Origin: Symploca sp. SIO2E9
GTDB taxonomy: Bacteria > Cyanobacteriota > Cyanobacteriia > Cyanobacteriales > Coleofasciculaceae
Direction: 5' to 3'
Assembly (NCBI GenBank): GCA_010692645.1
Contig: JAAHGS010000019.1
Span: 1-64,000 of the forward strand
DNA: 64,000 nt
Made by a program: the position numbers and the translations under genes. Every line of letters begins with the position of its first letter. Position 1 is the stretch's first letter. Below, piece after piece: positions 1-64,000 of this stretch. The notes under the pieces were generated by a model that had not been told where the DNA came from, ran no database searches, and saw only the letters and a list, made by a program, of their open reading frames with translations.

Positions 1-215
1 TCCCTACTCCCTGCACCCTGCACCCTGCACCCTGCTCCCTATTCCCTACTCCCTATTCCCTACTCCCTACTCCCTACTCCCTGCTCCCTACTCCCTGCAC
101 CCTGCACCCTGCACCCTGCACCCTGCACCCTGCTCCCTGCTCCCTACTCCCTGCACCCTGCACCCTGCTCCCTGCTCCCTACTCCCTACTCCCTGCTCCC
201 TGCTCCCTGCTCCCT
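1..215. repeat. Heptanucleotide short tandem repeat (STRR) array, consensus YCCCTRC (TCCCTAC/TCCCTGC/ACCCTGC)
   Basis: About 30 consecutive 7-bp units visible directly. Confidence 0.95.
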
Positions 216-373
216 CTCCTTACCACCAGACTTATTCAGCAAACCCTAGTTAGACTAGAAATTGTCAAGAACTCTCAACTCTGCCTAAGGTAATTAGACC
301 CACTTGGCGTAGTAGGCAAGAAACCAACTCGGGAAGATTACCAGGGAGTTGAGTCAAAGCACATAAGCAAAAA

Positions 374-2401
374 ATGTTTATCAAGGACGGTTCAGGGATG
401 AGGGGATGGATGGAAGAATATAAACCACCTCAAGGTTCAACTAAAAAGCAGATGAGGCGCAAGCACAGAACTGTCACACCCTCCAAGTTCTGGCGTCTTG
501 CCGCCAGTTTGCTGATTTTGCAAGGGGTCCTTGTCGCCATTCCAGCTAGGGCACAGAATAAAGACCAAGACTCCCTGAGTTATGGCAAACTCTTGGAGGC
601 AGTAGAAGCTTGCAAAGTACCTGAAACCGAGGCGGGGACTGACTCAGATGCGCCGAAAACTGAGTGCAAAATAGACAAAATCGAAATTGACGAAAGTTCA
701 ATGATTGCCAAGGTATGGTTGGCAAATCAAGAAAAATCCGAACCTCCGCAGAAAGTGGATTTACTGGCTCAAAATTCCGAGCTTATAGAGCAGCTCCGCC
801 ACAGCAACATTGAACTGGAAGCTAAACACACAGCCGATAACTCCGCAGCCTTAGGGCTAGTGGCTAACTTATTTTTGCTCCTACTGCTGCTGGCGGGATT
901 GACATTGATCTTGCGTCGTTCTAGCAATAGCTCTGGACAAGCTCTAAACTTTGGCAAATCTCGCGCCCGGTTTCAGATGGAAGCTAAAACTGGCGTCATG
1001 TTCGACGATGTCGCTGGTATTGAAGAAGCTAAAGAGGAATTGCAAGAAGTTGTTACCTTCCTCAAACAACCAGAACGCTTTACGGCTATCGGTGCACGCA
1101 TTCCCAAGGGTGTTCTTTTAGTTGGTCCCCCTGGAACAGGAAAAACTCTCTTAGCAAAAGCAATCGCTGGCGAAGCTGCGGTACCTTTCTTTAGTATCTC
1201 TGGTTCAGAATTCGTGGAAATGTTCGTCGGTGTTGGGGCATCCCGTGTGCGTGATCTGTTTAGAAAAGCTAAGGAGAATGCTCCCTGCCTAATCTTCATA
1301 GATGAAATTGATGCCGTTGGACGTCAGCGAGGGGCAGGCATTGGTGGTGGTAATGATGAAAGAGAGCAAACCCTCAACCAGTTACTCACGGAAATGGATG
1401 GTTTTGAAGGGAACAACGGCATTATCATTATTGCCGCTACCAACCGACCAGATGTCCTCGATTCAGCATTATTGCGTCCTGGACGCTTTGATCGGCAAGT
1501 TATTGTTGATGCCCCTGACTTCAAAGGAAGGAAGAAAATACTAGATGTACACGCCCGCAACAAGAAGATTGGAGCCGAAGTTTCCCTAGAAGCGATCGCT
1601 AAGCGCACTCCTGGATTTACTGGCGCTGATTTGGCTAACCTCCTCAATGAAGCAGCAATCCTCACGGCTCGACGCCGCAAAGAGGCGATTACTATGCTCG
1701 AAATTAATGACGCCATTGACCGGGTTGTTGCTGGCATGGAAGGCACCCCACTAGTTGACAGCAAAAAAAAGCGATTGATTGCTTATCATGAAGTCGGGCA
1801 CGCGATTATCGGCACTCTACTACCTCACCACGAACCTGTGCAGAAAATTACCCTGATTCCTCGGGGACAAGCTCTTGGTCTGACTTGGTTTACCCCTAAT
1901 GAAGAGCAAGGTTTGATTACTAGAGCCCAAATTAAAGCTCTGATCACTGCAACTTTAGGTGGTAGAGCCGCAGAAGAGGAAATTTTTGGCGAGGGGGAAG
2001 TTACTACTGGTGCTAGTAATGATTTGCAAAGCGTTACTTCTTTGGCACGGCAGATGGTTACCCGTTTTGGTATGAGCGATTTGGGTCCATTGTCTTTAGA
2101 AGAGCAAGGAGGAGAAGTATTTCTCGGTGGCGGTTTTCACTCCAAGTCTGAATACTCAGAGCAGAGTGCAGCTCATATCGACTCACAAGTGCGTAAAATT
2201 GTCAAGCATTGCCACGAGGAAGCTCGTCGAATTATCCGCGAAAATCGTGAAGTCATAGACCAATTAGTAGAAATGTTGATTGATCAAGAAACAATTGACG
2301 GTGAAAAAGTAAGGCAAATCTTGGATGAATACAGAGTGTTACAGGGAGAAAAACTAGTCATTTCTGGTGCTATAGGAGTGGAGAATGAGGAATGGGTTTA
2401 G
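374..2401 (+). CDS. ftsH: ATP-dependent zinc metalloprotease FtsH
   Basis: AAA Walker A GPPGTGKT, Walker B, SRH region, HEVGHA zinc motif; N-terminal TM segments. True start may be the downstream Met at 452. Confidence 0.96.
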
Positions 2402-2451
2402 CTACCAATCCTCAATGACCATAATTTTGTGTAGAATATTTTGTTTCCCAA

Positions 2452-2841
2452 GTGATGCTGACTGAAATTTTTCCCTTTCAATTCAAGATTGATGCCACTC
2501 TAGTTGCTGGTACATCTCTATGGTCCTTGGCACTTTATTTGGGCTTCTCGCCCTTGAATCAATGGGTAATAGAACAACTTAACCGCTGGTTTAACTTTGC
2601 AGAGCGGTCGCTATATCTCTCAAATGAAGAATTTGAGAAAACGCGCAAAGCAAGGGAAGCTCAAAATGCCTTTTATGCCTCTCTTTGTAGTATTGTGCCT
2701 TTTTTAATTGTAGGAGGACTTTGCAACTACGGCGTAGAAATTAGTCTGGGTCGTAGTTGGGCAATTAGCATGGGTATCCTCGCCTGTACAAGTTGCGGTG
2801 TTTATGAATTGGGGCGTCGCCAAAGTCACTCTAATGATTAA
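2452..2841 (+). CDS. Small conserved membrane protein
   Basis: 129 aa ORF with hydrophobic segments, directly after ftsH. Confidence 0.6.
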   Translation: MMLTEIFPFQFKIDATLVAGTSLWSLALYLGFSPLNQWVIEQLNRWFNFAERSLYLSNEEFEKTRKAREAQNAFYASLCSIVPFLIVGGLCNYGVEISLGRSWAISMGILACTSCGVYELGRRQSHSND

Positions 2842-2899
2842 AGCTGAAAATAATAAGTAATAAATTCAGTACCAAACTTAACTTATTACTTATTACTTA

Positions 2900-5029
2900 T
2901 TACTTATTACTTACTATTACTGGCTGTGTTCTTTTAGCCATGGGAGGCGTCACTTTCTCAGAGCGACTTAAACCAGCATTTAGGGCATAGTTTCTAGCCA
3001 ACAGCTTCAGCCAAAGAGCTGGATAGTGTTTTTCCACCCAAGGTTTTATATTCTCAATCAAACTAGGAAACCAACCCCTGAACAACCAACTAACTAAGGC
3101 CTCAACTGTGAAACCCAAGTAAATCCCAATCCAGCGCACAAAATCCTTGGCACCAGCCATTTCCCAAATCCAGAGTATTAGAGTGGGGTTCTGCCTAGCT
3201 GCTTTTAGGGCTAGTTGGTTGAAGGTTAACCAGTTGGTACGGTCTTTAATAAAAGTATCTGCCACTATTGGCGCTTCATCTGCCAACAGTCCGAAAAAAG
3301 TATTGAGTATGGAATTAATTCGCTGAGGCGGTAGATGACTACCAGTGGGTACCATCATCCCCTTGGAAAATAGCCAGGTGACAGCAACGTTGCTTTGATA
3401 GGCGCGAATTTGGTTTAAATCCTTAGCACTTAAGAGATTATGCCGCAGGGCTGTGTTCAATAAATCAGTTAAGCGGTAAAGGTTACGCACCAGAGAACCA
3501 AAACCCGTGAAGATTAGGGGTGACTGAAGGGAAGCCGCATCACCAATAGCAATTATGCGCTCAAAAGCGACTGTGCGATCGCTACTGTCGGCACTAAAAT
3601 GCCCTGGAATATAACCAAAGGTTGCCTTCTTCCACTCCAGCTTTTCCAAATCACACCGACGGTACTCCGGCAAAATAGTAAAAAAATCTTCGTACATCTC
3701 TAGCAATGAGCCAGGATTTTGGGGATTAAGCTGATGGTAATGGAACAGATAGATTGTCAGGTCCTCATCTGCACCAGGGAACAACTCCCAAATCAACTGA
3801 CGCCCACGGGAGATATCTCCGTGACTATTAAGAACATCACCATAATCAGAATCCCAAACCCCTGCTTCAAAGCCCTTGGCAATTACAGCACCTACTGTGG
3901 GGCAGACACTATCAAAAGCCCTTATTTGATTGAGTTGCAAGGCAATTGGTGAGGCACTTCCCATCGCATCCACCAACAGCCGCCCACTGGCTTGTCGATG
4001 AGATTGGCTTGGCAGGTGTCGGAGACTAACTACAATTTGCTCTGGTTCAATATCTGCTCTGATAAACTCCGTCTCATCCCAGATTTCTCCACCAGCTTTT
4101 TTTAACTTTTCTCCACAGAGCTTAAGGAATTTCTCAGAATCTAGGGCTATATTGAGTACCGTCGGCGTATGCAAGACTGCTGCTTGCAAATGGGGAGGGT
4201 TATTACCGTCAAAGAATTTATTAAAGCCATCAATGTATTCTCTGGAAATAATGCTTTCAAACTCAGCTTGGGTAAATAAACCCAAATCAATCAAGCATTG
4301 GAATTCATCCCGTGCAATATTCCACTCTCGATTCATCCGTCCAAAAGATAGTCGCTCAATTAGTAGCACCCGATAGCCCAACTGTGCCATAACTGCAGCG
4401 TGAATTACACCTAAGGCACCGCCAATATAAATTAAGTCGTAAGTAGAAGAGCGGGAAGATAAAGAGTTAAAGTCCCCCTCTGCATCAGAGTTCCTGGGTA
4501 CAAGACCTCCTCTACTAAATACTACCTGTTTGGGCTGCTGAGGATTGCGAACACCCTCGCGCCAACGCTTCTCCCACCAGTAGACACGGTTGAGGTCATA
4601 CTCACCTTTGGGCATTTTTTGGAAGAAATGTACAGTTTTTGGATAATAGGGAGCTAAGGCTTCAAAAATCGATTGTTTAGACAAATCCACAACTGGCAGT
4701 TCCGGATATTGATAGGGGAATTGATTTCGCAATTCCTGTTCGAACTGTTGCAGAATTTGGCTCTCACTAGTGATAGACTTATTTGCCCAGCGAAATACTT
4801 TCAGGTATGTAGTTCGCTGTACTGACCAGACAAAAATCGATATCTCCGGAATTGAGGCAGCAACGGATGAATGATTGCTATTGATCTTAAGCTTGCTGTC
4901 GAATTGCAAGCGGATGCCGTCAGGGGTGATAATTTTCTTCCCTAACTGAGGTTTCCATTGTTGTTGTAACCAAAGGCGGACGCTTTCTGTATCAGGTGTA
5001 GGTACTTCTATGTAGCAAATTTCTTTCAT
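2900..5029 (-). CDS. FAD-dependent oxidoreductase, CruA/CruP-type lycopene cyclase family
   Basis: Dinucleotide-binding motif (DLIYIGGALGVIHAAVMAQLGYRVLLIER), MNREWNIARDEFQ motif typical of CruA/CruP; 709 aa. Confidence 0.75.
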   Translation of the reverse strand: MKEICYIEVPTPDTESVRLWLQQQWKPQLGKKIITPDGIRLQFDSKLKINSNHSSVAASIPEISIFVWSVQRTTYLKVFRWANKSITSESQILQQFEQELRNQFPYQYPELPVVDLSKQSIFEALAPYYPKTVHFFQKMPKGEYDLNRVYWWEKRWREGVRNPQQPKQVVFSRGGLVPRNSDAEGDFNSLSSRSSTYDLIYIGGALGVIHAAVMAQLGYRVLLIERLSFGRMNREWNIARDEFQCLIDLGLFTQAEFESIISREYIDGFNKFFDGNNPPHLQAAVLHTPTVLNIALDSEKFLKLCGEKLKKAGGEIWDETEFIRADIEPEQIVVSLRHLPSQSHRQASGRLLVDAMGSASPIALQLNQIRAFDSVCPTVGAVIAKGFEAGVWDSDYGDVLNSHGDISRGRQLIWELFPGADEDLTIYLFHYHQLNPQNPGSLLEMYEDFFTILPEYRRCDLEKLEWKKATFGYIPGHFSADSSDRTVAFERIIAIGDAASLQSPLIFTGFGSLVRNLYRLTDLLNTALRHNLLSAKDLNQIRAYQSNVAVTWLFSKGMMVPTGSHLPPQRINSILNTFFGLLADEAPIVADTFIKDRTNWLTFNQLALKAARQNPTLILWIWEMAGAKDFVRWIGIYLGFTVEALVSWLFRGWFPSLIENIKPWVEKHYPALWLKLLARNYALNAGLSRSEKVTPPMAKRTQPVIVSNK

Positions 5030-5186
5030 TGTGGTGATTTTCAGTGATGAATCAATTTAACCAAGACAGAGATAACAAAGGGGAAAATGCGTTAAACTGC
5101 CGGGTAAGGGCTTTTTTAAGATTAGAAAAGAAAATTTACTTTTCTTTGGTTTTTGATAAGGTTATGGGTGCAATTGTTAACTAATC

Positions 5187-5420
5187 ATGAATTATCCCAT
5201 CCCAGTTAGTCCTCAAGAAATTGTGGCACTACGCCAACAACCTGTAAATGAGGAGTTAGTAGCTTCAGCAATTGCTGGTGTTATTCAGGTTGCTCGTTCT
5301 CAGGGACAGTCCCTCGACGATTTAACTGCCGAAGTCCTAGCAGAGGATAGTTTGCTTGATCACTCGCAAAGGCGTTGGCTTAGTAATATTGTCATCCAAA
5401 CCTGGGAGAGTTGGCCTTGA
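5187..5420 (+). CDS. Small conserved hypothetical protein
   Basis: 77 aa ORF in own intergenic space. Confidence 0.55.
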   Translation: MNYPIPVSPQEIVALRQQPVNEELVASAIAGVIQVARSQGQSLDDLTAEVLAEDSLLDHSQRRWLSNIVIQTWESWP

Positions 5421-5445
5421 TCATGGAGAGCAGGGGAAGAAGATT

Positions 5446-6315
5446 TTAACTGGCAACTGGTGGGTTATTTCTGCCAACCTGAACTAAGTGCCGCTCTAGC
5501 CAATCTTCCAGGTCTGCTAACATTTGTTGATAATTGAGGTCATTGTGGATCTCGTGATATACTTGAGGGTATTCTCGTTTCTCCTTGTCTGAAAAAGTAA
5601 CCTCCTTGAAGAAATTTCTGCTTCCTGTAGGGAGGGTGACTTGATCGGCACCGCCTTGCAAAATCAGTAATGGTGTCCGCAAATCAGCTGCGTGCAGATG
5701 AACCCAGTCAACTGTTGCGAAAAATTCTGTGACTAGGCGTGCAGTCCCTTGCCTATGTCGCAGTGGATCTTGTGCGTAGGCAATTATTACTTTCGGATCG
5801 CGAGAACTCAAACTTAAATCTATACCAGTGTTAAGCGTAAAGCGCGGACACAACCGTGATAGAATTCGACCCAAACTTAACTTCAGAGGTGGAACTCCCA
5901 CCGCTCCTAGCGCTGGTGCTAGGGTGATCACACCTTGTTCGGGAGCATTGGTTCTGATGAGATATTCTAAGGCAATCACCCCGCCCAGACTATGACCGAG
6001 TACAAAGCGCCGACAGCAAGGCTCTTGTGCCTCTATCATTTCTAGGAAAGCCTGTAGGTCTTCTCTGAAATCTGCCCAAGAGCTTATATACCCCCGTTGA
6101 CCTGCTGAGCGTCCATGACCCCGTAGGTCAAATCCATAGATTGCATAGTTACGGGGCACAAGGTACTCTACTATATTACCAAACAAACCGCTGTGAGCGC
6201 CGAGTCCGTGCACAATCGCTAGAACTGCGCGCGGTTTCCCTGGCGGATGCCAGCTTTGGTAGAAAAGATTGATTCCCCTGGCACCCTTGAAAGTACCCTC
6301 GCGGCGTTGTATCAT
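5446..6315 (-). CDS. Alpha/beta hydrolase (monoacylglycerol lipase / lysophospholipase-like)
   Basis: GHSLGG nucleophile elbow, DLRGHGRS motif, C-terminal HEI-H region. Confidence 0.9.
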   Translation of the reverse strand: MIQRREGTFKGARGINLFYQSWHPPGKPRAVLAIVHGLGAHSGLFGNIVEYLVPRNYAIYGFDLRGHGRSAGQRGYISSWADFREDLQAFLEMIEAQEPCCRRFVLGHSLGGVIALEYLIRTNAPEQGVITLAPALGAVGVPPLKLSLGRILSRLCPRFTLNTGIDLSLSSRDPKVIIAYAQDPLRHRQGTARLVTEFFATVDWVHLHAADLRTPLLILQGGADQVTLPTGSRNFFKEVTFSDKEKREYPQVYHEIHNDLNYQQMLADLEDWLERHLVQVGRNNPPVAS

Positions 6316-6750
6316 TATTTACCCACTCCTGGTGCTAGCTGAGTTGCCAGGAAAACCCTACTACTATACTCTAGGTGATGCCCGCACCCTCTATAATCAG
6401 GGTTGGAAACGCTACATCCTGCGCCTGTCAGGAGGTGTAATTCCCCTAGAGCGTTTGTGGAAAGAAGAGTTTGCTATAGAGCTCCCGTCTTCGCAAACGA
6501 AAACAGTGATGTAGATAGAAAGCAATTACGGTGGCATATCTCAAAGATGCTTAGGAGGGGAGTATGTCACTAGCTAAGGGCACTAATCGTCTGATTTTAG
6601 GTTGGATATTTCAGTAATAAGAGGATGCAGGACTATTTATTGCTTAATCACAACACAATAATAATATTCTTTAATCGTGTGTTATCACAAAACTAAGCTA
6701 AACTTAAAGTATGTAAAATTCAGAGAATGGTAAATATCTAGAGGCAACAA

Positions 6751-6960
6751 ATGCTAGAAAGGGATGACTACCTCAGGTTTCGATTACCTGAGGCACTTAA
6801 GGAGAGATTTAAACTGTTTTGCTACCTCAAGGGCATAACAATGTCGGATACTGTCAGGGAATTGATTGAGGAGGTTCTCAGAAACGAAGACTTAGAAAAA
6901 CTCTTGCAGGAAAAGCTCCTACAGGAAAAGCTCAAAAACAATATCACAGAAGATGAGTAG
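6751..6960 (+). CDS. Small ribbon-helix-helix-like protein
   Basis: RFRLPEALKERFKLFCYLKGITMSDTVRELIEEVL resembles a ribbon-helix-helix fold. Confidence 0.55.
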   Translation: MLERDDYLRFRLPEALKERFKLFCYLKGITMSDTVRELIEEVLRNEDLEKLLQEKLLQEKLKNNITEDE

Positions 6961-6977
6961 ACTACCAAACTACTGAA

Positions 6978-7020
6978 ATTCTCCCCCGCTAACCTTATGG
7001 GTATAACGGGGGATTCCTAA
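6978..7020 (-). repeat. IS200/IS605-type end hairpin relic
   Basis: TTCTCCCCCGCTAACCTTATGGGTATAACGGGGGATTCCTAAA; same arrangement as the hairpins at 27421 and 29650. Confidence 0.5.
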
Positions 7021-7140
7021 ATTTCAGGATTTTAGGTTGGGATGGACCTGTGCTTGCGTTAAAACGACGAGGAGAGTCCATCCCAGATTTTCTCTGTGGC
7101 ACTGTCACTACTAGTTTTTCGAGAATAATAATCATTTCGT

Positions 7141-9393
7141 TTAAAAACGTTTGCTGAATTGAGTTTTAAGATCATCCAATGTCGCTGACTTCTGCTTCTT
7201 ACTAATAGTCTTTCTAGGACCACGCTCAGGATTTGCCTGCTCTGGTGCTCGCATTGATAAACCAATACGCTTTAATTTGTGATCAACTGAGAGTACCCTT
7301 ACCTTAACCACCTGCCCCACTTTGACAACTTGTTTAGGATCCTTAACAAAGTGATCTGCTAATTGTGAGATATGCACCAGTCCATCCTGATGCACACCGA
7401 CATCAACAAAAGCTCCAAAGTTGGCAACATTGGTTACAATTCCTTCCAATTCCATACCTTCAGCCAAATCGGTAATTTCCTTAACCCCTTCTTTAAAGGT
7501 GGCATACTGAAACTGAGCTCTTGGGTCTCTTCCCGGCTTTTCCAATTCGCTGATAATATCTTGTAGTGTGGGCAAGCCAACAGTATCGGTAACGTATTTT
7601 TTAAGGTCAATGGACTTCAAGCTATCTGCCCCTTGAGTTATTTTCGCCAAGGGTAAATTTAAATCAGAGGCAATTGCTTTCACCACCTCATAACTCTCTG
7701 GATGCACAGCGGTATTATCCAAGGAATTATCGCCATTACGAATACGCAGAAAACCAGCCGCCTGTTCAAAGGCCTTGGGTCCCAATTTAGCTACTTTCAA
7801 GAGTTGCCGACGATTACTAAATGCTCCCTGTTGATTGCGATAGGTGACGATATTTTTAGCGACTGTGGGCGTTAATCCAGAAACAAAGGTTAGGAGTTCT
7901 TTGGAAGCAGTATTCAAGTCAACGCCGACATAATTTACACAACTCTCTACTGTCTCATCTAGTTTCTTTTTGAGTAATTTTTGGTCTACATCATGCTGAT
8001 ACTGTCCTACACCAATAGACTTAGGATCAATCTTAACTAATTCAGCCAAAGGGTCTTGCAAACGTCGTCCAATACTAATTGCCCCACGTACTGTTAAATC
8101 TAAATCTGGAAATTCTTCCCGCGCCACATCACTGGCTGAATAAATCGAGGCTCCAGACTCATTAACCATAACTTTAATTGGTTTAGCTTCGATGGTTTTG
8201 AGAACTTCAGAGATAAATTCATCTGTTTCACGGGAAGCTGTACCATTACCGATCGCAATCAGTTCAATGTTGTATTTGACAATTAGATTCTTAATAGTTT
8301 CAGCAGCTTTTTGACGCTGCGCTTCGGCTTGATGGGGAAAGATGGCCTGATATTCCAAAAATTTTGCAGTCTCATCCATAACTGCGACTTTGCAACCAGT
8401 CCGAAATCCAGGATCAATTGCCAAAGTTGGCTTCATGCCAGCAGGAGGAGATAGCAATAACTCGCGCAGATTAGTTTCAAAGGTTTTAATCGACTCCAAA
8501 TCAGCATCAGCTTTTCTGGAGGAGCGCACTTCACTAATTAGAGAATTTTTAATCAGACGATTGAAACCGTCTTTAAGCATCTTCTGATAAAATTCTCGTA
8601 CCTCTCGAACTTTTGCCCTTATTTGCTCAGATTCTAGATAGGATAAAACCATTTCCTCATCAAAGGAAAGTTCAAAACTCAATACTCCCTCACTCTCCCC
8701 CCGCAGCAGTGCTAACATATTGTGCGGCGCAATATTTTTGACAGGGATTTGGAAGTCCCGGTACATTTCAAACTTAGTGGTGCCTTCAGGATAATCTTTT
8801 TTCACCCGCGAGATAAATACTCCCTCTTGCATCAAGTAATCTCGTAGATATGCTCGCAATTGGGCCTGCTCTGACACTTCTTCTGCCAAAATATCAGAGG
8901 CACCTTGGAGGGCTTCCTCGCTAGTCTTAACCCCCTTCTCCTCAGAAATGTACTTTGTTGCCTCCTGCTGGAAGGATGTGGGTGTCGCTGTGGGAATATT
9001 GAGGGACTTAATCCACTCTGCTAATGGTTCTAAGCCCTTTTCTCTGGCAATAGTTGCTCTAGTACGTCGTTTAGGTTTGTAGGGAAGGTAGAGGTCTTCG
9101 AGTTCAGTTTTTTGCAGACAGCCCTCAATCTTAGCTCTTAGTTCCTCTGTTAGTTTACCTTGAGAAGCGATCGCCTCCAAAATCACAGCCTTTCTTTCTT
9201 CTAATTCAGTGAGATAAGTAAATCTTTCAAACAGGTTCCGTAGTTGGATTTCGTCAAGGGAGCCAGTGCGTTCTTTACGATAACGCGCAATGAAGGGAAT
9301 AGTTGCTCCTTGGTCAAAAAGTTCGAGGGCACTGTGTACCTGCCAGGGATTGAGGGTAAGTTCTTGAGCTAGTGTTTGAGGAATGTTCAGCAT
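7141..9393 (-). CDS. tex: Tex family RNA-binding transcription accessory protein (S1 domain)
   Basis: YqgF-like/HhH core plus C-terminal S1 domain (GMELEGIVTNVANFGAFVDVGVHQDGLVHISQL). Confidence 0.95.
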   Translation of the reverse strand: MLNIPQTLAQELTLNPWQVHSALELFDQGATIPFIARYRKERTGSLDEIQLRNLFERFTYLTELEERKAVILEAIASQGKLTEELRAKIEGCLQKTELEDLYLPYKPKRRTRATIAREKGLEPLAEWIKSLNIPTATPTSFQQEATKYISEEKGVKTSEEALQGASDILAEEVSEQAQLRAYLRDYLMQEGVFISRVKKDYPEGTTKFEMYRDFQIPVKNIAPHNMLALLRGESEGVLSFELSFDEEMVLSYLESEQIRAKVREVREFYQKMLKDGFNRLIKNSLISEVRSSRKADADLESIKTFETNLRELLLSPPAGMKPTLAIDPGFRTGCKVAVMDETAKFLEYQAIFPHQAEAQRQKAAETIKNLIVKYNIELIAIGNGTASRETDEFISEVLKTIEAKPIKVMVNESGASIYSASDVAREEFPDLDLTVRGAISIGRRLQDPLAELVKIDPKSIGVGQYQHDVDQKLLKKKLDETVESCVNYVGVDLNTASKELLTFVSGLTPTVAKNIVTYRNQQGAFSNRRQLLKVAKLGPKAFEQAAGFLRIRNGDNSLDNTAVHPESYEVVKAIASDLNLPLAKITQGADSLKSIDLKKYVTDTVGLPTLQDIISELEKPGRDPRAQFQYATFKEGVKEITDLAEGMELEGIVTNVANFGAFVDVGVHQDGLVHISQLADHFVKDPKQVVKVGQVVKVRVLSVDHKLKRIGLSMRAPEQANPERGPRKTISKKQKSATLDDLKTQFSKRF

Positions 9394-9450
9394 TGGGAGT
9401 TTATTGGCTCACATGTTTGAGTAATCTTGAGATTTTCCTGAGGATGCTAA

Positions 9451-9578
9451 TAAGCTGTTACGCATTTAAATCATCTATTTATTTGATATTAGTTAATGCT
9501 CCAAACTCTTGTGCCATCACGCCTCCTGCCTCCTCCCTCCTGCCTTGCTGTTGTGCATTTTTAATACACAACAGCTTA
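9451..9578. mobile_element. MITE-like element, family A (TAAGCTGTTACGCATT...AATACACAACAGCTTA)
   Basis: Imperfect terminal inverted repeats flanked by TA; three other copies in window. Confidence 0.7.
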
Positions 9579-9788
9579 CCTGTACACAATTGTGAAAACA
9601 ACTACGGTAGATTAAGAGCATAAGACAAAAGCTCGCATATTAGTTCAAAATTATAGAAGGTTAAAACCAACGTGCTTACCATCTGGGAACGCAAACAGCC
9701 ATAGGAGTGTCAAAGCTCAACACCAAATCCAGCTTAGGCTTGTCTTTGATATCAATTCGACTTCAGCACCAGCTAAAGAATTTGAGCC

Positions 9789-12700
9789 ATGAGTAGTATC
9801 CCGCATCAACCTGAAGATGTCACTGCCTTTAATGATAGTTCCCTCAATACTCTGGTGCGGGCGATTAAGCTTTCTCAGGGGCAGTTTTATCTGATTTTGG
9901 CGCGTTGCAATTATGCCGCCTTGCGGGAGCGGATTGTGCCAAGGTTGCGGGAGCTATGCCCTGTTGAGATTGAGGAGCTATTTTTGCCTGAATCTTTCGA
10001 TGACCTCTACCATACCATTGAGGCAAAACTTGCTTATCAACAGCCACCAACTTTGATGGTATTTGGTCTAGAGTCAGTAAGTAACCTTGATAGTATTCTA
10101 ACTTCTACTACCTATATCCGGGAAGAATTTAAGAACAATTTTAAATTTCCCCTAGTATTGTGGCTCAATGATCAGGTGTTAGAAAGGATGCTGCGCTTAG
10201 CCCCTGATTTTGAAAGTTGGACGACAAACATTGAGTTTGTAATCGCTACTGATGAATTAATTAAGTTTCTCCAGCAAGAAGCTGATTCAATATTTTCTAA
10301 AGTCTTAAATGCTAGCGAAGACCGATTTTTGGATAATGCTTCTATATATATGAAGAGGGGTGCTTCCCAGCGTCGCGAGTTGGAATTAGCTAGACAGGAT
10401 TTGCAAAGGCGTGGTGCCTGGAAGCCAGCATTGGCAGCTAGTGAACAATTCATTTTAGGTCGCGATGCCTATGCTCATAATCAAATGCAGCACTCTCGAA
10501 AACTTTATCAACAGAGTTTAGCTTTCTGGAAGCAAAGTAATGATTTAGAGCGGCAAGCTTGTTTGCTGTTTCATTTGGGACTTTGGTGGCGTAGATATGC
10601 AATTATGCATCCAGGCTCTGCTCACAAAGCCTATAGTCGAGCGCGAGATTACTATCAGCAATGTATCTATATATTACAACAGGCAAATCGACAGGATTTA
10701 GAGGCTAAATTTATCAATTCTTTGGCAGAAGTTCTACAGCAGCTACAACAGTGGGACGAACTTAAGATTATTGCTAAAACAGCAGTTAGTTTACACCAAG
10801 CCTATCCAAATCGGATTAGATTAGCTAGAGCTTACGGTTTTCTAGCTGAGGTTGCCCTGGCACAATCCCAGTGGCGCGAAGTCAAGCAGTATGCACAGAT
10901 AGCTCTAGACACAAACGCTCAAGCCTCCATATCTTCACTGATAGTATCAATTACTGATTTACCCTTACAAAACCAAAATAACGATTTTGTATGGGCGCAA
11001 CAACTTCATCAGAGTTGGTATCGGTTTTTGCTGGCTAAAGGGCAGGCATCTACGGGTAAGGTGCAACAAGCTAGTCAAAACTTAGAAGCTGCTAAAGATG
11101 AATTCAAGCCTGAGTATCATCCCCAACTTTATCTAAGAATTTTAGATTCTTTGCGCCAGCTTTACTTTGAGCAAGGTAAGTATTTAAAAGCTTTTCAAAG
11201 CAAGCGACAACAACGTTCAATTGAACAACAGTATGGATTTATAGCCTTCATCGGTGCCTTTCGTCTGCGCTCACAACGACAAGTTCTTGACCAAGCTTTA
11301 ATATCAATTGACTTAGAACAATTACATACTAATTCAGAAGAATTAAACTTAACCAAAGCCACTATTGCCCAAGAGATAATTTCTTCTGGTCGTCAGCAAG
11401 ATGTTGAGCGTTTAATTATGCGCCTGAATCGCTCTGATTATAAACTAATTGTAATTCATGGTCCTTCTGGAGTAGGCAAGAGTTCCCTATTAACTGCGGG
11501 ATTAGTACCAGCATTACATCAACAAATCGCGATCGATGGGCGCAATCCTCTGCCAGTTGTGGTGCGCTCTTACATAGATTGGGTGCGGCAATTAGGAATA
11601 GCTTTAGAAAAAGCTTTAGGAGAAATAGAGACAGGCAGTTATACAGCTTTTCGTTTTACTAATAACTCTCTACCTACGACACCAGATTCATTAGAAGTTA
11701 TTGTTGAACAGTTGCGCAAAAATGGAGGACGAAATCTATTAACTGTTCTGATTTTTGACCAGTTTGAAGAATTTTTCTTTAATTGCCCTAACCCAGTACA
11801 AAGACGAAAATTTTGGGACTTTTTTAAAACTTGCTTGGATAGTTTAGATATTCCCTATGTCAAGATAATCCTGTCGCTACGAGAAGATTATTTACATCAT
11901 TTGTTGGAGTGTGACCACCAAAGGGATAACGCTAGCGAAAACAGCGATATCTTGATGAATTTAGAGTTGGGAACAAACGACATTCTCAATAAAGAGGTTC
12001 GCTATGCAGTGGGTGATTTCTCACCATCAGATGCTAAACAAGTTATCCAAAGCTTAACCCAACGCTCTTTTTACTTAGAGCCAGCACTAATCGAAGAATT
12101 AGTGAGGGATTTAGCTGGGGATTTGGGAAAAGTACGCCCGATTGAATTGCAGGTGGTAGGAGCGCAACTACAAGCAGAAAAAATTGCCACACTGGCTCAG
12201 TACCAAGAAAGTGGTCCCAAGGAAAAGCTAGTGCAGCGATTTTTAAAAGAAGTCGTCAAAGATTGCGGACCAGAGAATGAAGCGACTGCTGAACTACTGT
12301 TGTACTTACTAACAGATGAAAATAATACTCGCCCTCCCAAAACTCGTGCTGAATTAGCAGCAGCTTTAGAAACCGAAGCCGACAAATTAGATTTAGTGTT
12401 AGAGATTTTAGTCAAATCAGGGTTAGTATTTGTTTTGCCACAGTTTCCGGCTGATCGTTATCAACTTGTTCATGATTATCTCGTTTCTTTCATCCGCCAA
12501 CAGCGAGGTGCTGAATTAATTGCTGAACTTGAAAGGGAAAAACAGCAACGACAACTGGCGGAAGCTAAGCTTACTATGGTTTTACAACAGCGACTGCGAT
12601 TAGCATATGTAGCAGGAATTGGTTTGGCAACCCTTGCAACTGTCTCGGTGGGATTGTCTCTGACAGCCATCAGTCAGACTAATGCTAATCTCAGTGAGTT

Positions 12701-14813
12701 AATTACTTCTTCAAAATTGCTTTTAGCCTCTGATCAACCGTTTGATGCTTTGTTCAAGAGTTTAAGTGCAGGCAGGCGTCTCAAAAAACAAATTTGGGCA
12801 AATTGGGTACAAGCTGATACTCACAACCAAGTTGTATCTACATTGCGGCAGGCAATTTACGAAGTTAGAGAGAGCAACCGCTTACAAGGGCATAGCACAC
12901 CAGTCAATAGCGTTAGTTTCAGCCCTGACGGACAAATGATCACCTCAGCTAGTGATTATGGCATTATTAAATTCTGGAGTCTTCAGGGTAAGGAACTCAA
13001 AAGTTTTCGAGGACATAAACAGTCAATTAATAGCGTCAGCTTTAACCCCAATGGTCAAACAATAGCTTCAGCTAGTAATGACGGTACCGTCAAACTCTGG
13101 AATCTTCAGGGCAAGCTACTCCAAACTTTTAATGGTCATGACAATGATGTAGTTAATAGCATCAGTTTTAGTCCTGACGGTAAGCTCATTGCCTCTGCTA
13201 GTAATGACGATACCGTTAAAGTTTGGGATCTTCAAGGCAAGCAGCTTCAAACCTTTGAAGCTTATAGTAACGGGGTTAATAGTGTTAGTTTTAGCCCTGA
13301 CGGTAAGCTCATCGCCTCCGCTAGTAATGATGGTACTGTGAAATTCTGGAATCTTCAAGGCGAGTTACTCAAAGACTTTAAATTAAAAGGTCAAGTTACT
13401 AGTGTCAAATTTAGTCCTAAATTTAGCCCTAGTAGTCAAATAATCGCCTCAGCTAGTAATGATGAAAATAACAAAGACTATGTAATCAAAATCTGGAATC
13501 TAGAGGGGAAAGAACTCGAAACTATCAAGGGTCACACCAGTTGGATAACCAGCCTTAGTTTTAGTCCAGACGGCAAAAAAATTATCTCAGCTAGTAATGA
13601 TAATACTGTTCAAGTCACAAACTTGGAGAGTGCCAAAATCCAAACTCTTAAAGGGCATAGTAATCAAGTTACCAGCGTCAGTTTTAGTCCGGATGGACAT
13701 ACAATTGCCTCAGCTAGTGGTGACACTACAGTCAAACTTTGGAATCTGGAGAATAAACAACCTGGAACTCTAAAAGCTCAAATTGTTAAAGGGAATAGTG
13801 GTAATGATCTAGTCACTACTGTTAGTTTTAACCCTAAGAAGAAGCGATTTGTCTCTGTCAACAAGGAAAATACGGTAACTGTTTGGGAAACTAATGGCAG
13901 CAAACTCAAAGCCTTTGATACTCAAGAGGATCATGCGACTATTATCAATAGTGTCAGCTTTAGTCCCGATGGAGAAACAATTGCTATTGCTAGTGAAGAT
14001 ACTTCGATGCAACCAGGCAAGATTCTGATTACTGAATATGTGGTCAAAATTTATAATCTCGAGGGTAGATTACTAAAGACTTTGAAAGGACCTAGTGCTC
14101 GGGTGGTAAGTCTCAGTTTCAGCCCTGACGGTAAGATAATTGCTGCCGCTAGTTTAGATCAAACTGTTAGATTATGGAATCAAGAAGGGCAACTACTGCA
14201 AACCCAGAGTAATCTTACCAATTATGTGAGTTTTTCCCCTGACGGTAACAAGATAGCCTCAGTTAATACTGATAACGATATTCAAATCTGGACTATTGGA
14301 GGTGAGTTACTTAAATCTTTGCCAACAGATAATGATCATGTTATGGGACATACTGATAGTATTACCAGTGTCAGTTTTAGCCCCGACGGTAACAAGATTG
14401 CTTCTAGCAGTAAAGACTCCACTGTCAGACTCTGGAATCTTAAGAAAGGCAAATTGTTGAAAACTTTAGGAAGGCATAGTGCTCAAGTCAATAGTGTGAG
14501 TTTTAGTCACCATGGTAAACTCATTGCCTCTGCCAGTAATGACCAAACTATCAGGCTTTGGAGTCTAGATGGCAAAGAAATCAGAACCCTCTTTGGCCAT
14601 GAATCTATTGTTTTGAATGTTAGTTTCACCACAGACGGCAAGAAACTAATTTCTGCCGATGCAGAAGGGAAAGTGATTGTCTGGGATTTGGATATGGATC
14701 ATCAAGAAATAGATGAGCTTTTGAAGCGCAGTTGCGACTGGGTAGATGATTATCTCGACAATAACCCTAGTCTTCATCTAGAAGAGCGTCAATTTTGCGA
14801 TCGCTGGCGCTAG
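9789..14813 (+). CDS. nSTAND-type NTPase: N-terminal degenerate ATPase-like domain, TPR-like region, P-loop NTPase, TM helix, 14 WD40 repeats
   Basis: GPSGVGKSSLLTAG Walker A, LTVLIFDQFEEFF Walker B, ILSLREDYLHHLLE; 14 recognisable xVSFSPDG..IASAS..TVKLWN units. Confidence 0.93.
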   Translation: MSSIPHQPEDVTAFNDSSLNTLVRAIKLSQGQFYLILARCNYAALRERIVPRLRELCPVEIEELFLPESFDDLYHTIEAKLAYQQPPTLMVFGLESVSNLDSILTSTTYIREEFKNNFKFPLVLWLNDQVLERMLRLAPDFESWTTNIEFVIATDELIKFLQQEADSIFSKVLNASEDRFLDNASIYMKRGASQRRELELARQDLQRRGAWKPALAASEQFILGRDAYAHNQMQHSRKLYQQSLAFWKQSNDLERQACLLFHLGLWWRRYAIMHPGSAHKAYSRARDYYQQCIYILQQANRQDLEAKFINSLAEVLQQLQQWDELKIIAKTAVSLHQAYPNRIRLARAYGFLAEVALAQSQWREVKQYAQIALDTNAQASISSLIVSITDLPLQNQNNDFVWAQQLHQSWYRFLLAKGQASTGKVQQASQNLEAAKDEFKPEYHPQLYLRILDSLRQLYFEQGKYLKAFQSKRQQRSIEQQYGFIAFIGAFRLRSQRQVLDQALISIDLEQLHTNSEELNLTKATIAQEIISSGRQQDVERLIMRLNRSDYKLIVIHGPSGVGKSSLLTAGLVPALHQQIAIDGRNPLPVVVRSYIDWVRQLGIALEKALGEIETGSYTAFRFTNNSLPTTPDSLEVIVEQLRKNGGRNLLTVLIFDQFEEFFFNCPNPVQRRKFWDFFKTCLDSLDIPYVKIILSLREDYLHHLLECDHQRDNASENSDILMNLELGTNDILNKEVRYAVGDFSPSDAKQVIQSLTQRSFYLEPALIEELVRDLAGDLGKVRPIELQVVGAQLQAEKIATLAQYQESGPKEKLVQRFLKEVVKDCGPENEATAELLLYLLTDENNTRPPKTRAELAAALETEADKLDLVLEILVKSGLVFVLPQFPADRYQLVHDYLVSFIRQQRGAELIAELEREKQQRQLAEAKLTMVLQQRLRLAYVAGIGLATLATVSVGLSLTAISQTNANLSELITSSKLLLASDQPFDALFKSLSAGRRLKKQIWANWVQADTHNQVVSTLRQAIYEVRESNRLQGHSTPVNSVSFSPDGQMITSASDYGIIKFWSLQGKELKSFRGHKQSINSVSFNPNGQTIASASNDGTVKLWNLQGKLLQTFNGHDNDVVNSISFSPDGKLIASASNDDTVKVWDLQGKQLQTFEAYSNGVNSVSFSPDGKLIASASNDGTVKFWNLQGELLKDFKLKGQVTSVKFSPKFSPSSQIIASASNDENNKDYVIKIWNLEGKELETIKGHTSWITSLSFSPDGKKIISASNDNTVQVTNLESAKIQTLKGHSNQVTSVSFSPDGHTIASASGDTTVKLWNLENKQPGTLKAQIVKGNSGNDLVTTVSFNPKKKRFVSVNKENTVTVWETNGSKLKAFDTQEDHATIINSVSFSPDGETIAIASEDTSMQPGKILITEYVVKIYNLEGRLLKTLKGPSARVVSLSFSPDGKIIAAASLDQTVRLWNQEGQLLQTQSNLTNYVSFSPDGNKIASVNTDNDIQIWTIGGELLKSLPTDNDHVMGHTDSITSVSFSPDGNKIASSSKDSTVRLWNLKKGKLLKTLGRHSAQVNSVSFSHHGKLIASASNDQTIRLWSLDGKEIRTLFGHESIVLNVSFTTDGKKLISADAEGKVIVWDLDMDHQEIDELLKRSCDWVDDYLDNNPSLHLEERQFCDRWR

Positions 14814-14905
14814 GCCTTTGGACTAATCGCTGGCGCTAGGCCTTTGGACTAATCGCTGGCGCTAGGCCTTTGGACTAATCGCTGGCGCTAGGCTTTTAGG
14901 CTAAT
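14801..14905. repeat. 26-bp tandem repeat (TCGCTGGCGCTAGGCCTTTGGACTAA) x ~4 overlapping the stop codon of the STAND gene
   Basis: Units begin at 14801, 14827, 14853 and 14879 (last one diverged). Confidence 0.95.
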
Positions 14906-14953
14906 CGCTTCCATAGTAGCCCCAATTAGTATAGCACTGAGTTAGGGAAAAAA

Positions 14954-15436
14954 TCAATTAGTTTGTACTGGTCTACTTGACTGAAAAGTATACTTATTTT
15001 CTCCTGGACGAAGACTTATTGTCGCGACAAAATCACTGTTGCCATCAGTATTTTTATAAATTTGCACCGCGTCACTATATTCTCCAAGATAAAGCCGAGA
15101 ACATTCTTGGGGTTTAATAGTTATCCATCCAGTTACCTGACTCCATTGAGTACTTGAAATCTTTCTGGCATACCCAGTATTAATTGCAGAAGATGTGTTA
15201 TTACAGCGAGTGAGAGTAGTAGCTTGTACTTGCTTGAAAAAGGCTGTGGTGAGTACTGGAAATTTCTGAGTTAAGACAGATTTCGATATCAAAGACTTTT
15301 GCCAAGTTGAAGCAGATTTCTGGGAGACTTGAGGGATGGCAACCTTGCTATTATTACTGGCAAAGCTCGAATCAGCCCCTACCAACAGCATTGGCAACAG
15401 CATCATCGCACTTAAAATCTGCTTGTTCATCCCCAA
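14954..15436 (-). CDS. Hypothetical secreted protein with signal peptide
   Basis: 160 aa ORF, hydrophobic N-terminus ending near AFASN-type cleavage region. Confidence 0.6.
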   Translation of the reverse strand: MGMNKQILSAMMLLPMLLVGADSSFASNNSKVAIPQVSQKSASTWQKSLISKSVLTQKFPVLTTAFFKQVQATTLTRCNNTSSAINTGYARKISSTQWSQVTGWITIKPQECSRLYLGEYSDAVQIYKNTDGNSDFVATISLRPGENKYTFQSSRPVQTN

Positions 15437-15502
15437 TATTTACCTAGCTTCAAATGATCTATGACGTGAATTGATGGTTTTTGTTCCTGGATGCCAAGGG
15501 GA

Positions 15503-15551
15503 GATGGGGGGATGGGGAGACGGGGAGATGGGGAGACGGGGAGATGGGGAG
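15503..15551. repeat. GGGGAGAYG-type short tandem repeat
   Basis: Direct reading: gggggatggggagacggggagatggggagacggggagatgggga. Confidence 0.85.
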
Positions 15552-15948
15552 CTAATCAGCTAGTTGCTAGTAACGAAGCAGACGATAGGCTAAAATGCAT
15601 TTTAATTGCATATCGTTGACCTTAAATAAGGCTTAAATAACTAAGAACTCTTAAAAGTCAACAGTACAAGGGTTGATTTTTCCTTAACCTAACTATTGTG
15701 CATTTTTATCGCACAGCTGCTTAACATAACCTTTGTTTATTTGTCCAGACCTATTAATTTTTCCTATCAGTTACTTTTAGTATCACTTTTTTTTGTACAA
15801 TCAAAGGCTGCCTTCTGATAATTTTTACAGAGAACTGGGAATTAGAAGCTTTGTAAAGAAATTCACCTCAAAATTAATCAAATCACTTGCACATTTTTTA
15901 TTCGGCTTGTACGATGGGTAGCGGTAAATTTAATAACAGGATTTCCTC

Positions 15949-16248
15949 ATGGCTATTATTGAGAAGCATCAGCATATCTACGGTGGTGTCTGGCCCAACG
16001 GTGAGCTCTGGTTTGGTGAAGACTTCCAATCCAAAAAAATTAAGGATGGAACCTACATCATAGAATTTAAGCAGCCTTTTTCAAAAATCCCAGCACCAGT
16101 CTGCACGATTAACGGATATGAGTGGAGGACTTTTGACAAGTCAGTTGCCGTTATTGAGATTTGGGAAGGTGGCTTCATCTGCACCACTTCATCTCCTAAA
16201 ATGCCAGAAGATTGTGCTTTCACGTTTATCGTCTTTGGTGACGTCTAA
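15949..16248 (+). CDS. Small beta-rich protein, tandem paralogue 1 (possibly H-type-lectin-like)
   Basis: 99 aa; aligns along its length with the next ORF (GTYIIEF..PF...P.VCTI.G.EW..FDKS.A...EDCAFTFI.FG). Confidence 0.75.
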   Translation: MAIIEKHQHIYGGVWPNGELWFGEDFQSKKIKDGTYIIEFKQPFSKIPAPVCTINGYEWRTFDKSVAVIEIWEGGFICTTSSPKMPEDCAFTFIVFGDV

Positions 16249-16336
16249 ATACGGGTTTTAACTGTCGCTAAGACACTTAAAAAATAATCGACAAATTTAC
16301 CCTACTCTAGAGGGACTGTAAATTTAACAGGAGCCC

Positions 16337-16654
16337 GTGATGGCAATTTTTAAAGATTCAGCTGGGAAGGCAACTCAGCACGTCTACGGTGTTATTTCTC
16401 AAGACGGTAAAATCATTTCTGGTGAGGGCTTCAAGGTCCACAGAATTTGGTCTGGTACCTATATAATAGAGTTCGATAAACCCTTTGCAGATACGCCAGC
16501 AGTAGTCTGTACAATTTACGGAAATGAGTGGCAGAGTTTTGACAAGTCCATTGCCATTGTTGAGGTTGGTTCACGGCACTTTATCCCCGTAACTTCCTCA
16601 ATGGATAGACCTGAAGATTGTGCTTTCACATTTATCGCTTTTGGTCACATTTAA
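16337..16654 (+). CDS. Small beta-rich protein, tandem paralogue 2
   Basis: 105 aa; paralogue of 15949-16248. Confidence 0.75.
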   Translation: MMAIFKDSAGKATQHVYGVISQDGKIISGEGFKVHRIWSGTYIIEFDKPFADTPAVVCTIYGNEWQSFDKSIAIVEVGSRHFIPVTSSMDRPEDCAFTFIAFGHI

Positions 16655-16800
16655 ACAAAGGTTTTAACTGTCGCCAAGAAGCTTAAAGTAAGCCTAAGGG
16701 AGTAGTGATTAGGTAATAGGGAGTAGATTTTTTAATAAAATCAAATCTCTTTTCCCTTATCCCTATTCCCTTAGTAAAAAATAGATGAGAATTAGGTTTT

Positions 16801-16905
16801 TAAGCTGTTACGCATTTAAATCATATATTTAGTTGATATTACTTAATGGCTGAAACTATTGTGCCTCCTGCCTCCTGCCTCCTGCCTCCTGCCTTCTACC
16901 CTCTG
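16801..16905. mobile_element. MITE-like family A, left-end copy, right end not recognisable
   Basis: TAAGCTGTTACGCATTTAAATCATATATTTAGTTGATATTACTTAATGG followed by CCTCCTG repeats. Confidence 0.65.
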
Positions 16906-19230
16906 CCTTTCCGTTTGAAAATTGCGTAAACGTAGGGCGTTGGCAACCACAGAAACCGAACTCAATGCCATTGCTGCACCAGCAATTACTGGACTAAGTA
17001 ACCAGTTAAATAAAGGATAGAGAATACCAGCAGCAATAGGAATTCCACAGAGGTTGTAAATATAAGCAAAAAATAGATTTTGACGAATATTTCTCATCGT
17101 GGCATGACTGAGTTGAATCGCACTGACAATGCCACGCAAATCTCCAGAAATCAAAGTTATATCGCTAGCTGCCATCGCCACATCTGTTCCAGTACCAATG
17201 GCAATTCCTAAATCTGCTTGTGCTAAAGCTGGGGCATCATTAATACCATCGCCCACCATCGCCACAATTTTTCCTTCGGCTTGTAGGGCTTTAATTTGAG
17301 CAGCTTTTTGCCCTGGTTTAACTTCAGCAAAAACTCGCTGGATACCAACTTCATGGGCAATGGCTTCCGCAGTCGGGCGGTTATCTCCAGTCAGCATCAC
17401 CACCTCTAATTTCATCTGTTGCAGAGCCTTCACTGCCTCCATTGAAGATGGCTTAATCCCATCAGCAATCCCTATTAATCCCTCAACTTTCCCATCAACA
17501 GCAATCCAAGCAGTAGTTTTCGCTTCAGCTTCCCAGGCTTGCTGATGAGATTGCAGAGATTGCGTCTCAATCCCCAAGGCATCCATCCAGCGCTTGGTTC
17601 CAATTTGGACTAATCGCTGTTGCACAATTGCCTTCACACCCATGCCAACTACAGCTTCAAAATTCTTGACTTCTGGAAGCGGCATCTCCACACCCTGAGA
17701 TTGAGCATATTCTACTATCGCCTCCCCTAGGGGATGTTCAGAATTTCCTTCTACTGCTGCTGCCCACTGCAAAAGTTTAATTTCATTACTATTAGCAGTT
17801 CCCCGTACAGTAATATAGTCAGTAACACTGGGTTTACCTTGGGTAATCGTACCAGTTTTATCCAAGACAATTGCCTGAAGTTGATGAGCTAATTCCAAAC
17901 TATCAGCGCCCTTAATTAAAATCCCGTTTTCCGCACCTTTGCCAATACCAACTGTGATTGAAGTTGGGGTAGCTAAACCTAAGGCACAGGGGCAAGCGAT
18001 AATCAAAACACTGACAGTGGTAATCATCGCCAGGGTAAGATTACCCACAGTACTCAACCAAATTATAAAAGTAGCCAGTGCGATCGCAATCACTGCTGGT
18101 ACAAACCATCCTGTAATCCTATCTGCCAATTTCTGAATAGGAGCCTTACTCCCTTGCGCCTCTTGCACCAACTTAACAATTTGCGCCAGCACCGTATCCT
18201 TCCCTACTCGCGATGCCCGAAACTTGAAACTACCACTCTTATTAAGAGTCGCACCAATAATTTCATCCCCTGCCTGCTTCTGAATTGGTAGAGATTCCCC
18301 TGTTACCATCGATTCATCCACCGTCGAGGAACCTGCAATTACCTCTCCATCTACTGGAATTTTTTCTCCCGGACGTACTACAATTACATCTCCAACGATT
18401 ACTTCCTCTATAGGAATGTCAATCTCCTTACCAGTGCGAATTACACGGGCTGTCTTGGCTTGCAAACCCATCAGTTTACTAATTGCCTCTGAAGTTTGCT
18501 CCCTAGCGCGATTTTCCAACAGCCTCCCCAATAGAATAAGAGTGATAATCACCACAGCAGCTTCATAGTAAACCTCAGCTTGAAGCCCCTGATTGAGAAA
18601 GAAGTTGGGGAAAAAGGTAGCAAACAGAGAATACAAATAGGCTGCACCAGTACCAAGGGCTACTAAAGTATTCATATCTGTAGTATGGCGTTTCCAGGCT
18701 TTCTGTGCTCCGACAAAAAAGGACTTGCCACACCAAAACTGTACTGGTGTACTTAAAAGTAGCTGCACCCATGGATTATGTAGCCAAGACGGTATCAAAG
18801 GTAAATGTAAACCAGTCATGGCTGGCACTGAACCCACTACCAGCAGCACACTAATTACCCCTCCAACAATAACCTTGCGCCTCAGCTGTTGCTGCTGGGC
18901 TTGACGGGCAATTTTTTCAGCGTCCCCTCCACCCGCGCCCATTTCTTCTAGTGGCTGGGCTGCATATCCGGCATGAGAGACAGCTTGCTGAATTTTCTCG
19001 AGATTAGTGCGCCTGTTATCATAGTTGACTTTAGCTTGCTCGACGCCAAAGTTAACACTGCATTCATTAACACCAGGAACTGCTTTAATCACCTGTTCAA
19101 TAGTTCTAGCACAAGAAGCACAGCTCATGCCCTGCAAGCGGAGATAGCTCGTTTTCATCTTTATGACTCCTGGGGTTTCAGCACTCTTCTCAAGGATTAG
19201 GCTAAAATCTCCAGTTGGCTGTAGAGTCAA
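16843..19230 (-). CDS. copA: Copper-translocating P-type ATPase (CopA/PacS/CtaA type)
   Basis: N-terminal HMA domain (GMSCASC), CPC TM motif ([12 protein letters not shown]), [15 protein letters not shown]. Confidence 0.94.
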
Positions 19231-19352
19231 GTAAATTTCATAAAACTTTAGCTGATTCTCCCTTTGATCTCAACGGTTCGCGGGAGTCCCCACCCTCAGC
19301 TCTCGCAGGGTGGGGAGGGACAGCGGGTAAACGGAGGGACGGAGTTTCCCAA

Positions 19353-19463
19353 TCACTTTTGTGGTAATTCCTCAGACTTGATGTAAGCTTTAATTCTCTC
19401 GATAGGAGCCCCCCCAGTTGAAGCAACATAATAAGAACCCGACCACCTAAATAAGGTATAACT
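19353..19463 (-). pseudogene. C-terminal fragment of IS200-like TnpA (Y1 transposase)
   Basis: Minus-strand frame reads TLFRWSGSYYVASTGGAPIERIKAYIKSEELPQK*; rest of tnpA absent. Confidence 0.75.
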
Positions 19464-19493
19464 TAGGTTAACAGGAGGCGAGGTGTATCAGCA

Positions 19494-20873
19494 ATGCCAC
19501 TCAGACGTGTAACTTTCCGGTTATACCCAAATAAAGCTACAGAGCAAACTTTGCGGTATCACCGGAAGTTACACAAAGAGCTGTATAATGCCGCCGTCTA
19601 TAACCGCTTTACCCAGTACCAGAAATTTGGTCACAAAGTAGAATATTTCGAGCAGCAAAATTCACTGCCAGGATTCAAAGAGGTATGGCCAGAATATAAA
19701 CAGTGCAATTGTATGACCTTGCAGGCAACTCTAAAACGTGTCGACTATGCTTTTAGGCGTTGGCTAAACGGATTAGCAAAACGTCCTAAATATAAGTCAA
19801 TTCGGTTTTATTCGGGCTGGACGTATCCTAGTAAAACTGGCTGGAAAGTTACAACAGGAGGGGAAAACGGTTATTTGGATTTAGCTAAAATTGGTTCTAT
19901 CCAGATGCGAGGAAAGGCTCGTATTTGGGGAGTTCCAACTACTTGCACGATTGTCTACCGCAACGGCAAGTGGTATGCCAGTATAACCGTTAACCTGACA
20001 CAATTGCAGGCGGCGCGGCGACAAACAGACTTTGGTTCAGTTGGCATTGACTTTGGGTGTAAATCAGCTTTGGCGATTACTGATGGAGACACTCATACTT
20101 TTGTGGAGGCTCCCAAGTTTTTACGAAAAGCCGAAGCACAAATCAAGCACCTTTCTAAGGGTAAGCGCCGTAAGGTTTCTCCTAACAGGAGAAAAAAGCA
20201 AAAAGCTTCTAGTAGGTGGAAAAAAGTTCAGGCAAAAATCAGGAAAGTAACTCGCAAAGTTGCTAACCAACGCCAGAACTGGGTTCATCAAGTAGCATCA
20301 GACATTGTTCGCTGTAATAGCTTCGTTGCTACAGAAAAGCTGGAAGTCAAAAACATGACTCGCAAGGCTAAAAAAGAGGTGCAACCCAACCGTCGGTTCC
20401 CGGCGGGTGGAAAGCGCGCCTGTGGTAAGCGAAAAAAACAAAAAGCGGGACTAAACAAGTCTATTTTAGATGTCGGCATGGGAATGTTGAGGCAGGCGAT
20501 TGAGTACAAGGTAACTGAAGCAGGAGGATTGTTTGTAGAAGTTCCTACTCGCAAAGTTAAACCCTCTCAAACCTGTCCCAACTGTGGACATCAGCACAAA
20601 AAGACTCTTGATGAGAGAACTCATCAATGCCAAAAGTGTGATTTTACAATGGATAGAGATTTAGCCGCTGCCTTGGTAATGCTGTTGTGGGCCCAAGGAA
20701 AACTTCCGGGGTTAGGAACTAACCTCGTAGACGCTGATGTCACCAGCGCTACTTCAGAAACCACCAAGCGTAAGTTTAGTGGAAGCATGAAGCAACTGGG
20801 ACAGAGGAAGCGCCAAAAACGAAGCTTTAGTGTAGATGGTAGCGGAGCGGAAACTCCGCCCTCTACGAAGTAG
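19494..20873 (+). CDS. tnpB: IS200/IS605-family RNA-guided endonuclease TnpB (OrfB)
   Basis: RuvC-like motifs SVGIDFG, FVATEKLEVKNM and DRDLAAA; zinc finger CPNCGH...CQKCDF. Confidence 0.95.
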   Translation: MPLRRVTFRLYPNKATEQTLRYHRKLHKELYNAAVYNRFTQYQKFGHKVEYFEQQNSLPGFKEVWPEYKQCNCMTLQATLKRVDYAFRRWLNGLAKRPKYKSIRFYSGWTYPSKTGWKVTTGGENGYLDLAKIGSIQMRGKARIWGVPTTCTIVYRNGKWYASITVNLTQLQAARRQTDFGSVGIDFGCKSALAITDGDTHTFVEAPKFLRKAEAQIKHLSKGKRRKVSPNRRKKQKASSRWKKVQAKIRKVTRKVANQRQNWVHQVASDIVRCNSFVATEKLEVKNMTRKAKKEVQPNRRFPAGGKRACGKRKKQKAGLNKSILDVGMGMLRQAIEYKVTEAGGLFVEVPTRKVKPSQTCPNCGHQHKKTLDERTHQCQKCDFTMDRDLAAALVMLLWAQGKLPGLGTNLVDADVTSATSETTKRKFSGSMKQLGQRKRQKRSFSVDGSGAETPPSTK

Positions 20874-20884
20874 GGCGGAGTAGT
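20848..20884 (+). other. Stable hairpin at tnpB 3' end (candidate omega-RNA 3' part / IS right end)
   Basis: ACTCCGCCCTCTAC-GAA-GTAGGGCGGAGT inverted repeat overlapping the tnpB stop. Confidence 0.55.
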
Positions 20885-20924
20885 TCATATAGGAACAAGA
20901 CTTTTATAAATAGTCTGACTATCA

Positions 20925-20957
20925 AGTAATAAGTAATAAGTAATAAGTAATAAGTAA
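20925..20957. repeat. Heptanucleotide repeat (AAGTAAT)n
   Basis: aagtaataagtaataagtaataagtaataagtaa. Confidence 0.9.
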
Positions 20958-21036
20958 ACAGTTGCCAGATCATTAAAGCTTCAAGGGTTGTACCAATACC
21001 GCCCGGTACAACCTTTAGATCTAGCTCTAGACTCGA

Positions 21037-21240
21037 TTAAAACTGTTTTTTGCGGTTACGGTAGAACCTCCGAAGTTGTTTATGTCTAGCAATTGCTTTG
21101 CGCTTGCGTTTTTCAATGGGTGTTTCAAAGTGACGATGCTTCTTCATGTCGGGAAAAATTCCCGCCCTGGAAACTACTCGCTTAAATCGACGGAGGGCTG
21201 ATTCAATCCCCTCATTTTCGCCGACTGTCACCTGCGCCAT
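21037..21240 (-). CDS. rpsU: 30S ribosomal protein S21
   Basis: bS21 signature [36 protein letters not shown]. Confidence 0.95.
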
Positions 21241-21587
21241 TCTATCGTCCTCCTCACCTTGGGTTGATCGCCAGAGCCTCAGTCCAATAAAATTAAGATT
21301 TTGGCTAAGGCTGTTGGCAGTTCATAGTTCGTTTTGGACAAAAAAAACAGGAGCCATGAACTATGAACCATGAACTCAGAACTCTTAGCAAAAAGCTGCA
21401 ATCAATTTGCTTCTGGCATATGCACCTTCCACTATTTAAGAACAGCGAATTTGTATTTTCTACAACTGTTGTTTTCCGCTGGCTTAAAAAATATCGACGT
21501 TTTTGATTACCTATCAGCAGCTAAAGCTTATCAACTAAAGCCAATGGGGAAGCCTTAAACCTTCTCAAGCCCCCTTATTCTCAAGGC

Positions 21588-21905
21588 TTAGTAGCGCCGA
21601 GAAAATCCATCTCGATTATTTCTGCCAGCACCGCTTTGTTCGCGAGGTTTAGCCTTACTTACTTTTAGATCTCGTCCCATCCACTCGGCTCCATCAAGGG
21701 CATCGATGGCAGCAGCTTCTTCAGTTTCCGTTTCCATGTCAACAAAGCCAAAACCACGCATTTGACCAGTTTCACGGTCAGTGGGTAACTTAACCTGTTT
21801 TACAGTTCCGTATTCAGCAAAGACGCGGTTAAGGTCTTCCCGTGTAACCTGGTGTGGCAGGTTGCCTATATAAACTGACATTAATCGATTCATCTCCAGA
21901 ATCAA
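21588..21905 (-). CDS. RRM-domain RNA-binding protein (cyanobacterial Rbp)
   Basis: RNP2 VYIGNL and RNP1 RGFGFVDM motifs; likely start at the internal MSVYIGNL Met. Confidence 0.95.
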   Translation of the reverse strand: MILEMNRLMSVYIGNLPHQVTREDLNRVFAEYGTVKQVKLPTDRETGQMRGFGFVDMETETEEAAAIDALDGAEWMGRDLKVSKAKPREQSGAGRNNRDGFSRRY

Positions 21906-22017
21906 AGGTTTCAGAGACTTACGATTCGGAGATAAGGTCTGTGATTGGATAAAAACAAACTATGAAACCGAATATAACCCTCACTCCTCATACTAACAGC
22001 ATTGATTGCTCAACTGC

Positions 22018-22875
22018 CTACCCTACCTCTGGGGAGGTACTTGGTTGAGTCGGTTGAGTTGGCGTCCAGGGGAAAATTTTGTACTTCAAATAAAAGCCGC
22101 CCAATATAAACAGTACAATCAAGAACGTGCCAACACCAAGGGGACTGGGAAGCCAGAATACTGCTTCCATATGATTGAGCTGACCAGGCTGAGGAGTCCA
22201 CACCAGCTGATGCCCATCATAGTATACTTTGGGACTAATAGCATGATCTGCCTTAACAATACTTCTTGCTCCCCAAGGAGTCTCTAAACTAAACTGCAAA
22301 TCTAATAGTGAACCAGGAGAAACAATCACGTTGCCCTTAGCCGAAATTACAGCGAGCGATCGCAAATCTAGGTCATAATTTAATCGGTTCCGCTGCCAGA
22401 AGAAAAAATTATTCTGTACTAGATTTAAGTGTGACTGGAAACTAGGTAAATTCTGTTCCTTGTCTGCTGAGATGCGGTCATTTTTCTTAACAACCGGGTT
22501 AAAAAATTGGTCAAACTTGGATGCCAATTCCTTACCGTTGCTAAAGGGAATTGTGACTATAATTTCCTGCTCAGAAATTTTTCTAGTGCTGCCCCTAAGC
22601 TGCTGGGCTCGACGCTCGATGCTTTTGAGCCATTGCTCGGCCTCAGAATCACTAAATCTTGTTAACTGTTCTCCCAGCTTAATATGCTGTACGATCGCGC
22701 CGCGATGTTGACCTTCAAAGTTAACCCCAAGTTCATAATCAACGCAACCAGAAAGTAGCAGCGATGCCAATAAGGTTAACAGGAGAACGCGCCAGCGCCC
22801 CATAAGCAAACGGATGAATAGCACCAAACTAACAACAGTCGATTTCACTAAATTTACCCTCACTAGCTTGTTCAA
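22018..22875 (-). CDS. DUF3153-like lipoprotein
   Basis: Lipobox LLLSGC, C-terminal TM segment. Confidence 0.75.
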   Translation of the reverse strand: MNKLVRVNLVKSTVVSLVLFIRLLMGRWRVLLLTLLASLLLSGCVDYELGVNFEGQHRGAIVQHIKLGEQLTRFSDSEAEQWLKSIERRAQQLRGSTRKISEQEIIVTIPFSNGKELASKFDQFFNPVVKKNDRISADKEQNLPSFQSHLNLVQNNFFFWQRNRLNYDLDLRSLAVISAKGNVIVSPGSLLDLQFSLETPWGARSIVKADHAISPKVYYDGHQLVWTPQPGQLNHMEAVFWLPSPLGVGTFLIVLFILGGFYLKYKIFPWTPTQPTQPSTSPEVG

Positions 22876-22952
22876 TCACCTCTTTATTTTGATTGATTTT
22901 CGCACGCTATTATCTACAAGAGACGCCACCCTGTGTTATTGTAAAGGGTCTT

Positions 22953-23024
22953 GGGCGATTAGCACAGTGGTAGCGCGCTTCCTTCACACGGAAGAGGTCA
23001 CTGGTTCAAACCCAGTATCGCCCA
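22953..23024 (+). tRNA. tRNA-Val(CAC)
   Basis: 72-nt cloverleaf: GGGCGAT/ATCGCCC acceptor, anticodon arm CTTCC-TTCACAC-GGAAG, TTCAAAC T-loop, discriminator A. Confidence 0.95.
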
Positions 23025-23570
23025 TTGCTGGATTCGATATTAAATTTTGTCATGACAATCATGCAGCTAATTGACTCGATGGGCAAAAAATGGCAAGGCA
23101 GAGGGTTAAATCAATCGCTAGGATTAATCTTGGGATTAATATTTGCAACGGTTGTCTTCTTCCCTACTTCGGCTATGGCAGAGACATCTCCTAGCACCAA
23201 GCAAAATTTACTGTCTCAACCACCAACTGAAGTAAACGTCAGCCTGGGCAATAGTGCTAATGAATTGAAATTTTTACCTAGAAAATTGAAATTTATTTCT
23301 GGTGTTCGCTACAAATTACTGCTGGATAACCCCAGTTCCCAAAAGCACTACTTCACAGCAAAAGACTTTGCCGACGCTAGCTGGAGTCAAAAAGTTGAAG
23401 CTGGCAAAGTAGAAGTTAAAGGAGCAATCCACGAACTAGAACTAAAGCCTGGAGGAGAAGCAGAGTGGGTATTGGTACCAATGAAACCTGGAACCTACGA
23501 ACTCCATTGCTCTATTCCAGGACACACAGAGGCAGGCATGACTGGAGAGATTATAGTTGAGACTAACTAG
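23025..23570 (+). CDS. Plastocyanin/azurin-family cupredoxin with signal peptide
   Basis: Copper ligands in KHYF and CSIPGHTEAGM; start codon uncertain because the ORF begins immediately after the tRNA. Confidence 0.85.
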   Translation: MLDSILNFVMTIMQLIDSMGKKWQGRGLNQSLGLILGLIFATVVFFPTSAMAETSPSTKQNLLSQPPTEVNVSLGNSANELKFLPRKLKFISGVRYKLLLDNPSSQKHYFTAKDFADASWSQKVEAGKVEVKGAIHELELKPGGEAEWVLVPMKPGTYELHCSIPGHTEAGMTGEIIVETN

Positions 23571-23625
23571 TAATATCTGTTAATCTGCCCTCAACTTCTC
23601 CTGTTCAACCCTCCGGATTGTCAAG

Positions 23626-24459
23626 ATGAATATTCTCAATAACCTGCTTTTCAAACCAACTCAATCCCCCCAAGCCCACCAAAAACGCCGAGGTATTGAA
23701 ATCAAGTCTAAGCGTGAAATTGAAGTCATGCGTCAGGCCTCAATAATTGTGGCGACAGTACTTAAAGAAATTTCCGAGATGGTTGAACCGGGAATGACAA
23801 CATCTGATTTGGATACTTACGCCGACAAACGCATCCGCCAGATGGGAGCAACACCTAGCTTCAAAGGATACCATGGCTTCCCAGGTTCCATTTGTTCTAG
23901 CCTCAACAACGAAGTCGTTCACGGTATCCCCAACCCCAAGAAGGTAATTCGCACTGGTGATGTCCTCAAAGTTGACACCGGTGCCTACTACCAAGGATTC
24001 CATGGCGATTCTTGCATCACAATTGCAGTGGGGGAAGTTACACCAGAAGCAGCTAAGTTAATTCGCGTCGCAGAAGAAGTACTCTATAAGGGAATTGAAC
24101 AGGTGAAAGCAGGAGCTTACCTGCTTGAGATTGCTGGTGCAATTGAAGATCATGCCAAAGCCAATGGCTTCAGCATTGTAGAAGATTTTACAGGTCACGG
24201 TGTAGGTAGAAACCTGCACGAAGAACCATCTGTTTTTAACTTTCGCACTCGCGAGATACCCAATATCAAGCTGCGCGCTGGGATGACTATAGCAATTGAA
24301 CCGATTATCAATGCTGGTTCCAAGTTCACGCGTATCTTATCTGATCGCTGGACAGCTGTTACCGTAGACAATGCCCTATCAGCACAGTTTGAGCATACCG
24401 TATTGGTGACAACTGATGGTTACGAAATTTTAACTGACCGTACCAAAGTCCCAACTTGA
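23626..24459 (+). CDS. map: Type I methionine aminopeptidase
   Basis: Metal-ligand motifs ([32 protein letters not shown]). Confidence 0.96.
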
Positions 24460-24540
24460 CAGCGCTAAGCCTTGTCTAATCTCAGTTTGAGCATACTTGC
24501 AATCTTAGCTTCTTCCTGAGACTACAGCAAAATTGCAGGA

Positions 24541-25012
24541 AACCCCCGAGTTGTGCAAGCTCGGGGGATAGTACAGGGTGCATCTACCATTTCTTTGTTC
24601 CTAGCAATGCAATCGCCATCAGGATAATTTGGGGAAAATTTCTAATTTAAACGATAAAAACCCCCAAGTTGTGCAGGCTCAGGGGATAGTACAGGGTGCA
24701 TCTACCATTTCTTTATTCCTAGCAATGCCAGCGCCATCAGGATGGTTTGGAAAAATTTTCTCATTCCAAGCAAAAAAAAACCCGAGTTGTGCAGGCTCGG
24801 GGGATAGTACAGGGTGCATCTACCATTTCTTTATTCCTAGCAATGCCAGCGCCATCAGGATGGTTTGGGGAAATTTTCTCATTCCAAGCAAAAAAAAACC
24901 CGAGTTGTGCAGGCTCGGGGGATAGTACAGGGTGCATCTACCATTTCTTTGTTCCTAGCAATGCCAGTGCCATCAGGATGATTTGGGAAAATTTTCTCAT
25001 TCAATCACTCAT
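24541..25012 (-). repeat. Four ~118-bp tandem direct repeats, each with a terminator-like hairpin on the minus strand; candidate tandem sRNA array
   Basis: Repeat anchor AGTTGTGCARGCTCGGGGGATAGTACAGGGTGCATCTACCATTTCTTTRTTCCTAGCAATGC recurs at 118-bp spacing; minus strand CCCGAG-CCTGCACAA-CTCGGG-T9 in two units. Confidence 0.9.
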
Positions 25013-25120
25013 CAATCATCTAACCTAAATGCGTAGTACTATATATCAGCAAAATCGACAACAAGGCAGATAGCTCCAGGGCAAATAGTTCATCAAAATC
25101 CTCTCCCCCTCTATAGACTC

Positions 25121-26917
25121 ATGAGCAATTTCTCAGACTTGTCGGGCCATGGTTTCAGCATCGTTAGAGAGTTGGGACACAATCGCGCTGGTGGGAGAGT
25201 CACCTACCTTGCCATTAACCGTGCTCATCACCAGCCTGTTGTCATTAAGCAATTTTTGTTTGCCAAACGTGATGCCCATTGGTCAGACTATGACGCAATT
25301 ACGCGGGAAATTCAAGTATTGCGAGGTCTTAATCATCCAGGCATCCCCTGTTACCTTGGTTCCTTTGAAACAGCTACGGGTTTTTGCCTGGTGCAGGAAT
25401 ACAAAGATGCCCCATCTCTAGTTGAACCTCGCAGCTTTGAGCCAGATGAAATTAAGCAAATAGCGATTTCTTTACTTAACATCCTGATTTACCTGCAAAA
25501 TAGGATTCCACCAATCAGTCATCGGGATATTAAACCGGAGAATATCCTGGCTGATGAGAAACTCAATGTTTTCCTGGTAGACTTCGGTTTGGCACGGATT
25601 GGCAATAGTGCCTTTGCTGTCAGTAGCATTGCCAAAGGCACGATTGGGTTCATGGCTCCAGAACAATTATTTAATCGACAGTTGAGTGAGGCATCAGATC
25701 TTTATGGCTTAGGTGCAACGCTGATTTGCTTACTAACTGGCACCCCTTCCACTGCTATCAGCAACTTAATTGATGATGACTATCGCCTTAACTTCAAACA
25801 TCTTGTTCCTAAGCTTAGCCTGCGCTGGATTGAATGGCTAGAAAATATGGTGGCAATGAAAGCAAAAAACCGCTTTCCCGATGCCAAAACTGCTCTGGCA
25901 GCCCTAGAACCCATATATGTTAACCGTCTTCCTGAACTGAAGCTCTCTCAATCTTGCCTAGAATTTAAAGCTAAAAAACTGGGCGAAAAATTGACTAAGA
26001 CCATCAGAATTAGTAATAGTGTTCCCGACACTATTTTGAAAACCAGTTGGCAAGTTGCATCCCATTTGAGTGACCCGCCCCACACTCCCCATTTTCACGC
26101 CTGGATTAACTTTGATAAATCTGAGTTTGTTAGCAATAACAGTCTGTGCAAAATCACTGTTGACACCAATAAACTCATAGCTTGTGGAGTCTATGAGCGC
26201 CAGCTCTTAATTCATACTAATTCTCAGCCAGAAATACAGGTTTTAAAAGTTAAAGTTAAAACAGCAACTTTGCCAATCAAGACCAAAAGATTACCATATC
26301 TTTCCATAGTTTTACTGATTTTATTTGCCACCGCTGCTAGTTGGATGGAAACAACAGCTTGGCAGGGAATTGTCAGCAAAAGTGGTGGCATGGGCGTAGC
26401 GAACGCAATTTTTGTCTCGTCATTTGTGGCGGTACTAGGATTAATTACGGCTGTAACTTCCGGCATGCTCTCACAATTAATTACTAAACTCAGAACTAGG
26501 TTTGGTTTTAAAATCAAAGCCTTGGATACAGTGACAACCGTTTTATTTGCTGGAGTAGCAGCAATGTTAGTGGCTAGCTTTGGTGCCAAATTCCGTGCCC
26601 CAGATACTGCCCTTGCTGCCTTTGCCGCTGTTGATGCAGTAGTATTTATGGCGGCGTTTGAAGGGGAAGGTGTAGCCCAAACTTGCCTACAGCTGGGATT
26701 TAGTAAAACTCTGGCCTTAGGGGTTTCTCTGTTGTCAGCAGCTTTGGGCATTAGCTTGGGAATTGCTTTCAAGCTAGGATTTTTAAATTTGCTGGTAATG
26801 TCAGCAGTTTTAGGAACAGGCTTACTCTGGATAATAATGGTTTTGTACCCCAGTTTAGACCGCTTCAGACAGATTGCCAATTACCGCCAATTGGAAGGAC
26901 ATTTAATTAAACCTTAG
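25121..26917 (+). CDS. Serine/threonine protein kinase with C-terminal multi-TM region
   Basis: HRDIKPENILAD, DFGLAR and APEQ motifs; several hydrophobic segments after ~aa 385. Confidence 0.93.
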   Translation: MSNFSDLSGHGFSIVRELGHNRAGGRVTYLAINRAHHQPVVIKQFLFAKRDAHWSDYDAITREIQVLRGLNHPGIPCYLGSFETATGFCLVQEYKDAPSLVEPRSFEPDEIKQIAISLLNILIYLQNRIPPISHRDIKPENILADEKLNVFLVDFGLARIGNSAFAVSSIAKGTIGFMAPEQLFNRQLSEASDLYGLGATLICLLTGTPSTAISNLIDDDYRLNFKHLVPKLSLRWIEWLENMVAMKAKNRFPDAKTALAALEPIYVNRLPELKLSQSCLEFKAKKLGEKLTKTIRISNSVPDTILKTSWQVASHLSDPPHTPHFHAWINFDKSEFVSNNSLCKITVDTNKLIACGVYERQLLIHTNSQPEIQVLKVKVKTATLPIKTKRLPYLSIVLLILFATAASWMETTAWQGIVSKSGGMGVANAIFVSSFVAVLGLITAVTSGMLSQLITKLRTRFGFKIKALDTVTTVLFAGVAAMLVASFGAKFRAPDTALAAFAAVDAVVFMAAFEGEGVAQTCLQLGFSKTLALGVSLLSAALGISLGIAFKLGFLNLLVMSAVLGTGLLWIIMVLYPSLDRFRQIANYRQLEGHLIKP

Positions 26918-26983
26918 TCAAGGCAAATTAAATCAATTATCAGTTTCATCGCAATTGTCTGGTAATAATTTCTCTGTTATTGA

Positions 26984-27020
26984 CATTCTCCCTAGGTTCA
27001 CCTTTAAGGTAGAACCCAGG
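26984..27020 (-). repeat. IS200/IS605-type end-like hairpin
   Basis: TTGACATTCTCCCTAGGTTCACCTTTAAGGTAGAACC. Confidence 0.4.
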
Positions 27021-27420
27021 GCTGCCGCCCTGAGGTAAAATTTTGTAAAGATAAATATTTGTATCTTTAATTACAGTTTTTTTTGACAAAATAATATAAC
27101 AGGAGGTAGATTTGGAGGGTGTTTGAATATCCTCCCGGATTTCTTTGAATTGAAACCATCAAGCAAAGGCAGAAGATGTGAGGCTCCAGGGCATTCATAA
27201 AGCCTTCTGCCCTGGAGCACCTAGAGCCTTCCAAGGGTAAAGCCTTGGTCATCGCTTGATTCAAAATCGCTAGCAATCCTTGCTGGGTTGAATCTGTGCC
27301 GAAATTGGTCTGGAAATTGAGGGTGTAGACTACTGGAACCATATTCAGGGCAAACCTCATCCCAACTTCGGCAAAACCTATAACCGCAGTAATGTTTCAC
27401 TCAGTTAAGAGGAGCCAAGA

Positions 27421-28188
<768 letters not shown>

Positions 28189-28278
28189 CTCGTCCGTTGA
28201 TATCTTGCACTATTTTCAGAGTATAGCGGGGCCGCTGGCAGGGTGGAGAAATCCCTTCTGTTAAGCTCTCTGGAGAGT

Positions 28279-28373
28279 GAGCGAAATTTTGGTTGGAATT
28301 TTAATTCTCCGCGTCTCCGCGTCTGGAGCGTCTCCGCGTCTGCTTACTTGTTCCCCCACCCTTTTTTTCGCTC
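28279..28373. mobile_element. MITE-like element, family D (GAGCGAAA...TTTCGCTC)
   Basis: Inverted termini and internal homology with 39986-40064. Confidence 0.55.
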
Positions 28374-28559
28374 ATCCCTCTCTGGATTATTCAACAATCC
28401 CCTCCCTGCTCCGCTGAGGGTGGGGAGTGTCAATAGCTATAGGGCAGGCAATGCCTACCCTAGTAAAAACTAGCTTACTGCGAAAATACAATAACTGGAT
28501 GGTTTAGCAAGAAGCTAAGAGATTAATTTCTTGGCTTCTAGAGCTGGTTGAAGGGTTGA

Positions 28560-28787
28560 TTAGTTAGGCAGTTTGCTGCTGGTATAAGTATCTAGGGCAT
28601 AGGCTGGAGTACGCTGAGTGTAGTCAATCTCAGTGCCAGTGACAAACTCAGCCAGATTTTCAAAAGACTCGGAGCGCCAGTTGCGCTCATGAATAGGCTT
28701 AGTTTGCTCACCGCGGAAATAAGCTTGAGTACCGATAACAGCGGCAGCAACCCAACCAATTACAAACAGGGAAATGACGATGACCAT
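28560..28787 (-). CDS. Small single-TM photosynthesis-related protein, Psb35 (Ssl2148)-like
   Basis: 75 aa MVIVISLFVIGWVAAAVIGTQAYFRGEQTKPIHERNWRSESFE; assignment from recalled family features. Confidence 0.6.
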   Translation of the reverse strand: MVIVISLFVIGWVAAAVIGTQAYFRGEQTKPIHERNWRSESFENLAEFVTGTEIDYTQRTPAYALDTYTSSKLPN

Positions 28788-28846
28788 GATTTTCCTCTAA
28801 ATAGTTTTAGTGTTGTCAAAGTGGAGCAGAGAAGGATTGAGAACTC

Positions 28847-29017
28847 TTAGCTGACGCCCAGGGCAGTTAATACTAACAAGCTGACGAACAGAGTTGCTAA
28901 CCCGCCTAAGAGAGCATAGCGGCGTTGCTGCTCTAAATTCGGATAACAAGAGTAATAAATTTGGGGCTCGGTGGCGTAGTTGTTGAGGATGCCGTCTTCG
29001 TTAGTAGTGGTATACAT
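28847..29017 (-). CDS. psb34: Ssl1498-family light-harvesting-like protein / Psb34
   Basis: Read manually (below ORF-track length cutoff): MYTTTNEDGILNNYATEPQIYYSCYPNLEQQRRYALLGGLATLFVSLLVLTALGVS*. Confidence 0.85.
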   Translation of the reverse strand: MYTTTNEDGILNNYATEPQIYYSCYPNLEQQRRYALLGGLATLFVSLLVLTALGVS

Positions 29018-29222
29018 AAGAGGTTTTTTGTCTGACTTCGTTAAGTTTTGTTAAATTAACTGTAACGAATTATTACAGAAATGTCAACATACTGGCTGAA
29101 CATGCTAAAAATCGTGACTTGTCTAGTTGAGAAGGCAGCACTTCGACAGGCTCAGTGACCAGGCAGGAGGCAGATTAGAGATTGCCAATTAAATGCTGTT
29201 GAGAGATGATTCAGCTCGGCAG

Positions 29223-29688
29223 TCATCTTTCTTCGCGGCAGGAGACTCTCGCTTGAGCGCGACGAGACGTGCGACATCAACGCCTGGGGAAACCCCAGGC
29301 GACGCGCACTCGCCGAATGCCGCGCCTCCAATTAACTTTGTGGTAAGATACTTTTGGTCGTTGACCCACCCAGACAACGGGGACAGACAGCCTAACAGAT
29401 CGAAGTTCGTGATTTTTCGCGACGGCGCAGAAAAGTTGGCAGACTGGGATAAGCTGACAGGGCAATGGAAAGTCCACCCCTGAAAGACGCAAAGTGAATA
29501 GATTTTTTCGATACATAACCGTACCGCAGGGCTGGCGGAATCGGGACTCTTGGTGGAGTCGAATGTCTGTGGACGTATCGATGTCGGGGGCATAGTTTGA
29601 AGATTGTGTCTAGATATGTACGGTTGAAGCAGAAAAACCTAATCGTGAGGCTAGGAATCCCGCGAAACAAGCGCTGGGAGGATGTCAA
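29223..29688 (+). mobile_element. IS200/IS605-like non-autonomous element, copy B (inverted relative to copy A)
   Basis: TCATCTTTCTTCGCGGCAGGAGACTCTCG ... GGGAGGATGTCAA; reverse-complement homology to 27421-27850 in several blocks. Confidence 0.7.
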
Positions 29689-29706
29689 TAATAGTGCCAA
29701 TCACCG

Positions 29707-30738
29707 ATGCAAAATCAAAATAATCAAGACCGGGTGCGTAAAACCTGGAGACTGTTCAGGGACTTTGGGCTGGATGCGATTCCGATTATGAGGCTCAGAG
29801 AATCTCTACTTCAGGACTCCCAGCTCGACCTCAACTACTTAGTTCTGATTGTTAGCTCTTGTTTAATTGCTACCTTTGGGCTGCTTCTCAACAGCACAGC
29901 TGTGATCATCGGAGCAATGATTATCGCTCCCCTGATGATGCCTTTGCGAGGATTCTCCTTTGCCACCCTCGAAGGAGATTTAGTTCTGTTGCGTAGTAGT
30001 TTCCTTTCTATTGCTGTAGGAACCCTAATGGGTGTTGCCTGCTCCTGGTTGGTTGGTACGGTTATTGGCTTGCCTGAGTTTGGGGAGCAGGTTTTAGCAA
30101 GGACTCAACCTAATCTAATTGACTTGTTGATTGCTGTGGTGGCAGGTGGAATTAGCGGTTATTCTAAAATTCGCCCTTCTCTGGGAGATGCGATTCCAGG
30201 TACTGCGATCGCAGTTGCTCTGATGCCGCCGCTTTGTGTAGTGGGGCTAACCCTCTCACAGGGAGAGTGGGATTTTAGCCGGGGAGCATTTCTCCTCTAT
30301 ATTACTAATCTGATTGGGATTAATCTGGCTTGCCTATTAGTCTATGTTCTTAGCGGATATGCTCGCAGTAATGAGCTTGGTAGATCTTTGAGTTGGGTTG
30401 TTTCCTCGGTGTTGATTGTTTTGTTAGCTGTGCCTTTGGGGCTAAGCTTTTGGCGATTGATTGAGCAAGCGCAAGTTAACAATTTGGTTCAGAGCATTCT
30501 CGTTAATCGCACCCTAGTTAATCGGCAAGATATAGAATTTATCAGTTCTGAGAGTATTGATTGGAATACTCGTCCTCCTTCAGTGAAAGTAATCGTTCGA
30601 GCAAAAGAGACAATCACACCAGAAGATGTGAATTTGGTTGAGGAGTTAATTGAGAGTGAATTGGGGAGAAGATTTAAATTAGTAGTCGATGTTACACAAT
30701 CAAAGCGAGTTGAATCGTCGCAATTTCAATCTAATTGA
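29707..30738 (+). CDS. DUF389 membrane protein
   Basis: Multi-TM, GAMIIAPLMMPLRG and ISGYSKIRPSLGDAIPGTAIAVALMPPL motifs. Confidence 0.9.
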   Translation: MQNQNNQDRVRKTWRLFRDFGLDAIPIMRLRESLLQDSQLDLNYLVLIVSSCLIATFGLLLNSTAVIIGAMIIAPLMMPLRGFSFATLEGDLVLLRSSFLSIAVGTLMGVACSWLVGTVIGLPEFGEQVLARTQPNLIDLLIAVVAGGISGYSKIRPSLGDAIPGTAIAVALMPPLCVVGLTLSQGEWDFSRGAFLLYITNLIGINLACLLVYVLSGYARSNELGRSLSWVVSSVLIVLLAVPLGLSFWRLIEQAQVNNLVQSILVNRTLVNRQDIEFISSESIDWNTRPPSVKVIVRAKETITPEDVNLVEELIESELGRRFKLVVDVTQSKRVESSQFQSN

Positions 30739-30840
30739 TAAGCTGTTGTGCATCTGGAATTGCACTTTCTACCCTTTGAGGAAAACTCACTCCCAGAAAG
30801 ACCAGAGGCAGAGGCAAATGGTTCATAATCCTCTACTCTA

Positions 30841-31076
30841 AGGGACTTCCAAATAAAAAAATATCCCATCGAGGGGATGGCTCGGGGGGATGGGGAGATG
30901 GGGAGATGATTCTAATGGTCGTATTTCCAAGTATAGCAACGGACATATCAGTTAGGACATTCTATTTTGATTCAAAGGGAGCAGGGAGCAGGGAGCAGGG
31001 AGTAGGGAACAAGGCAGTGTCCTAATCATAGTGGCGACGGCTGTAAATTGGATAATTTATTTCTTGGAGTTCCCTA
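30841..31076. mobile_element. MITE-like element, family B (AGGGACTTCCAAATAAAAAAATATCC...GGATAATTTATTTCTTGGAGTTCCCT)
   Basis: ~28-bp imperfect inverted termini; internal G-rich repeats; further copies at 34088 and 43794. Confidence 0.75.
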
Positions 31077-31109
31077 AGTTCAAGTAATAAGTGATAACAA
31101 AAACTTTTA

Positions 31110-31967
31110 TTACGCTTGCAATAACCAAAAACCGCTATAAGTCATCCCCGAATCATCAGGTTGAACCAACAAAAAATGTAAACCCTTACTTAGCTGTTGA
31201 CGCTGCTGATATACTTGACCAGAAGCAGCAACCTCTTTATCCTCAAAAGTCGCAACAACCCACCTATCAACCAATCCAGCCTCTAAAATCAAACCATCAG
31301 GCGCACCAGCAATGTAGTTGAGGGCCACTGGTTTAACCTCCTGAAGCCAACGCGCTAGTAACATTGACTGTCTTCCCCCATCAATGACTACACCAGGCAC
31401 TGGTACAGTCGAAGCGATACCGAGATTGATTGGTAGGAGAAACTCAGGCATCTGCAAAATTGGAATTGGGCGTTGAGTAAAAGCCTCTTCTATATTACCT
31501 GCCGGCAGCGCTGCAAACCGCCACTGTTCGCCCCAAAGATTTTCTGGCAGAGGCAAAGGTGGTGGTTGCTCAAGGGTAATAGGATTATAAGATTCACCCG
31601 TATAATTATCTTGGCTAGGATATTGGCGTGCCTTCTGTTCTAACCATTTCTTTAAAGCCTCAGTGTGCCTTGTTGCTTCTACCTCAATGTCTAATATTTG
31701 TCCAGCTGAAGAGAGTAAATTTAAAGACTGGGGCCGAAAAACTTGAATTACTTTCGGCAACCCAGTTTTCTCCGCCGCTTTTTGCAATTGAGACGACAAC
31801 CAGCTACTATCAGCCAAAGGCTGAGGACATAGTGCTTCATGAATCAAGCTGCCAGTAGCGTCACAAATTAACAACTCCCAAAGCGGCTCTCCAGCTGCAT
31901 TGCGCAGGGGACGTCGGTAGAAATCAATTTGCCAGACACACATTGCGAATATCAAGTCATTTAGCAA
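31110..31967 (-). CDS. Tab2/Atab2 family RNA-binding protein (DUF1092)
   Basis: WQIDFYRRPL..GEPLWELLICD opening; likely start at internal MCVWQIDFY. Confidence 0.9.
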   Translation of the reverse strand: MLNDLIFAMCVWQIDFYRRPLRNAAGEPLWELLICDATGSLIHEALCPQPLADSSWLSSQLQKAAEKTGLPKVIQVFRPQSLNLLSSAGQILDIEVEATRHTEALKKWLEQKARQYPSQDNYTGESYNPITLEQPPPLPLPENLWGEQWRFAALPAGNIEEAFTQRPIPILQMPEFLLPINLGIASTVPVPGVVIDGGRQSMLLARWLQEVKPVALNYIAGAPDGLILEAGLVDRWVVATFEDKEVAASGQVYQQRQQLSKGLHFLLVQPDDSGMTYSGFWLLQA

Positions 31968-32018
31968 TTGGGTAATTAGTTCCCTAAGAATTAGTAATAA
32001 CTCTAAGCAGTAATTATC

Positions 32019-32369
32019 TCATGTTTCTTGTGAGACAATCCAATGTAACTCTAGCCATAAGCGTTGATCTTCTTGCTTTAACTTTGACATAGGATCGCGC
32101 ACCAGTCGTGTGGCATTCATGCAAACTACTTCTGAGAGCCCCATATTTTGGGCTATTTCTCGATATGCACTTTTGTGGTCTTCCACACTCACCAACAGAT
32201 GTTGAGGGCAATAAATCCCTATGTACTGAAAGAGTTGACGCGGTCTTCCACAATAGTACTTGATGATTTTAACACTGCAATGGTGTAGTAATTCCCCTGC
32301 TCGTGGAAAGAATCGGTCTACTACTGTTGTAAATTCTTGGACTAGCTGTTCTTCACTAATCATAACCAA
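32019..32369 (-). CDS. Hypothetical protein
   Basis: 116 aa ORF with no competing gene on the opposite strand. Confidence 0.55.
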   Translation of the reverse strand: MVMISEEQLVQEFTTVVDRFFPRAGELLHHCSVKIIKYYCGRPRQLFQYIGIYCPQHLLVSVEDHKSAYREIAQNMGLSEVVCMNATRLVRDPMSKLKQEDQRLWLELHWIVSQET

Positions 32370-32762
32370 ACTCTTCTTCGTAGTAATGATTACTATTATT
32401 CAGTCTAGCTTTAATACTGAGAATATTTTTGAATACCTAGCCCCATTAACAAAGGATTAGATTTTGATAACTTTTTCAAAATACATGAAATCTAATTTAT
32501 TGAATTAGGCTATAAAAACGTGTATATTTAAGATTAAAAATTGAGTTAGTTTGCAATTAATTAACTATTTTTATCTATGCTCCAGAAATGCTAATTTGTT
32601 ATACCTCTAAAATCTTCTCCCCATCTCCCCATCCCCCCATCCCCCCATCCCCCCCTCAATCCCAAGATGCAAGTTAAATGTGTGATCCCTGGTCAACCTT
32701 AGGAGCAGCTTAATATAGTAGAGAAGTAGAAAGCCAAGCAAAGGGCAATCAGCCCAGACAAT

Positions 32763-34088
32763 TTGCTTCGGGCTCGTCAACTGCTCATTATTTCACTATT
32801 GCAATTTAAGTCTATGAAACCTGCTTTGACCAGATTCGGCACCTACATGTCCAAGCTCACTGGTGTCCGGGCGATTATGAAAGATATTATCGAAACACTA
32901 AAAGCTGGTCAAGGGAAGGAATTTATTAACTTAAGTGCAGGCAATCCAGTCATATTACCAGAGGTAGAGCAACTGTGGCGGGATTGCACAGCACAATTAC
33001 TGGCAAGCCCAGATTATGGTGAAGTGGTTTGCCGCTACGGCTCCTCTCAGGGATATCAGCCTTTGATTGAAGCAATTGCTCAGGATTTCAATCAGCGCTA
33101 TGGACTTTCCCTAAGCGATCGCAATATACTAATCACCCCTGGCTCTCAATCAATCTACTTCTATGCTGCCAATGTCTTTGGAGGCTACACTACTAGCGGT
33201 AGTTTAAAGCAAGTTGTCTTGCCCTTGAGTCCCGACTATACCGGTTATGGTGGAGTTACCTTAACTCCAGAAGCTCTATGTGCCTATAAACCAAGCTTAG
33301 AAATTGATCAGGCTCAACATCGCTTCAAGTATCGCCCTGACTTCAGCCAACTAAGCATCACAGAAGATACTGGCTGCGTTATTTTCTCTCGCCCTTGTAA
33401 CCCCACAGGCAATGTCCTTACAGATGAAGAAGTAAGGAAAATTGCAGCTTTGGCAGCAGTATTAGATGTACCAGTGTTAATTGACTCAGCTTATGCACCG
33501 CCTTTCCCAGCCTTAAACTTTACAGAAATGACGCCCATATTTGGCGGTAATATCCTCCACTGCTTAAGCCTTTCTAAAGCAGGATTGCCAGGAGAGCGGA
33601 TTGGTGTAGCGATTGGTGATCCTGAGCTAATAGGTATTTTACAGTCATTCCAGACAAATATGTGTCTTCATTCCTCCCGCTATGGGCAAGCAATTGCTAC
33701 CCAAGCGATTAACTCGGGAGCACTTGCTGAAATCTCCATCAACATCATTCGTCCCCACTACCAACAAAAGTTTAAAGTTTTAGAGGATACCCTTGAACAG
33801 TCAATGCCCAAAGATTTGCCCTGGTTTCTACATCGCGGTGAAGGAGCAATCTTTGCTTGGTTGTGGTTGCAGGATTTACCGATTACAGACTGGGAGTTTT
33901 ACCAACAGTTGAAGCAGGTAGGCGTGATTGTCGTTCCTGGAAGCCCATTTTTCCCAGGTTTACAGGAAGAATGGCCTCACAAACAGCAGTGCCTCCGCAT
34001 TAGCTTAACTGCAACGAATGAAGAGATAGTAATCGGCATGCAAAGGCTAGCCAAGGTGACACAGGAAGTCTATAGCAATCGCCAATAA
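32763..34088 (+). CDS. avtA: Valine-pyruvate aminotransferase-like PLP enzyme
   Basis: Class I/II aminotransferase; SLSKAGLPGERIG lysine motif, SRPCNPTGNV. Confidence 0.85.
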   Translation: MLRARQLLIISLLQFKSMKPALTRFGTYMSKLTGVRAIMKDIIETLKAGQGKEFINLSAGNPVILPEVEQLWRDCTAQLLASPDYGEVVCRYGSSQGYQPLIEAIAQDFNQRYGLSLSDRNILITPGSQSIYFYAANVFGGYTTSGSLKQVVLPLSPDYTGYGGVTLTPEALCAYKPSLEIDQAQHRFKYRPDFSQLSITEDTGCVIFSRPCNPTGNVLTDEEVRKIAALAAVLDVPVLIDSAYAPPFPALNFTEMTPIFGGNILHCLSLSKAGLPGERIGVAIGDPELIGILQSFQTNMCLHSSRYGQAIATQAINSGALAEISINIIRPHYQQKFKVLEDTLEQSMPKDLPWFLHRGEGAIFAWLWLQDLPITDWEFYQQLKQVGVIVVPGSPFFPGLQEEWPHKQQCLRISLTATNEEIVIGMQRLAKVTQEVYSNRQ

Positions 34089-34195
34089 GGGACTTCCAAA
34101 TAAAAAAATATCCAATCGAGCAGGAAGAGATAGGGAGAAAAATCTTTACGTCTTGTTTCTAAGTGAATTGGATAATTTATTTCTTGGAGTTCCCT
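34088..34195. mobile_element. MITE-like element, family B, 108-bp copy
   Basis: AGGGACTTCCAAATAAAAAAATATCCAAT ... ATTGGATAATTTATTTCTTGGAGTTCCCT. Confidence 0.8.
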
Positions 34196-34253
34196 TATCG
34201 ATTGTCAAGCCATCCTACCATGAACCATGAACCATGAACCATGAACCCAAATC

Positions 34254-34853
34254 TCAAAAATTATCTATCAGTCTCGATAAACTCTGAGCTGACTCGTAAA
34301 TACATTCCGAAATTTCTCGGATCTCATCTCTTTCTAAAGAATCTGATTGATTGATGATCAACTGTGAAAGACTGAGAATGCCATCTAATGAAGAGCGCAT
34401 CACCTCCGGTATAGACAAAGGAATGTCACTGCGTAAGTGAGCAATTTTTTCCTGGGAATACTGCTCAAGGGAGGCGTTCTTTTGCAGGCGAATCGAAATT
34501 GCCTTGAGCAATTCCGTTAAAGTAAAAGGCTTAGTGATATAGTCGTCTGCTCCCATTTCCATACCCCGCCGCAAGTCGGCTTTATCCGCTCTAGCGGTGA
34601 GAAAAATAAAGGGAATCATCGCCGTAATCGACTCTTGGCGCAGGATATCCAAAACCTCAAAACCATCAGCCTTTGGCATCATCACATCACATAAAATTAA
34701 ATCGGGTTGATGTTGTTGAGCAGCATTGATACCAGCCAGACCATCAGCAGCACCAAAAACCTCAAACTCCTCTGCTTCTAACAATTCCATTAAATTTTCT
34801 CGTACCGATTCTTCATCTTCAATTACCAAAATTTTTTTCATGTTCATATTCAT
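34254..34853 (-). CDS. Response regulator (REC) with C-terminal degenerate DHp-like helical region
   Basis: REC motifs (LVIEDEE, DLILCDVMMP, TAR, YITKPF); C-terminus resembles HK dimerisation helix without the phospho-His. Confidence 0.9.
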   Translation of the reverse strand: MNMNMKKILVIEDEESVRENLMELLEAEEFEVFGAADGLAGINAAQQHQPDLILCDVMMPKADGFEVLDILRQESITAMIPFIFLTARADKADLRRGMEMGADDYITKPFTLTELLKAISIRLQKNASLEQYSQEKIAHLRSDIPLSIPEVMRSSLDGILSLSQLIINQSDSLERDEIREISECIYESAQSLSRLIDNF

Positions 34854-36628
34854 ATTACATTAGCCTCATGATGTTCTTTAGGAGAAAGCTGCAAATATTT
34901 ACCACTAAATAGTAGTTTTTCAAACTCTTGTGGTGGTAGTGGCTTGCTGAAAAGATAACCTTGCATCACATCGCAGTTATGGCGGCAAATAAAATTCAGT
35001 TCGGCTTCCGTTTCTACCCCCTCAGCAATCAATTTTAGCTCCAGAGTTTTCGCTATTTGTATAATAGCCTCTGTAATTGCAGCATTGTGAGGGCTAGCTG
35101 TAATATTACGGACAAAACAGCGGTCAATTTTTAAAATATCAAAAGGGAATTTTTGCAAATAACTTAAAGAAGAATACCCTGTACCAAAGTCGTCAATAGC
35201 AATCTGCATCCCTAAAGACTTCAAAGTCTTCAACCTGCGAATTGCCACCTCAGTATTTGAAACCAACATACTTTCAGTTAGCTCTAAGTCTATATACTGA
35301 GGGTGAAGACCAATTTCCCTCAGGATTTGGAGTATCTTTTGGCTCAAATCAATTTGAGAAAATTGACGTCCTGAGAGGTTAACTGCCACCCGTAAACACC
35401 GAAAACCAGCATCCTGCCAGATTTTAGTTTGCTTGCAGGCATTGTACAATACCCATTCCCCAATCGGTATAATTAGACCAGTTTCTTCTGCTAGCGGAAT
35501 AAATTTATCTGGTCCAATAATACCCCGTTGTGGATGGTGCCATCGCAACAGGGCTTCTGCACCAGAAATTTTCCCCGTCTTGAGGTCAACTTGTGGTTGA
35601 TAGTAAACTATAAGTTCTTCCCGTTCTAAAGCATGACGCAAGCTAGTTTGTAAGTTGAGAAAGTCTACAGAACCGATGTGAAAGGTTGCTGTATAAAACT
35701 GATATTGGTCACCCCCTTGTTGCTTAGCCTTTAACATCGCCTTGTTAGCATAACTTAGTAACTGTTGTAGTTCTTTACTATCACGGCGATAAAATGCTAA
35801 ACCAATGCTAGCGGTGATAAAGACTTCTTGTTCAGCAAGAACAAAGGTCTTGGAGATACTTTTTAAAATACTTTGAGCAACATCGACTGCATCTTTTTTA
35901 TGGCTCCTCTTTGCCAGGATAATAGCAAATTGATCAGCATTGAGGCGAGCAACTGTATCCTGATTATCAACGCAGGTACTAAGGCGAATAGCGACAGCTT
36001 TAAGCAATGAGTCACCGAAGTCTTGCCCGAGGTTATTATTGATTTTACTAAAGCGGTCTAAACCCACAAACAAAACTGCCAAGACTTCTTGGTAGTCATG
36101 ATCTTGCGGTTGTACTTGCTTAAACCGTTCTTGCAACGACAATCGATTTGGCAGCTCGGTCAAGCTATCATGGTGTGCTAAGTAATTTAGCCGGTCTTTA
36201 GCTTGCTGAATTTCACTATTGTAGTGTTCTTGAACAGCCTCTTGCTTTTTAAGTCGGCTAGCAATTGCCCCTAGCAACTCTGCCCTAGTAAATGGCTTAG
36301 TCAAATAATCATCTGCTCCTAATTCCATGCCTTGACGAAAATCTACTTTGGCAGCTTTTGCAGTTAAGAAAATAAAAGGAATTGTCGCGAGGATAGAGTC
36401 TTGACGTAAAGTGGTAAGCACGCCGTAACCATCTAATTCAGGCATCATTACATCACATAAAATTAGATCTGGCTGCTGTTGCTGGGCTAAATCGACACCA
36501 ATACGACCATTTTCTGCGCCAAATACCTCCAAACCTTCAGAATCTAGGAGTTCAAGAATATTTTCCCTGACAAATTCTTCGTCTTCAATTACTAAAATTT
36601 TTTTAATTTGTTTGGACATTTTATTCAT
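34850..36628 (-). CDS. Response regulator with GGDEF-like and EAL domains
   Basis: REC; GGDEF region with altered signature (RLNADQFAIIL); EALLRW, ELTESML, DDFGTGYSSL EAL motifs. Confidence 0.94.
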   Translation of the reverse strand: MNKMSKQIKKILVIEDEEFVRENILELLDSEGLEVFGAENGRIGVDLAQQQQPDLILCDVMMPELDGYGVLTTLRQDSILATIPFIFLTAKAAKVDFRQGMELGADDYLTKPFTRAELLGAIASRLKKQEAVQEHYNSEIQQAKDRLNYLAHHDSLTELPNRLSLQERFKQVQPQDHDYQEVLAVLFVGLDRFSKINNNLGQDFGDSLLKAVAIRLSTCVDNQDTVARLNADQFAIILAKRSHKKDAVDVAQSILKSISKTFVLAEQEVFITASIGLAFYRRDSKELQQLLSYANKAMLKAKQQGGDQYQFYTATFHIGSVDFLNLQTSLRHALEREELIVYYQPQVDLKTGKISGAEALLRWHHPQRGIIGPDKFIPLAEETGLIIPIGEWVLYNACKQTKIWQDAGFRCLRVAVNLSGRQFSQIDLSQKILQILREIGLHPQYIDLELTESMLVSNTEVAIRRLKTLKSLGMQIAIDDFGTGYSSLSYLQKFPFDILKIDRCFVRNITASPHNAAITEAIIQIAKTLELKLIAEGVETEAELNFICRHNCDVMQGYLFSKPLPPQEFEKLLFSGKYLQLSPKEHHEANVI

Positions 36629-39374
36629 TGGTTGCTAGGGAGTTGTACATTGGCAGCGTGATTTTAAAAGTAGTTCCGAGCCCTACTTCACTTTCTACCT
36701 CAATCTGACCATTGTGGATGTCTAGGCATTTTTTGACAATTGCTAGTCCCAAACCAGTGCCAGCAATTGTCCCCACATTATTAGCGCGGTGGAAGCTTTC
36801 AAACAATAGTGGCAGATCGACTTTGGGAATACCAATGCCTTGATCAATAATTTTAAAAATCACATCATTTTGTCGGTAGCCTAGGGTTAATATAACAGTA
36901 CTGCCACTAGGAGAATACTTAATCGCATTACCCAGTAAATTTTCCAAAATTTGACGTAGTATCTTTTCATCCAAGCAAGGTTTATTTCTGGGAAATTGGG
37001 AGTGGGAAGTAGTGAGTACTGACTTTTCCATTGCCTCACTTTCTTGTTGTTCAACAGCCTCAATTTTGAAAACTAGTTGGTGCTGTTTAGTATCATTAAA
37101 TTCTAGTTCTTCAACTAAATCGCGGCAAAATTTTTCCAGATTCAGTGGTATTGGATTCAGCTTGAGTTTGCCAGCTTCAGCTCTACCGATGATCAAGACA
37201 TCATTCAAGAGTTTGGTCATGTATTTGACCGAACTTTGAATGCGATACAGGTGAGTTAATTTTTTCTCTTCTGTCCATTTTGAAGAGTAATGTTCTATTA
37301 ATTCAGCTGAAGATTGAATTGTGGTCAGAGGAGTTCTAAACTCGTGAGAAGTCATAGTGATAAAACGAGATTTTAGTTCTGTTAGTTCTTTTTCCCTAAC
37401 TAACGCCTTACGAATTTCCCCTTCTGCCTGCTTGCGCTGAATCATTAAACCTAATTCTGTTGAAGCGGAAATAAGTTCAATTAATCCTGGAGCCTCAGGT
37501 CGAGTTTCAAACATATAAAATATGAGGACAGCGAGAACCATATTATTAGCAATAACTGGAATTCCTAATCCCGCTTTTAAACCTACTTGCTGGGCGAGGT
37601 CTGCTCTGAGGTAAACATGATTAGACTCGAGCGAAACATCTGGCAACCACTCCGGCTGTTTCGATACCCAGACACGTCCTGGTAAATCACAGCCTGGGGC
37701 AAATGTCAACTCCTCGCTGGCTTTTCTAAAGTTCTCCACATCCTCAGTCTTACTGAACCAAGCAGGGCTACATTCAAGAATACTGCCATCTGCCTTGGGA
37801 ACCCAGGCTTCTCCTAAATCCCAACCAGTAGCTTCACATACTTTCTGTAGTGCCACAGACAGGGCTGCATGAAAATCTTGGGACTGAAATAGAGCTTGCG
37901 TAATTGAGTGTAAGAAACGCAGTTGCTCCTCTGCTCGCTTGCGTTCAGTAATGTCTCTATCAATACCACGATAGCCGCGAAATTTCCCTAAGCGATCAAA
38001 AATTGGCACTCCACTGCCTTCGAGGATTACCAGATGACCATCTTTATGAAGATTTGTATTTTCTAAACAGGTGAAAGGTTGCCGCGAGGCGACAAGTTCA
38101 GCAAAAACTTCAGCAACATACTTCGCGTTTTCAGGGGATGCTAATTCAGAAGGAGTCTGACCAATAATTTCTTGAGGCTCGTAACCCAATAAACTTGAAA
38201 CTTTGGGACTAGCATAGGTATATAAGGCATTTTCATCCATCTCCCACACCCAATCACTGCTAGTTTCAACTAAATTACGAAAGCGCTCCTCACTTTGTCT
38301 TAACTGCTCCTGTGCTCTGTTGCGCTCAACAATTTCAGCTCTGAGGATGTGGTTGGCTTCCCTTAAAGCAGCTGTGCGCTCCTCAACTCTTGCTTCTAAA
38401 GCGTCGTTGGCTTGTTCTAATGTGATTCTTGCTTCTACACGCTCGGTAATATTCTGTAGAATCACGGCAGCTTCATCTGAGCCACTTTTAACAATGCGAG
38501 CCTCAAAGTGACGGGATTTGCCCTTAAGCCATAGTTGGCACTCAAAGCTTTGAACAGTATTGGTTTCCAGGGCTAGCTCGAGGTAGTGCCAAATTAGCCC
38601 TGCAACCTGTTTAGGAAAAACTTGATGCACATGTTTATCAATGATCTCACTGGCAATAATCGGCATCGTTTCTTCTTTAGCCGCTTTCGAGTCTATGCAA
38701 ATGCCATCTCGTCTTACGCGAAACATTAAATCAGGGATTACTTCTAATAGAGCTTTATTTCTAGCAATACTGGCTTTTAGTTCTGAGTGCACACGAGAAC
38801 ACTTTTTGAGTTCAGTTTGCCAGTGCTGCTCAAGCTCTGCCTGCTGAAGAGCGATCGCACAATGATCGGCAATTTCTTGCACAAAAGTAACGGCCTGAGG
38901 CATTAATTCCCAAGCTTGCTCACATTGATAAAGCGTTATTGCCCCCAAGTATGACTGCTGATGGCAAAGCGGCACCATCAAAATAGCACACAGGTCACAT
39001 TTACAAGCTAGATCTTGGAGTAGGCTGGGCAAGTCATCCCAGTTATCCTGAATCATCACCAGTTCACCTTTCGTGAGCCGTAAGTGATAGTAATTGCACA
39101 AATCTGTGCAGGCACTCTGTAAATAGGTAAGATTTTGCCTCTTGAACTTTGAATTAATAGTCTCATTTACCCCAGAGGCTAGCCAATGCTGAGGCTGATT
39201 AGATTGAAAGAGCAGACAGCCACTTACCTGCAAAACTTCCTGTAACTGACTAACCGTACTCTTGAGTACTTCCTCAATAACTAGGTTGCCCTTTGTAGCC
39301 TGGGCAATCTGGTTAATCATTGTCGCCTGGATAGCTAATAGATGACACTCCATCTTCCACTGCCTGTTGATCAA
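36621..39374 (-). CDS. GAF/PAS sensor histidine kinase
   Basis: Two GAF-like regions, PAS, H-box MTSHEFRTPL, N/G boxes; overlaps downstream RR gene. Confidence 0.95.
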   Translation of the reverse strand: MINRQWKMECHLLAIQATMINQIAQATKGNLVIEEVLKSTVSQLQEVLQVSGCLLFQSNQPQHWLASGVNETINSKFKRQNLTYLQSACTDLCNYYHLRLTKGELVMIQDNWDDLPSLLQDLACKCDLCAILMVPLCHQQSYLGAITLYQCEQAWELMPQAVTFVQEIADHCAIALQQAELEQHWQTELKKCSRVHSELKASIARNKALLEVIPDLMFRVRRDGICIDSKAAKEETMPIIASEIIDKHVHQVFPKQVAGLIWHYLELALETNTVQSFECQLWLKGKSRHFEARIVKSGSDEAAVILQNITERVEARITLEQANDALEARVEERTAALREANHILRAEIVERNRAQEQLRQSEERFRNLVETSSDWVWEMDENALYTYASPKVSSLLGYEPQEIIGQTPSELASPENAKYVAEVFAELVASRQPFTCLENTNLHKDGHLVILEGSGVPIFDRLGKFRGYRGIDRDITERKRAEEQLRFLHSITQALFQSQDFHAALSVALQKVCEATGWDLGEAWVPKADGSILECSPAWFSKTEDVENFRKASEELTFAPGCDLPGRVWVSKQPEWLPDVSLESNHVYLRADLAQQVGLKAGLGIPVIANNMVLAVLIFYMFETRPEAPGLIELISASTELGLMIQRKQAEGEIRKALVREKELTELKSRFITMTSHEFRTPLTTIQSSAELIEHYSSKWTEEKKLTHLYRIQSSVKYMTKLLNDVLIIGRAEAGKLKLNPIPLNLEKFCRDLVEELEFNDTKQHQLVFKIEAVEQQESEAMEKSVLTTSHSQFPRNKPCLDEKILRQILENLLGNAIKYSPSGSTVILTLGYRQNDVIFKIIDQGIGIPKVDLPLLFESFHRANNVGTIAGTGLGLAIVKKCLDIHNGQIEVESEVGLGTTFKITLPMYNSLATNE

Positions 39375-39985
39375 GTCGATAACTAGATGGTCTGGTGAAA
39401 TAAACTAAGTAGCAGTTGATTTTGAAATAATGACCAGGCCCAAACCCTGTAAAAATCTCCCTGAAGTGACCGAAAAACCTTGATCTCAGCTCAGCATGGT
39501 TAATTGAGGTTAAGTACAGATCACCAATAACAGAGGTACTATAGCGATAGCTACAAAGGTTAGGACAGATTGAATGGTTTAAACGACGGAATATCAATAT
39601 TAATTAACCTTCTGCCTTCTGCCCTGGAGCCTTCTGACTTTTGCTATACAACCAATCAGTGCCATAAAGCCACTGTGCTAGCGTTTGTGTGCCAATGGTT
39701 GTCAAGATTACCTTAATTCCAACCCCATCCAGGTTGCGGTGTATCTAAAAACTGCCCTCAGTGTTTTTCTGTCTTATGTAACTGTTTGATAATACCTATA
39801 AAGCTGTGCCCTTGATCTCTGCCCTTAAATTCTTGCATAGCTATGTTGATTAGCCCTCGTGGAAATTACGGTTGTACAAGCCCTGATTCCCTAATTGCTT
39901 GTGTAAATTTACACAATAGTGAGCTACATCCAATGTCCCTTCACTTCCCCTAATTCCCCACGCATCGGGGGCAATGAGGGGGGAT

Positions 39986-40064
39986 GAACGAAATTTTGCG
40001 TGGGATTTGATTTTTCCGAGTCTGGAGCGTCTGCTTAATTATTTCCCCACACCTTTTTTCGCTC
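39986..40064. mobile_element. MITE-like element, family D copy 2
   Basis: GAACGAAATTTTG...TCTGGAGCGTCTGCTTA...CCTTTTTTCGCTC, homologous to 28279-28373. Confidence 0.5.
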
Positions 40065-40215
40065 ACCCACCTTCCACCCCTGCCTCCTACCTCCTAATAC
40101 CGATTTCGTTTATGTTAGCTACAGATGTTGATGACGCGGAGACGCCCAGAGATACCAGAGGCGGGGATTGGATGTATAGGAGGCATTGAGGAAATTGGTC
40201 TAACTCCTTGCAACT

Positions 40216-41256
40216 TTAAATCCTTGAAGCGCAAATTACTGCCCCAATTAATCCTACCTGAGGGTTCAAGATAACGTGTACAGGTACTTTTTCTAATAAA
40301 GGGCTTACTCTGCCTTTTTGACGAAAAACTCGCAGGAAATTACCTTCTTGTATCAATGGTAGAATTTTGGCGGCGATGCCTCCAGCAATATAGAGACCTC
40401 CATAGGGCAAAAGTTTAAGGGCAAAATTACCAGCCTCAGCACCGTAGGCTTCCACAAACATCTGCATCGTCTGTTGGCAGAGGAGATCACTTTTATCCAT
40501 AGCAGCTTTAGCAATCGCTGCGGCAGGATCTATCCTCTTTTCACTGCTAGCAGTTTCCTGATCGCAATTTTTGACAATCTGCCCAATCTCGGGGGATTCT
40601 TGAGCAATCTGACGGTCTCTGAGAAATCGGTAAATTGCGACTATGCCTTGACCAGAAACCACTCGCTCGACTGAAGTACGATCAATACTATAGTGGGAAC
40701 GTAGGTATTGCAGTAGCTGGAATTCTAACTCCGTGCGGGGAGCAAAATCAGCATGTCCACCTTCAGATGCAAAGACTTGATAACTTTCTTGCTCTGGGAT
40801 TAGAAAGCCCTCTCCTAAACCAGTACCAGCACCAATCACAGCAATGGGTGAACTCTCGGCTGGTTTTCCTGCTTGCAGAGTACAGATCTCTGTAGTTTCC
40901 AATCCGAGGATACCGTAACCAATGGCGGCAAAATCGTTGATTAAGCTAATTTTTGTAATTCCGAGGTCTTTTTCCAGGCGTCTAGCATCGAGGAACCAAC
41001 TCAGATTGGTTAGTACACAAGTATCGTTGACTACAGGTCCTGCGATCGCTAAACAAGCTTTTTCTAGTACAACTTCTTGATCGAGCTTTTGTTTGGCGGC
41101 AGACAAGAATTTCTGCACAATCGGCACTAAATCAGGAAAGTCGCGGCTAGGGTAAATATCCTCATAGAGGTTTTGCCTTGAGCCTTGAGCTGAATACTCT
41201 ACGAGTTGCAGAATAGTTTTAGTGCCGCCAATGTCTCCTGCCAGTATTAGTGTCAT
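40216..41256 (-). CDS. glk: Glucokinase
   Basis: LAGDIGGTKT, NDFAAIGYGI, GAGTGLGEG, EGGHADFAPR. Confidence 0.95.
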   Translation of the reverse strand: MTLILAGDIGGTKTILQLVEYSAQGSRQNLYEDIYPSRDFPDLVPIVQKFLSAAKQKLDQEVVLEKACLAIAGPVVNDTCVLTNLSWFLDARRLEKDLGITKISLINDFAAIGYGILGLETTEICTLQAGKPAESSPIAVIGAGTGLGEGFLIPEQESYQVFASEGGHADFAPRTELEFQLLQYLRSHYSIDRTSVERVVSGQGIVAIYRFLRDRQIAQESPEIGQIVKNCDQETASSEKRIDPAAAIAKAAMDKSDLLCQQTMQMFVEAYGAEAGNFALKLLPYGGLYIAGGIAAKILPLIQEGNFLRVFRQKGRVSPLLEKVPVHVILNPQVGLIGAVICASRI

Positions 41257-41279
41257 AAATCTGGGATCGCTAAATTAGT

Positions 41280-41921
41280 TCACTGAAAACGGATCACATC
41301 CTCAGTCTGACTAAGGTGAGAAGTATCTCCGTTGAGTTCCATTTCCCATTTTTCTCCTTGTCGTACTAATTTGACTAAACAACACAGAGATGCCTTAATT
41401 TCTGGAGTTCCACTAACTAGACCTTGAGCTGTACCAATAACCGAGGCTCCGTGACCAACAAGTAAAAGATCTTCTGAGAATTGTGTACTCAGAAATCTTG
41501 CCGTTTTGGCTGTACGCTCCAACACTTCCTCGCTGCTTTCGGGGTAACTAGCCTTAACTAGAGAGCTATAGCTTGGATCAATCCGAGGAAATTGCTCTTG
41601 CAAGGCTGTGATCGATAGTCTTTCTGGCTCAACGGGCATCCATTCGGGATTGAGCCATTCACTCAGACCAGACTCCAGCTTGATTGACAAATCAAGGATA
41701 TCTGCTACTATACTTGCCGTCTGCACTGTTCGCAAAAAGGGCGAGGTAAAGACCTGCTTAATGCCAACACTAGCTAGGCGTTGACCCAGTTGCTTGGCTT
41801 GTAGTATGCCATCTTCAGAAAGCGGCGGATCATAAGGTCGCTCTGCCGTGTTAAACCATTCGGGGTTGACAAAGTCGAGGCGGTTTCCGTGTCTTGCAAT
41901 CCAGAGGTTTTGGGTCATCAA
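41280..41921 (-). CDS. Histidine phosphatase family protein
   Basis: ARHGNR catalytic motif; second His in LLVGHGASV. Confidence 0.9.
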   Translation of the reverse strand: MMTQNLWIARHGNRLDFVNPEWFNTAERPYDPPLSEDGILQAKQLGQRLASVGIKQVFTSPFLRTVQTASIVADILDLSIKLESGLSEWLNPEWMPVEPERLSITALQEQFPRIDPSYSSLVKASYPESSEEVLERTAKTARFLSTQFSEDLLLVGHGASVIGTAQGLVSGTPEIKASLCCLVKLVRQGEKWEMELNGDTSHLSQTEDVIRFQ

Positions 41922-42311
41922 TCTTAGGCAATGCGGCTATTGATTTCTTGGTGATCGAAGTTCGATTCCCACTAAATTGATTCTGACTCCTAGTCAGGAA
42001 ACTCCTGTCTCCTTCTTCAAGGTTGGTTCAGATTTAAGGGTCTCTGTTAAGATAATGAATGTTACAATACTTAATATTATGGCAGTTTACCGAAAAACTT
42101 TTATGCACACAAGAGTTGTAAAAGACATTGGTAGCTTCTGACCTCAGGTCTGCCATATTTTCCATTTATGCCTATTTGAGTTGGTTATAATACCTCTCCA
42201 GTTACCCTGTCAATATCTTGCTGCTTGCCAAACATAACTTGAAATCCTGTTCATGGGGAAGCAATCGCCAATATCCTTGACTCAACCGGGTATCAAAACC
42301 GGCATGTTTAT

Positions 42312-43301
42312 TTGAAACCCACTAGTACCAGCTCGAGCGCTATGAAAACTGCTCAGACATCTACAGACCTAGTTCGTACCTACCTGCGAGAAATTGGTCG
42401 TGTGCCTCTGCTGACCCATGAGCAGGAAATCCTCTATGGTAAACAGGTACAAGGTTTAGTAGCCTTACAGCAACTCAAAGAGTCCCTATCATCAGAGCTT
42501 GGTCATGAACCAACAATCTCAGAATGGGCAAAAGCATCTTCACTAACAGAGACACAATTGCAATCGACCATTGCTGCAGGGGAAACTGCCAAGCGCAAAA
42601 TGGTTGAAGCCAACTTGCGACTGGTAGTGGCGGTGGCAAAGAAGTACATCAAGCGTAATGTAGACTTGCTCGATTTAATTCAGGAAGGCACGATTGGAAT
42701 GCAGCGAGGGGTCGAAAAATTTGATCCCACTAAGGGCTATCGCTTTTCCACTTACGCCTATTGGTGGATTCGGCAGGCTATTACTCGAGCAATCGCTGAC
42801 AAAGGACGTACGATTCGTCTTCCCATCCATATTACTGAAAAGCTCAACAAAATCAGAAAAGCCCAGCGCCAACTGGCACAAAAGCTGGGACGAGTGCCTA
42901 AAATTGCAGAATTGGCCAAGGAATTAGATTTGAGTGAGAAGCAGGTGCGAGAATATCTTGAAAAGGCTCGTCAACCGCTATCTTTGGATTTGCGAGTGGG
43001 AGACAACCAGGATACTGAACTAATTGAACTGCTCGAAGATACTGGTCAAACACCAGACGAATACGTTACTCAATCTTCGATGCGAGTTGATTTAGAGAAA
43101 CTGATGGCAAATTTAACGCCTCAGCAACGGGAGGTTCTAGCGCTGCGTTTTGGTTTGCAAGACGGACAACCTCTGACCTTATCTAAAATTGGCGAGCGCC
43201 TTAACCTCAGTCGTGAGCGAGTCAGACAAATTGAACGAGAAGCCATCTCTAAGCTTCGCAGGTGCAAACTTGATCTGCGCGAATATGTAGCAGTTAGTTG
43301 A
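42312..43301 (+). CDS. Group 2 RpoD-family sigma factor
   Basis: [40 protein letters not shown]; region 4 helix-turn-helix. Confidence 0.95.
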
Positions 43302-43319
43302 AGGCTTCCGGCGTTTAAG

Positions 43320-43610
43320 CTAACTCCAGTCCTCTTGACCTTGCAAGCTATCACCGCTTTTGTAAACCTGACCAAGTTCATGGAGTTGGCGCGTCATTTC
43401 AAAGAGTTGCTCCTCGGTAATCTGCCATCGCTGCAGAATTACATCCAGATTATGTTGGATATCTCTAGCTCCTGGAAAGCCCCAATAGCGAATCCGCAGT
43501 CTGGCTAATTCCACTTGATTATAATTATTTGGTTCTCCTTGTAAGAGGGACTCAACAATAGAGCGGTCGCGTTTTTCTTGGGGATGTTGCTGGTCTTTAT
43601 TTTCTGGCAT
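43320..43610 (-). CDS. DUF3288-like cyanobacterial protein
   Basis: 96 aa; KDQQHPQEKRDRSIVESLL start. Confidence 0.65.
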   Translation of the reverse strand: MPENKDQQHPQEKRDRSIVESLLQGEPNNYNQVELARLRIRYWGFPGARDIQHNLDVILQRWQITEEQLFEMTRQLHELGQVYKSGDSLQGQEDWS

Positions 43611-43793
43611 TTTATCAGGTCAACTCTTACTCTAAGTTATTTTTCTGTTTGTTATTTTTCTGGCAGGAGGCAGAAAATTCATGCCCCCCTCTTCCCATCT
43701 TCCCACCAAAGGCAGGAGGCTCCAAGGCAGAAAATTCATCCCCCCTCTCCCCATCTCCGCGTCTCCCCCTCTCCGCGTCTCCCCCTCTCCTCC

Positions 43794-43828
43794 TACTCGA
43801 TTGGATATTTTTTTATTTGGAAATCCCT
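43794..43828. mobile_element. MITE-like family B, single end
   Basis: CTCGATTGGATATTTTTTTATTTGGAAATCCCT = reverse complement of the family B left end. Confidence 0.65.
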
Positions 43829-44436
43829 TATCTCGAACTGACAGCTTCCTCATCTTCGATGTCACTTGCTGCTGGTGCCAGTACAGTTAATCCACCAGGG
43901 ATACACTCAATTTCAACTGGAGTAGTGCCAATAATTTCACCATCAACGACAACCTTTTGAGGTGGGTTGGTTGTCACCTTGACACGCTTAGTTTGCAGGT
44001 GAATAATATCTTCCCGATTTGTTGGCAGTTTGAGCAATGCTGCCCCAAGCAAGTTAACCATTGCTGTGATTGCTTGTAATTCGCCTTCAGGGGCAGCAAT
44101 GGTCACATCAGTTGCTAGAGGGACATTGTAAACTGCGCAGATGCGTTGGACTGCTTGAATATCTGGTTCATGGGGTTGAGCATAAAGAGGGTCAACCAGG
44201 AAAATGACAGCGGCGACTTTCCCTTCTGCTACTTGTGCTGCAATCTGAACATCTCCTCCCATTGCTCCGGATAACATAAGCTCAACATTTAAGCTAGTCT
44301 CGTTGAGTATGCGCTGTCCAGTTGTACCTGTGGCAATTAATTGATAGCGATAAAAAATAGCCTGATGTTGCTTGACGAAATTCACTATTTCGTACTTTTT
44401 GCGGTCATGAGCAATGAGAGCGATTCTTGCAGGCAT
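43828..44436 (-). CDS. mgsA: Methylglyoxal synthase with C-terminal extension resembling the end of a DAG/lipid kinase
   Basis: MGS motifs (ALIAHDRKK, ATGTTGQ, SGAMGGDVQIA, FLVDPLYAQPHEPDI); extension VDGEIIGTTPVEIECIPGGLTVLAP. Confidence 0.9.
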   Translation of the reverse strand: MPARIALIAHDRKKYEIVNFVKQHQAIFYRYQLIATGTTGQRILNETSLNVELMLSGAMGGDVQIAAQVAEGKVAAVIFLVDPLYAQPHEPDIQAVQRICAVYNVPLATDVTIAAPEGELQAITAMVNLLGAALLKLPTNREDIIHLQTKRVKVTTNPPQKVVVDGEIIGTTPVEIECIPGGLTVLAPAASDIEDEEAVSSR

Positions 44437-44444
44437 ATAATGAA

Positions 44445-44492
44445 TTTAAGTAATAAGTAATAAGTAATAAGTAATAAGTAATAAGTAATAAG
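44445..44492. repeat. Heptanucleotide repeat (AAGTAAT)n
   Basis: taagtaataagtaataagtaataagtaataagtaataag. Confidence 0.9.
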
Positions 44493-44571
44493 CGACAATA
44501 AAAATATTATGATCACAAAGCCCCTCTCCTTGGCGGAAAGGGGATCGGTTGCATACAGCGAGAGGGAATTA

Positions 44572-47052
44572 TTAAGCAACTGGTTGAAGTAACAACTCTG
44601 GTTCTTCTTGGGGTAGCACCTGAACCTGACCCTCATTATTGACATCAACTATAGCCGTACCTCCATCCTCAACTTGACCAGAGAGCATTGCTTCTGCCAA
44701 GCTGTCTTCCAATAGATTCATAATTGCCCTGCGTAGAGGTCTAGCACCGTAACTGGGGTCATAACCGACTTCCACCAAATGGTCTTTGAAGCGTTCAGTG
44801 ACTTCCAAGTTAATCAAGCGCTCGCTCAAACGTACTGAGACTTCCCGCAGCATCACCTCAGCAATTTGCTTGACTTCATCTCTCGTCAACTGGCGGAAGA
44901 CGATAATCTCATCAAGGCGATTGAGAAACTCTGGGCGGAAGTAATTTTTGAGTTCCTCATTAACTTTATCCCGGATGCGATTGTATCGAGACTCAGCTTG
45001 GTTATCTGAAAATTCAAAGCCTAAACCACCGCCTCCTTTTTCAATCACCTTAGAACCGATATTAGAGGTCATAATAATTAGCGTGTTGTTGAAGTTGACG
45101 GTGCGACCCTTGGCATCAGTTAAGCGTCCATCGTCCAACAGCTGTAGTAGTACGTTGAAAACATCGGGGTGTGCTTTCTCAATTTCGTCGAAAAGTACCA
45201 CGTTGTAAGGTTTGCGGCGGACAGCTTCGGTGAGTTGACCACCTTCGTCATAGCCCACATATCCTGGAGGTGAACCAATCAATTTGGATACTGTGTGTGG
45301 TTCCATAAACTCCGACATATCCAGCCGAATCATGGCTTCTTCCGAACCAAAGAAATAGGAAGCCAAAGACTTAGCTAGTTCGGTTTTACCAACCCCAGTC
45401 GGACCAGAGAAGACAAAGCTAGCAATGGGACGATTAGGGTCTCTCAAACCAGCTCTCGCCCGACGAATCGACCGCGAAACAGCACTTACAGCTTCTTGTT
45501 GACCAATGAGCCGTTGATGCAAGGTATCTTCCATATGCATCAGTAATTCTGACTCGGATTCAGTCAACTTGCTAACAGGTACTCCTGTCCAAGCAGCGAC
45601 AATCTCAGCAATTTCTTCCTCGCTGACAGTTGGAGCCGTCAGAGTATTATACTTGTGGGCATCTTCTAATAGTTCCTGAATTCGGTTTTCAATTTCCAAT
45701 TCGCGATCGCGTAATTTTGCAGCTTGCTCAAAATCCTGAGCTCTAACTACCTGGTCTTTATCCCTACTTACCTGACGCAATTCCCGCCTTAGTTCCTTGG
45801 TAGCAGGCGATGACCGATGGTGTCTCAAACTGACTCTACTACCTGCTTCATCAATTAGGTCAATCGCTTTATCTGGCAAGAAACGGTCTGAAATGTAACG
45901 GTCAGAGAACTTGGCAGCTGCTTCTAGGGCATCGTCAGTAATCTCTACCTTGTGGTACTGTTCATAAACATCACGCAGACCGTAGAGAATTTCAATAGTC
46001 TCTTCAACTGAAGGTTCTCCTACCATCACTGGTTGAAAACGGCGCTCTAGAGCTGCATCTTTTTCAATATGCTGGCGGTATTCATCGAGGGTAGTTGCTC
46101 CTAGGCATTGTAGTTCCCCTCTTGCCAGAGCAGGCTTGAGAATATTAGCAGCATCAAGACCACCTTCGGTGGATCCGGCACCAACCATAGTGTGAATTTC
46201 ATCAACTACCAGGATGATATTTCCGGCTTGATGCACTTCCTCCATAATTTGTTTAAGGCGTTCCTCAAAGTCTCCCCGGTAACGGGTCCCTGAGATCAGT
46301 GAACCCAGATCTAAGGTGACTACCTGCTTATCTGCCAACAGTTCAGGGACATTTTGATCAGTAATGCGTTGGGCAAGACCTTCAGCAATTGCTGTTTTAC
46401 CAACTCCAGGTTCCCCAAGCAATACGGGGTTATTTTTGGTGCGACGACCCAAAATCTGAATTACCCGTTCGATTTCTTGCTCTCTACCAACAACAGGGTC
46501 AAGTTTACCTTCTGCTGCTAGCTTGGTCAGATTCTTTCCAAACTCATCCAAGCTGGCTTTTTGCCGATTGCTACCCCCCATAAACGACTGTCTTTGTCCC
46601 TTTGTAGAAGCTGCTGCCACTTCTCCTAGAGCCCTAATTACTTGCTTGCGTACTTCGGCTGAGTCAATATCAAGGTTTTCTATAACTTTGGCCGCCACTC
46701 CTCCTCGGGCGCGAGTAATTGCCAGTAACAAGTGTTCTGTACCGATATAATTATGTCCAAGTTGACGAGCTTCTTGGAATGCTTGTTCAAGCAGCTGCTT
46801 GGCTTTGGGTGTGAAGGGGACTTCACCTGCTACCATACCGGAACCACGACCAATAATTCGTTCTACTTCTTGGCGTGCATCCTCCAGAGTAATGCCTAAT
46901 TCCTTGAGTACTAGTGCCGCAATACCTGTCCCCTCCCCAATCAACCCCAACAGAATCTGCTCGGTGCCCACTAGGTTGTGTCCTAGGCGACGCGCCTCTT
47001 CTTGGGCGAGCATGATTGCTTTTACGGCTTTGTCTGTAAAATGCTCAAACAT
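44572..47052 (-). CDS. clpC: ATP-dependent Clp protease ATP-binding subunit ClpC
   Basis: Two ClpN repeats, two AAA modules ([16 protein letters not shown]), UVR motif. Confidence 0.97.
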
Positions 47053-47360
47053 AGTGGGTTTACCTTCCCTAGTGATTTAAACAGTGGTTGTCATTACCCT
47101 GCATAAAGTTTTGTGTATTTATCTTTGTAGATAATGTAGCTCCCTAGGCTATAACACCGCAGTGGGTAGAACCGTAATCTTCAGGAGTAGTTGCCGCCTA
47201 CTTCAAGGTTAACAGAGGGTTTAGCTCAGCATGATTGGGTGTAAGCCCCCCTATAGGAGTCAAGCTAAAGGGTTGATGGTTGATAGTTGATAGTTCATTG
47301 CCCAATGAACCATCAACAGGCAGCTTTGTTCCTCCCCACACTTCCCCTTCTCGTCTCAAT

Positions 47361-47391
47361 AAAAAAGATGCTCTGAAAAGTGAGCATCTTT
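47361..47391 (-). terminator. Rho-independent terminator (minus strand), likely for msrA
   Basis: AAAGATGCTC-ACTTTTCA-GAGCATCTTTTTT on the minus strand. Confidence 0.8.
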
Positions 47392-47455
47392 AGTGATGGA
47401 CAAAAAACAGAGCAGGAGGCTAGTATTTTTTGCTCTCCTGCTCCCAGATTTCTAT

Positions 47456-47570
47456 AGGACTTACGCATTTGCCCCCTAAATCCCCATTTGTAAAAAAGCG
47501 AAGCATCCGCTAATTTCCCCCAGTATTGGGGGGAGTAGGGGGGCTAAATCGACACAACCGCCTAAGTCCT
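47456..47570. mobile_element. MITE-like element, family C (AGGACTTACGCA...CCTAAGTCCT)
   Basis: Inverted termini AGGACTTACGC / GCCTAAGTCCT. Confidence 0.6.
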
Positions 47571-47593
47571 GTTCTAATTGCTACTAGGCTGAT

Positions 47594-48262
47594 CTACGAT
47601 GGCGATTGGGAGCGAGTCATTACTTGAAATTCGACTTTTGTACCACCTAAACCACAATACCCACCAGGATTTTTGGCTAGGTATTGCTGATGATACTCTT
47701 CTGCATAGTAAAATTCAGGGGCGTCTAAAATCTCAGTTGTGATCTTCCCATAACCAGCTTTTTTCAAGGCTAGCTGATAAGCTTCTAGCGAAGCCTGGGC
47801 TAGCTTATTCTGGTCATCTGAATATGCGTAAACTCCTGAACGATACTGAGTACCTGCATCATTGCCCTGGCGCATGCCTTGGGTAGGATCATGGCTTTCC
47901 CAGAAAACTTTCAGCAGCCCCTCGTAAGTGGTCACTTGTGGATCAAAAACCACGAGAACTACTTCATTGTGCCCCGTCATGCCTGTGCAGACTTCTTGAT
48001 AGGTGGGGTTAGGTGTTGTTCCTGCGGCATAACCGACGGCAGTACTAAAAACGCCCCCTTGCTGCCAAAATTTACGTTCTGCTCCCCAAAAACATCCCAT
48101 ACCAAACATCGCCATTTCCAGTCCCTCTGGATAAGGAGGCTTGAGTGGGTTCCCATTTACATAGTGCTCAGAGGTTACTGGCATGGGTTGTGCTCTTCCA
48201 GGCAAGGCCTCTTCAGGAGTGGGTATAGTTAGCTTTTTGCCAAATCCGAATAGTACCATCAA
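47594..48262 (-). CDS. msrA: Peptide methionine sulfoxide reductase A
   Basis: [11 protein letters not shown] catalytic motif, [16 protein letters not shown]. Confidence 0.97.
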
Positions 48263-48330
48263 ATTTTGATGCTAAATTGGTGAGTGATATCTTTACTTTA
48301 CTTAATATTTTAGAAAGTTAAAGTCTGGTG

Positions 48331-48462
48331 GGCCGTTACGCATTTAAATCATATATTTATCTGATATTAGTTAATGACCCAAACTCTTGTGCCTTGGAGC
48401 CTCCTGCCTTGGAGCCTTCTGCCTCCTGCCTTGGTGTTGTGCATTAAAAATACACAACACCA
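48331..48462. mobile_element. MITE-like family A copy (diverged ends)
   Basis: CCGTTACGCATTTAAATCATATATTTATCTGATATTAGTTAATG...GTTGTGCATTAAAAATACACAAC. Confidence 0.65.
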
Positions 48463-48503
48463 AAGCAGTCTTTACCTGGACTTCATCCTAAGAGCTTTGG
48501 TAC

Positions 48504-49754
48504 TCAGTTTTCCTGGGACTGCCAGCCCTCAAGAGTCGTGACTAAATTAAATAACGGATTAATCCCTTGATCTTTAGCTTCAGATTTTGCTGGTTCTTGA
48601 GCTGCAAGATTTTTCAGGGCGAATTCATAGCCCTGCATGAAATTATTATAAATTGCTTTCTTATCTACCTGAGCAGAAACAATAACCTTGATAACAATGA
48701 TTCCATCTCTTTTACTTTCAATACTCTCAACAATTAGTTCAATTCGTTGTTCTCCGGTTTGGATGTTGTTAAATGAGTAGGTAAAAGCTCTCCAATCAAT
48801 ACCTTCACTGAAAATTATGTCAAAAGTTTCAAAGGAGTTTTGAAATAGTTTGACAAACTCTCCGGGGGCAAAGTTTCCAGTTGTGGGACGTCGTTCCTGT
48901 TGGCTATCTTTTAAATAAAAATATTCACAAATGGCATCCCCAAAGTTAGTGGTGCTGTCAATACTCCAATCCTTGAGACAGGCTCCAGTAAATTTTGCCT
49001 TCTCAAAGTTGGTCTTTAAGGCTTGAGTTGCTAACAACTTGGCTTCAGTAAGGTTAGCTCCCCTGAGATTAGCTCCATTGAGTTTGGTTTCAGTGAGTAG
49101 GGCTCCTCGGAGTTGGGCTCTATTGAGATCAGCACCACTGAGTAGGGCTCTATTGAGATTAGCACCACTGAGATTAGCATCACTGAGATCAGCACCACTG
49201 AGATCAGCATCACTGAGATCAGCACCACTGAGATCAGCACCACTGAGATCAGCACCACTGAGATCAGCATTATTAAGTTGGGTTACTCTGAGATCGGCTT
49301 CGGTGAGATTGGCTATTGAGAGGATGGCGTCATTGAGGTTAGAACCCTTGCAGTCTGCTCCTCTAAGATCGGCACTATTGAGGTTAGCTCTACTGAGATC
49401 GGCTCCACTAAGTTCAGCACCACTGAGATTAGCTTCGGTGAGATTAGCTTCGGTGAGATTAGCTTCAGTGAGATTAGCTACTCTGAGATCAGCTCCACTG
49501 AGTTTAGCTATTGAGAGAATAGCTTCATTGAGGTTGGCTACTCTAAGGTCAGCTTCCCTGAAGTCAGCTACTCTAAGGTCAGCTCCTCTAAAGTTAGCTT
49601 CTCTAAGGTCAGCTCCTCTGAAATTAGCTTCCCTAAGGTCAGCTTCCCAAAAGTCAGGCTTGATCTCTGAATGCTTTTTGCGCCAATCGTTCCAAACATT
49701 TAATCCTTGTTTGAGTAAAGTGAGATGTTCCTTATTTGCCATCGCGAACCTCAA
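48504..49754 (-). CDS. Pentapeptide-repeat protein with non-repeat C-terminal domain
   Basis: Long run of A(D/N)LxX pentapeptides; C-terminal ~130 aa is not repetitive. Confidence 0.93.
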   Translation of the reverse strand: MRFAMANKEHLTLLKQGLNVWNDWRKKHSEIKPDFWEADLREANFRGADLREANFRGADLRVADFREADLRVANLNEAILSIAKLSGADLRVANLTEANLTEANLTEANLSGAELSGADLSRANLNSADLRGADCKGSNLNDAILSIANLTEADLRVTQLNNADLSGADLSGADLSGADLSDADLSGADLSDANLSGANLNRALLSGADLNRAQLRGALLTETKLNGANLRGANLTEAKLLATQALKTNFEKAKFTGACLKDWSIDSTTNFGDAICEYFYLKDSQQERRPTTGNFAPGEFVKLFQNSFETFDIIFSEGIDWRAFTYSFNNIQTGEQRIELIVESIESKRDGIIVIKVIVSAQVDKKAIYNNFMQGYEFALKNLAAQEPAKSEAKDQGINPLFNLVTTLEGWQSQEN

Positions 49755-49807
49755 TTCGCAATTTTGCGATGTGCATGACTTTCGACATTGGTCTAATCAA
49801 CATGATC

Positions 49808-49938
49808 AGCTGTTACGCATTTAAATCATATATTTATTTGATATTAGTTAATGGCCCAAACTCTTGTTCCTTCTGCCTTGGAGCCTTATGCCTCCTGCCT
49901 CCTGCCTTGCTGCTGTGCATTTTTAATGCACAACAGTT
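49808..49938. mobile_element. MITE-like family A copy
   Basis: AGCTGTTACGCATTTAAATCATATATTTATTTGATATTAGTTAATGG...GTGCATTTTTAATGCACAACAGT. Confidence 0.7.
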
Positions 49939-49947
49939 TATCTCACT

Positions 49948-50130
49948 TCAGCCAAATGAGACAATCATTGCCTGCACAAGCTTAACAATTTCAAAAATCA
50001 CAAAACTACTGAGGATAAATGTAACCAAAACATTCAGTACTGGGATGTTGCCATAGCCAAAGATGGAGGCAACAAATTTGAAGGTAACAATGGAAAATCC
50101 TATTAAGAAAATGATTTGTAGAATTGTCAT
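49948..50130 (-). CDS. Small membrane protein
   Basis: 60 aa, two hydrophobic segments. Confidence 0.5.
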   Translation of the reverse strand: MTILQIIFLIGFSIVTFKFVASIFGYGNIPVLNVLVTFILSSFVIFEIVKLVQAMIVSFG

Positions 50131-50369
50131 AGTTGATTTCCGGAGTAATGCTAGCCATTGACACTCTCTGCCCTAGTAAGGAAGGAGATTCTTGCTTCTC
50201 GGGGATTGCAACGAATTTACCCCCTAGAAGAAGGAGGCACCAGACCCATGATTTTGGGTCAAACTAGATTGTAAACTATCCCGAGTAAGGCAATCTTCTA
50301 TGGTTGTTAACAACCTTCAACCTGATAACCTACAACCTGACGACCTTCAAATCACAGTGGAGAATTGCA

Positions 50370-51083
50370 ATGTCTTGGCAGCGCCCAGATCGTCGGAGAT
50401 TTGACCAGTTACGCCCTATCAGCTTCGAGTACGAATTCACAAAGTATGCCCCTGGTTCCGTCCTAGCTAAGTGTGGGGACACTAAAGTACTTTGTACTGT
50501 TACTATTCAGGAGGGAGTACCTCGATTTTTAGAAGGTTCTGGCAGTGGCTGGCTAACTGCCGAGTATAGAATGCTTCCGGGAGCCACCGCAGAACGCCAC
50601 AAACGTGAATTGCTTACCCTTTCGGGTCGAACTCAAGAAATTCAGCGGCTAATTGGACGTAGTTTGCGTGCATCTCTAGACCTCGATGCACTAGGAGAAC
50701 GGACGATTACTGTAGATGCTGATGTACTACAGGCTGATGCTGGTACCCGCACAACCTCGATTACAGGTGGATATGTTGCCCTTGCCGAGGCTATTAATAA
50801 ATTGGTGAAAGCAGGAAAACTAGAGCAATCACCCCTATCTCACCAAGTTGCTGCTGTTTCTGTAGGACTAGTCCAAGGTGAGCCTTTGCTAGACCTCAAC
50901 TACCAAGAAGATGTTGCCGCTGAGGTAGACTTTAATGTAGTGATGAACGACCAACTGGGGATTATTGAAGTGCAGGGGACAGCTGAGTCAGGCACTTTTA
51001 GCCGTGATCAACTTGATCAACTCATGGATTTAGCTCAAAAAGGGATTAAAGAATTGCTGGAAACACAACGCCGTAACTTCTAG
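50370..51083 (+). CDS. rph: Ribonuclease PH
   Basis: [20 protein letters not shown] start; [23 protein letters not shown]. The ORF track starts further upstream at 50304. Confidence 0.96.
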
Positions 51084-51253
51084 TTGCGACATAGTCGTTA
51101 ACTCGGAGTCTTAGCACAAACTGGGCAGCCTTAACTATTGGGGATTAGACTGGCGAAAAGCCTACTCAGAAGTCAGAACTTTGAAAACTCAGCCCTGAGC
51201 CTGTTAAGGTACTGCTGAGAGTAGGGACTGCTTCCAGGCGTTCACTAAGTCTA

Positions 51254-52309
51254 TTGGCAATAATGAGACAAGCACAAAAAACTAATTTAGGTAGAGCTCT
51301 AGCAACCTTATTAATCGGCTTAATCGCCTGTCAATCAGTCCCAGAATCCACTACCAAGTCAATTGAAGCACAAGGATTGCCTGGTGAAGGGGTTAAGATT
51401 AGTTCTGCCCATAGTAACTGGATAGAAGAACATTTTCAAACCGCAATTGTCAATCTTGGTTTGGAAAAATTAGGCTACCAGATCAAGGAACCAAAGGAAC
51501 TTGACTACCCTGCTATCCATCTGGCTGTGGCTAATGGGGATCTTGATTACACCCCTGTTCATGGAGACAGTGCCCACGAACAATTCTTTCAAAACAGTGG
51601 CGGGGAAGAAAAGTTACAGAAAGTTGGAGTTTTGATATCTAGTGCAGTACAAGGCTATCAGATTGATAAAAAAACTGCTGATAAATATAACATCACTAAC
51701 CTTGAACAATTTAAAAAACCCGAGATTGCCAAGCTCTTTGACTTTGACAGAGATGGTAAAGCCAACTTGACAGGCTGTAACCCTGGTTGGGGCTGTCAGT
51801 TGGTCATAGAACATCATATTGATGCTTACGGATTGCGTGATACTTTTGAGCAAGATACAGGACAATACACAGCCTTACTTGCAGATACTATGACTCGCTA
51901 TCAGCAAGGAGAACCTGTCTTATTTTACGCTTATAATCCTCACTGGATCTCTTCGGTATTAATACCAGGGAAGGATGTAGTTTGGCTAGAAGTTCCCTTT
52001 ACTTCTGTGCCAGAATTTCAGGGTAAATTGACAGAAAAAGATACCTTGATAGAGGGGAAAAATCTGGGATTCGCTAAAAGTAGATATCGAATTATCGCTA
52101 ATAATAAATTTCTGGCAGCTAATCCAGTTGCTAAGCGCTGGTTTGAACTGGTTCAAATTTCTGTTGAGGATATGAATGCCGAGAGCTTGCGCATTAAAGA
52201 TGGTGAAGATAGCCCCGAAGATATCCGTCGCCATGCCGAAGAATGGGTTGAGCAAAACCAACAGCTGTGGGATCGCTGGCTAGAAGAAGCGAAACAAGCA
52301 GCTAGTTGA
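51254..52309 (+). CDS. Glycine betaine/proline ABC transporter substrate-binding protein-like lipoprotein
   Basis: Lipobox-like LIACQ; ProX-like motifs (GCNPGWGC, YNPHW). Confidence 0.85.
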   Translation: MAIMRQAQKTNLGRALATLLIGLIACQSVPESTTKSIEAQGLPGEGVKISSAHSNWIEEHFQTAIVNLGLEKLGYQIKEPKELDYPAIHLAVANGDLDYTPVHGDSAHEQFFQNSGGEEKLQKVGVLISSAVQGYQIDKKTADKYNITNLEQFKKPEIAKLFDFDRDGKANLTGCNPGWGCQLVIEHHIDAYGLRDTFEQDTGQYTALLADTMTRYQQGEPVLFYAYNPHWISSVLIPGKDVVWLEVPFTSVPEFQGKLTEKDTLIEGKNLGFAKSRYRIIANNKFLAANPVAKRWFELVQISVEDMNAESLRIKDGEDSPEDIRRHAEEWVEQNQQLWDRWLEEAKQAAS

Positions 52310-52550
52310 GGCTAATCTCTGTAACTAAATATGAATAATGTTTGCAGTTTGCATCAGCAAATTTTGCCTGTTCAACAGCTGTATTGCTCACTAGAAGCTA
52401 GACTGGAGTGATTGGCACCCCTTGAATAACATCTGAGAGTGCCGTTAGTTTTGACCTCTACTTCTGAGACAATCAGAGTCAATTTGGATCCTCGTCGTTT
52501 TTAACGCGAGGAGAGGTCAATATCAAGCTGTAACAAAGGGAGAATCGCGA

Positions 52551-54077
52551 ATGAAACTGGCTTACTGGATGTATGCAGGTCCGGCGCACATTGGTACCCT
52601 CCGCATTGCCAGTTCTTTTAAGAATGTCCACGCTATCATGCACGCCCCTCTAGGTGATGACTACTTTAACGTCATGCGTTCAATGTTAGAGCGGGAAAGG
52701 GACTATACTCCGGTTACCGCTAGTGTTGTTGATCGCAACGTTCTAGCGCGTGGTTCCCAAGAAAAAGTGGTGGACAATATTGTCCGTAAGGATAAGGAAG
52801 AAAAACCGGATCTAATTGTCTTGACACCAACCTGCACCTCGAGCATCTTGCAAGAAGACCTACACAATTTTGTAGAGCGTGCTCAGATGGACTCTAAGGG
52901 CGATGTGATCTTGGCTGATGTTAATCATTATCGCGCTAATGAATTGCAAGCTGCAGACCGCACTCTCGATCAGATTGTCCAATTCTACCTCGAAAAAGCC
53001 CGCAAGAAGGGCGAGATTGGCGAAGGCAAGACGGAAAAACCTTCTGTTAATATTATCGGCATTTCTACCCTAGGCTTCCACAATCAGCACGATGGAACTG
53101 AATTGAAACGGTTGATGAATGACTTAGGCATTGAAGTTAATGAGATTATCCCAGAGGGTGCTTCAGTTCACAACCTCAAGAATCTGCCTCGCGCTTGGTT
53201 TAACCTGGTACCTTATCGCGAAATTGGCTTGATTACAGCCCGTTACCTCGAACAAGAGTTCGACATGCCCTACATTGATATTAGTCCTATGGGTGTGGTG
53301 GAAACTGCCCGCTGTCTGCGCAAGATTCAGCAGGTTCTCAATGCTCAAGGTGCAGAGGTTGATTATGAAGAGTACATTAATAACCAAACCCTTTACGTTT
53401 CCCAAGCTGCTTGGTTTTCTCGTTCTATTGACTGTCAAAACTTGACTGGTAAAAAAGCTGTTGTCTTTGGAGATAATACCCATGCTGCGGCAATGACTAA
53501 AATTCTGGCGCGGGAAATGGGTATCCATGTGGTGTTAGCAGGTACCTACTGCAAGTACGATGCCGACTGGTTTAAAGAACAGGTAAGCGAGTACTGTGAT
53601 CAGATTCTCATTAGCGAGGATAATGGTGAAATTGGAGATGCGATCGCTCGGATTGAACCATCGGCGATTTTTGGTACCCAAATGGAGCGGCACGTTGGCA
53701 AGCGTTTAAATATTCCTTGTGGTGTGATTGCTGCGCCGATTCACATTCAAGATTTCCCTATCGGTTACAAGCCTTTCTTGGGTTACGAAGGTACTAATCA
53801 GATTGCTGATTTGGTCTATAATTCCTTCACTCTGGGTATGGAAGACCACCTGTTGGAAATTTTTGGTGGTCATGACACCAAAGAAGTTATTCACAAGGGT
53901 ATTTCTGCTGATTCTGACTTGAACTGGAACAAGGAGGCTAAGGCTGAGTTAAATAAGGTTCCTGGCTTTGTTCGTGGTAAGGTCAAGCGCAATACTGAGA
54001 AGTTTGCTCGTGAGCGTGGTATTAGTGAAATTACTCTGGAAGTAATGTATGCGGCGAAGGAGTCTGTAGGAGCCTAA
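52551..54077 (+). CDS. chlB: Light-independent protochlorophyllide reductase subunit B
   Basis: [74 protein letters not shown]. Confidence 0.98.
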
Positions 54078-54087
54078 TTAGTCAAAA

Positions 54088-54190
54088 GTGCGCGGATGGG
54101 TAGCTGTAAAATCAGCGGTTTTAGACAAAAGCTTAAAAGTCCTGCCGGAAAGGGGATTAGGAGATTAGTTAGTTTTGGGCATCCGCGCAC
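54088..54190. other. Candidate structured element closed by an 11-bp terminal inverted repeat (GTGCGCGGATG...CATCCGCGCAC)
   Basis: Perfect complementary ends ~80 nt apart, downstream of chlB. Confidence 0.5.
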
Positions 54191-54393
54191 CTTGCCCGAT
54201 AAGGATTTCAAGCTGATTTGATCTTGTCAGAAGACAAATGAGCCATTTTACATCACTCTCTGAACTAACCAAATAGGTTCAAATCACAACAAATGTTCTA
54301 GGCATTTGCTAATCAAGCCTCGATTTGTGATTTGTAAAAACACCAGTGCTAAGAGCTATACAATTATTTGCATATATGCTCTAATATATACAG

Positions 54394-54479
54394 GACTTAC
54401 GCATATGACTAGATAAAATGCTATCTATAATGTGAGTAACAAACTTGCCCACACTACCTATGGAGTTGGTGCGTAAGTC
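54394..54479. mobile_element. MITE-like element, family C (GACTTACGCA...TGCGTAAGTC)
   Basis: Perfect 10-bp inverted termini, shares AGGACTTACGCA with 47456-47570. Confidence 0.65.
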
Positions 54480-54546
54480 ATAATATATAGAGGTTCTCAG
54501 TCTAATTGGGTACACCTTACATTACAGGATAAGCTGGGGTTTATTT

Positions 54547-54951
54547 TTGTCTGATCTTATATGGAAGAACAGTGCTTCACACTTTCTGTATCATGCTGTT
54601 TCTGTCTATTACGGGACTGAGGGTAAATCCCCTTACACTAGAGGTTGCTACATTTATTCAGAAAGTGCTCGTTTCGACTATGCCGCAAATCTAGACTCAG
54701 CTCTTATTCCTAGTGTTAACTCCTTAGCAAATGAGTTAATTTCTCAAGGTGATAACATTATCATGGAGCCTGATCCCAGCACAAAAGAAATTTCTTATTG
54801 GAAATATGGTGATATCATAATACCCTGCGGTGGTACACATGTACGCAATGCATCCGAAATTGGTTCTATTAGAGTCAAAAGAAAAAAAACAGGTAAGAAT
54901 ACAACACGAGTTTATGCTTACCTGGAAAAAGCAAATCTTGGTCAACCTTGA
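54547..54951 (+). pseudogene. AlaX/AlaRS-editing-domain-like protein, possibly 5' truncated
   Basis: HFLYH (HxxxH) and CGGTH motifs, VRNASEIGSIRVKRKKTGKNTTRVYAYL; only a TTG start, frame open into the MITE end. Confidence 0.6.
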
Positions 54952-54978
54952 TACATAAGTACTATAGGAGATTTAGAA

Positions 54979-56748
54979 TTAATCCTGGAATACCATAATA
55001 CTGCCAGAATAACAAGCTACCCAAACTTGCCGCGTTTCAGCATCATAGGTAATGCCAATAGGATGAGCATTAACACTGACAGTTTGCAGCACCTCCATAT
55101 CACTGGTGCGAACCTTACTAACAGTATTAGAGTGGTAGTTAACCACATAAAGCAGTTGACCATCATCTGAGAGAGTCATGCTGCGAGGGGCACTACCAGT
55201 GACAACTTTTTTGGTAGCTTTGCCAGTGGATAAATCAATTTTTGCTACTTGCCCTTCACCATTCAAAGTAGCGTAGAGATGTTTTCCCTCAGGATCTATG
55301 TTCAAATGACGAGGTGAACGACCTACATTTCTTAGCCATTCTACTGAAAAATCTTTAAGATTGATCACGGCAATGTCGTAAGAACCCATCAGGGCAACAT
55401 AGGCTTTTTCTGAAGCAGCGTCTATGGCAACGCCACGAGGGTATCGACCTAGTTTAATTCGTTTGAGTTCCTGATTGTTTTGAGTATCTACTATACTCAA
55501 ATCCCAGCTACACCAATTACTTACTAGTACTAAACGACTATCAGGCGAAGCGGCAAGAAATTTCGGTACAGAACCTACCTGTATGACCTCTTCAATATTG
55601 AGATTTTCAGTATTAATTCGATACAAAAAACTATTGTCGGTATTTTGATTGGGAGAGCATTTATCACTGCCTGGTTTATTAAAACCAGAGCCATACATTT
55701 TGTAGTTAGATACCCAGGCATACTTGCCATTATGGGAAAAACCAGCTTCAACAGGAGAACCCTGGTATTCACCATTAAACTTTGAATAACCGTATTTCGA
55801 TAAGTTCACGACATCGGGAATAGTTTTTACTAATTTATAGTCTCGGTCGTAAACTGTGATCGTGTGGCTGTACATCATATTCTGGGCGAAAAATAAACCT
55901 TGCCCAGAATGCACAATTGACTTGGGAGAAATTTTGCCGTAGATTGTATGTTTAAGTGTCATCCAGTTGGGAGAGCCGGACAAAATATCTTGATTTTTGT
56001 CGGTGTTACTCTGCTCCTCGATGAAAGATTCATTGTTGAAAACAGGAGGGGGAGCGGTAATTTCAGGTTTAGCAGGAGTAACTGCTGAGCGTGGTGATGG
56101 TCTTGAATTAGATTCCAGTGCTGATAAAGTTCTTGGTCCAGCTACGCCATCAGGGCTTAGTCCTCTGGCTCTCTGGAGCCTACTGACTGCCGCTTGGGTT
56201 AAAGAGCCATAGTAGCCTGTTATCGGTCCATTGTAGTAGCCGCTTGATTTGAGTTTTCTCTGGAGGGAGGAAACTACAGAACCACGGCTTCCTCTTCTAA
56301 GAACCCCAGAGCGTGTCGAAGAAACTGAAGAGCGAGCAGAGCGCCTTTTGGTTTGCAGTTTAGATGAGAGCCTTCTTTGTGTCTGTGGTCCATAAACCCC
56401 ATCAGCGCTGAGTCCGTTAGCTCTCTGAAACCTTTTGACAGCCGCTTGAGTTAAAGAACCGTAAAAACCTGTGACTGGTCCATTATAGTAGCCAGCTGCT
56501 CGCAGATTTTGCTGCAGGGATGTAACTTGAGTGCCTCTGTTACCTCTCTTTAAAGCCTGAGCAGGGGTAGCCCAACTCAAAGTTGTCAAGATAATAGCAA
56601 ATAAAATTAACAGTATTGAGTTACCCCTGAAGGGGTTGGCTTGTTTAAGTTCTTGGAATAATAGACGGCAGTAGAAGGTGATTCCTGAGGATGATTGTTC
56701 AGATTCAGTGTATGCCTCAGTTAGATGAAGGTAGGCGAGTGTATCCAT
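54979..56748 (-). CDS. Peptidoglycan-binding domain (x2) and YVTN/YncE-type beta-propeller protein
   Basis: Two PG_binding_1 units (LQ..L...GYYNGP.TG.YGSLTQAAV.R.QRA.GLS.DG..GP.T), then YVTN-like repeats. Confidence 0.9.
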   Translation of the reverse strand: MDTLAYLHLTEAYTESEQSSSGITFYCRLLFQELKQANPFRGNSILLILFAIILTTLSWATPAQALKRGNRGTQVTSLQQNLRAAGYYNGPVTGFYGSLTQAAVKRFQRANGLSADGVYGPQTQRRLSSKLQTKRRSARSSVSSTRSGVLRRGSRGSVVSSLQRKLKSSGYYNGPITGYYGSLTQAAVSRLQRARGLSPDGVAGPRTLSALESNSRPSPRSAVTPAKPEITAPPPVFNNESFIEEQSNTDKNQDILSGSPNWMTLKHTIYGKISPKSIVHSGQGLFFAQNMMYSHTITVYDRDYKLVKTIPDVVNLSKYGYSKFNGEYQGSPVEAGFSHNGKYAWVSNYKMYGSGFNKPGSDKCSPNQNTDNSFLYRINTENLNIEEVIQVGSVPKFLAASPDSRLVLVSNWCSWDLSIVDTQNNQELKRIKLGRYPRGVAIDAASEKAYVALMGSYDIAVINLKDFSVEWLRNVGRSPRHLNIDPEGKHLYATLNGEGQVAKIDLSTGKATKKVVTGSAPRSMTLSDDGQLLYVVNYHSNTVSKVRTSDMEVLQTVSVNAHPIGITYDAETRQVWVACYSGSIMVFQD

Positions 56749-57064
56749 TGTAATCTTTTAGAGTTCTCAATATTACCTTGAATATGCAAGAGGTTTGCAA
56801 AAGTGTAAAAGTTCAGGAGTTTTTCCCCCCTTATCCCAACTTCTAAAAAAATCTCATCAGCTGGCAACTGTATTAGAACACTAGTGATATCACAAGTACC
56901 ATAGGCATGGCAATAATCCGGTCAATGACCACTAGGAGTGTATACCTAAATGGTTGACATCTTCAGAGGCAATCCAATCTTACTTAAGACTTCATACAAA
57001 TTAATAATTTCTGGTTTGATAATTTAACAAGAGCTAGGACTTTTATCAGTCATAGAGTCTAAGA

Positions 57065-58498
57065 GTGATCACTATTGCCATGACACTAGATTTACTTAAA
57101 TTTTACGAAGCGATGGATCCCACCAAGCCTCTGGCAGTGGAAAATCCTGACGATAAGAAATACTATATTGATTTATCCTCAGTGCGAGGCAGCAACCTGA
57201 TTCAGGAGTTAAAGGACAAAATTACCTTTTTTTCTCGGGGAAAGCCCACTTGCCAAATGTTTACAGGTCATATCGGCTGCGGCAAGTCTACAGAGTTGCT
57301 GGTACTCAAAGCCCAATTGGAGCAAGAAAACTTCCATGTGGTTTATTTTGAGTCCTCTCAATACTTGGAAATGGGAGATGTTGATGTTAGTGATATTTTA
57401 TTGGCGATCGCTCGCCAGGTGAGTGAAAGTATGACCAACCTGGATAAAATTGAAATTGAGCAACCCAAAACTCTTAATTCTTTATTAAGAGGAGCTGCTA
57501 GACTTTTACAGACAGAAATCGAGCTTTCTGCACAAGCTTCGCTTCCTGGCATTGGTAAAGTGGCTGCTAGCACGGAGGGAGAGTTCTCGATTGCAGCAGG
57601 GATTCCAGGTGTTGGTCAACTTAATGCCTCTCATGACGATGGCTTCTCACTGGTGGCGCTAGGCATCGGCAAAATTACCGCCAGAGCCAAGAATAGTCCT
57701 GAACTGCGTTCTAAACTCAGAGAATATCTAGAACCCCGCACTAAAGGGATTATTGATGCTATTAATCAGGAGCTGTTGGTAGCAGCACAGGCAAAACTCA
57801 AGCAACAGGGCAAAAAGGGACTAGTCGTTATTGTTGATAATCTTGATCGTGTAGAGAGCGTCAAGAAGCCTACAGGGCGCACCCAGCCAGAATATTTATT
57901 TGTGGATCGGGGTGAACAGTTACGTCAGTTAGGTTGTCATGTAGTTTATACTATGCCCCTAGGCTTAATTTTTTCTAATGAATATGGTCGGTTAACTGAG
58001 CGGTTTGGGATAGACCCCAAGGTGCTGCCGATGGTGCCGGTGCGGTTGCGAGAAGGCAGTGAATGCGATGCAGGAATGGCACTGCTGCGACAAATGGTAC
58101 TGGCAAGAGCCTTTCCTGATAAGTCTCCTCAGCAACGTTTGGATCTTATCGGTGAAGTTTTTGATCATGGAGACACTTTAGATCGATTATGCTGCGTTAG
58201 TGGTGGTCATGTTCGAGAATTACTCAGGCTTCTTAATGAGTGGATTGAGCAGGAAAGAAAACTTCCTCTTTCCCATAAAGGCTTGGAACATGTAATTAGA
58301 GCCCGCCGCAATCAAATGAAGTTGGCAATTGATGAGGATGAGTGGCATTTATTGCGTCAGGTGCAGAAGCGTAAACAGGTTCGAGGAGATGGAGCATACC
58401 AAATCCTGATCCGCAGTCGGTTTGTCTATGAGTACCGCGATAACCAAGGCTCTTGGTTTGATATCAACCCGATTTTGATTGAAGCGGAGGAGTTTTAG
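57065..58498 (+). CDS. P-loop ATPase (AAA-like), first gene of a STAND operon
   Basis: Walker A TGHIGCGKST, Walker B LVVIVDNLDRV; internal 20-aa GIGK-type repeats; overlaps next gene by 1 nt. Confidence 0.9.
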   Translation: MITIAMTLDLLKFYEAMDPTKPLAVENPDDKKYYIDLSSVRGSNLIQELKDKITFFSRGKPTCQMFTGHIGCGKSTELLVLKAQLEQENFHVVYFESSQYLEMGDVDVSDILLAIARQVSESMTNLDKIEIEQPKTLNSLLRGAARLLQTEIELSAQASLPGIGKVAASTEGEFSIAAGIPGVGQLNASHDDGFSLVALGIGKITARAKNSPELRSKLREYLEPRTKGIIDAINQELLVAAQAKLKQQGKKGLVVIVDNLDRVESVKKPTGRTQPEYLFVDRGEQLRQLGCHVVYTMPLGLIFSNEYGRLTERFGIDPKVLPMVPVRLREGSECDAGMALLRQMVLARAFPDKSPQQRLDLIGEVFDHGDTLDRLCCVSGGHVRELLRLLNEWIEQERKLPLSHKGLEHVIRARRNQMKLAIDEDEWHLLRQVQKRKQVRGDGAYQILIRSRFVYEYRDNQGSWFDINPILIEAEEF

Positions 58499-61400
58499 TG
58501 ATGATGTACCCGCAGCAACTTGCAGATATCGAATATGAAAATAGGAACTCCTTACAAGCCTTGATCTGGGCAACTAAAGCTTCTCAGGAAAAATTTTCAC
58601 TGATTCTGGCACGGTGTAATTATACTAGCTTGCGAGAGCAAATGGTGCAGAAGTTGCGGTCGCAGTTGCTTGAGAATAGCTCGCTTTCATTCTCTGAGAT
58701 TGTTTTGGATCACTCAGTCAATCAACTGTTTACCACGCTCAAGGCTCAACTGGGGGATGAGCAGCCACCAGCATTAATGGTATTTGGCCTCGAATCCTTA
58801 ACCAATCTAGAGAAAGTGCTGACAGCAGCTAACCAAGTCAGAGAGGAGTTTGGCAAGAACTTTCACTTTCCCCTAGTGTTTTGGGTAACTGACCAGGTGA
58901 TGCGTCGTATAATTCGCATAGCACCAGATTTTTACAGTTGGGCAACCAGCGTTGAATTTACGACCGCTAATGATGAATTAACTGATTTGATCGAGCAAAG
59001 TGCAGATCGAGTCTTTGCTAAAGTTTTAGAGGTTGGTGCTGGCTTATTTTTAGACAATAGAGCTTTTAATCTAGGAATAGGTTCCCCACTGCTAGCTGAA
59101 CTAGAGGCAGCACGACAAGAACTGCTTGCTCGTGGAGTGAGTTTAGAGCCTCAATTAGAAGCTAGTTTGGAATTTGTTCTAGCTCGAGCTGCCAATGGCT
59201 CTCTGGAGGAATCTAGAGAGCATTATGAGCGCAGTTTAGAGCTATGGCAACAGCTTTTGCTCTCAGCAGGGGAGAGGGAGAGAGGGAGAGGGGGAGAGGG
59301 GGAGAGGGGGAGAGGAAGGATAGAGATTCCAGAGTTTGACAATAGTTCTGTGGCTCCTGGAGTTGTTTCTACAGGGCTAAGGGTAAGATCGTCTCATCTT
59401 CAGACTAACTCTCGCTACAATTACACTGCTTCTCAAATGGAGCGCCTTGGATGTGTACTGCATAGTTTGGGTTTATGGTGGCGTACCTATGCTGAAAGGC
59501 ATCGCGCTGAGTATAAGAGTTCTTATCAACGAGCTCAAGATTATTTTCAGCAAAGTGTTGAGGTGTTTAGGCAGACTGGTAACCAAGAACTAGTTGCTAA
59601 GTTTATCAATTCCTTGGGGGGAGTACTGCAAAGACTCCAACTTTGGCAGGAGTTAGAGAAAGTTGCTCAAGAAGCGTTTGAACTCCATCAAGTCTACTTT
59701 AACCCTTTCAGACAGGCGCGAGTCTATGGGTTTCTCGCTGAGGTAGCACTGGCGAAATCAGCTGCTGGTGAGGCAGATAATTTTGCTCGACAAGCTATCT
59801 CAATTCTAGAGAATGCCTGCTCTGTTGCCTTAACTAGTGTTTCTCCTGAAGATAGAAGTGATTTAGAGGCAGTATGTTCTCATCACAAAAGTTGGTATTT
59901 ATTTTCTTTAGCGAGAGCTCAAAAGACTCTGGGATTATGCCAAGAAAGCCTGAATAATCTAGAAGCAGCTTTGGTACAAACCAAGCCTCACTATGAGCCA
60001 AATCTTTATATTGAGATTTTGCAGCATTTACGAAATTGTTATTTTCAACAAGGCGACTATCTTAGAGCTTTTCAGTTTAAGCAGCAGCAAGGCTCGATTG
60101 AGCAACAGTTTAGTTTTAGAGCTTTCATTGGTGCTGGTCGTTTAGAGCCAGAACAACAGGTAAGTAATCCCATTTTACCAGACACTAATGAACAGGAGAA
60201 AGTTGCTAGGGAAATTGTTGCTGCTGGCAGGGAAAGGGATATCCAGAAGCTAGTTGAACGCCTGAGTCGTAATGACCGTAAATTAACAGTTATTTATGGA
60301 CCCTCAGGAGTTGGTAAAAGTTCAATAGTGCAGGCAGGGTTAATCCCTACTTTGAAAGAGAGAGCTATTAGTACCCGCGAAGTTTTACCAGTTTTGCAGC
60401 AGGTTTATAGTGATTGGATTCAAGAGTTTAGCAAGCGCTTAACCAAGGCAATTGCTGATTTAGAATACTCTCAAAGGCGGCAACATGGAATTGGCTACTG
60501 CAGCAGTCAAGAAGCGATAGCGCCTAGTTGTAGTTTGGAGTTAGGAGATAATGACCATCAACTGGAAACTGTCGAAAATAATCAGAGGACTGTTCAGGAA
60601 AAGATTATCAGTCCTAATCAGCCATTCCTAATTCCAAAAATTTTGGAGCAGCTAAAAAAAAATGCCAATCAAAAGTTGTTAACTATTCTAATTTTTGACC
60701 AATTTGAAGAATTTTTCTTTGTTTATAAAGAACCTGAACAGAAACAGATTTTTTATAATTTCCTCAAGTCCTGTTTGGATATACCTTTTTTGAAGGTAAT
60801 TTTATCCCTACGCGAGGACTATTTACATTATCTATTGGAGTGCGATCGCTTAACAAATTTAGAAGTCATCAATAACGACATTCTTAATAAAAATATTCTT
60901 TATCACTTAGGTAATTTTACAAAAGAAGATGCTAGAAGAATCATCCAAAACTTAACTGATTCCACCTGCTTTCCTCTAGATTCATCCTTGATTGATGAAT
61001 TAGTAGAAGATTTAGCAGAAGAACTAGGAGAGGTGCGCCCGATTGAGTTGCAGTTAGTGGGGGCACAATTGCAAACCGATAGAATCTCGACGCTGGAGGA
61101 GTATCGGCAATATGGCTCACAAAAAAAACTAGTTGAGCGATATTTGGCAGAGGTTATCGAAGACTGCGGGGCAGAAAATCAAAGTACTGCAGAACTGGTT
61201 TTATACTTACTTACCAATGAAAACAATACTCGCCCTCTCAAGACGAGCGAAGATTTAGAAACAGACTTAAAAGCGCTGGCAGTAGATACAGCCATAACAG
61301 CCGAAACCTTAAATCTGATTTTGGCAATTTTTGTGCAATCAGGTTTAGTATTCTTGGTGCCAGAAACTCCTGCTAGTCGTTATCAATTAGTTCATGATTA

Positions 61401-63726
61401 TTTGGTTGATATTATCCGCCAACGAAGAGGAGCTGAGGCTTTAGCCGCCTTCAAAGAGGAGCAAGAGAAGCGTAAGCTCTCAGAAGAGAAACTACATTTG
61501 CTTGTGAAGCGGCAACTAAAAGCAGCAGTTTTTACGGGCTTAATCCTGGCAATTTCAACCCTGTCAGCTATCACCTTTGCAGCGCAAGCAGAATCGAATC
61601 GGCAAAAGTTAGAAAAAAGTCAAATACATGCTCTTAGTAAGACTTCCGAGGCGCTTTTTGCCTCAAATCAAAAGTTTGAGGCCTTACAAGAAGTTCTCAA
61701 AGCCGGAACCAAATTGCAACAAGCTGCTTGGGCAAAAAACGATGCTTTGATTCGAGAGCAAGTTATGGCAGCATTACAGCAGCCAGTTTACTGGCTAGTA
61801 GAGCGTAATCGCCTGCAGGGACATGAGGGCATTGTCTGGGATGTAAGTGTTTCACCTGACGGTAAGATCATTGCCTCAGGCAGTTATGACCAAACTCTCA
61901 GACTGTGGAAAGCTGATGGCACTTTAATTGAGGAAGTTCGGGCTCATGAAGACCGGGTTTTAGGAGTGAGTTTCTCTCCTGATGGTCAGACCCTTGCCAC
62001 AGCTAGTTTTGATCATAGTGTGAAACTTTGGAAGGTTGATAGGACAGGAAGAGTCCAACCTAATCCCTATCATACCCTAAAAGGGCACGATGCTGGAGTC
62101 TATGATGTCAGTTTTTCACCTGATGGGGAATTAATTGCTACTGCTAGTAGAGACAACACAGTGAAACTGTGGAAGCACGACGGTACTATGCTCAAAACCT
62201 TGACTGGTCATAATGATGGTGTTAACGGTGTTAGTTTCTCACCCGATGGTAAATTAATTGCTACAGCCAGCAGGGATAATACAGTAAAACTATGGAAGCG
62301 CGACGGCACCCTAGTGGACACCCTTACTGGACACAAAGATATGGTCTGGGCAGTAGATTTTAGTCCAGATAGTAAGATACTTGCCACAGCTAGTCGAGAC
62401 AGCACTGTAAAACTTTGGAAGCCTGAAAATAGTGGTAACTCTTACAGGTCTTATCAAACTCTTAAAGGTCATAGTACTGCCATCCTAGGTATTAATTTTA
62501 GCCCAGACGGTAAGACAATTGCTACAGCTAGTCAAGATAAAACTATTAAAATCTGGAATCTTGACGGTACAGTGCGCGAAACTCTCAAAGGACACACTAA
62601 TGGGGTTTATGATGTAAGTTTCTTAGCAGATAGTCAAACCCTAGTCTCAGCTAGTGCTGACCATACACTCAAATTATGGCAACTTAATGGCAGTAGATTC
62701 CACAGGAATCTCAATGCTCATCAAGATGAGGTTTGGGCAGTAAGTTTCAGCCCAGATGGTAAAACAATTGCTTCAGCTAGTGAAGATAATACAGTCAAAC
62801 TCTGGAGCGATGCAGGCGGTAATCTGATTAAAACCCTCAAGGGACATCGTGCTGAAGTTGTCGATGTCAGTTTCTCCAACGATGGTAAAACAATTGCCAC
62901 TGCTAGTTATGACAAAAGTGTAAAACTCTGGAATCGAGATGGTAGTTTGCTCAAAACTCTTGCTAATGGCGATCAATTTTTTGGTGTTAGTTTCTCTAAT
63001 GATGGTGCAATAATAGCCGCTGCCAGTCGAGACAATACCGTTCAACTCTGGAATCGAGACGGTAGCTTAAGTAATACCCTACAAGGGCATCGTGACTGGG
63101 TGCGGGATGTAAGTTTCAGCCCAGATGATCAGATTATTGCTTCAGCTAGTGATGATAAAACGGTAAGACTCTGGAATCGAGACGGCAGTCTGTTAGATAT
63201 TCTTCAGGGACATAATAGTTGGGTTTATAGTGTTAGCTTTTCGCCTGATGGTCAGATCATTGCTACAGCTAGCAATGATAATACTGTCAAACTCTGGAAA
63301 ACTAAGGGTAGAGGCGAGCCCTACCAAAATTATAAGACTCTCAAGGGGCATAAAGCACAAGTTCGCAGTGTCAGTTTCTCAGCTGATGGTGAGATGATTG
63401 CGACGGCAAGCGATGATAAGAGTGTGAAACTTTGGAGTACAGATGGTACTTTGCTTAGAAATTTGACTGGGCATCGCGATGGTATTAAGGATGCAAGTTT
63501 CTCCCCTGATGGTCAAATTTTGGCTTTGGCTAGTGCAGATAGTAGTGTGATTTTATGGAATTTAGATGAGCTAGAGAGTTTCAGTAATTTAGATGATTTT
63601 ATGGAATATGGTTGTAGTTGGTTAAAGGATTATTTAAACAATAACTCTCAAGGGAGTAAGGATGATGCTCTAGATGAGAGCTTCACTTCAGGTCAAATTT
63701 GCGAGGGTATTGGTACTCCTGAGTAG
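58498..63726 (+). CDS. nSTAND-type NTPase with N-terminal degenerate ATPase-like domain, TPR-like region, TM helix and 14 WD40 repeats
   Basis: GPSGVGKSSIVQAG, LTILIFDQFEEFF, ILSLREDYLHYLLE; full-length paralogue of 9789-14813. Start GTG 58498 or ATG 58501. Confidence 0.93.
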   Translation: MMMYPQQLADIEYENRNSLQALIWATKASQEKFSLILARCNYTSLREQMVQKLRSQLLENSSLSFSEIVLDHSVNQLFTTLKAQLGDEQPPALMVFGLESLTNLEKVLTAANQVREEFGKNFHFPLVFWVTDQVMRRIIRIAPDFYSWATSVEFTTANDELTDLIEQSADRVFAKVLEVGAGLFLDNRAFNLGIGSPLLAELEAARQELLARGVSLEPQLEASLEFVLARAANGSLEESREHYERSLELWQQLLLSAGERERGRGGEGERGRGRIEIPEFDNSSVAPGVVSTGLRVRSSHLQTNSRYNYTASQMERLGCVLHSLGLWWRTYAERHRAEYKSSYQRAQDYFQQSVEVFRQTGNQELVAKFINSLGGVLQRLQLWQELEKVAQEAFELHQVYFNPFRQARVYGFLAEVALAKSAAGEADNFARQAISILENACSVALTSVSPEDRSDLEAVCSHHKSWYLFSLARAQKTLGLCQESLNNLEAALVQTKPHYEPNLYIEILQHLRNCYFQQGDYLRAFQFKQQQGSIEQQFSFRAFIGAGRLEPEQQVSNPILPDTNEQEKVAREIVAAGRERDIQKLVERLSRNDRKLTVIYGPSGVGKSSIVQAGLIPTLKERAISTREVLPVLQQVYSDWIQEFSKRLTKAIADLEYSQRRQHGIGYCSSQEAIAPSCSLELGDNDHQLETVENNQRTVQEKIISPNQPFLIPKILEQLKKNANQKLLTILIFDQFEEFFFVYKEPEQKQIFYNFLKSCLDIPFLKVILSLREDYLHYLLECDRLTNLEVINNDILNKNILYHLGNFTKEDARRIIQNLTDSTCFPLDSSLIDELVEDLAEELGEVRPIELQLVGAQLQTDRISTLEEYRQYGSQKKLVERYLAEVIEDCGAENQSTAELVLYLLTNENNTRPLKTSEDLETDLKALAVDTAITAETLNLILAIFVQSGLVFLVPETPASRYQLVHDYLVDIIRQRRGAEALAAFKEEQEKRKLSEEKLHLLVKRQLKAAVFTGLILAISTLSAITFAAQAESNRQKLEKSQIHALSKTSEALFASNQKFEALQEVLKAGTKLQQAAWAKNDALIREQVMAALQQPVYWLVERNRLQGHEGIVWDVSVSPDGKIIASGSYDQTLRLWKADGTLIEEVRAHEDRVLGVSFSPDGQTLATASFDHSVKLWKVDRTGRVQPNPYHTLKGHDAGVYDVSFSPDGELIATASRDNTVKLWKHDGTMLKTLTGHNDGVNGVSFSPDGKLIATASRDNTVKLWKRDGTLVDTLTGHKDMVWAVDFSPDSKILATASRDSTVKLWKPENSGNSYRSYQTLKGHSTAILGINFSPDGKTIATASQDKTIKIWNLDGTVRETLKGHTNGVYDVSFLADSQTLVSASADHTLKLWQLNGSRFHRNLNAHQDEVWAVSFSPDGKTIASASEDNTVKLWSDAGGNLIKTLKGHRAEVVDVSFSNDGKTIATASYDKSVKLWNRDGSLLKTLANGDQFFGVSFSNDGAIIAAASRDNTVQLWNRDGSLSNTLQGHRDWVRDVSFSPDDQIIASASDDKTVRLWNRDGSLLDILQGHNSWVYSVSFSPDGQIIATASNDNTVKLWKTKGRGEPYQNYKTLKGHKAQVRSVSFSADGEMIATASDDKSVKLWSTDGTLLRNLTGHRDGIKDASFSPDGQILALASADSSVILWNLDELESFSNLDDFMEYGCSWLKDYLNNNSQGSKDDALDESFTSGQICEGIGTPE

Positions 63727-63920
63727 AGCACCATCACCTTTGAGTAATCAATTCCGAAAAAGTTGCTTTTTGCTTTAAGTTTAGTTAACCCGTTAACGGG
63801 ATGACAAAGAGATACGGTGCGATTCTTTCTTAGTAGGAGCCTCTAGCAAATAGAGGGGTATAGATTATAATGAGATTGAGTTTTAGTCAAGTAAACAATT
63901 ACCAAAGTGGATAGTTAGAT

Positions 63921-64000
63921 ATGATAAATTTTCCCGAATTTGAGGGGAAGTTTACCCTACGCAAACGTCATCAACTTCCTTCATCTCCTGATATTTACTT
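63921..64000 (+). CDS. Start of an unidentified CDS truncated by the window edge
   Basis: ATG at 63921: MINFPEFEGKFTLRKRHQLPSSPDIY, open to the edge. Confidence 0.4.
   Translation, partial: MINFPEFEGKFTLRKRHQLPSSPDIY

Follow-up and report, generated by a model that had tools for sequence, protein, structure and literature searches.

In this work, we describe a two-gene operon of Symploca sp. SIO2E9, lying within a stretch of 64,000 nucleotides of contig JAAHGS010000019.1 (hereafter, the window), which on balance probably encodes an NLR-type STAND receptor made up of two proteins and serving in surveillance, with a likely role in conflict and immunity or in self/non-self recognition in filamentous cyanobacteria. 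We call the pair a new form of STAND conflict receptor, with an antiphage role unproven. All features of the window reported below lie on the forward strand.

Organization of the locus

Both open reading frames of the preliminary description are present, gene 1 at 57065-58498 (477 aa) and gene 2 at 58498-63726 (1742 aa), each opening with a GTG. Because Met6 is nearly invariant among 79 relatives, translation of gene 1 probably begins at ATG 57080, rather than at GTG 57065. The overlap of the two genes, noticed from the start, is found at the junction (58486-58503, GGAGGAGTTTTAGTGATGATG), where a GGAGGAG contained within gene 1 is followed by its stop codon TAG (58496-58498), overlapping GTG 58498 of gene 2, and then by ATG 58501. 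Translational coupling is plausible, because of this overlap and because ATG 58501 stands 8-10 nt 3' of GGAGGAG; several relatives also feature a 4-nt overlap at the same junction. The GIY-YIG gene located downstream was excluded from the operon, since it has no relative in 80 loci and is rare in the order (4 of 60 genomes). In an empty-site synteny check, the genes flanking the operon were not found adjoining elsewhere.

The ATPase encoded by gene 1

As judged from its motifs and its structural model (AF2 mean pLDDT 85.5), gene 1 is predicted to encode a complete AAA+ ATPase of the ORC/Cdc6/STAND clade; the top Foldseek match of the model is Cdc6/ORC (E 1.5e-5). Walker A and Walker B motifs had been recognized at the outset, and both are conserved in 79 sequences: in TGHIGCGKST (aa 67-76, 57263-57292) residues G68, H69, G71, G73, K74 and T76 are invariant, as are D258 and L260 in LVVIVDNLDR (aa 253-262, 57821-57850), which includes the VIVDNLDR first reported. 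Nearly invariant are also Arg313 (58001-58003), by its position a candidate arginine finger, and SGGHVR (aa 379-384, 58199-58216), a putative sensor-2-like motif. An insert at aa 150-209 (57512-57691), rich in glycine and alternating polar and hydrophobic residues, is variable in length and is modelled, with low confidence, between helices. No TM-like run is found in it; it is instead an amphipathic stretch, the beta moment exceeding the alpha moment in 78% of sequence windows, against 45% elsewhere.

Gene 1 scores above the Pfam cut-off for KAP_NTPase (PF07693; 23.9 bits, gathering score 20), a family matched by 62 of its 79 relatives at E<=0.01, and gives a weak match to QatA, another defence ATPase. 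The preliminary description had allowed for gene 1 turning out to be a housekeeping ATPase. It is none of the known ones: its fold is ORC/Cdc6/STAND-like, and no NCBIfam family matches it.

Architecture of the gene 2 product

The first 175 or so residues of gene 2 form a separate alpha/beta domain (aa 1-175, 58498-59022; pLDDT 89.8), devoid of Walker A and of an acidic Walker B, and unrecognized by any Pfam, NCBIfam or PADLOC model. Structure prediction was run on an input containing no plasmid rows; in Foldseek searches with the resulting model the AAA+ domain of Sir3 ranks first (E 9.7e-5), followed by RFC, ORC and TnsC. On its model, this is an AAA+ fold having lost its ATP site, structurally closest to the inactive AAA+ domain of Sir3, and we refer to it as the pseudo-AAA+ domain. 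Sequence searches against solved structures yielded no usable relative for either protein, the noise-level matches, mS29/DAP3 for gene 1 (E 0.016) and Sir3 for the pseudo-AAA+ domain (E 0.12), being in line with the fold search. Profile-profile comparison gave no sign that gene 1 and the pseudo-AAA+ domain are homologous in sequence; their profiles do not align, and what they share is therefore a fold class only. An Arg preceding the predicted last core strand is present in 11 of 17 pseudo-AAA+ domains of the TPR/NACHT type and in none of 53 of the nSTAND1 type; its presence in the former would be expected if the ancestral role of the domain had been to complete the active site of a partner.

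The remainder of gene 2 bears out the layout proposed earlier, a STAND NTPase with a C-terminal repeat sensor. A TPR-like region (59098-60177; TPR_12, E 8.6e-15) precedes an NTPase belonging to nSTAND1 (60226-61407; PF20703, E 9e-35, 121.4 bits against a cut-off of 27.1), within which the second P-loop of the operon, GPSGVGKSS, is intact (60298-60324). The single transmembrane helix expected corresponds to one strong hydrophobic segment at aa 1009-1027 (61522-61578; Kyte-Doolittle 1.99), whose position is predicted to be shared by 39 of 43 relatives; nSTAND1 itself contains a further, marginal segment at aa 928. All 14 WD40 units were recovered (61813-63558; WD40, E 8.7e-163), and are read as two seven-bladed propellers because of their number and even spacing of 40-47 aa. 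A C-terminal tail (63613-63702) contains two Cys in a motif, GC.W..DYL....C, common to many relatives. The propellers may tentatively be placed outside the cytoplasm; their poverty in Cys lends weak support to export, since a WD40 protein lacking a TM segment, taken as control, is likewise Cys-free. As for the effector domain said to be missing from the operon, none is indeed recognizable, but the N-terminus of gene 2 is not featureless, being occupied by the pseudo-AAA+ domain.

Pairing, distribution and genomic context

Gene 1 and the pseudo-AAA+ domain are genetically almost inseparable. Within near-complete cyanobacterial genomes, 40 of 50 pseudo-AAA+ domains lie directly downstream of a gene-1-family ATPase, 40 of 45 such ATPases precede a pseudo-AAA+ gene, and genome-contig loci include 52 same-strand pairs; adjacency being thus conserved, the objection that the two genes might not be neighbours elsewhere falls. 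The same pair is present in Acidobacteriota (E 4.9e-42 with the gene 1 profile, 7.7e-6 with that of the pseudo-AAA+ domain). Behind this constant module sensors are interchangeable, and may be TPR, NACHT+TPR or nSTAND1+WD40. Five further gene 1 paralogues are found in the same genome, and the window itself contains a second, orphan gene 2 paralogue (9789-14813; 1674 aa) of the same architecture, with no adjoining gene 1. Distribution is patchy (30 of 116 genomes), with several paralogues per genome, some copies of the pair being truncated or orphan; where a host is named for the 80 best loci, its genus is one which we take to be filamentous.

The window locus and most of the chromosomal copies inspected are surrounded by ordinary genes, and the suggested enrichment in defence islands is not borne out by them. 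On the conjugative plasmid pMB06, the pair follows CHAT, NB-ARC/WD40, CHAT-TIR and TPR genes on one strand, and gene 1 relatives with 50-56% identity over their full length are carried by seven plasmids in all (pMB06 and six more). One pair is flanked by two tyrosine recombinases and adjoins HicAB and a NACHT gene. In Nostoc sp. C057, a gene-1-family domain forms the C-terminus of a SAV_2336_NTERM protein (E 2e-31) in a MoxR/VMAP system (VMAP-C, E 1.1e-33), and no pseudo-AAA+ partner was detected among the neighbouring genes tested. No relatives were found in viral contigs and phage records, and papers on phage-resistant Nostoc mention neither WD repeat nor ATPase genes.

Evolution of the sensor

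Eight relatives, seven of them from Nostoc or its close kin, carry recently duplicated repeats. Pooled over these arrays, dN/dS, estimated by a simple Nei-Gojobori count, is 2.1-3.6 at the repeat positions corresponding to 11, 12, 14 and 30. These fall within the set of seven positions (10, 11, 12, 14, 30, 32 and 39) at which fungal HNWD receptors show elevated dN/dS (PMC12222747). The codon counts point to diversifying change, where WD40 arrays have been duplicated recently, at sites that are under selection in the allorecognition NLRs of fungi. The repeats of the window protein (53% identical) are too diverged for dN/dS; of the seven positions at which its blades vary most, six belong to the fungal set.

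Comparison with known systems

The two-gene nSTAND2 systems pair an active STAND-type NTPase with an eroded counterpart to which variable modules are attached, and a mixed ring has been proposed (Kaur et al. 2021, PMC8195603, Fig. 6C). The window operon likewise encodes, in two genes, an active NTPase beside an eroded one, whereas the variable part, GT4 or HEPN in nSTAND2 systems, is here the sensor. Membership of nSTAND2 was rejected: PF20702 is absent from the matches listed for gene 1 (E<=0.05) and for gene 2 segments (E<=1), as well as from those listed, at E<=0.01, for 79 relatives of gene 1 and 68 of the pseudo-AAA+ domain; a search of the same genome gave no match, and neither did its control search.

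VMAP/MoxR-vWA ternary conflict systems are over-represented among multicellular bacteria (Kaur et al. 2020, PMC7159879), and the gene-1-family domain of Nostoc sp. C057 is fused into one of them. The window operon, in contrast, contains no MoxR, vWA or VMAP, none of which was seen among its flanking genes; the trio was seen only at the C057 locus. With KAP NTPases such as Tmn and QatA, gene 1 shares, besides the Pfam score, a DxLDR Walker B. In classical KAP NTPases the P-loop domain is interrupted by TM helices; gene 1, which lacks them, features the amphipathic insert and a fixed pseudo-AAA+ partner.

Like the fungal HNWD NLRs het-d and het-e (PMC12222747), gene 2 joins a STAND NTPase to a double WD40 propeller, and in relatives with recently duplicated arrays change is concentrated at the same repeat positions; the fungal proteins, however, carry NACHT and a HET effector, gene 2 an nSTAND1 and the pseudo-AAA+/ATPase arrangement, and the likeness is one of analogy, not of membership. 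A STAND switch followed by a C-terminal repeat sensor is also found in Avs and other bacterial antiphage NLRs. Unlike Avs, the pair has no fused nuclease, protease or TIR effector, and features an N-terminal pseudo-AAA+ domain, a membrane anchor, a WD40 sensor and a partner ATPase.

Possible function and mechanism

Since the pseudo-AAA+ domain occupies the usual effector slot, gene 1 is probably a trans-encoded effector or relay. The two-protein receptor reading draws on conservation of the pair, the predicted folds, sensor exchange among relatives, the plasmid, recombinase and VMAP settings that link relatives or copies with predicted conflict systems, and the evolution of the WD40 arrays; the ordinary surroundings of most chromosomal copies, the lack of relatives among viral contigs and phage records, and the truncated or orphan copies speak against it. 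In the mechanism we propose, the propellers of a membrane-anchored gene 2 protein would clamp a non-self or damage ligand, upon which nSTAND1 would exchange its nucleotide and oligomerize. The clustered pseudo-AAA+ domains might then nucleate an AAA+ ring of the gene 1 protein, either mixed or homo-oligomeric, which would perform or relay the response in place of the usual TIR, protease or nuclease domains, the amphipathic insert perhaps acting on membrane or substrate. A fully specified version appears distinctly improbable: a transmembrane bacterial NLR for immunity or allorecognition, whose double propeller recognizes non-self outside the cell through a surface convergent with that of fungal HNWD receptors, and whose pseudo-AAA+ domain, via nSTAND1, builds an AAA+ ring acting as effector, with the amphipathic insert on the membrane.

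The two proteins might cooperate differently, gene 1 alone being the principal effector, as a KAP/Tmn/QatA-like ATPase, and gene 2 a sensor or inhibitor only, with no mixed ring. The KAP_NTPase matches of gene 1 and most of its relatives, the weak similarity to QatA and the apparently partnerless copy in the VMAP system make this possible, though not likely: the inserted TM helices of classical KAP proteins are missing, and near-obligate pairing with the pseudo-AAA+ domain suggests more than tethering. This reading overlaps with that of a two-protein receptor and differs only in how the proteins cooperate.

The same machine might also serve another purpose, as a receptor for self/kin recognition or developmental signalling (filament identity, hormogonia, heterocyst, surface sensing) and not in defence against phages. 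The ordinary surroundings of chromosomal copies, the several paralogues per genome, the filamentous hosts of the 80 best loci, propellers possibly exposed outside the cytoplasm and fungal allorecognition as the nearest evolutionary parallel (PMC12222747) would all suit such a role; we nevertheless hold it to be rather doubtful, given the plasmid copies beside CHAT, TIR and NB-ARC genes, the toxin-antitoxin neighbours, the ATPase-family domain that has become part of a VMAP system and the patchy presence. Improbable, too, is a non-immune regulatory or housekeeping complex (transport, envelope, chaperone) with a WD40 scaffold. ORC/Cdc6 and chaperone-like AAA+ folds are in wide use, and no effector domain was found in either gene, but a multi-copy, patchy distribution, carriage on plasmids, swapping of sensor types among relatives and diversifying change at the propeller face of relatives all argue against it.

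Significance

Cyanobacteria abound in WD40-rich STAND proteins, most of which have no assigned function. If the two-protein receptor reading is correct, many of them would be one half of a receptor with a definable pseudo-AAA+ plus AAA+ signalling core, which is not modelled by Pfam, NCBIfam or PADLOC, and the pseudo-AAA+ domain provides a search key to the whole family. An ATPase ring might then be added to the effector types of bacterial NLRs, and these proteins would make it possible to test, in bacteria, for a receptor binding surface that evolves as in fungal allorecognition receptors.

Organization of the gene pair

Re-reading of the sequence found both ORFs, the overlap between them and the motifs listed in the preliminary description exactly at the stated positions: gene 1 at 57065-58498 (+ strand, 477 aa) and gene 2 at 58498-63726 (+ strand, 1742 aa). 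Gene 1 probably has its true start at ATG 57080, since residue 6 of the ORF as annotated is a Met near-invariant in 79 relatives; a GGAGGAG motif lies within the gene 1 3' end, upstream of the gene 2 ATG at 58501. The pair is preceded by chlB and a peptidoglycan-binding/propeller gene, and followed by a GIY-YIG gene. Between chlB and the peptidoglycan-binding gene, a small ORF (54547-54951) featuring a tRNA_SAD domain (E 3.5e-8) possibly encodes an AlaX-like editing protein.

An intact AAA+ ATPase and a pseudo-AAA+ partner

The AlphaFold2 model of gene 1 (pLDDT 85.5) retrieves by Foldseek, at the top, Cdc6/ORC subunits and archaeal STAND-like ATPases and, lower down, RdrA of RADAR, CED-4 and Apaf-1. 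In Pfam the protein falls between AAA_22, ATPase_2, KAP_NTPase and nSTAND_NTPase5, KAP being the only family above cut-off for the window gene, by a small margin. Walker A and Walker B are conserved in the 79 relatives, as are R313 and SGGHVR, by position candidate arginine finger and candidate sensor 2, respectively. A Gly-rich insert of alternating polar and hydrophobic residues (57512-57691, + strand), of variable length and modelled with low confidence, is built of LPGIGKVAASTEGEFS-like units, present in one to several copies in relatives, and might serve as a pore loop or form a membrane hairpin.

Gene 2 matches TPR_12 (E 8.6e-15), nSTAND1 (PF20703, E 9e-35) and 14 WD40 stretches; 14 blades spaced by 40-47 residues fit two seven-bladed propellers. 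Residues 1-175 match no Pfam family; 68 related sequences, each scanned singly, gave isolated chance matches only in Pfam, and in NCBIfam no match was obtained with relatives. The AlphaFold2 model from the 68 sequences (pLDDT 89.8) displays a five-stranded alpha/beta core, for which AAA+ proteins rank on top in the PDB by Foldseek, headed by the Sir3 AAA+ domain (E 9.7e-5), with RFC, ORC, TnsC and Hda after it. Sir3, a catalytically dead ORC1 paralogue, is also the second match when PDB chains are searched independently by sequence (E 0.12). The gene 2 domain lacks both Walker A (ARCNY occupies the expected P-loop place) and an acidic Walker B (GLES instead), and we call it a pseudo-AAA+ domain. 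Gene 2 also carries an in-frame, purine-rich, microsatellite-like insertion of the GGGAGA type (59270-59319), encoding GERERGRGGEGERGRGR; comparable simple-sequence tracts are seen close to the ends of other contigs in the same genome.

Conservation of the pair and exchange of sensors

Gene 1 and the pseudo-AAA+ gene form one unit. In ten near-complete genomes, a gene-1-family ATPase lies directly upstream, on the same strand, of 40 out of 50 pseudo-AAA+ genes, and a pseudo-AAA+ gene is found downstream of 40 out of 45 ATPases, these 45 including one from an eleventh genome. The arrangement extends to Acidobacteriota, where an Acidisarcina plasmid holds the pair (E 4.9e-42 with the gene-1 profile, E 7.7e-6 for the pseudo-AAA+ domain); at this locus (L102:7929-10861) both genes have been annotated with starts placed too far downstream, so that neither the P-loop nor the pseudo-AAA+ domain is visible in the records. 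Distances in the two families correlate across 45 loci (Spearman 0.65), a value no higher than co-inherited neighbours would give, and the two sequence profiles do not align to each other.

Different sensors follow the pseudo-AAA+ domain: TPR alone, NACHT with TPR, or nSTAND1 with a TM and WD40; in some cases the nSTAND1 type stops after the TM. An Arg following the APDFxxW motif, the place of an arginine finger, is found in 11 of 17 TPR/NACHT-type relatives, but in none of 53 nSTAND1-type sequences.

Copies, distribution and genomic setting

The Symploca genome (7.75 Mb, 383 contigs) contains six copies of gene 1 sharing at least 57% identity, that of the pair described here among them, besides more distant relatives; the gene 2 N-terminal domain occurs at 14 places, and some copies are truncated. 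One of the 14, a full-length gene 2 paralogue of 1674 aa (pseudo-AAA+, TPR, nSTAND1, WD40), lies in the window at 9789-14813 (+ strand) without an adjoining gene 1, and similar orphans are found on two other contigs, C146 (L104) and C73 (L105); such orphans may rely on a gene 1 from another locus. In the Symploca locus L088:4771-8960, a 996-aa ORF consists of gene 1 running into a second P-loop module, with another ATPase gene next in place of gene 2. Two further loci (L108:834-3230 and L118:3034-4564) feature a gene-1-like ATPase of about 400 aa, then a short gene opening with a WSALVV/WSALIT strand, possibly another, more remote ATPase/pseudo-ATPase pair.

The gene-1 family is present in 30 of 116 cyanobacterial genomes surveyed (E<=1e-20), several with 3-7 matches. 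A genome-contig scan yielded 564 relatives or more; where hosts of the 80 best are named, they belong to filamentous genera.

Enrichment in defence islands, a check proposed initially, is not supported, and the ordinary genes surrounding the window locus and most chromosomal copies speak against a tie to conflict systems. Links to such systems come from plasmids, of which seven in total hold gene-1 relatives spanning the whole query. On the Acaryochloris conjugative plasmid pMB06, the pair follows CHAT, NB-ARC/WD40, CHAT-TIR and TPR genes on the same strand; on Acaryochloris pREC1 a tyrosine recombinase flanks it on either side, and HicAB and a NACHT gene are next to it. A plasmid of Nostoc sp. 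C057 (L098:5818-9690) encodes a SAV_2336_NTERM protein that has a gene-1-family ATPase as its C-terminal domain (E 2e-31), followed by a short hydrophobic protein; its neighbours are MoxR and a protein carrying both VMAP-C (E 1.1e-33) and VMAP-M1, and this MoxR/VMAP type is a predicted counter-invader ternary system (PMC7159879). In three Nostoc plasmids (L099, L129, L130), public records label the gene 2 proteins 'ribosome assembly protein 4', evidently because of their WD40 repeats.

Evolution and placement of the propellers

HNWD proteins, fungal allorecognition NLRs combining a STAND NTPase with a double propeller, were studied at repeat positions 10, 11, 12, 14, 30, 32 and 39 (PMC12222747), which we mapped here by spacing pattern. 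Among recently duplicated repeats of eight relatives (seven belonging to Nostoc or its close relatives, the other to Okeania), dN/dS at these seven positions is 1.3-2.0, as compared with 0.14-0.33 at the remaining ones; for seven positions drawn at random, such values are reached with P<=0.0002 in seven relatives and with P=0.007 in the other. Over all eight taken together, dN/dS is 2.1-3.6 at positions 11, 12, 14 and 30. In the older repeats of the window (53% identical), 6 of the 7 most variable positions fall within the HNWD set (hypergeometric P 2e-5), a pattern which relaxed constraint alone could explain. High diversity at predicted interaction hotspots had been observed earlier in repetitive prokaryotic WD40 proteins (PMC5587647).

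In 39 of 43 relatives, nSTAND1 is succeeded by a hydrophobic segment; mean net charge is +2.3 on the near side of this segment and +0.2 on the far side. Cys is absent from most propellers, the tail retaining a Cys pair (GC.W..DYL..NP....DR.LC), and a separate WD40 gene, located behind the pair in one genome, opens with a signal-anchor-like stretch. This tentatively suggests propellers outside the membrane, a placement to which we give roughly an even chance, because Cys is likewise absent from a WD40 protein without TM that served as control.

Relation to known systems

Among published proposals, the nSTAND2 two-gene system (PMC8195603) comes closest, but its model had no match in the pair's own genome and was not among the families listed for gene 1 (E<=0.05), the gene 2 segments (E<=1) or the 79 gene-1 and 68 pseudo-AAA+ relatives (E<=0.01); no description of the pair was found in an incomplete open literature collection. 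We file the pair with the STAND conflict receptors, as a variant. The analysis establishes the architecture, the pairing, the fold classes and the retention of ATP motifs in gene 1 against their loss in the pseudo-AAA+ domain. On the favoured reading, gene 2 would be a membrane-anchored, NLR-like receptor, in which recognition of a ligand by the propellers would drive nSTAND1 oligomerisation; the pseudo-AAA+ domains, thereby clustered, would contact gene 1 and seed its AAA+ ring, which may provide the output as effector or relay.
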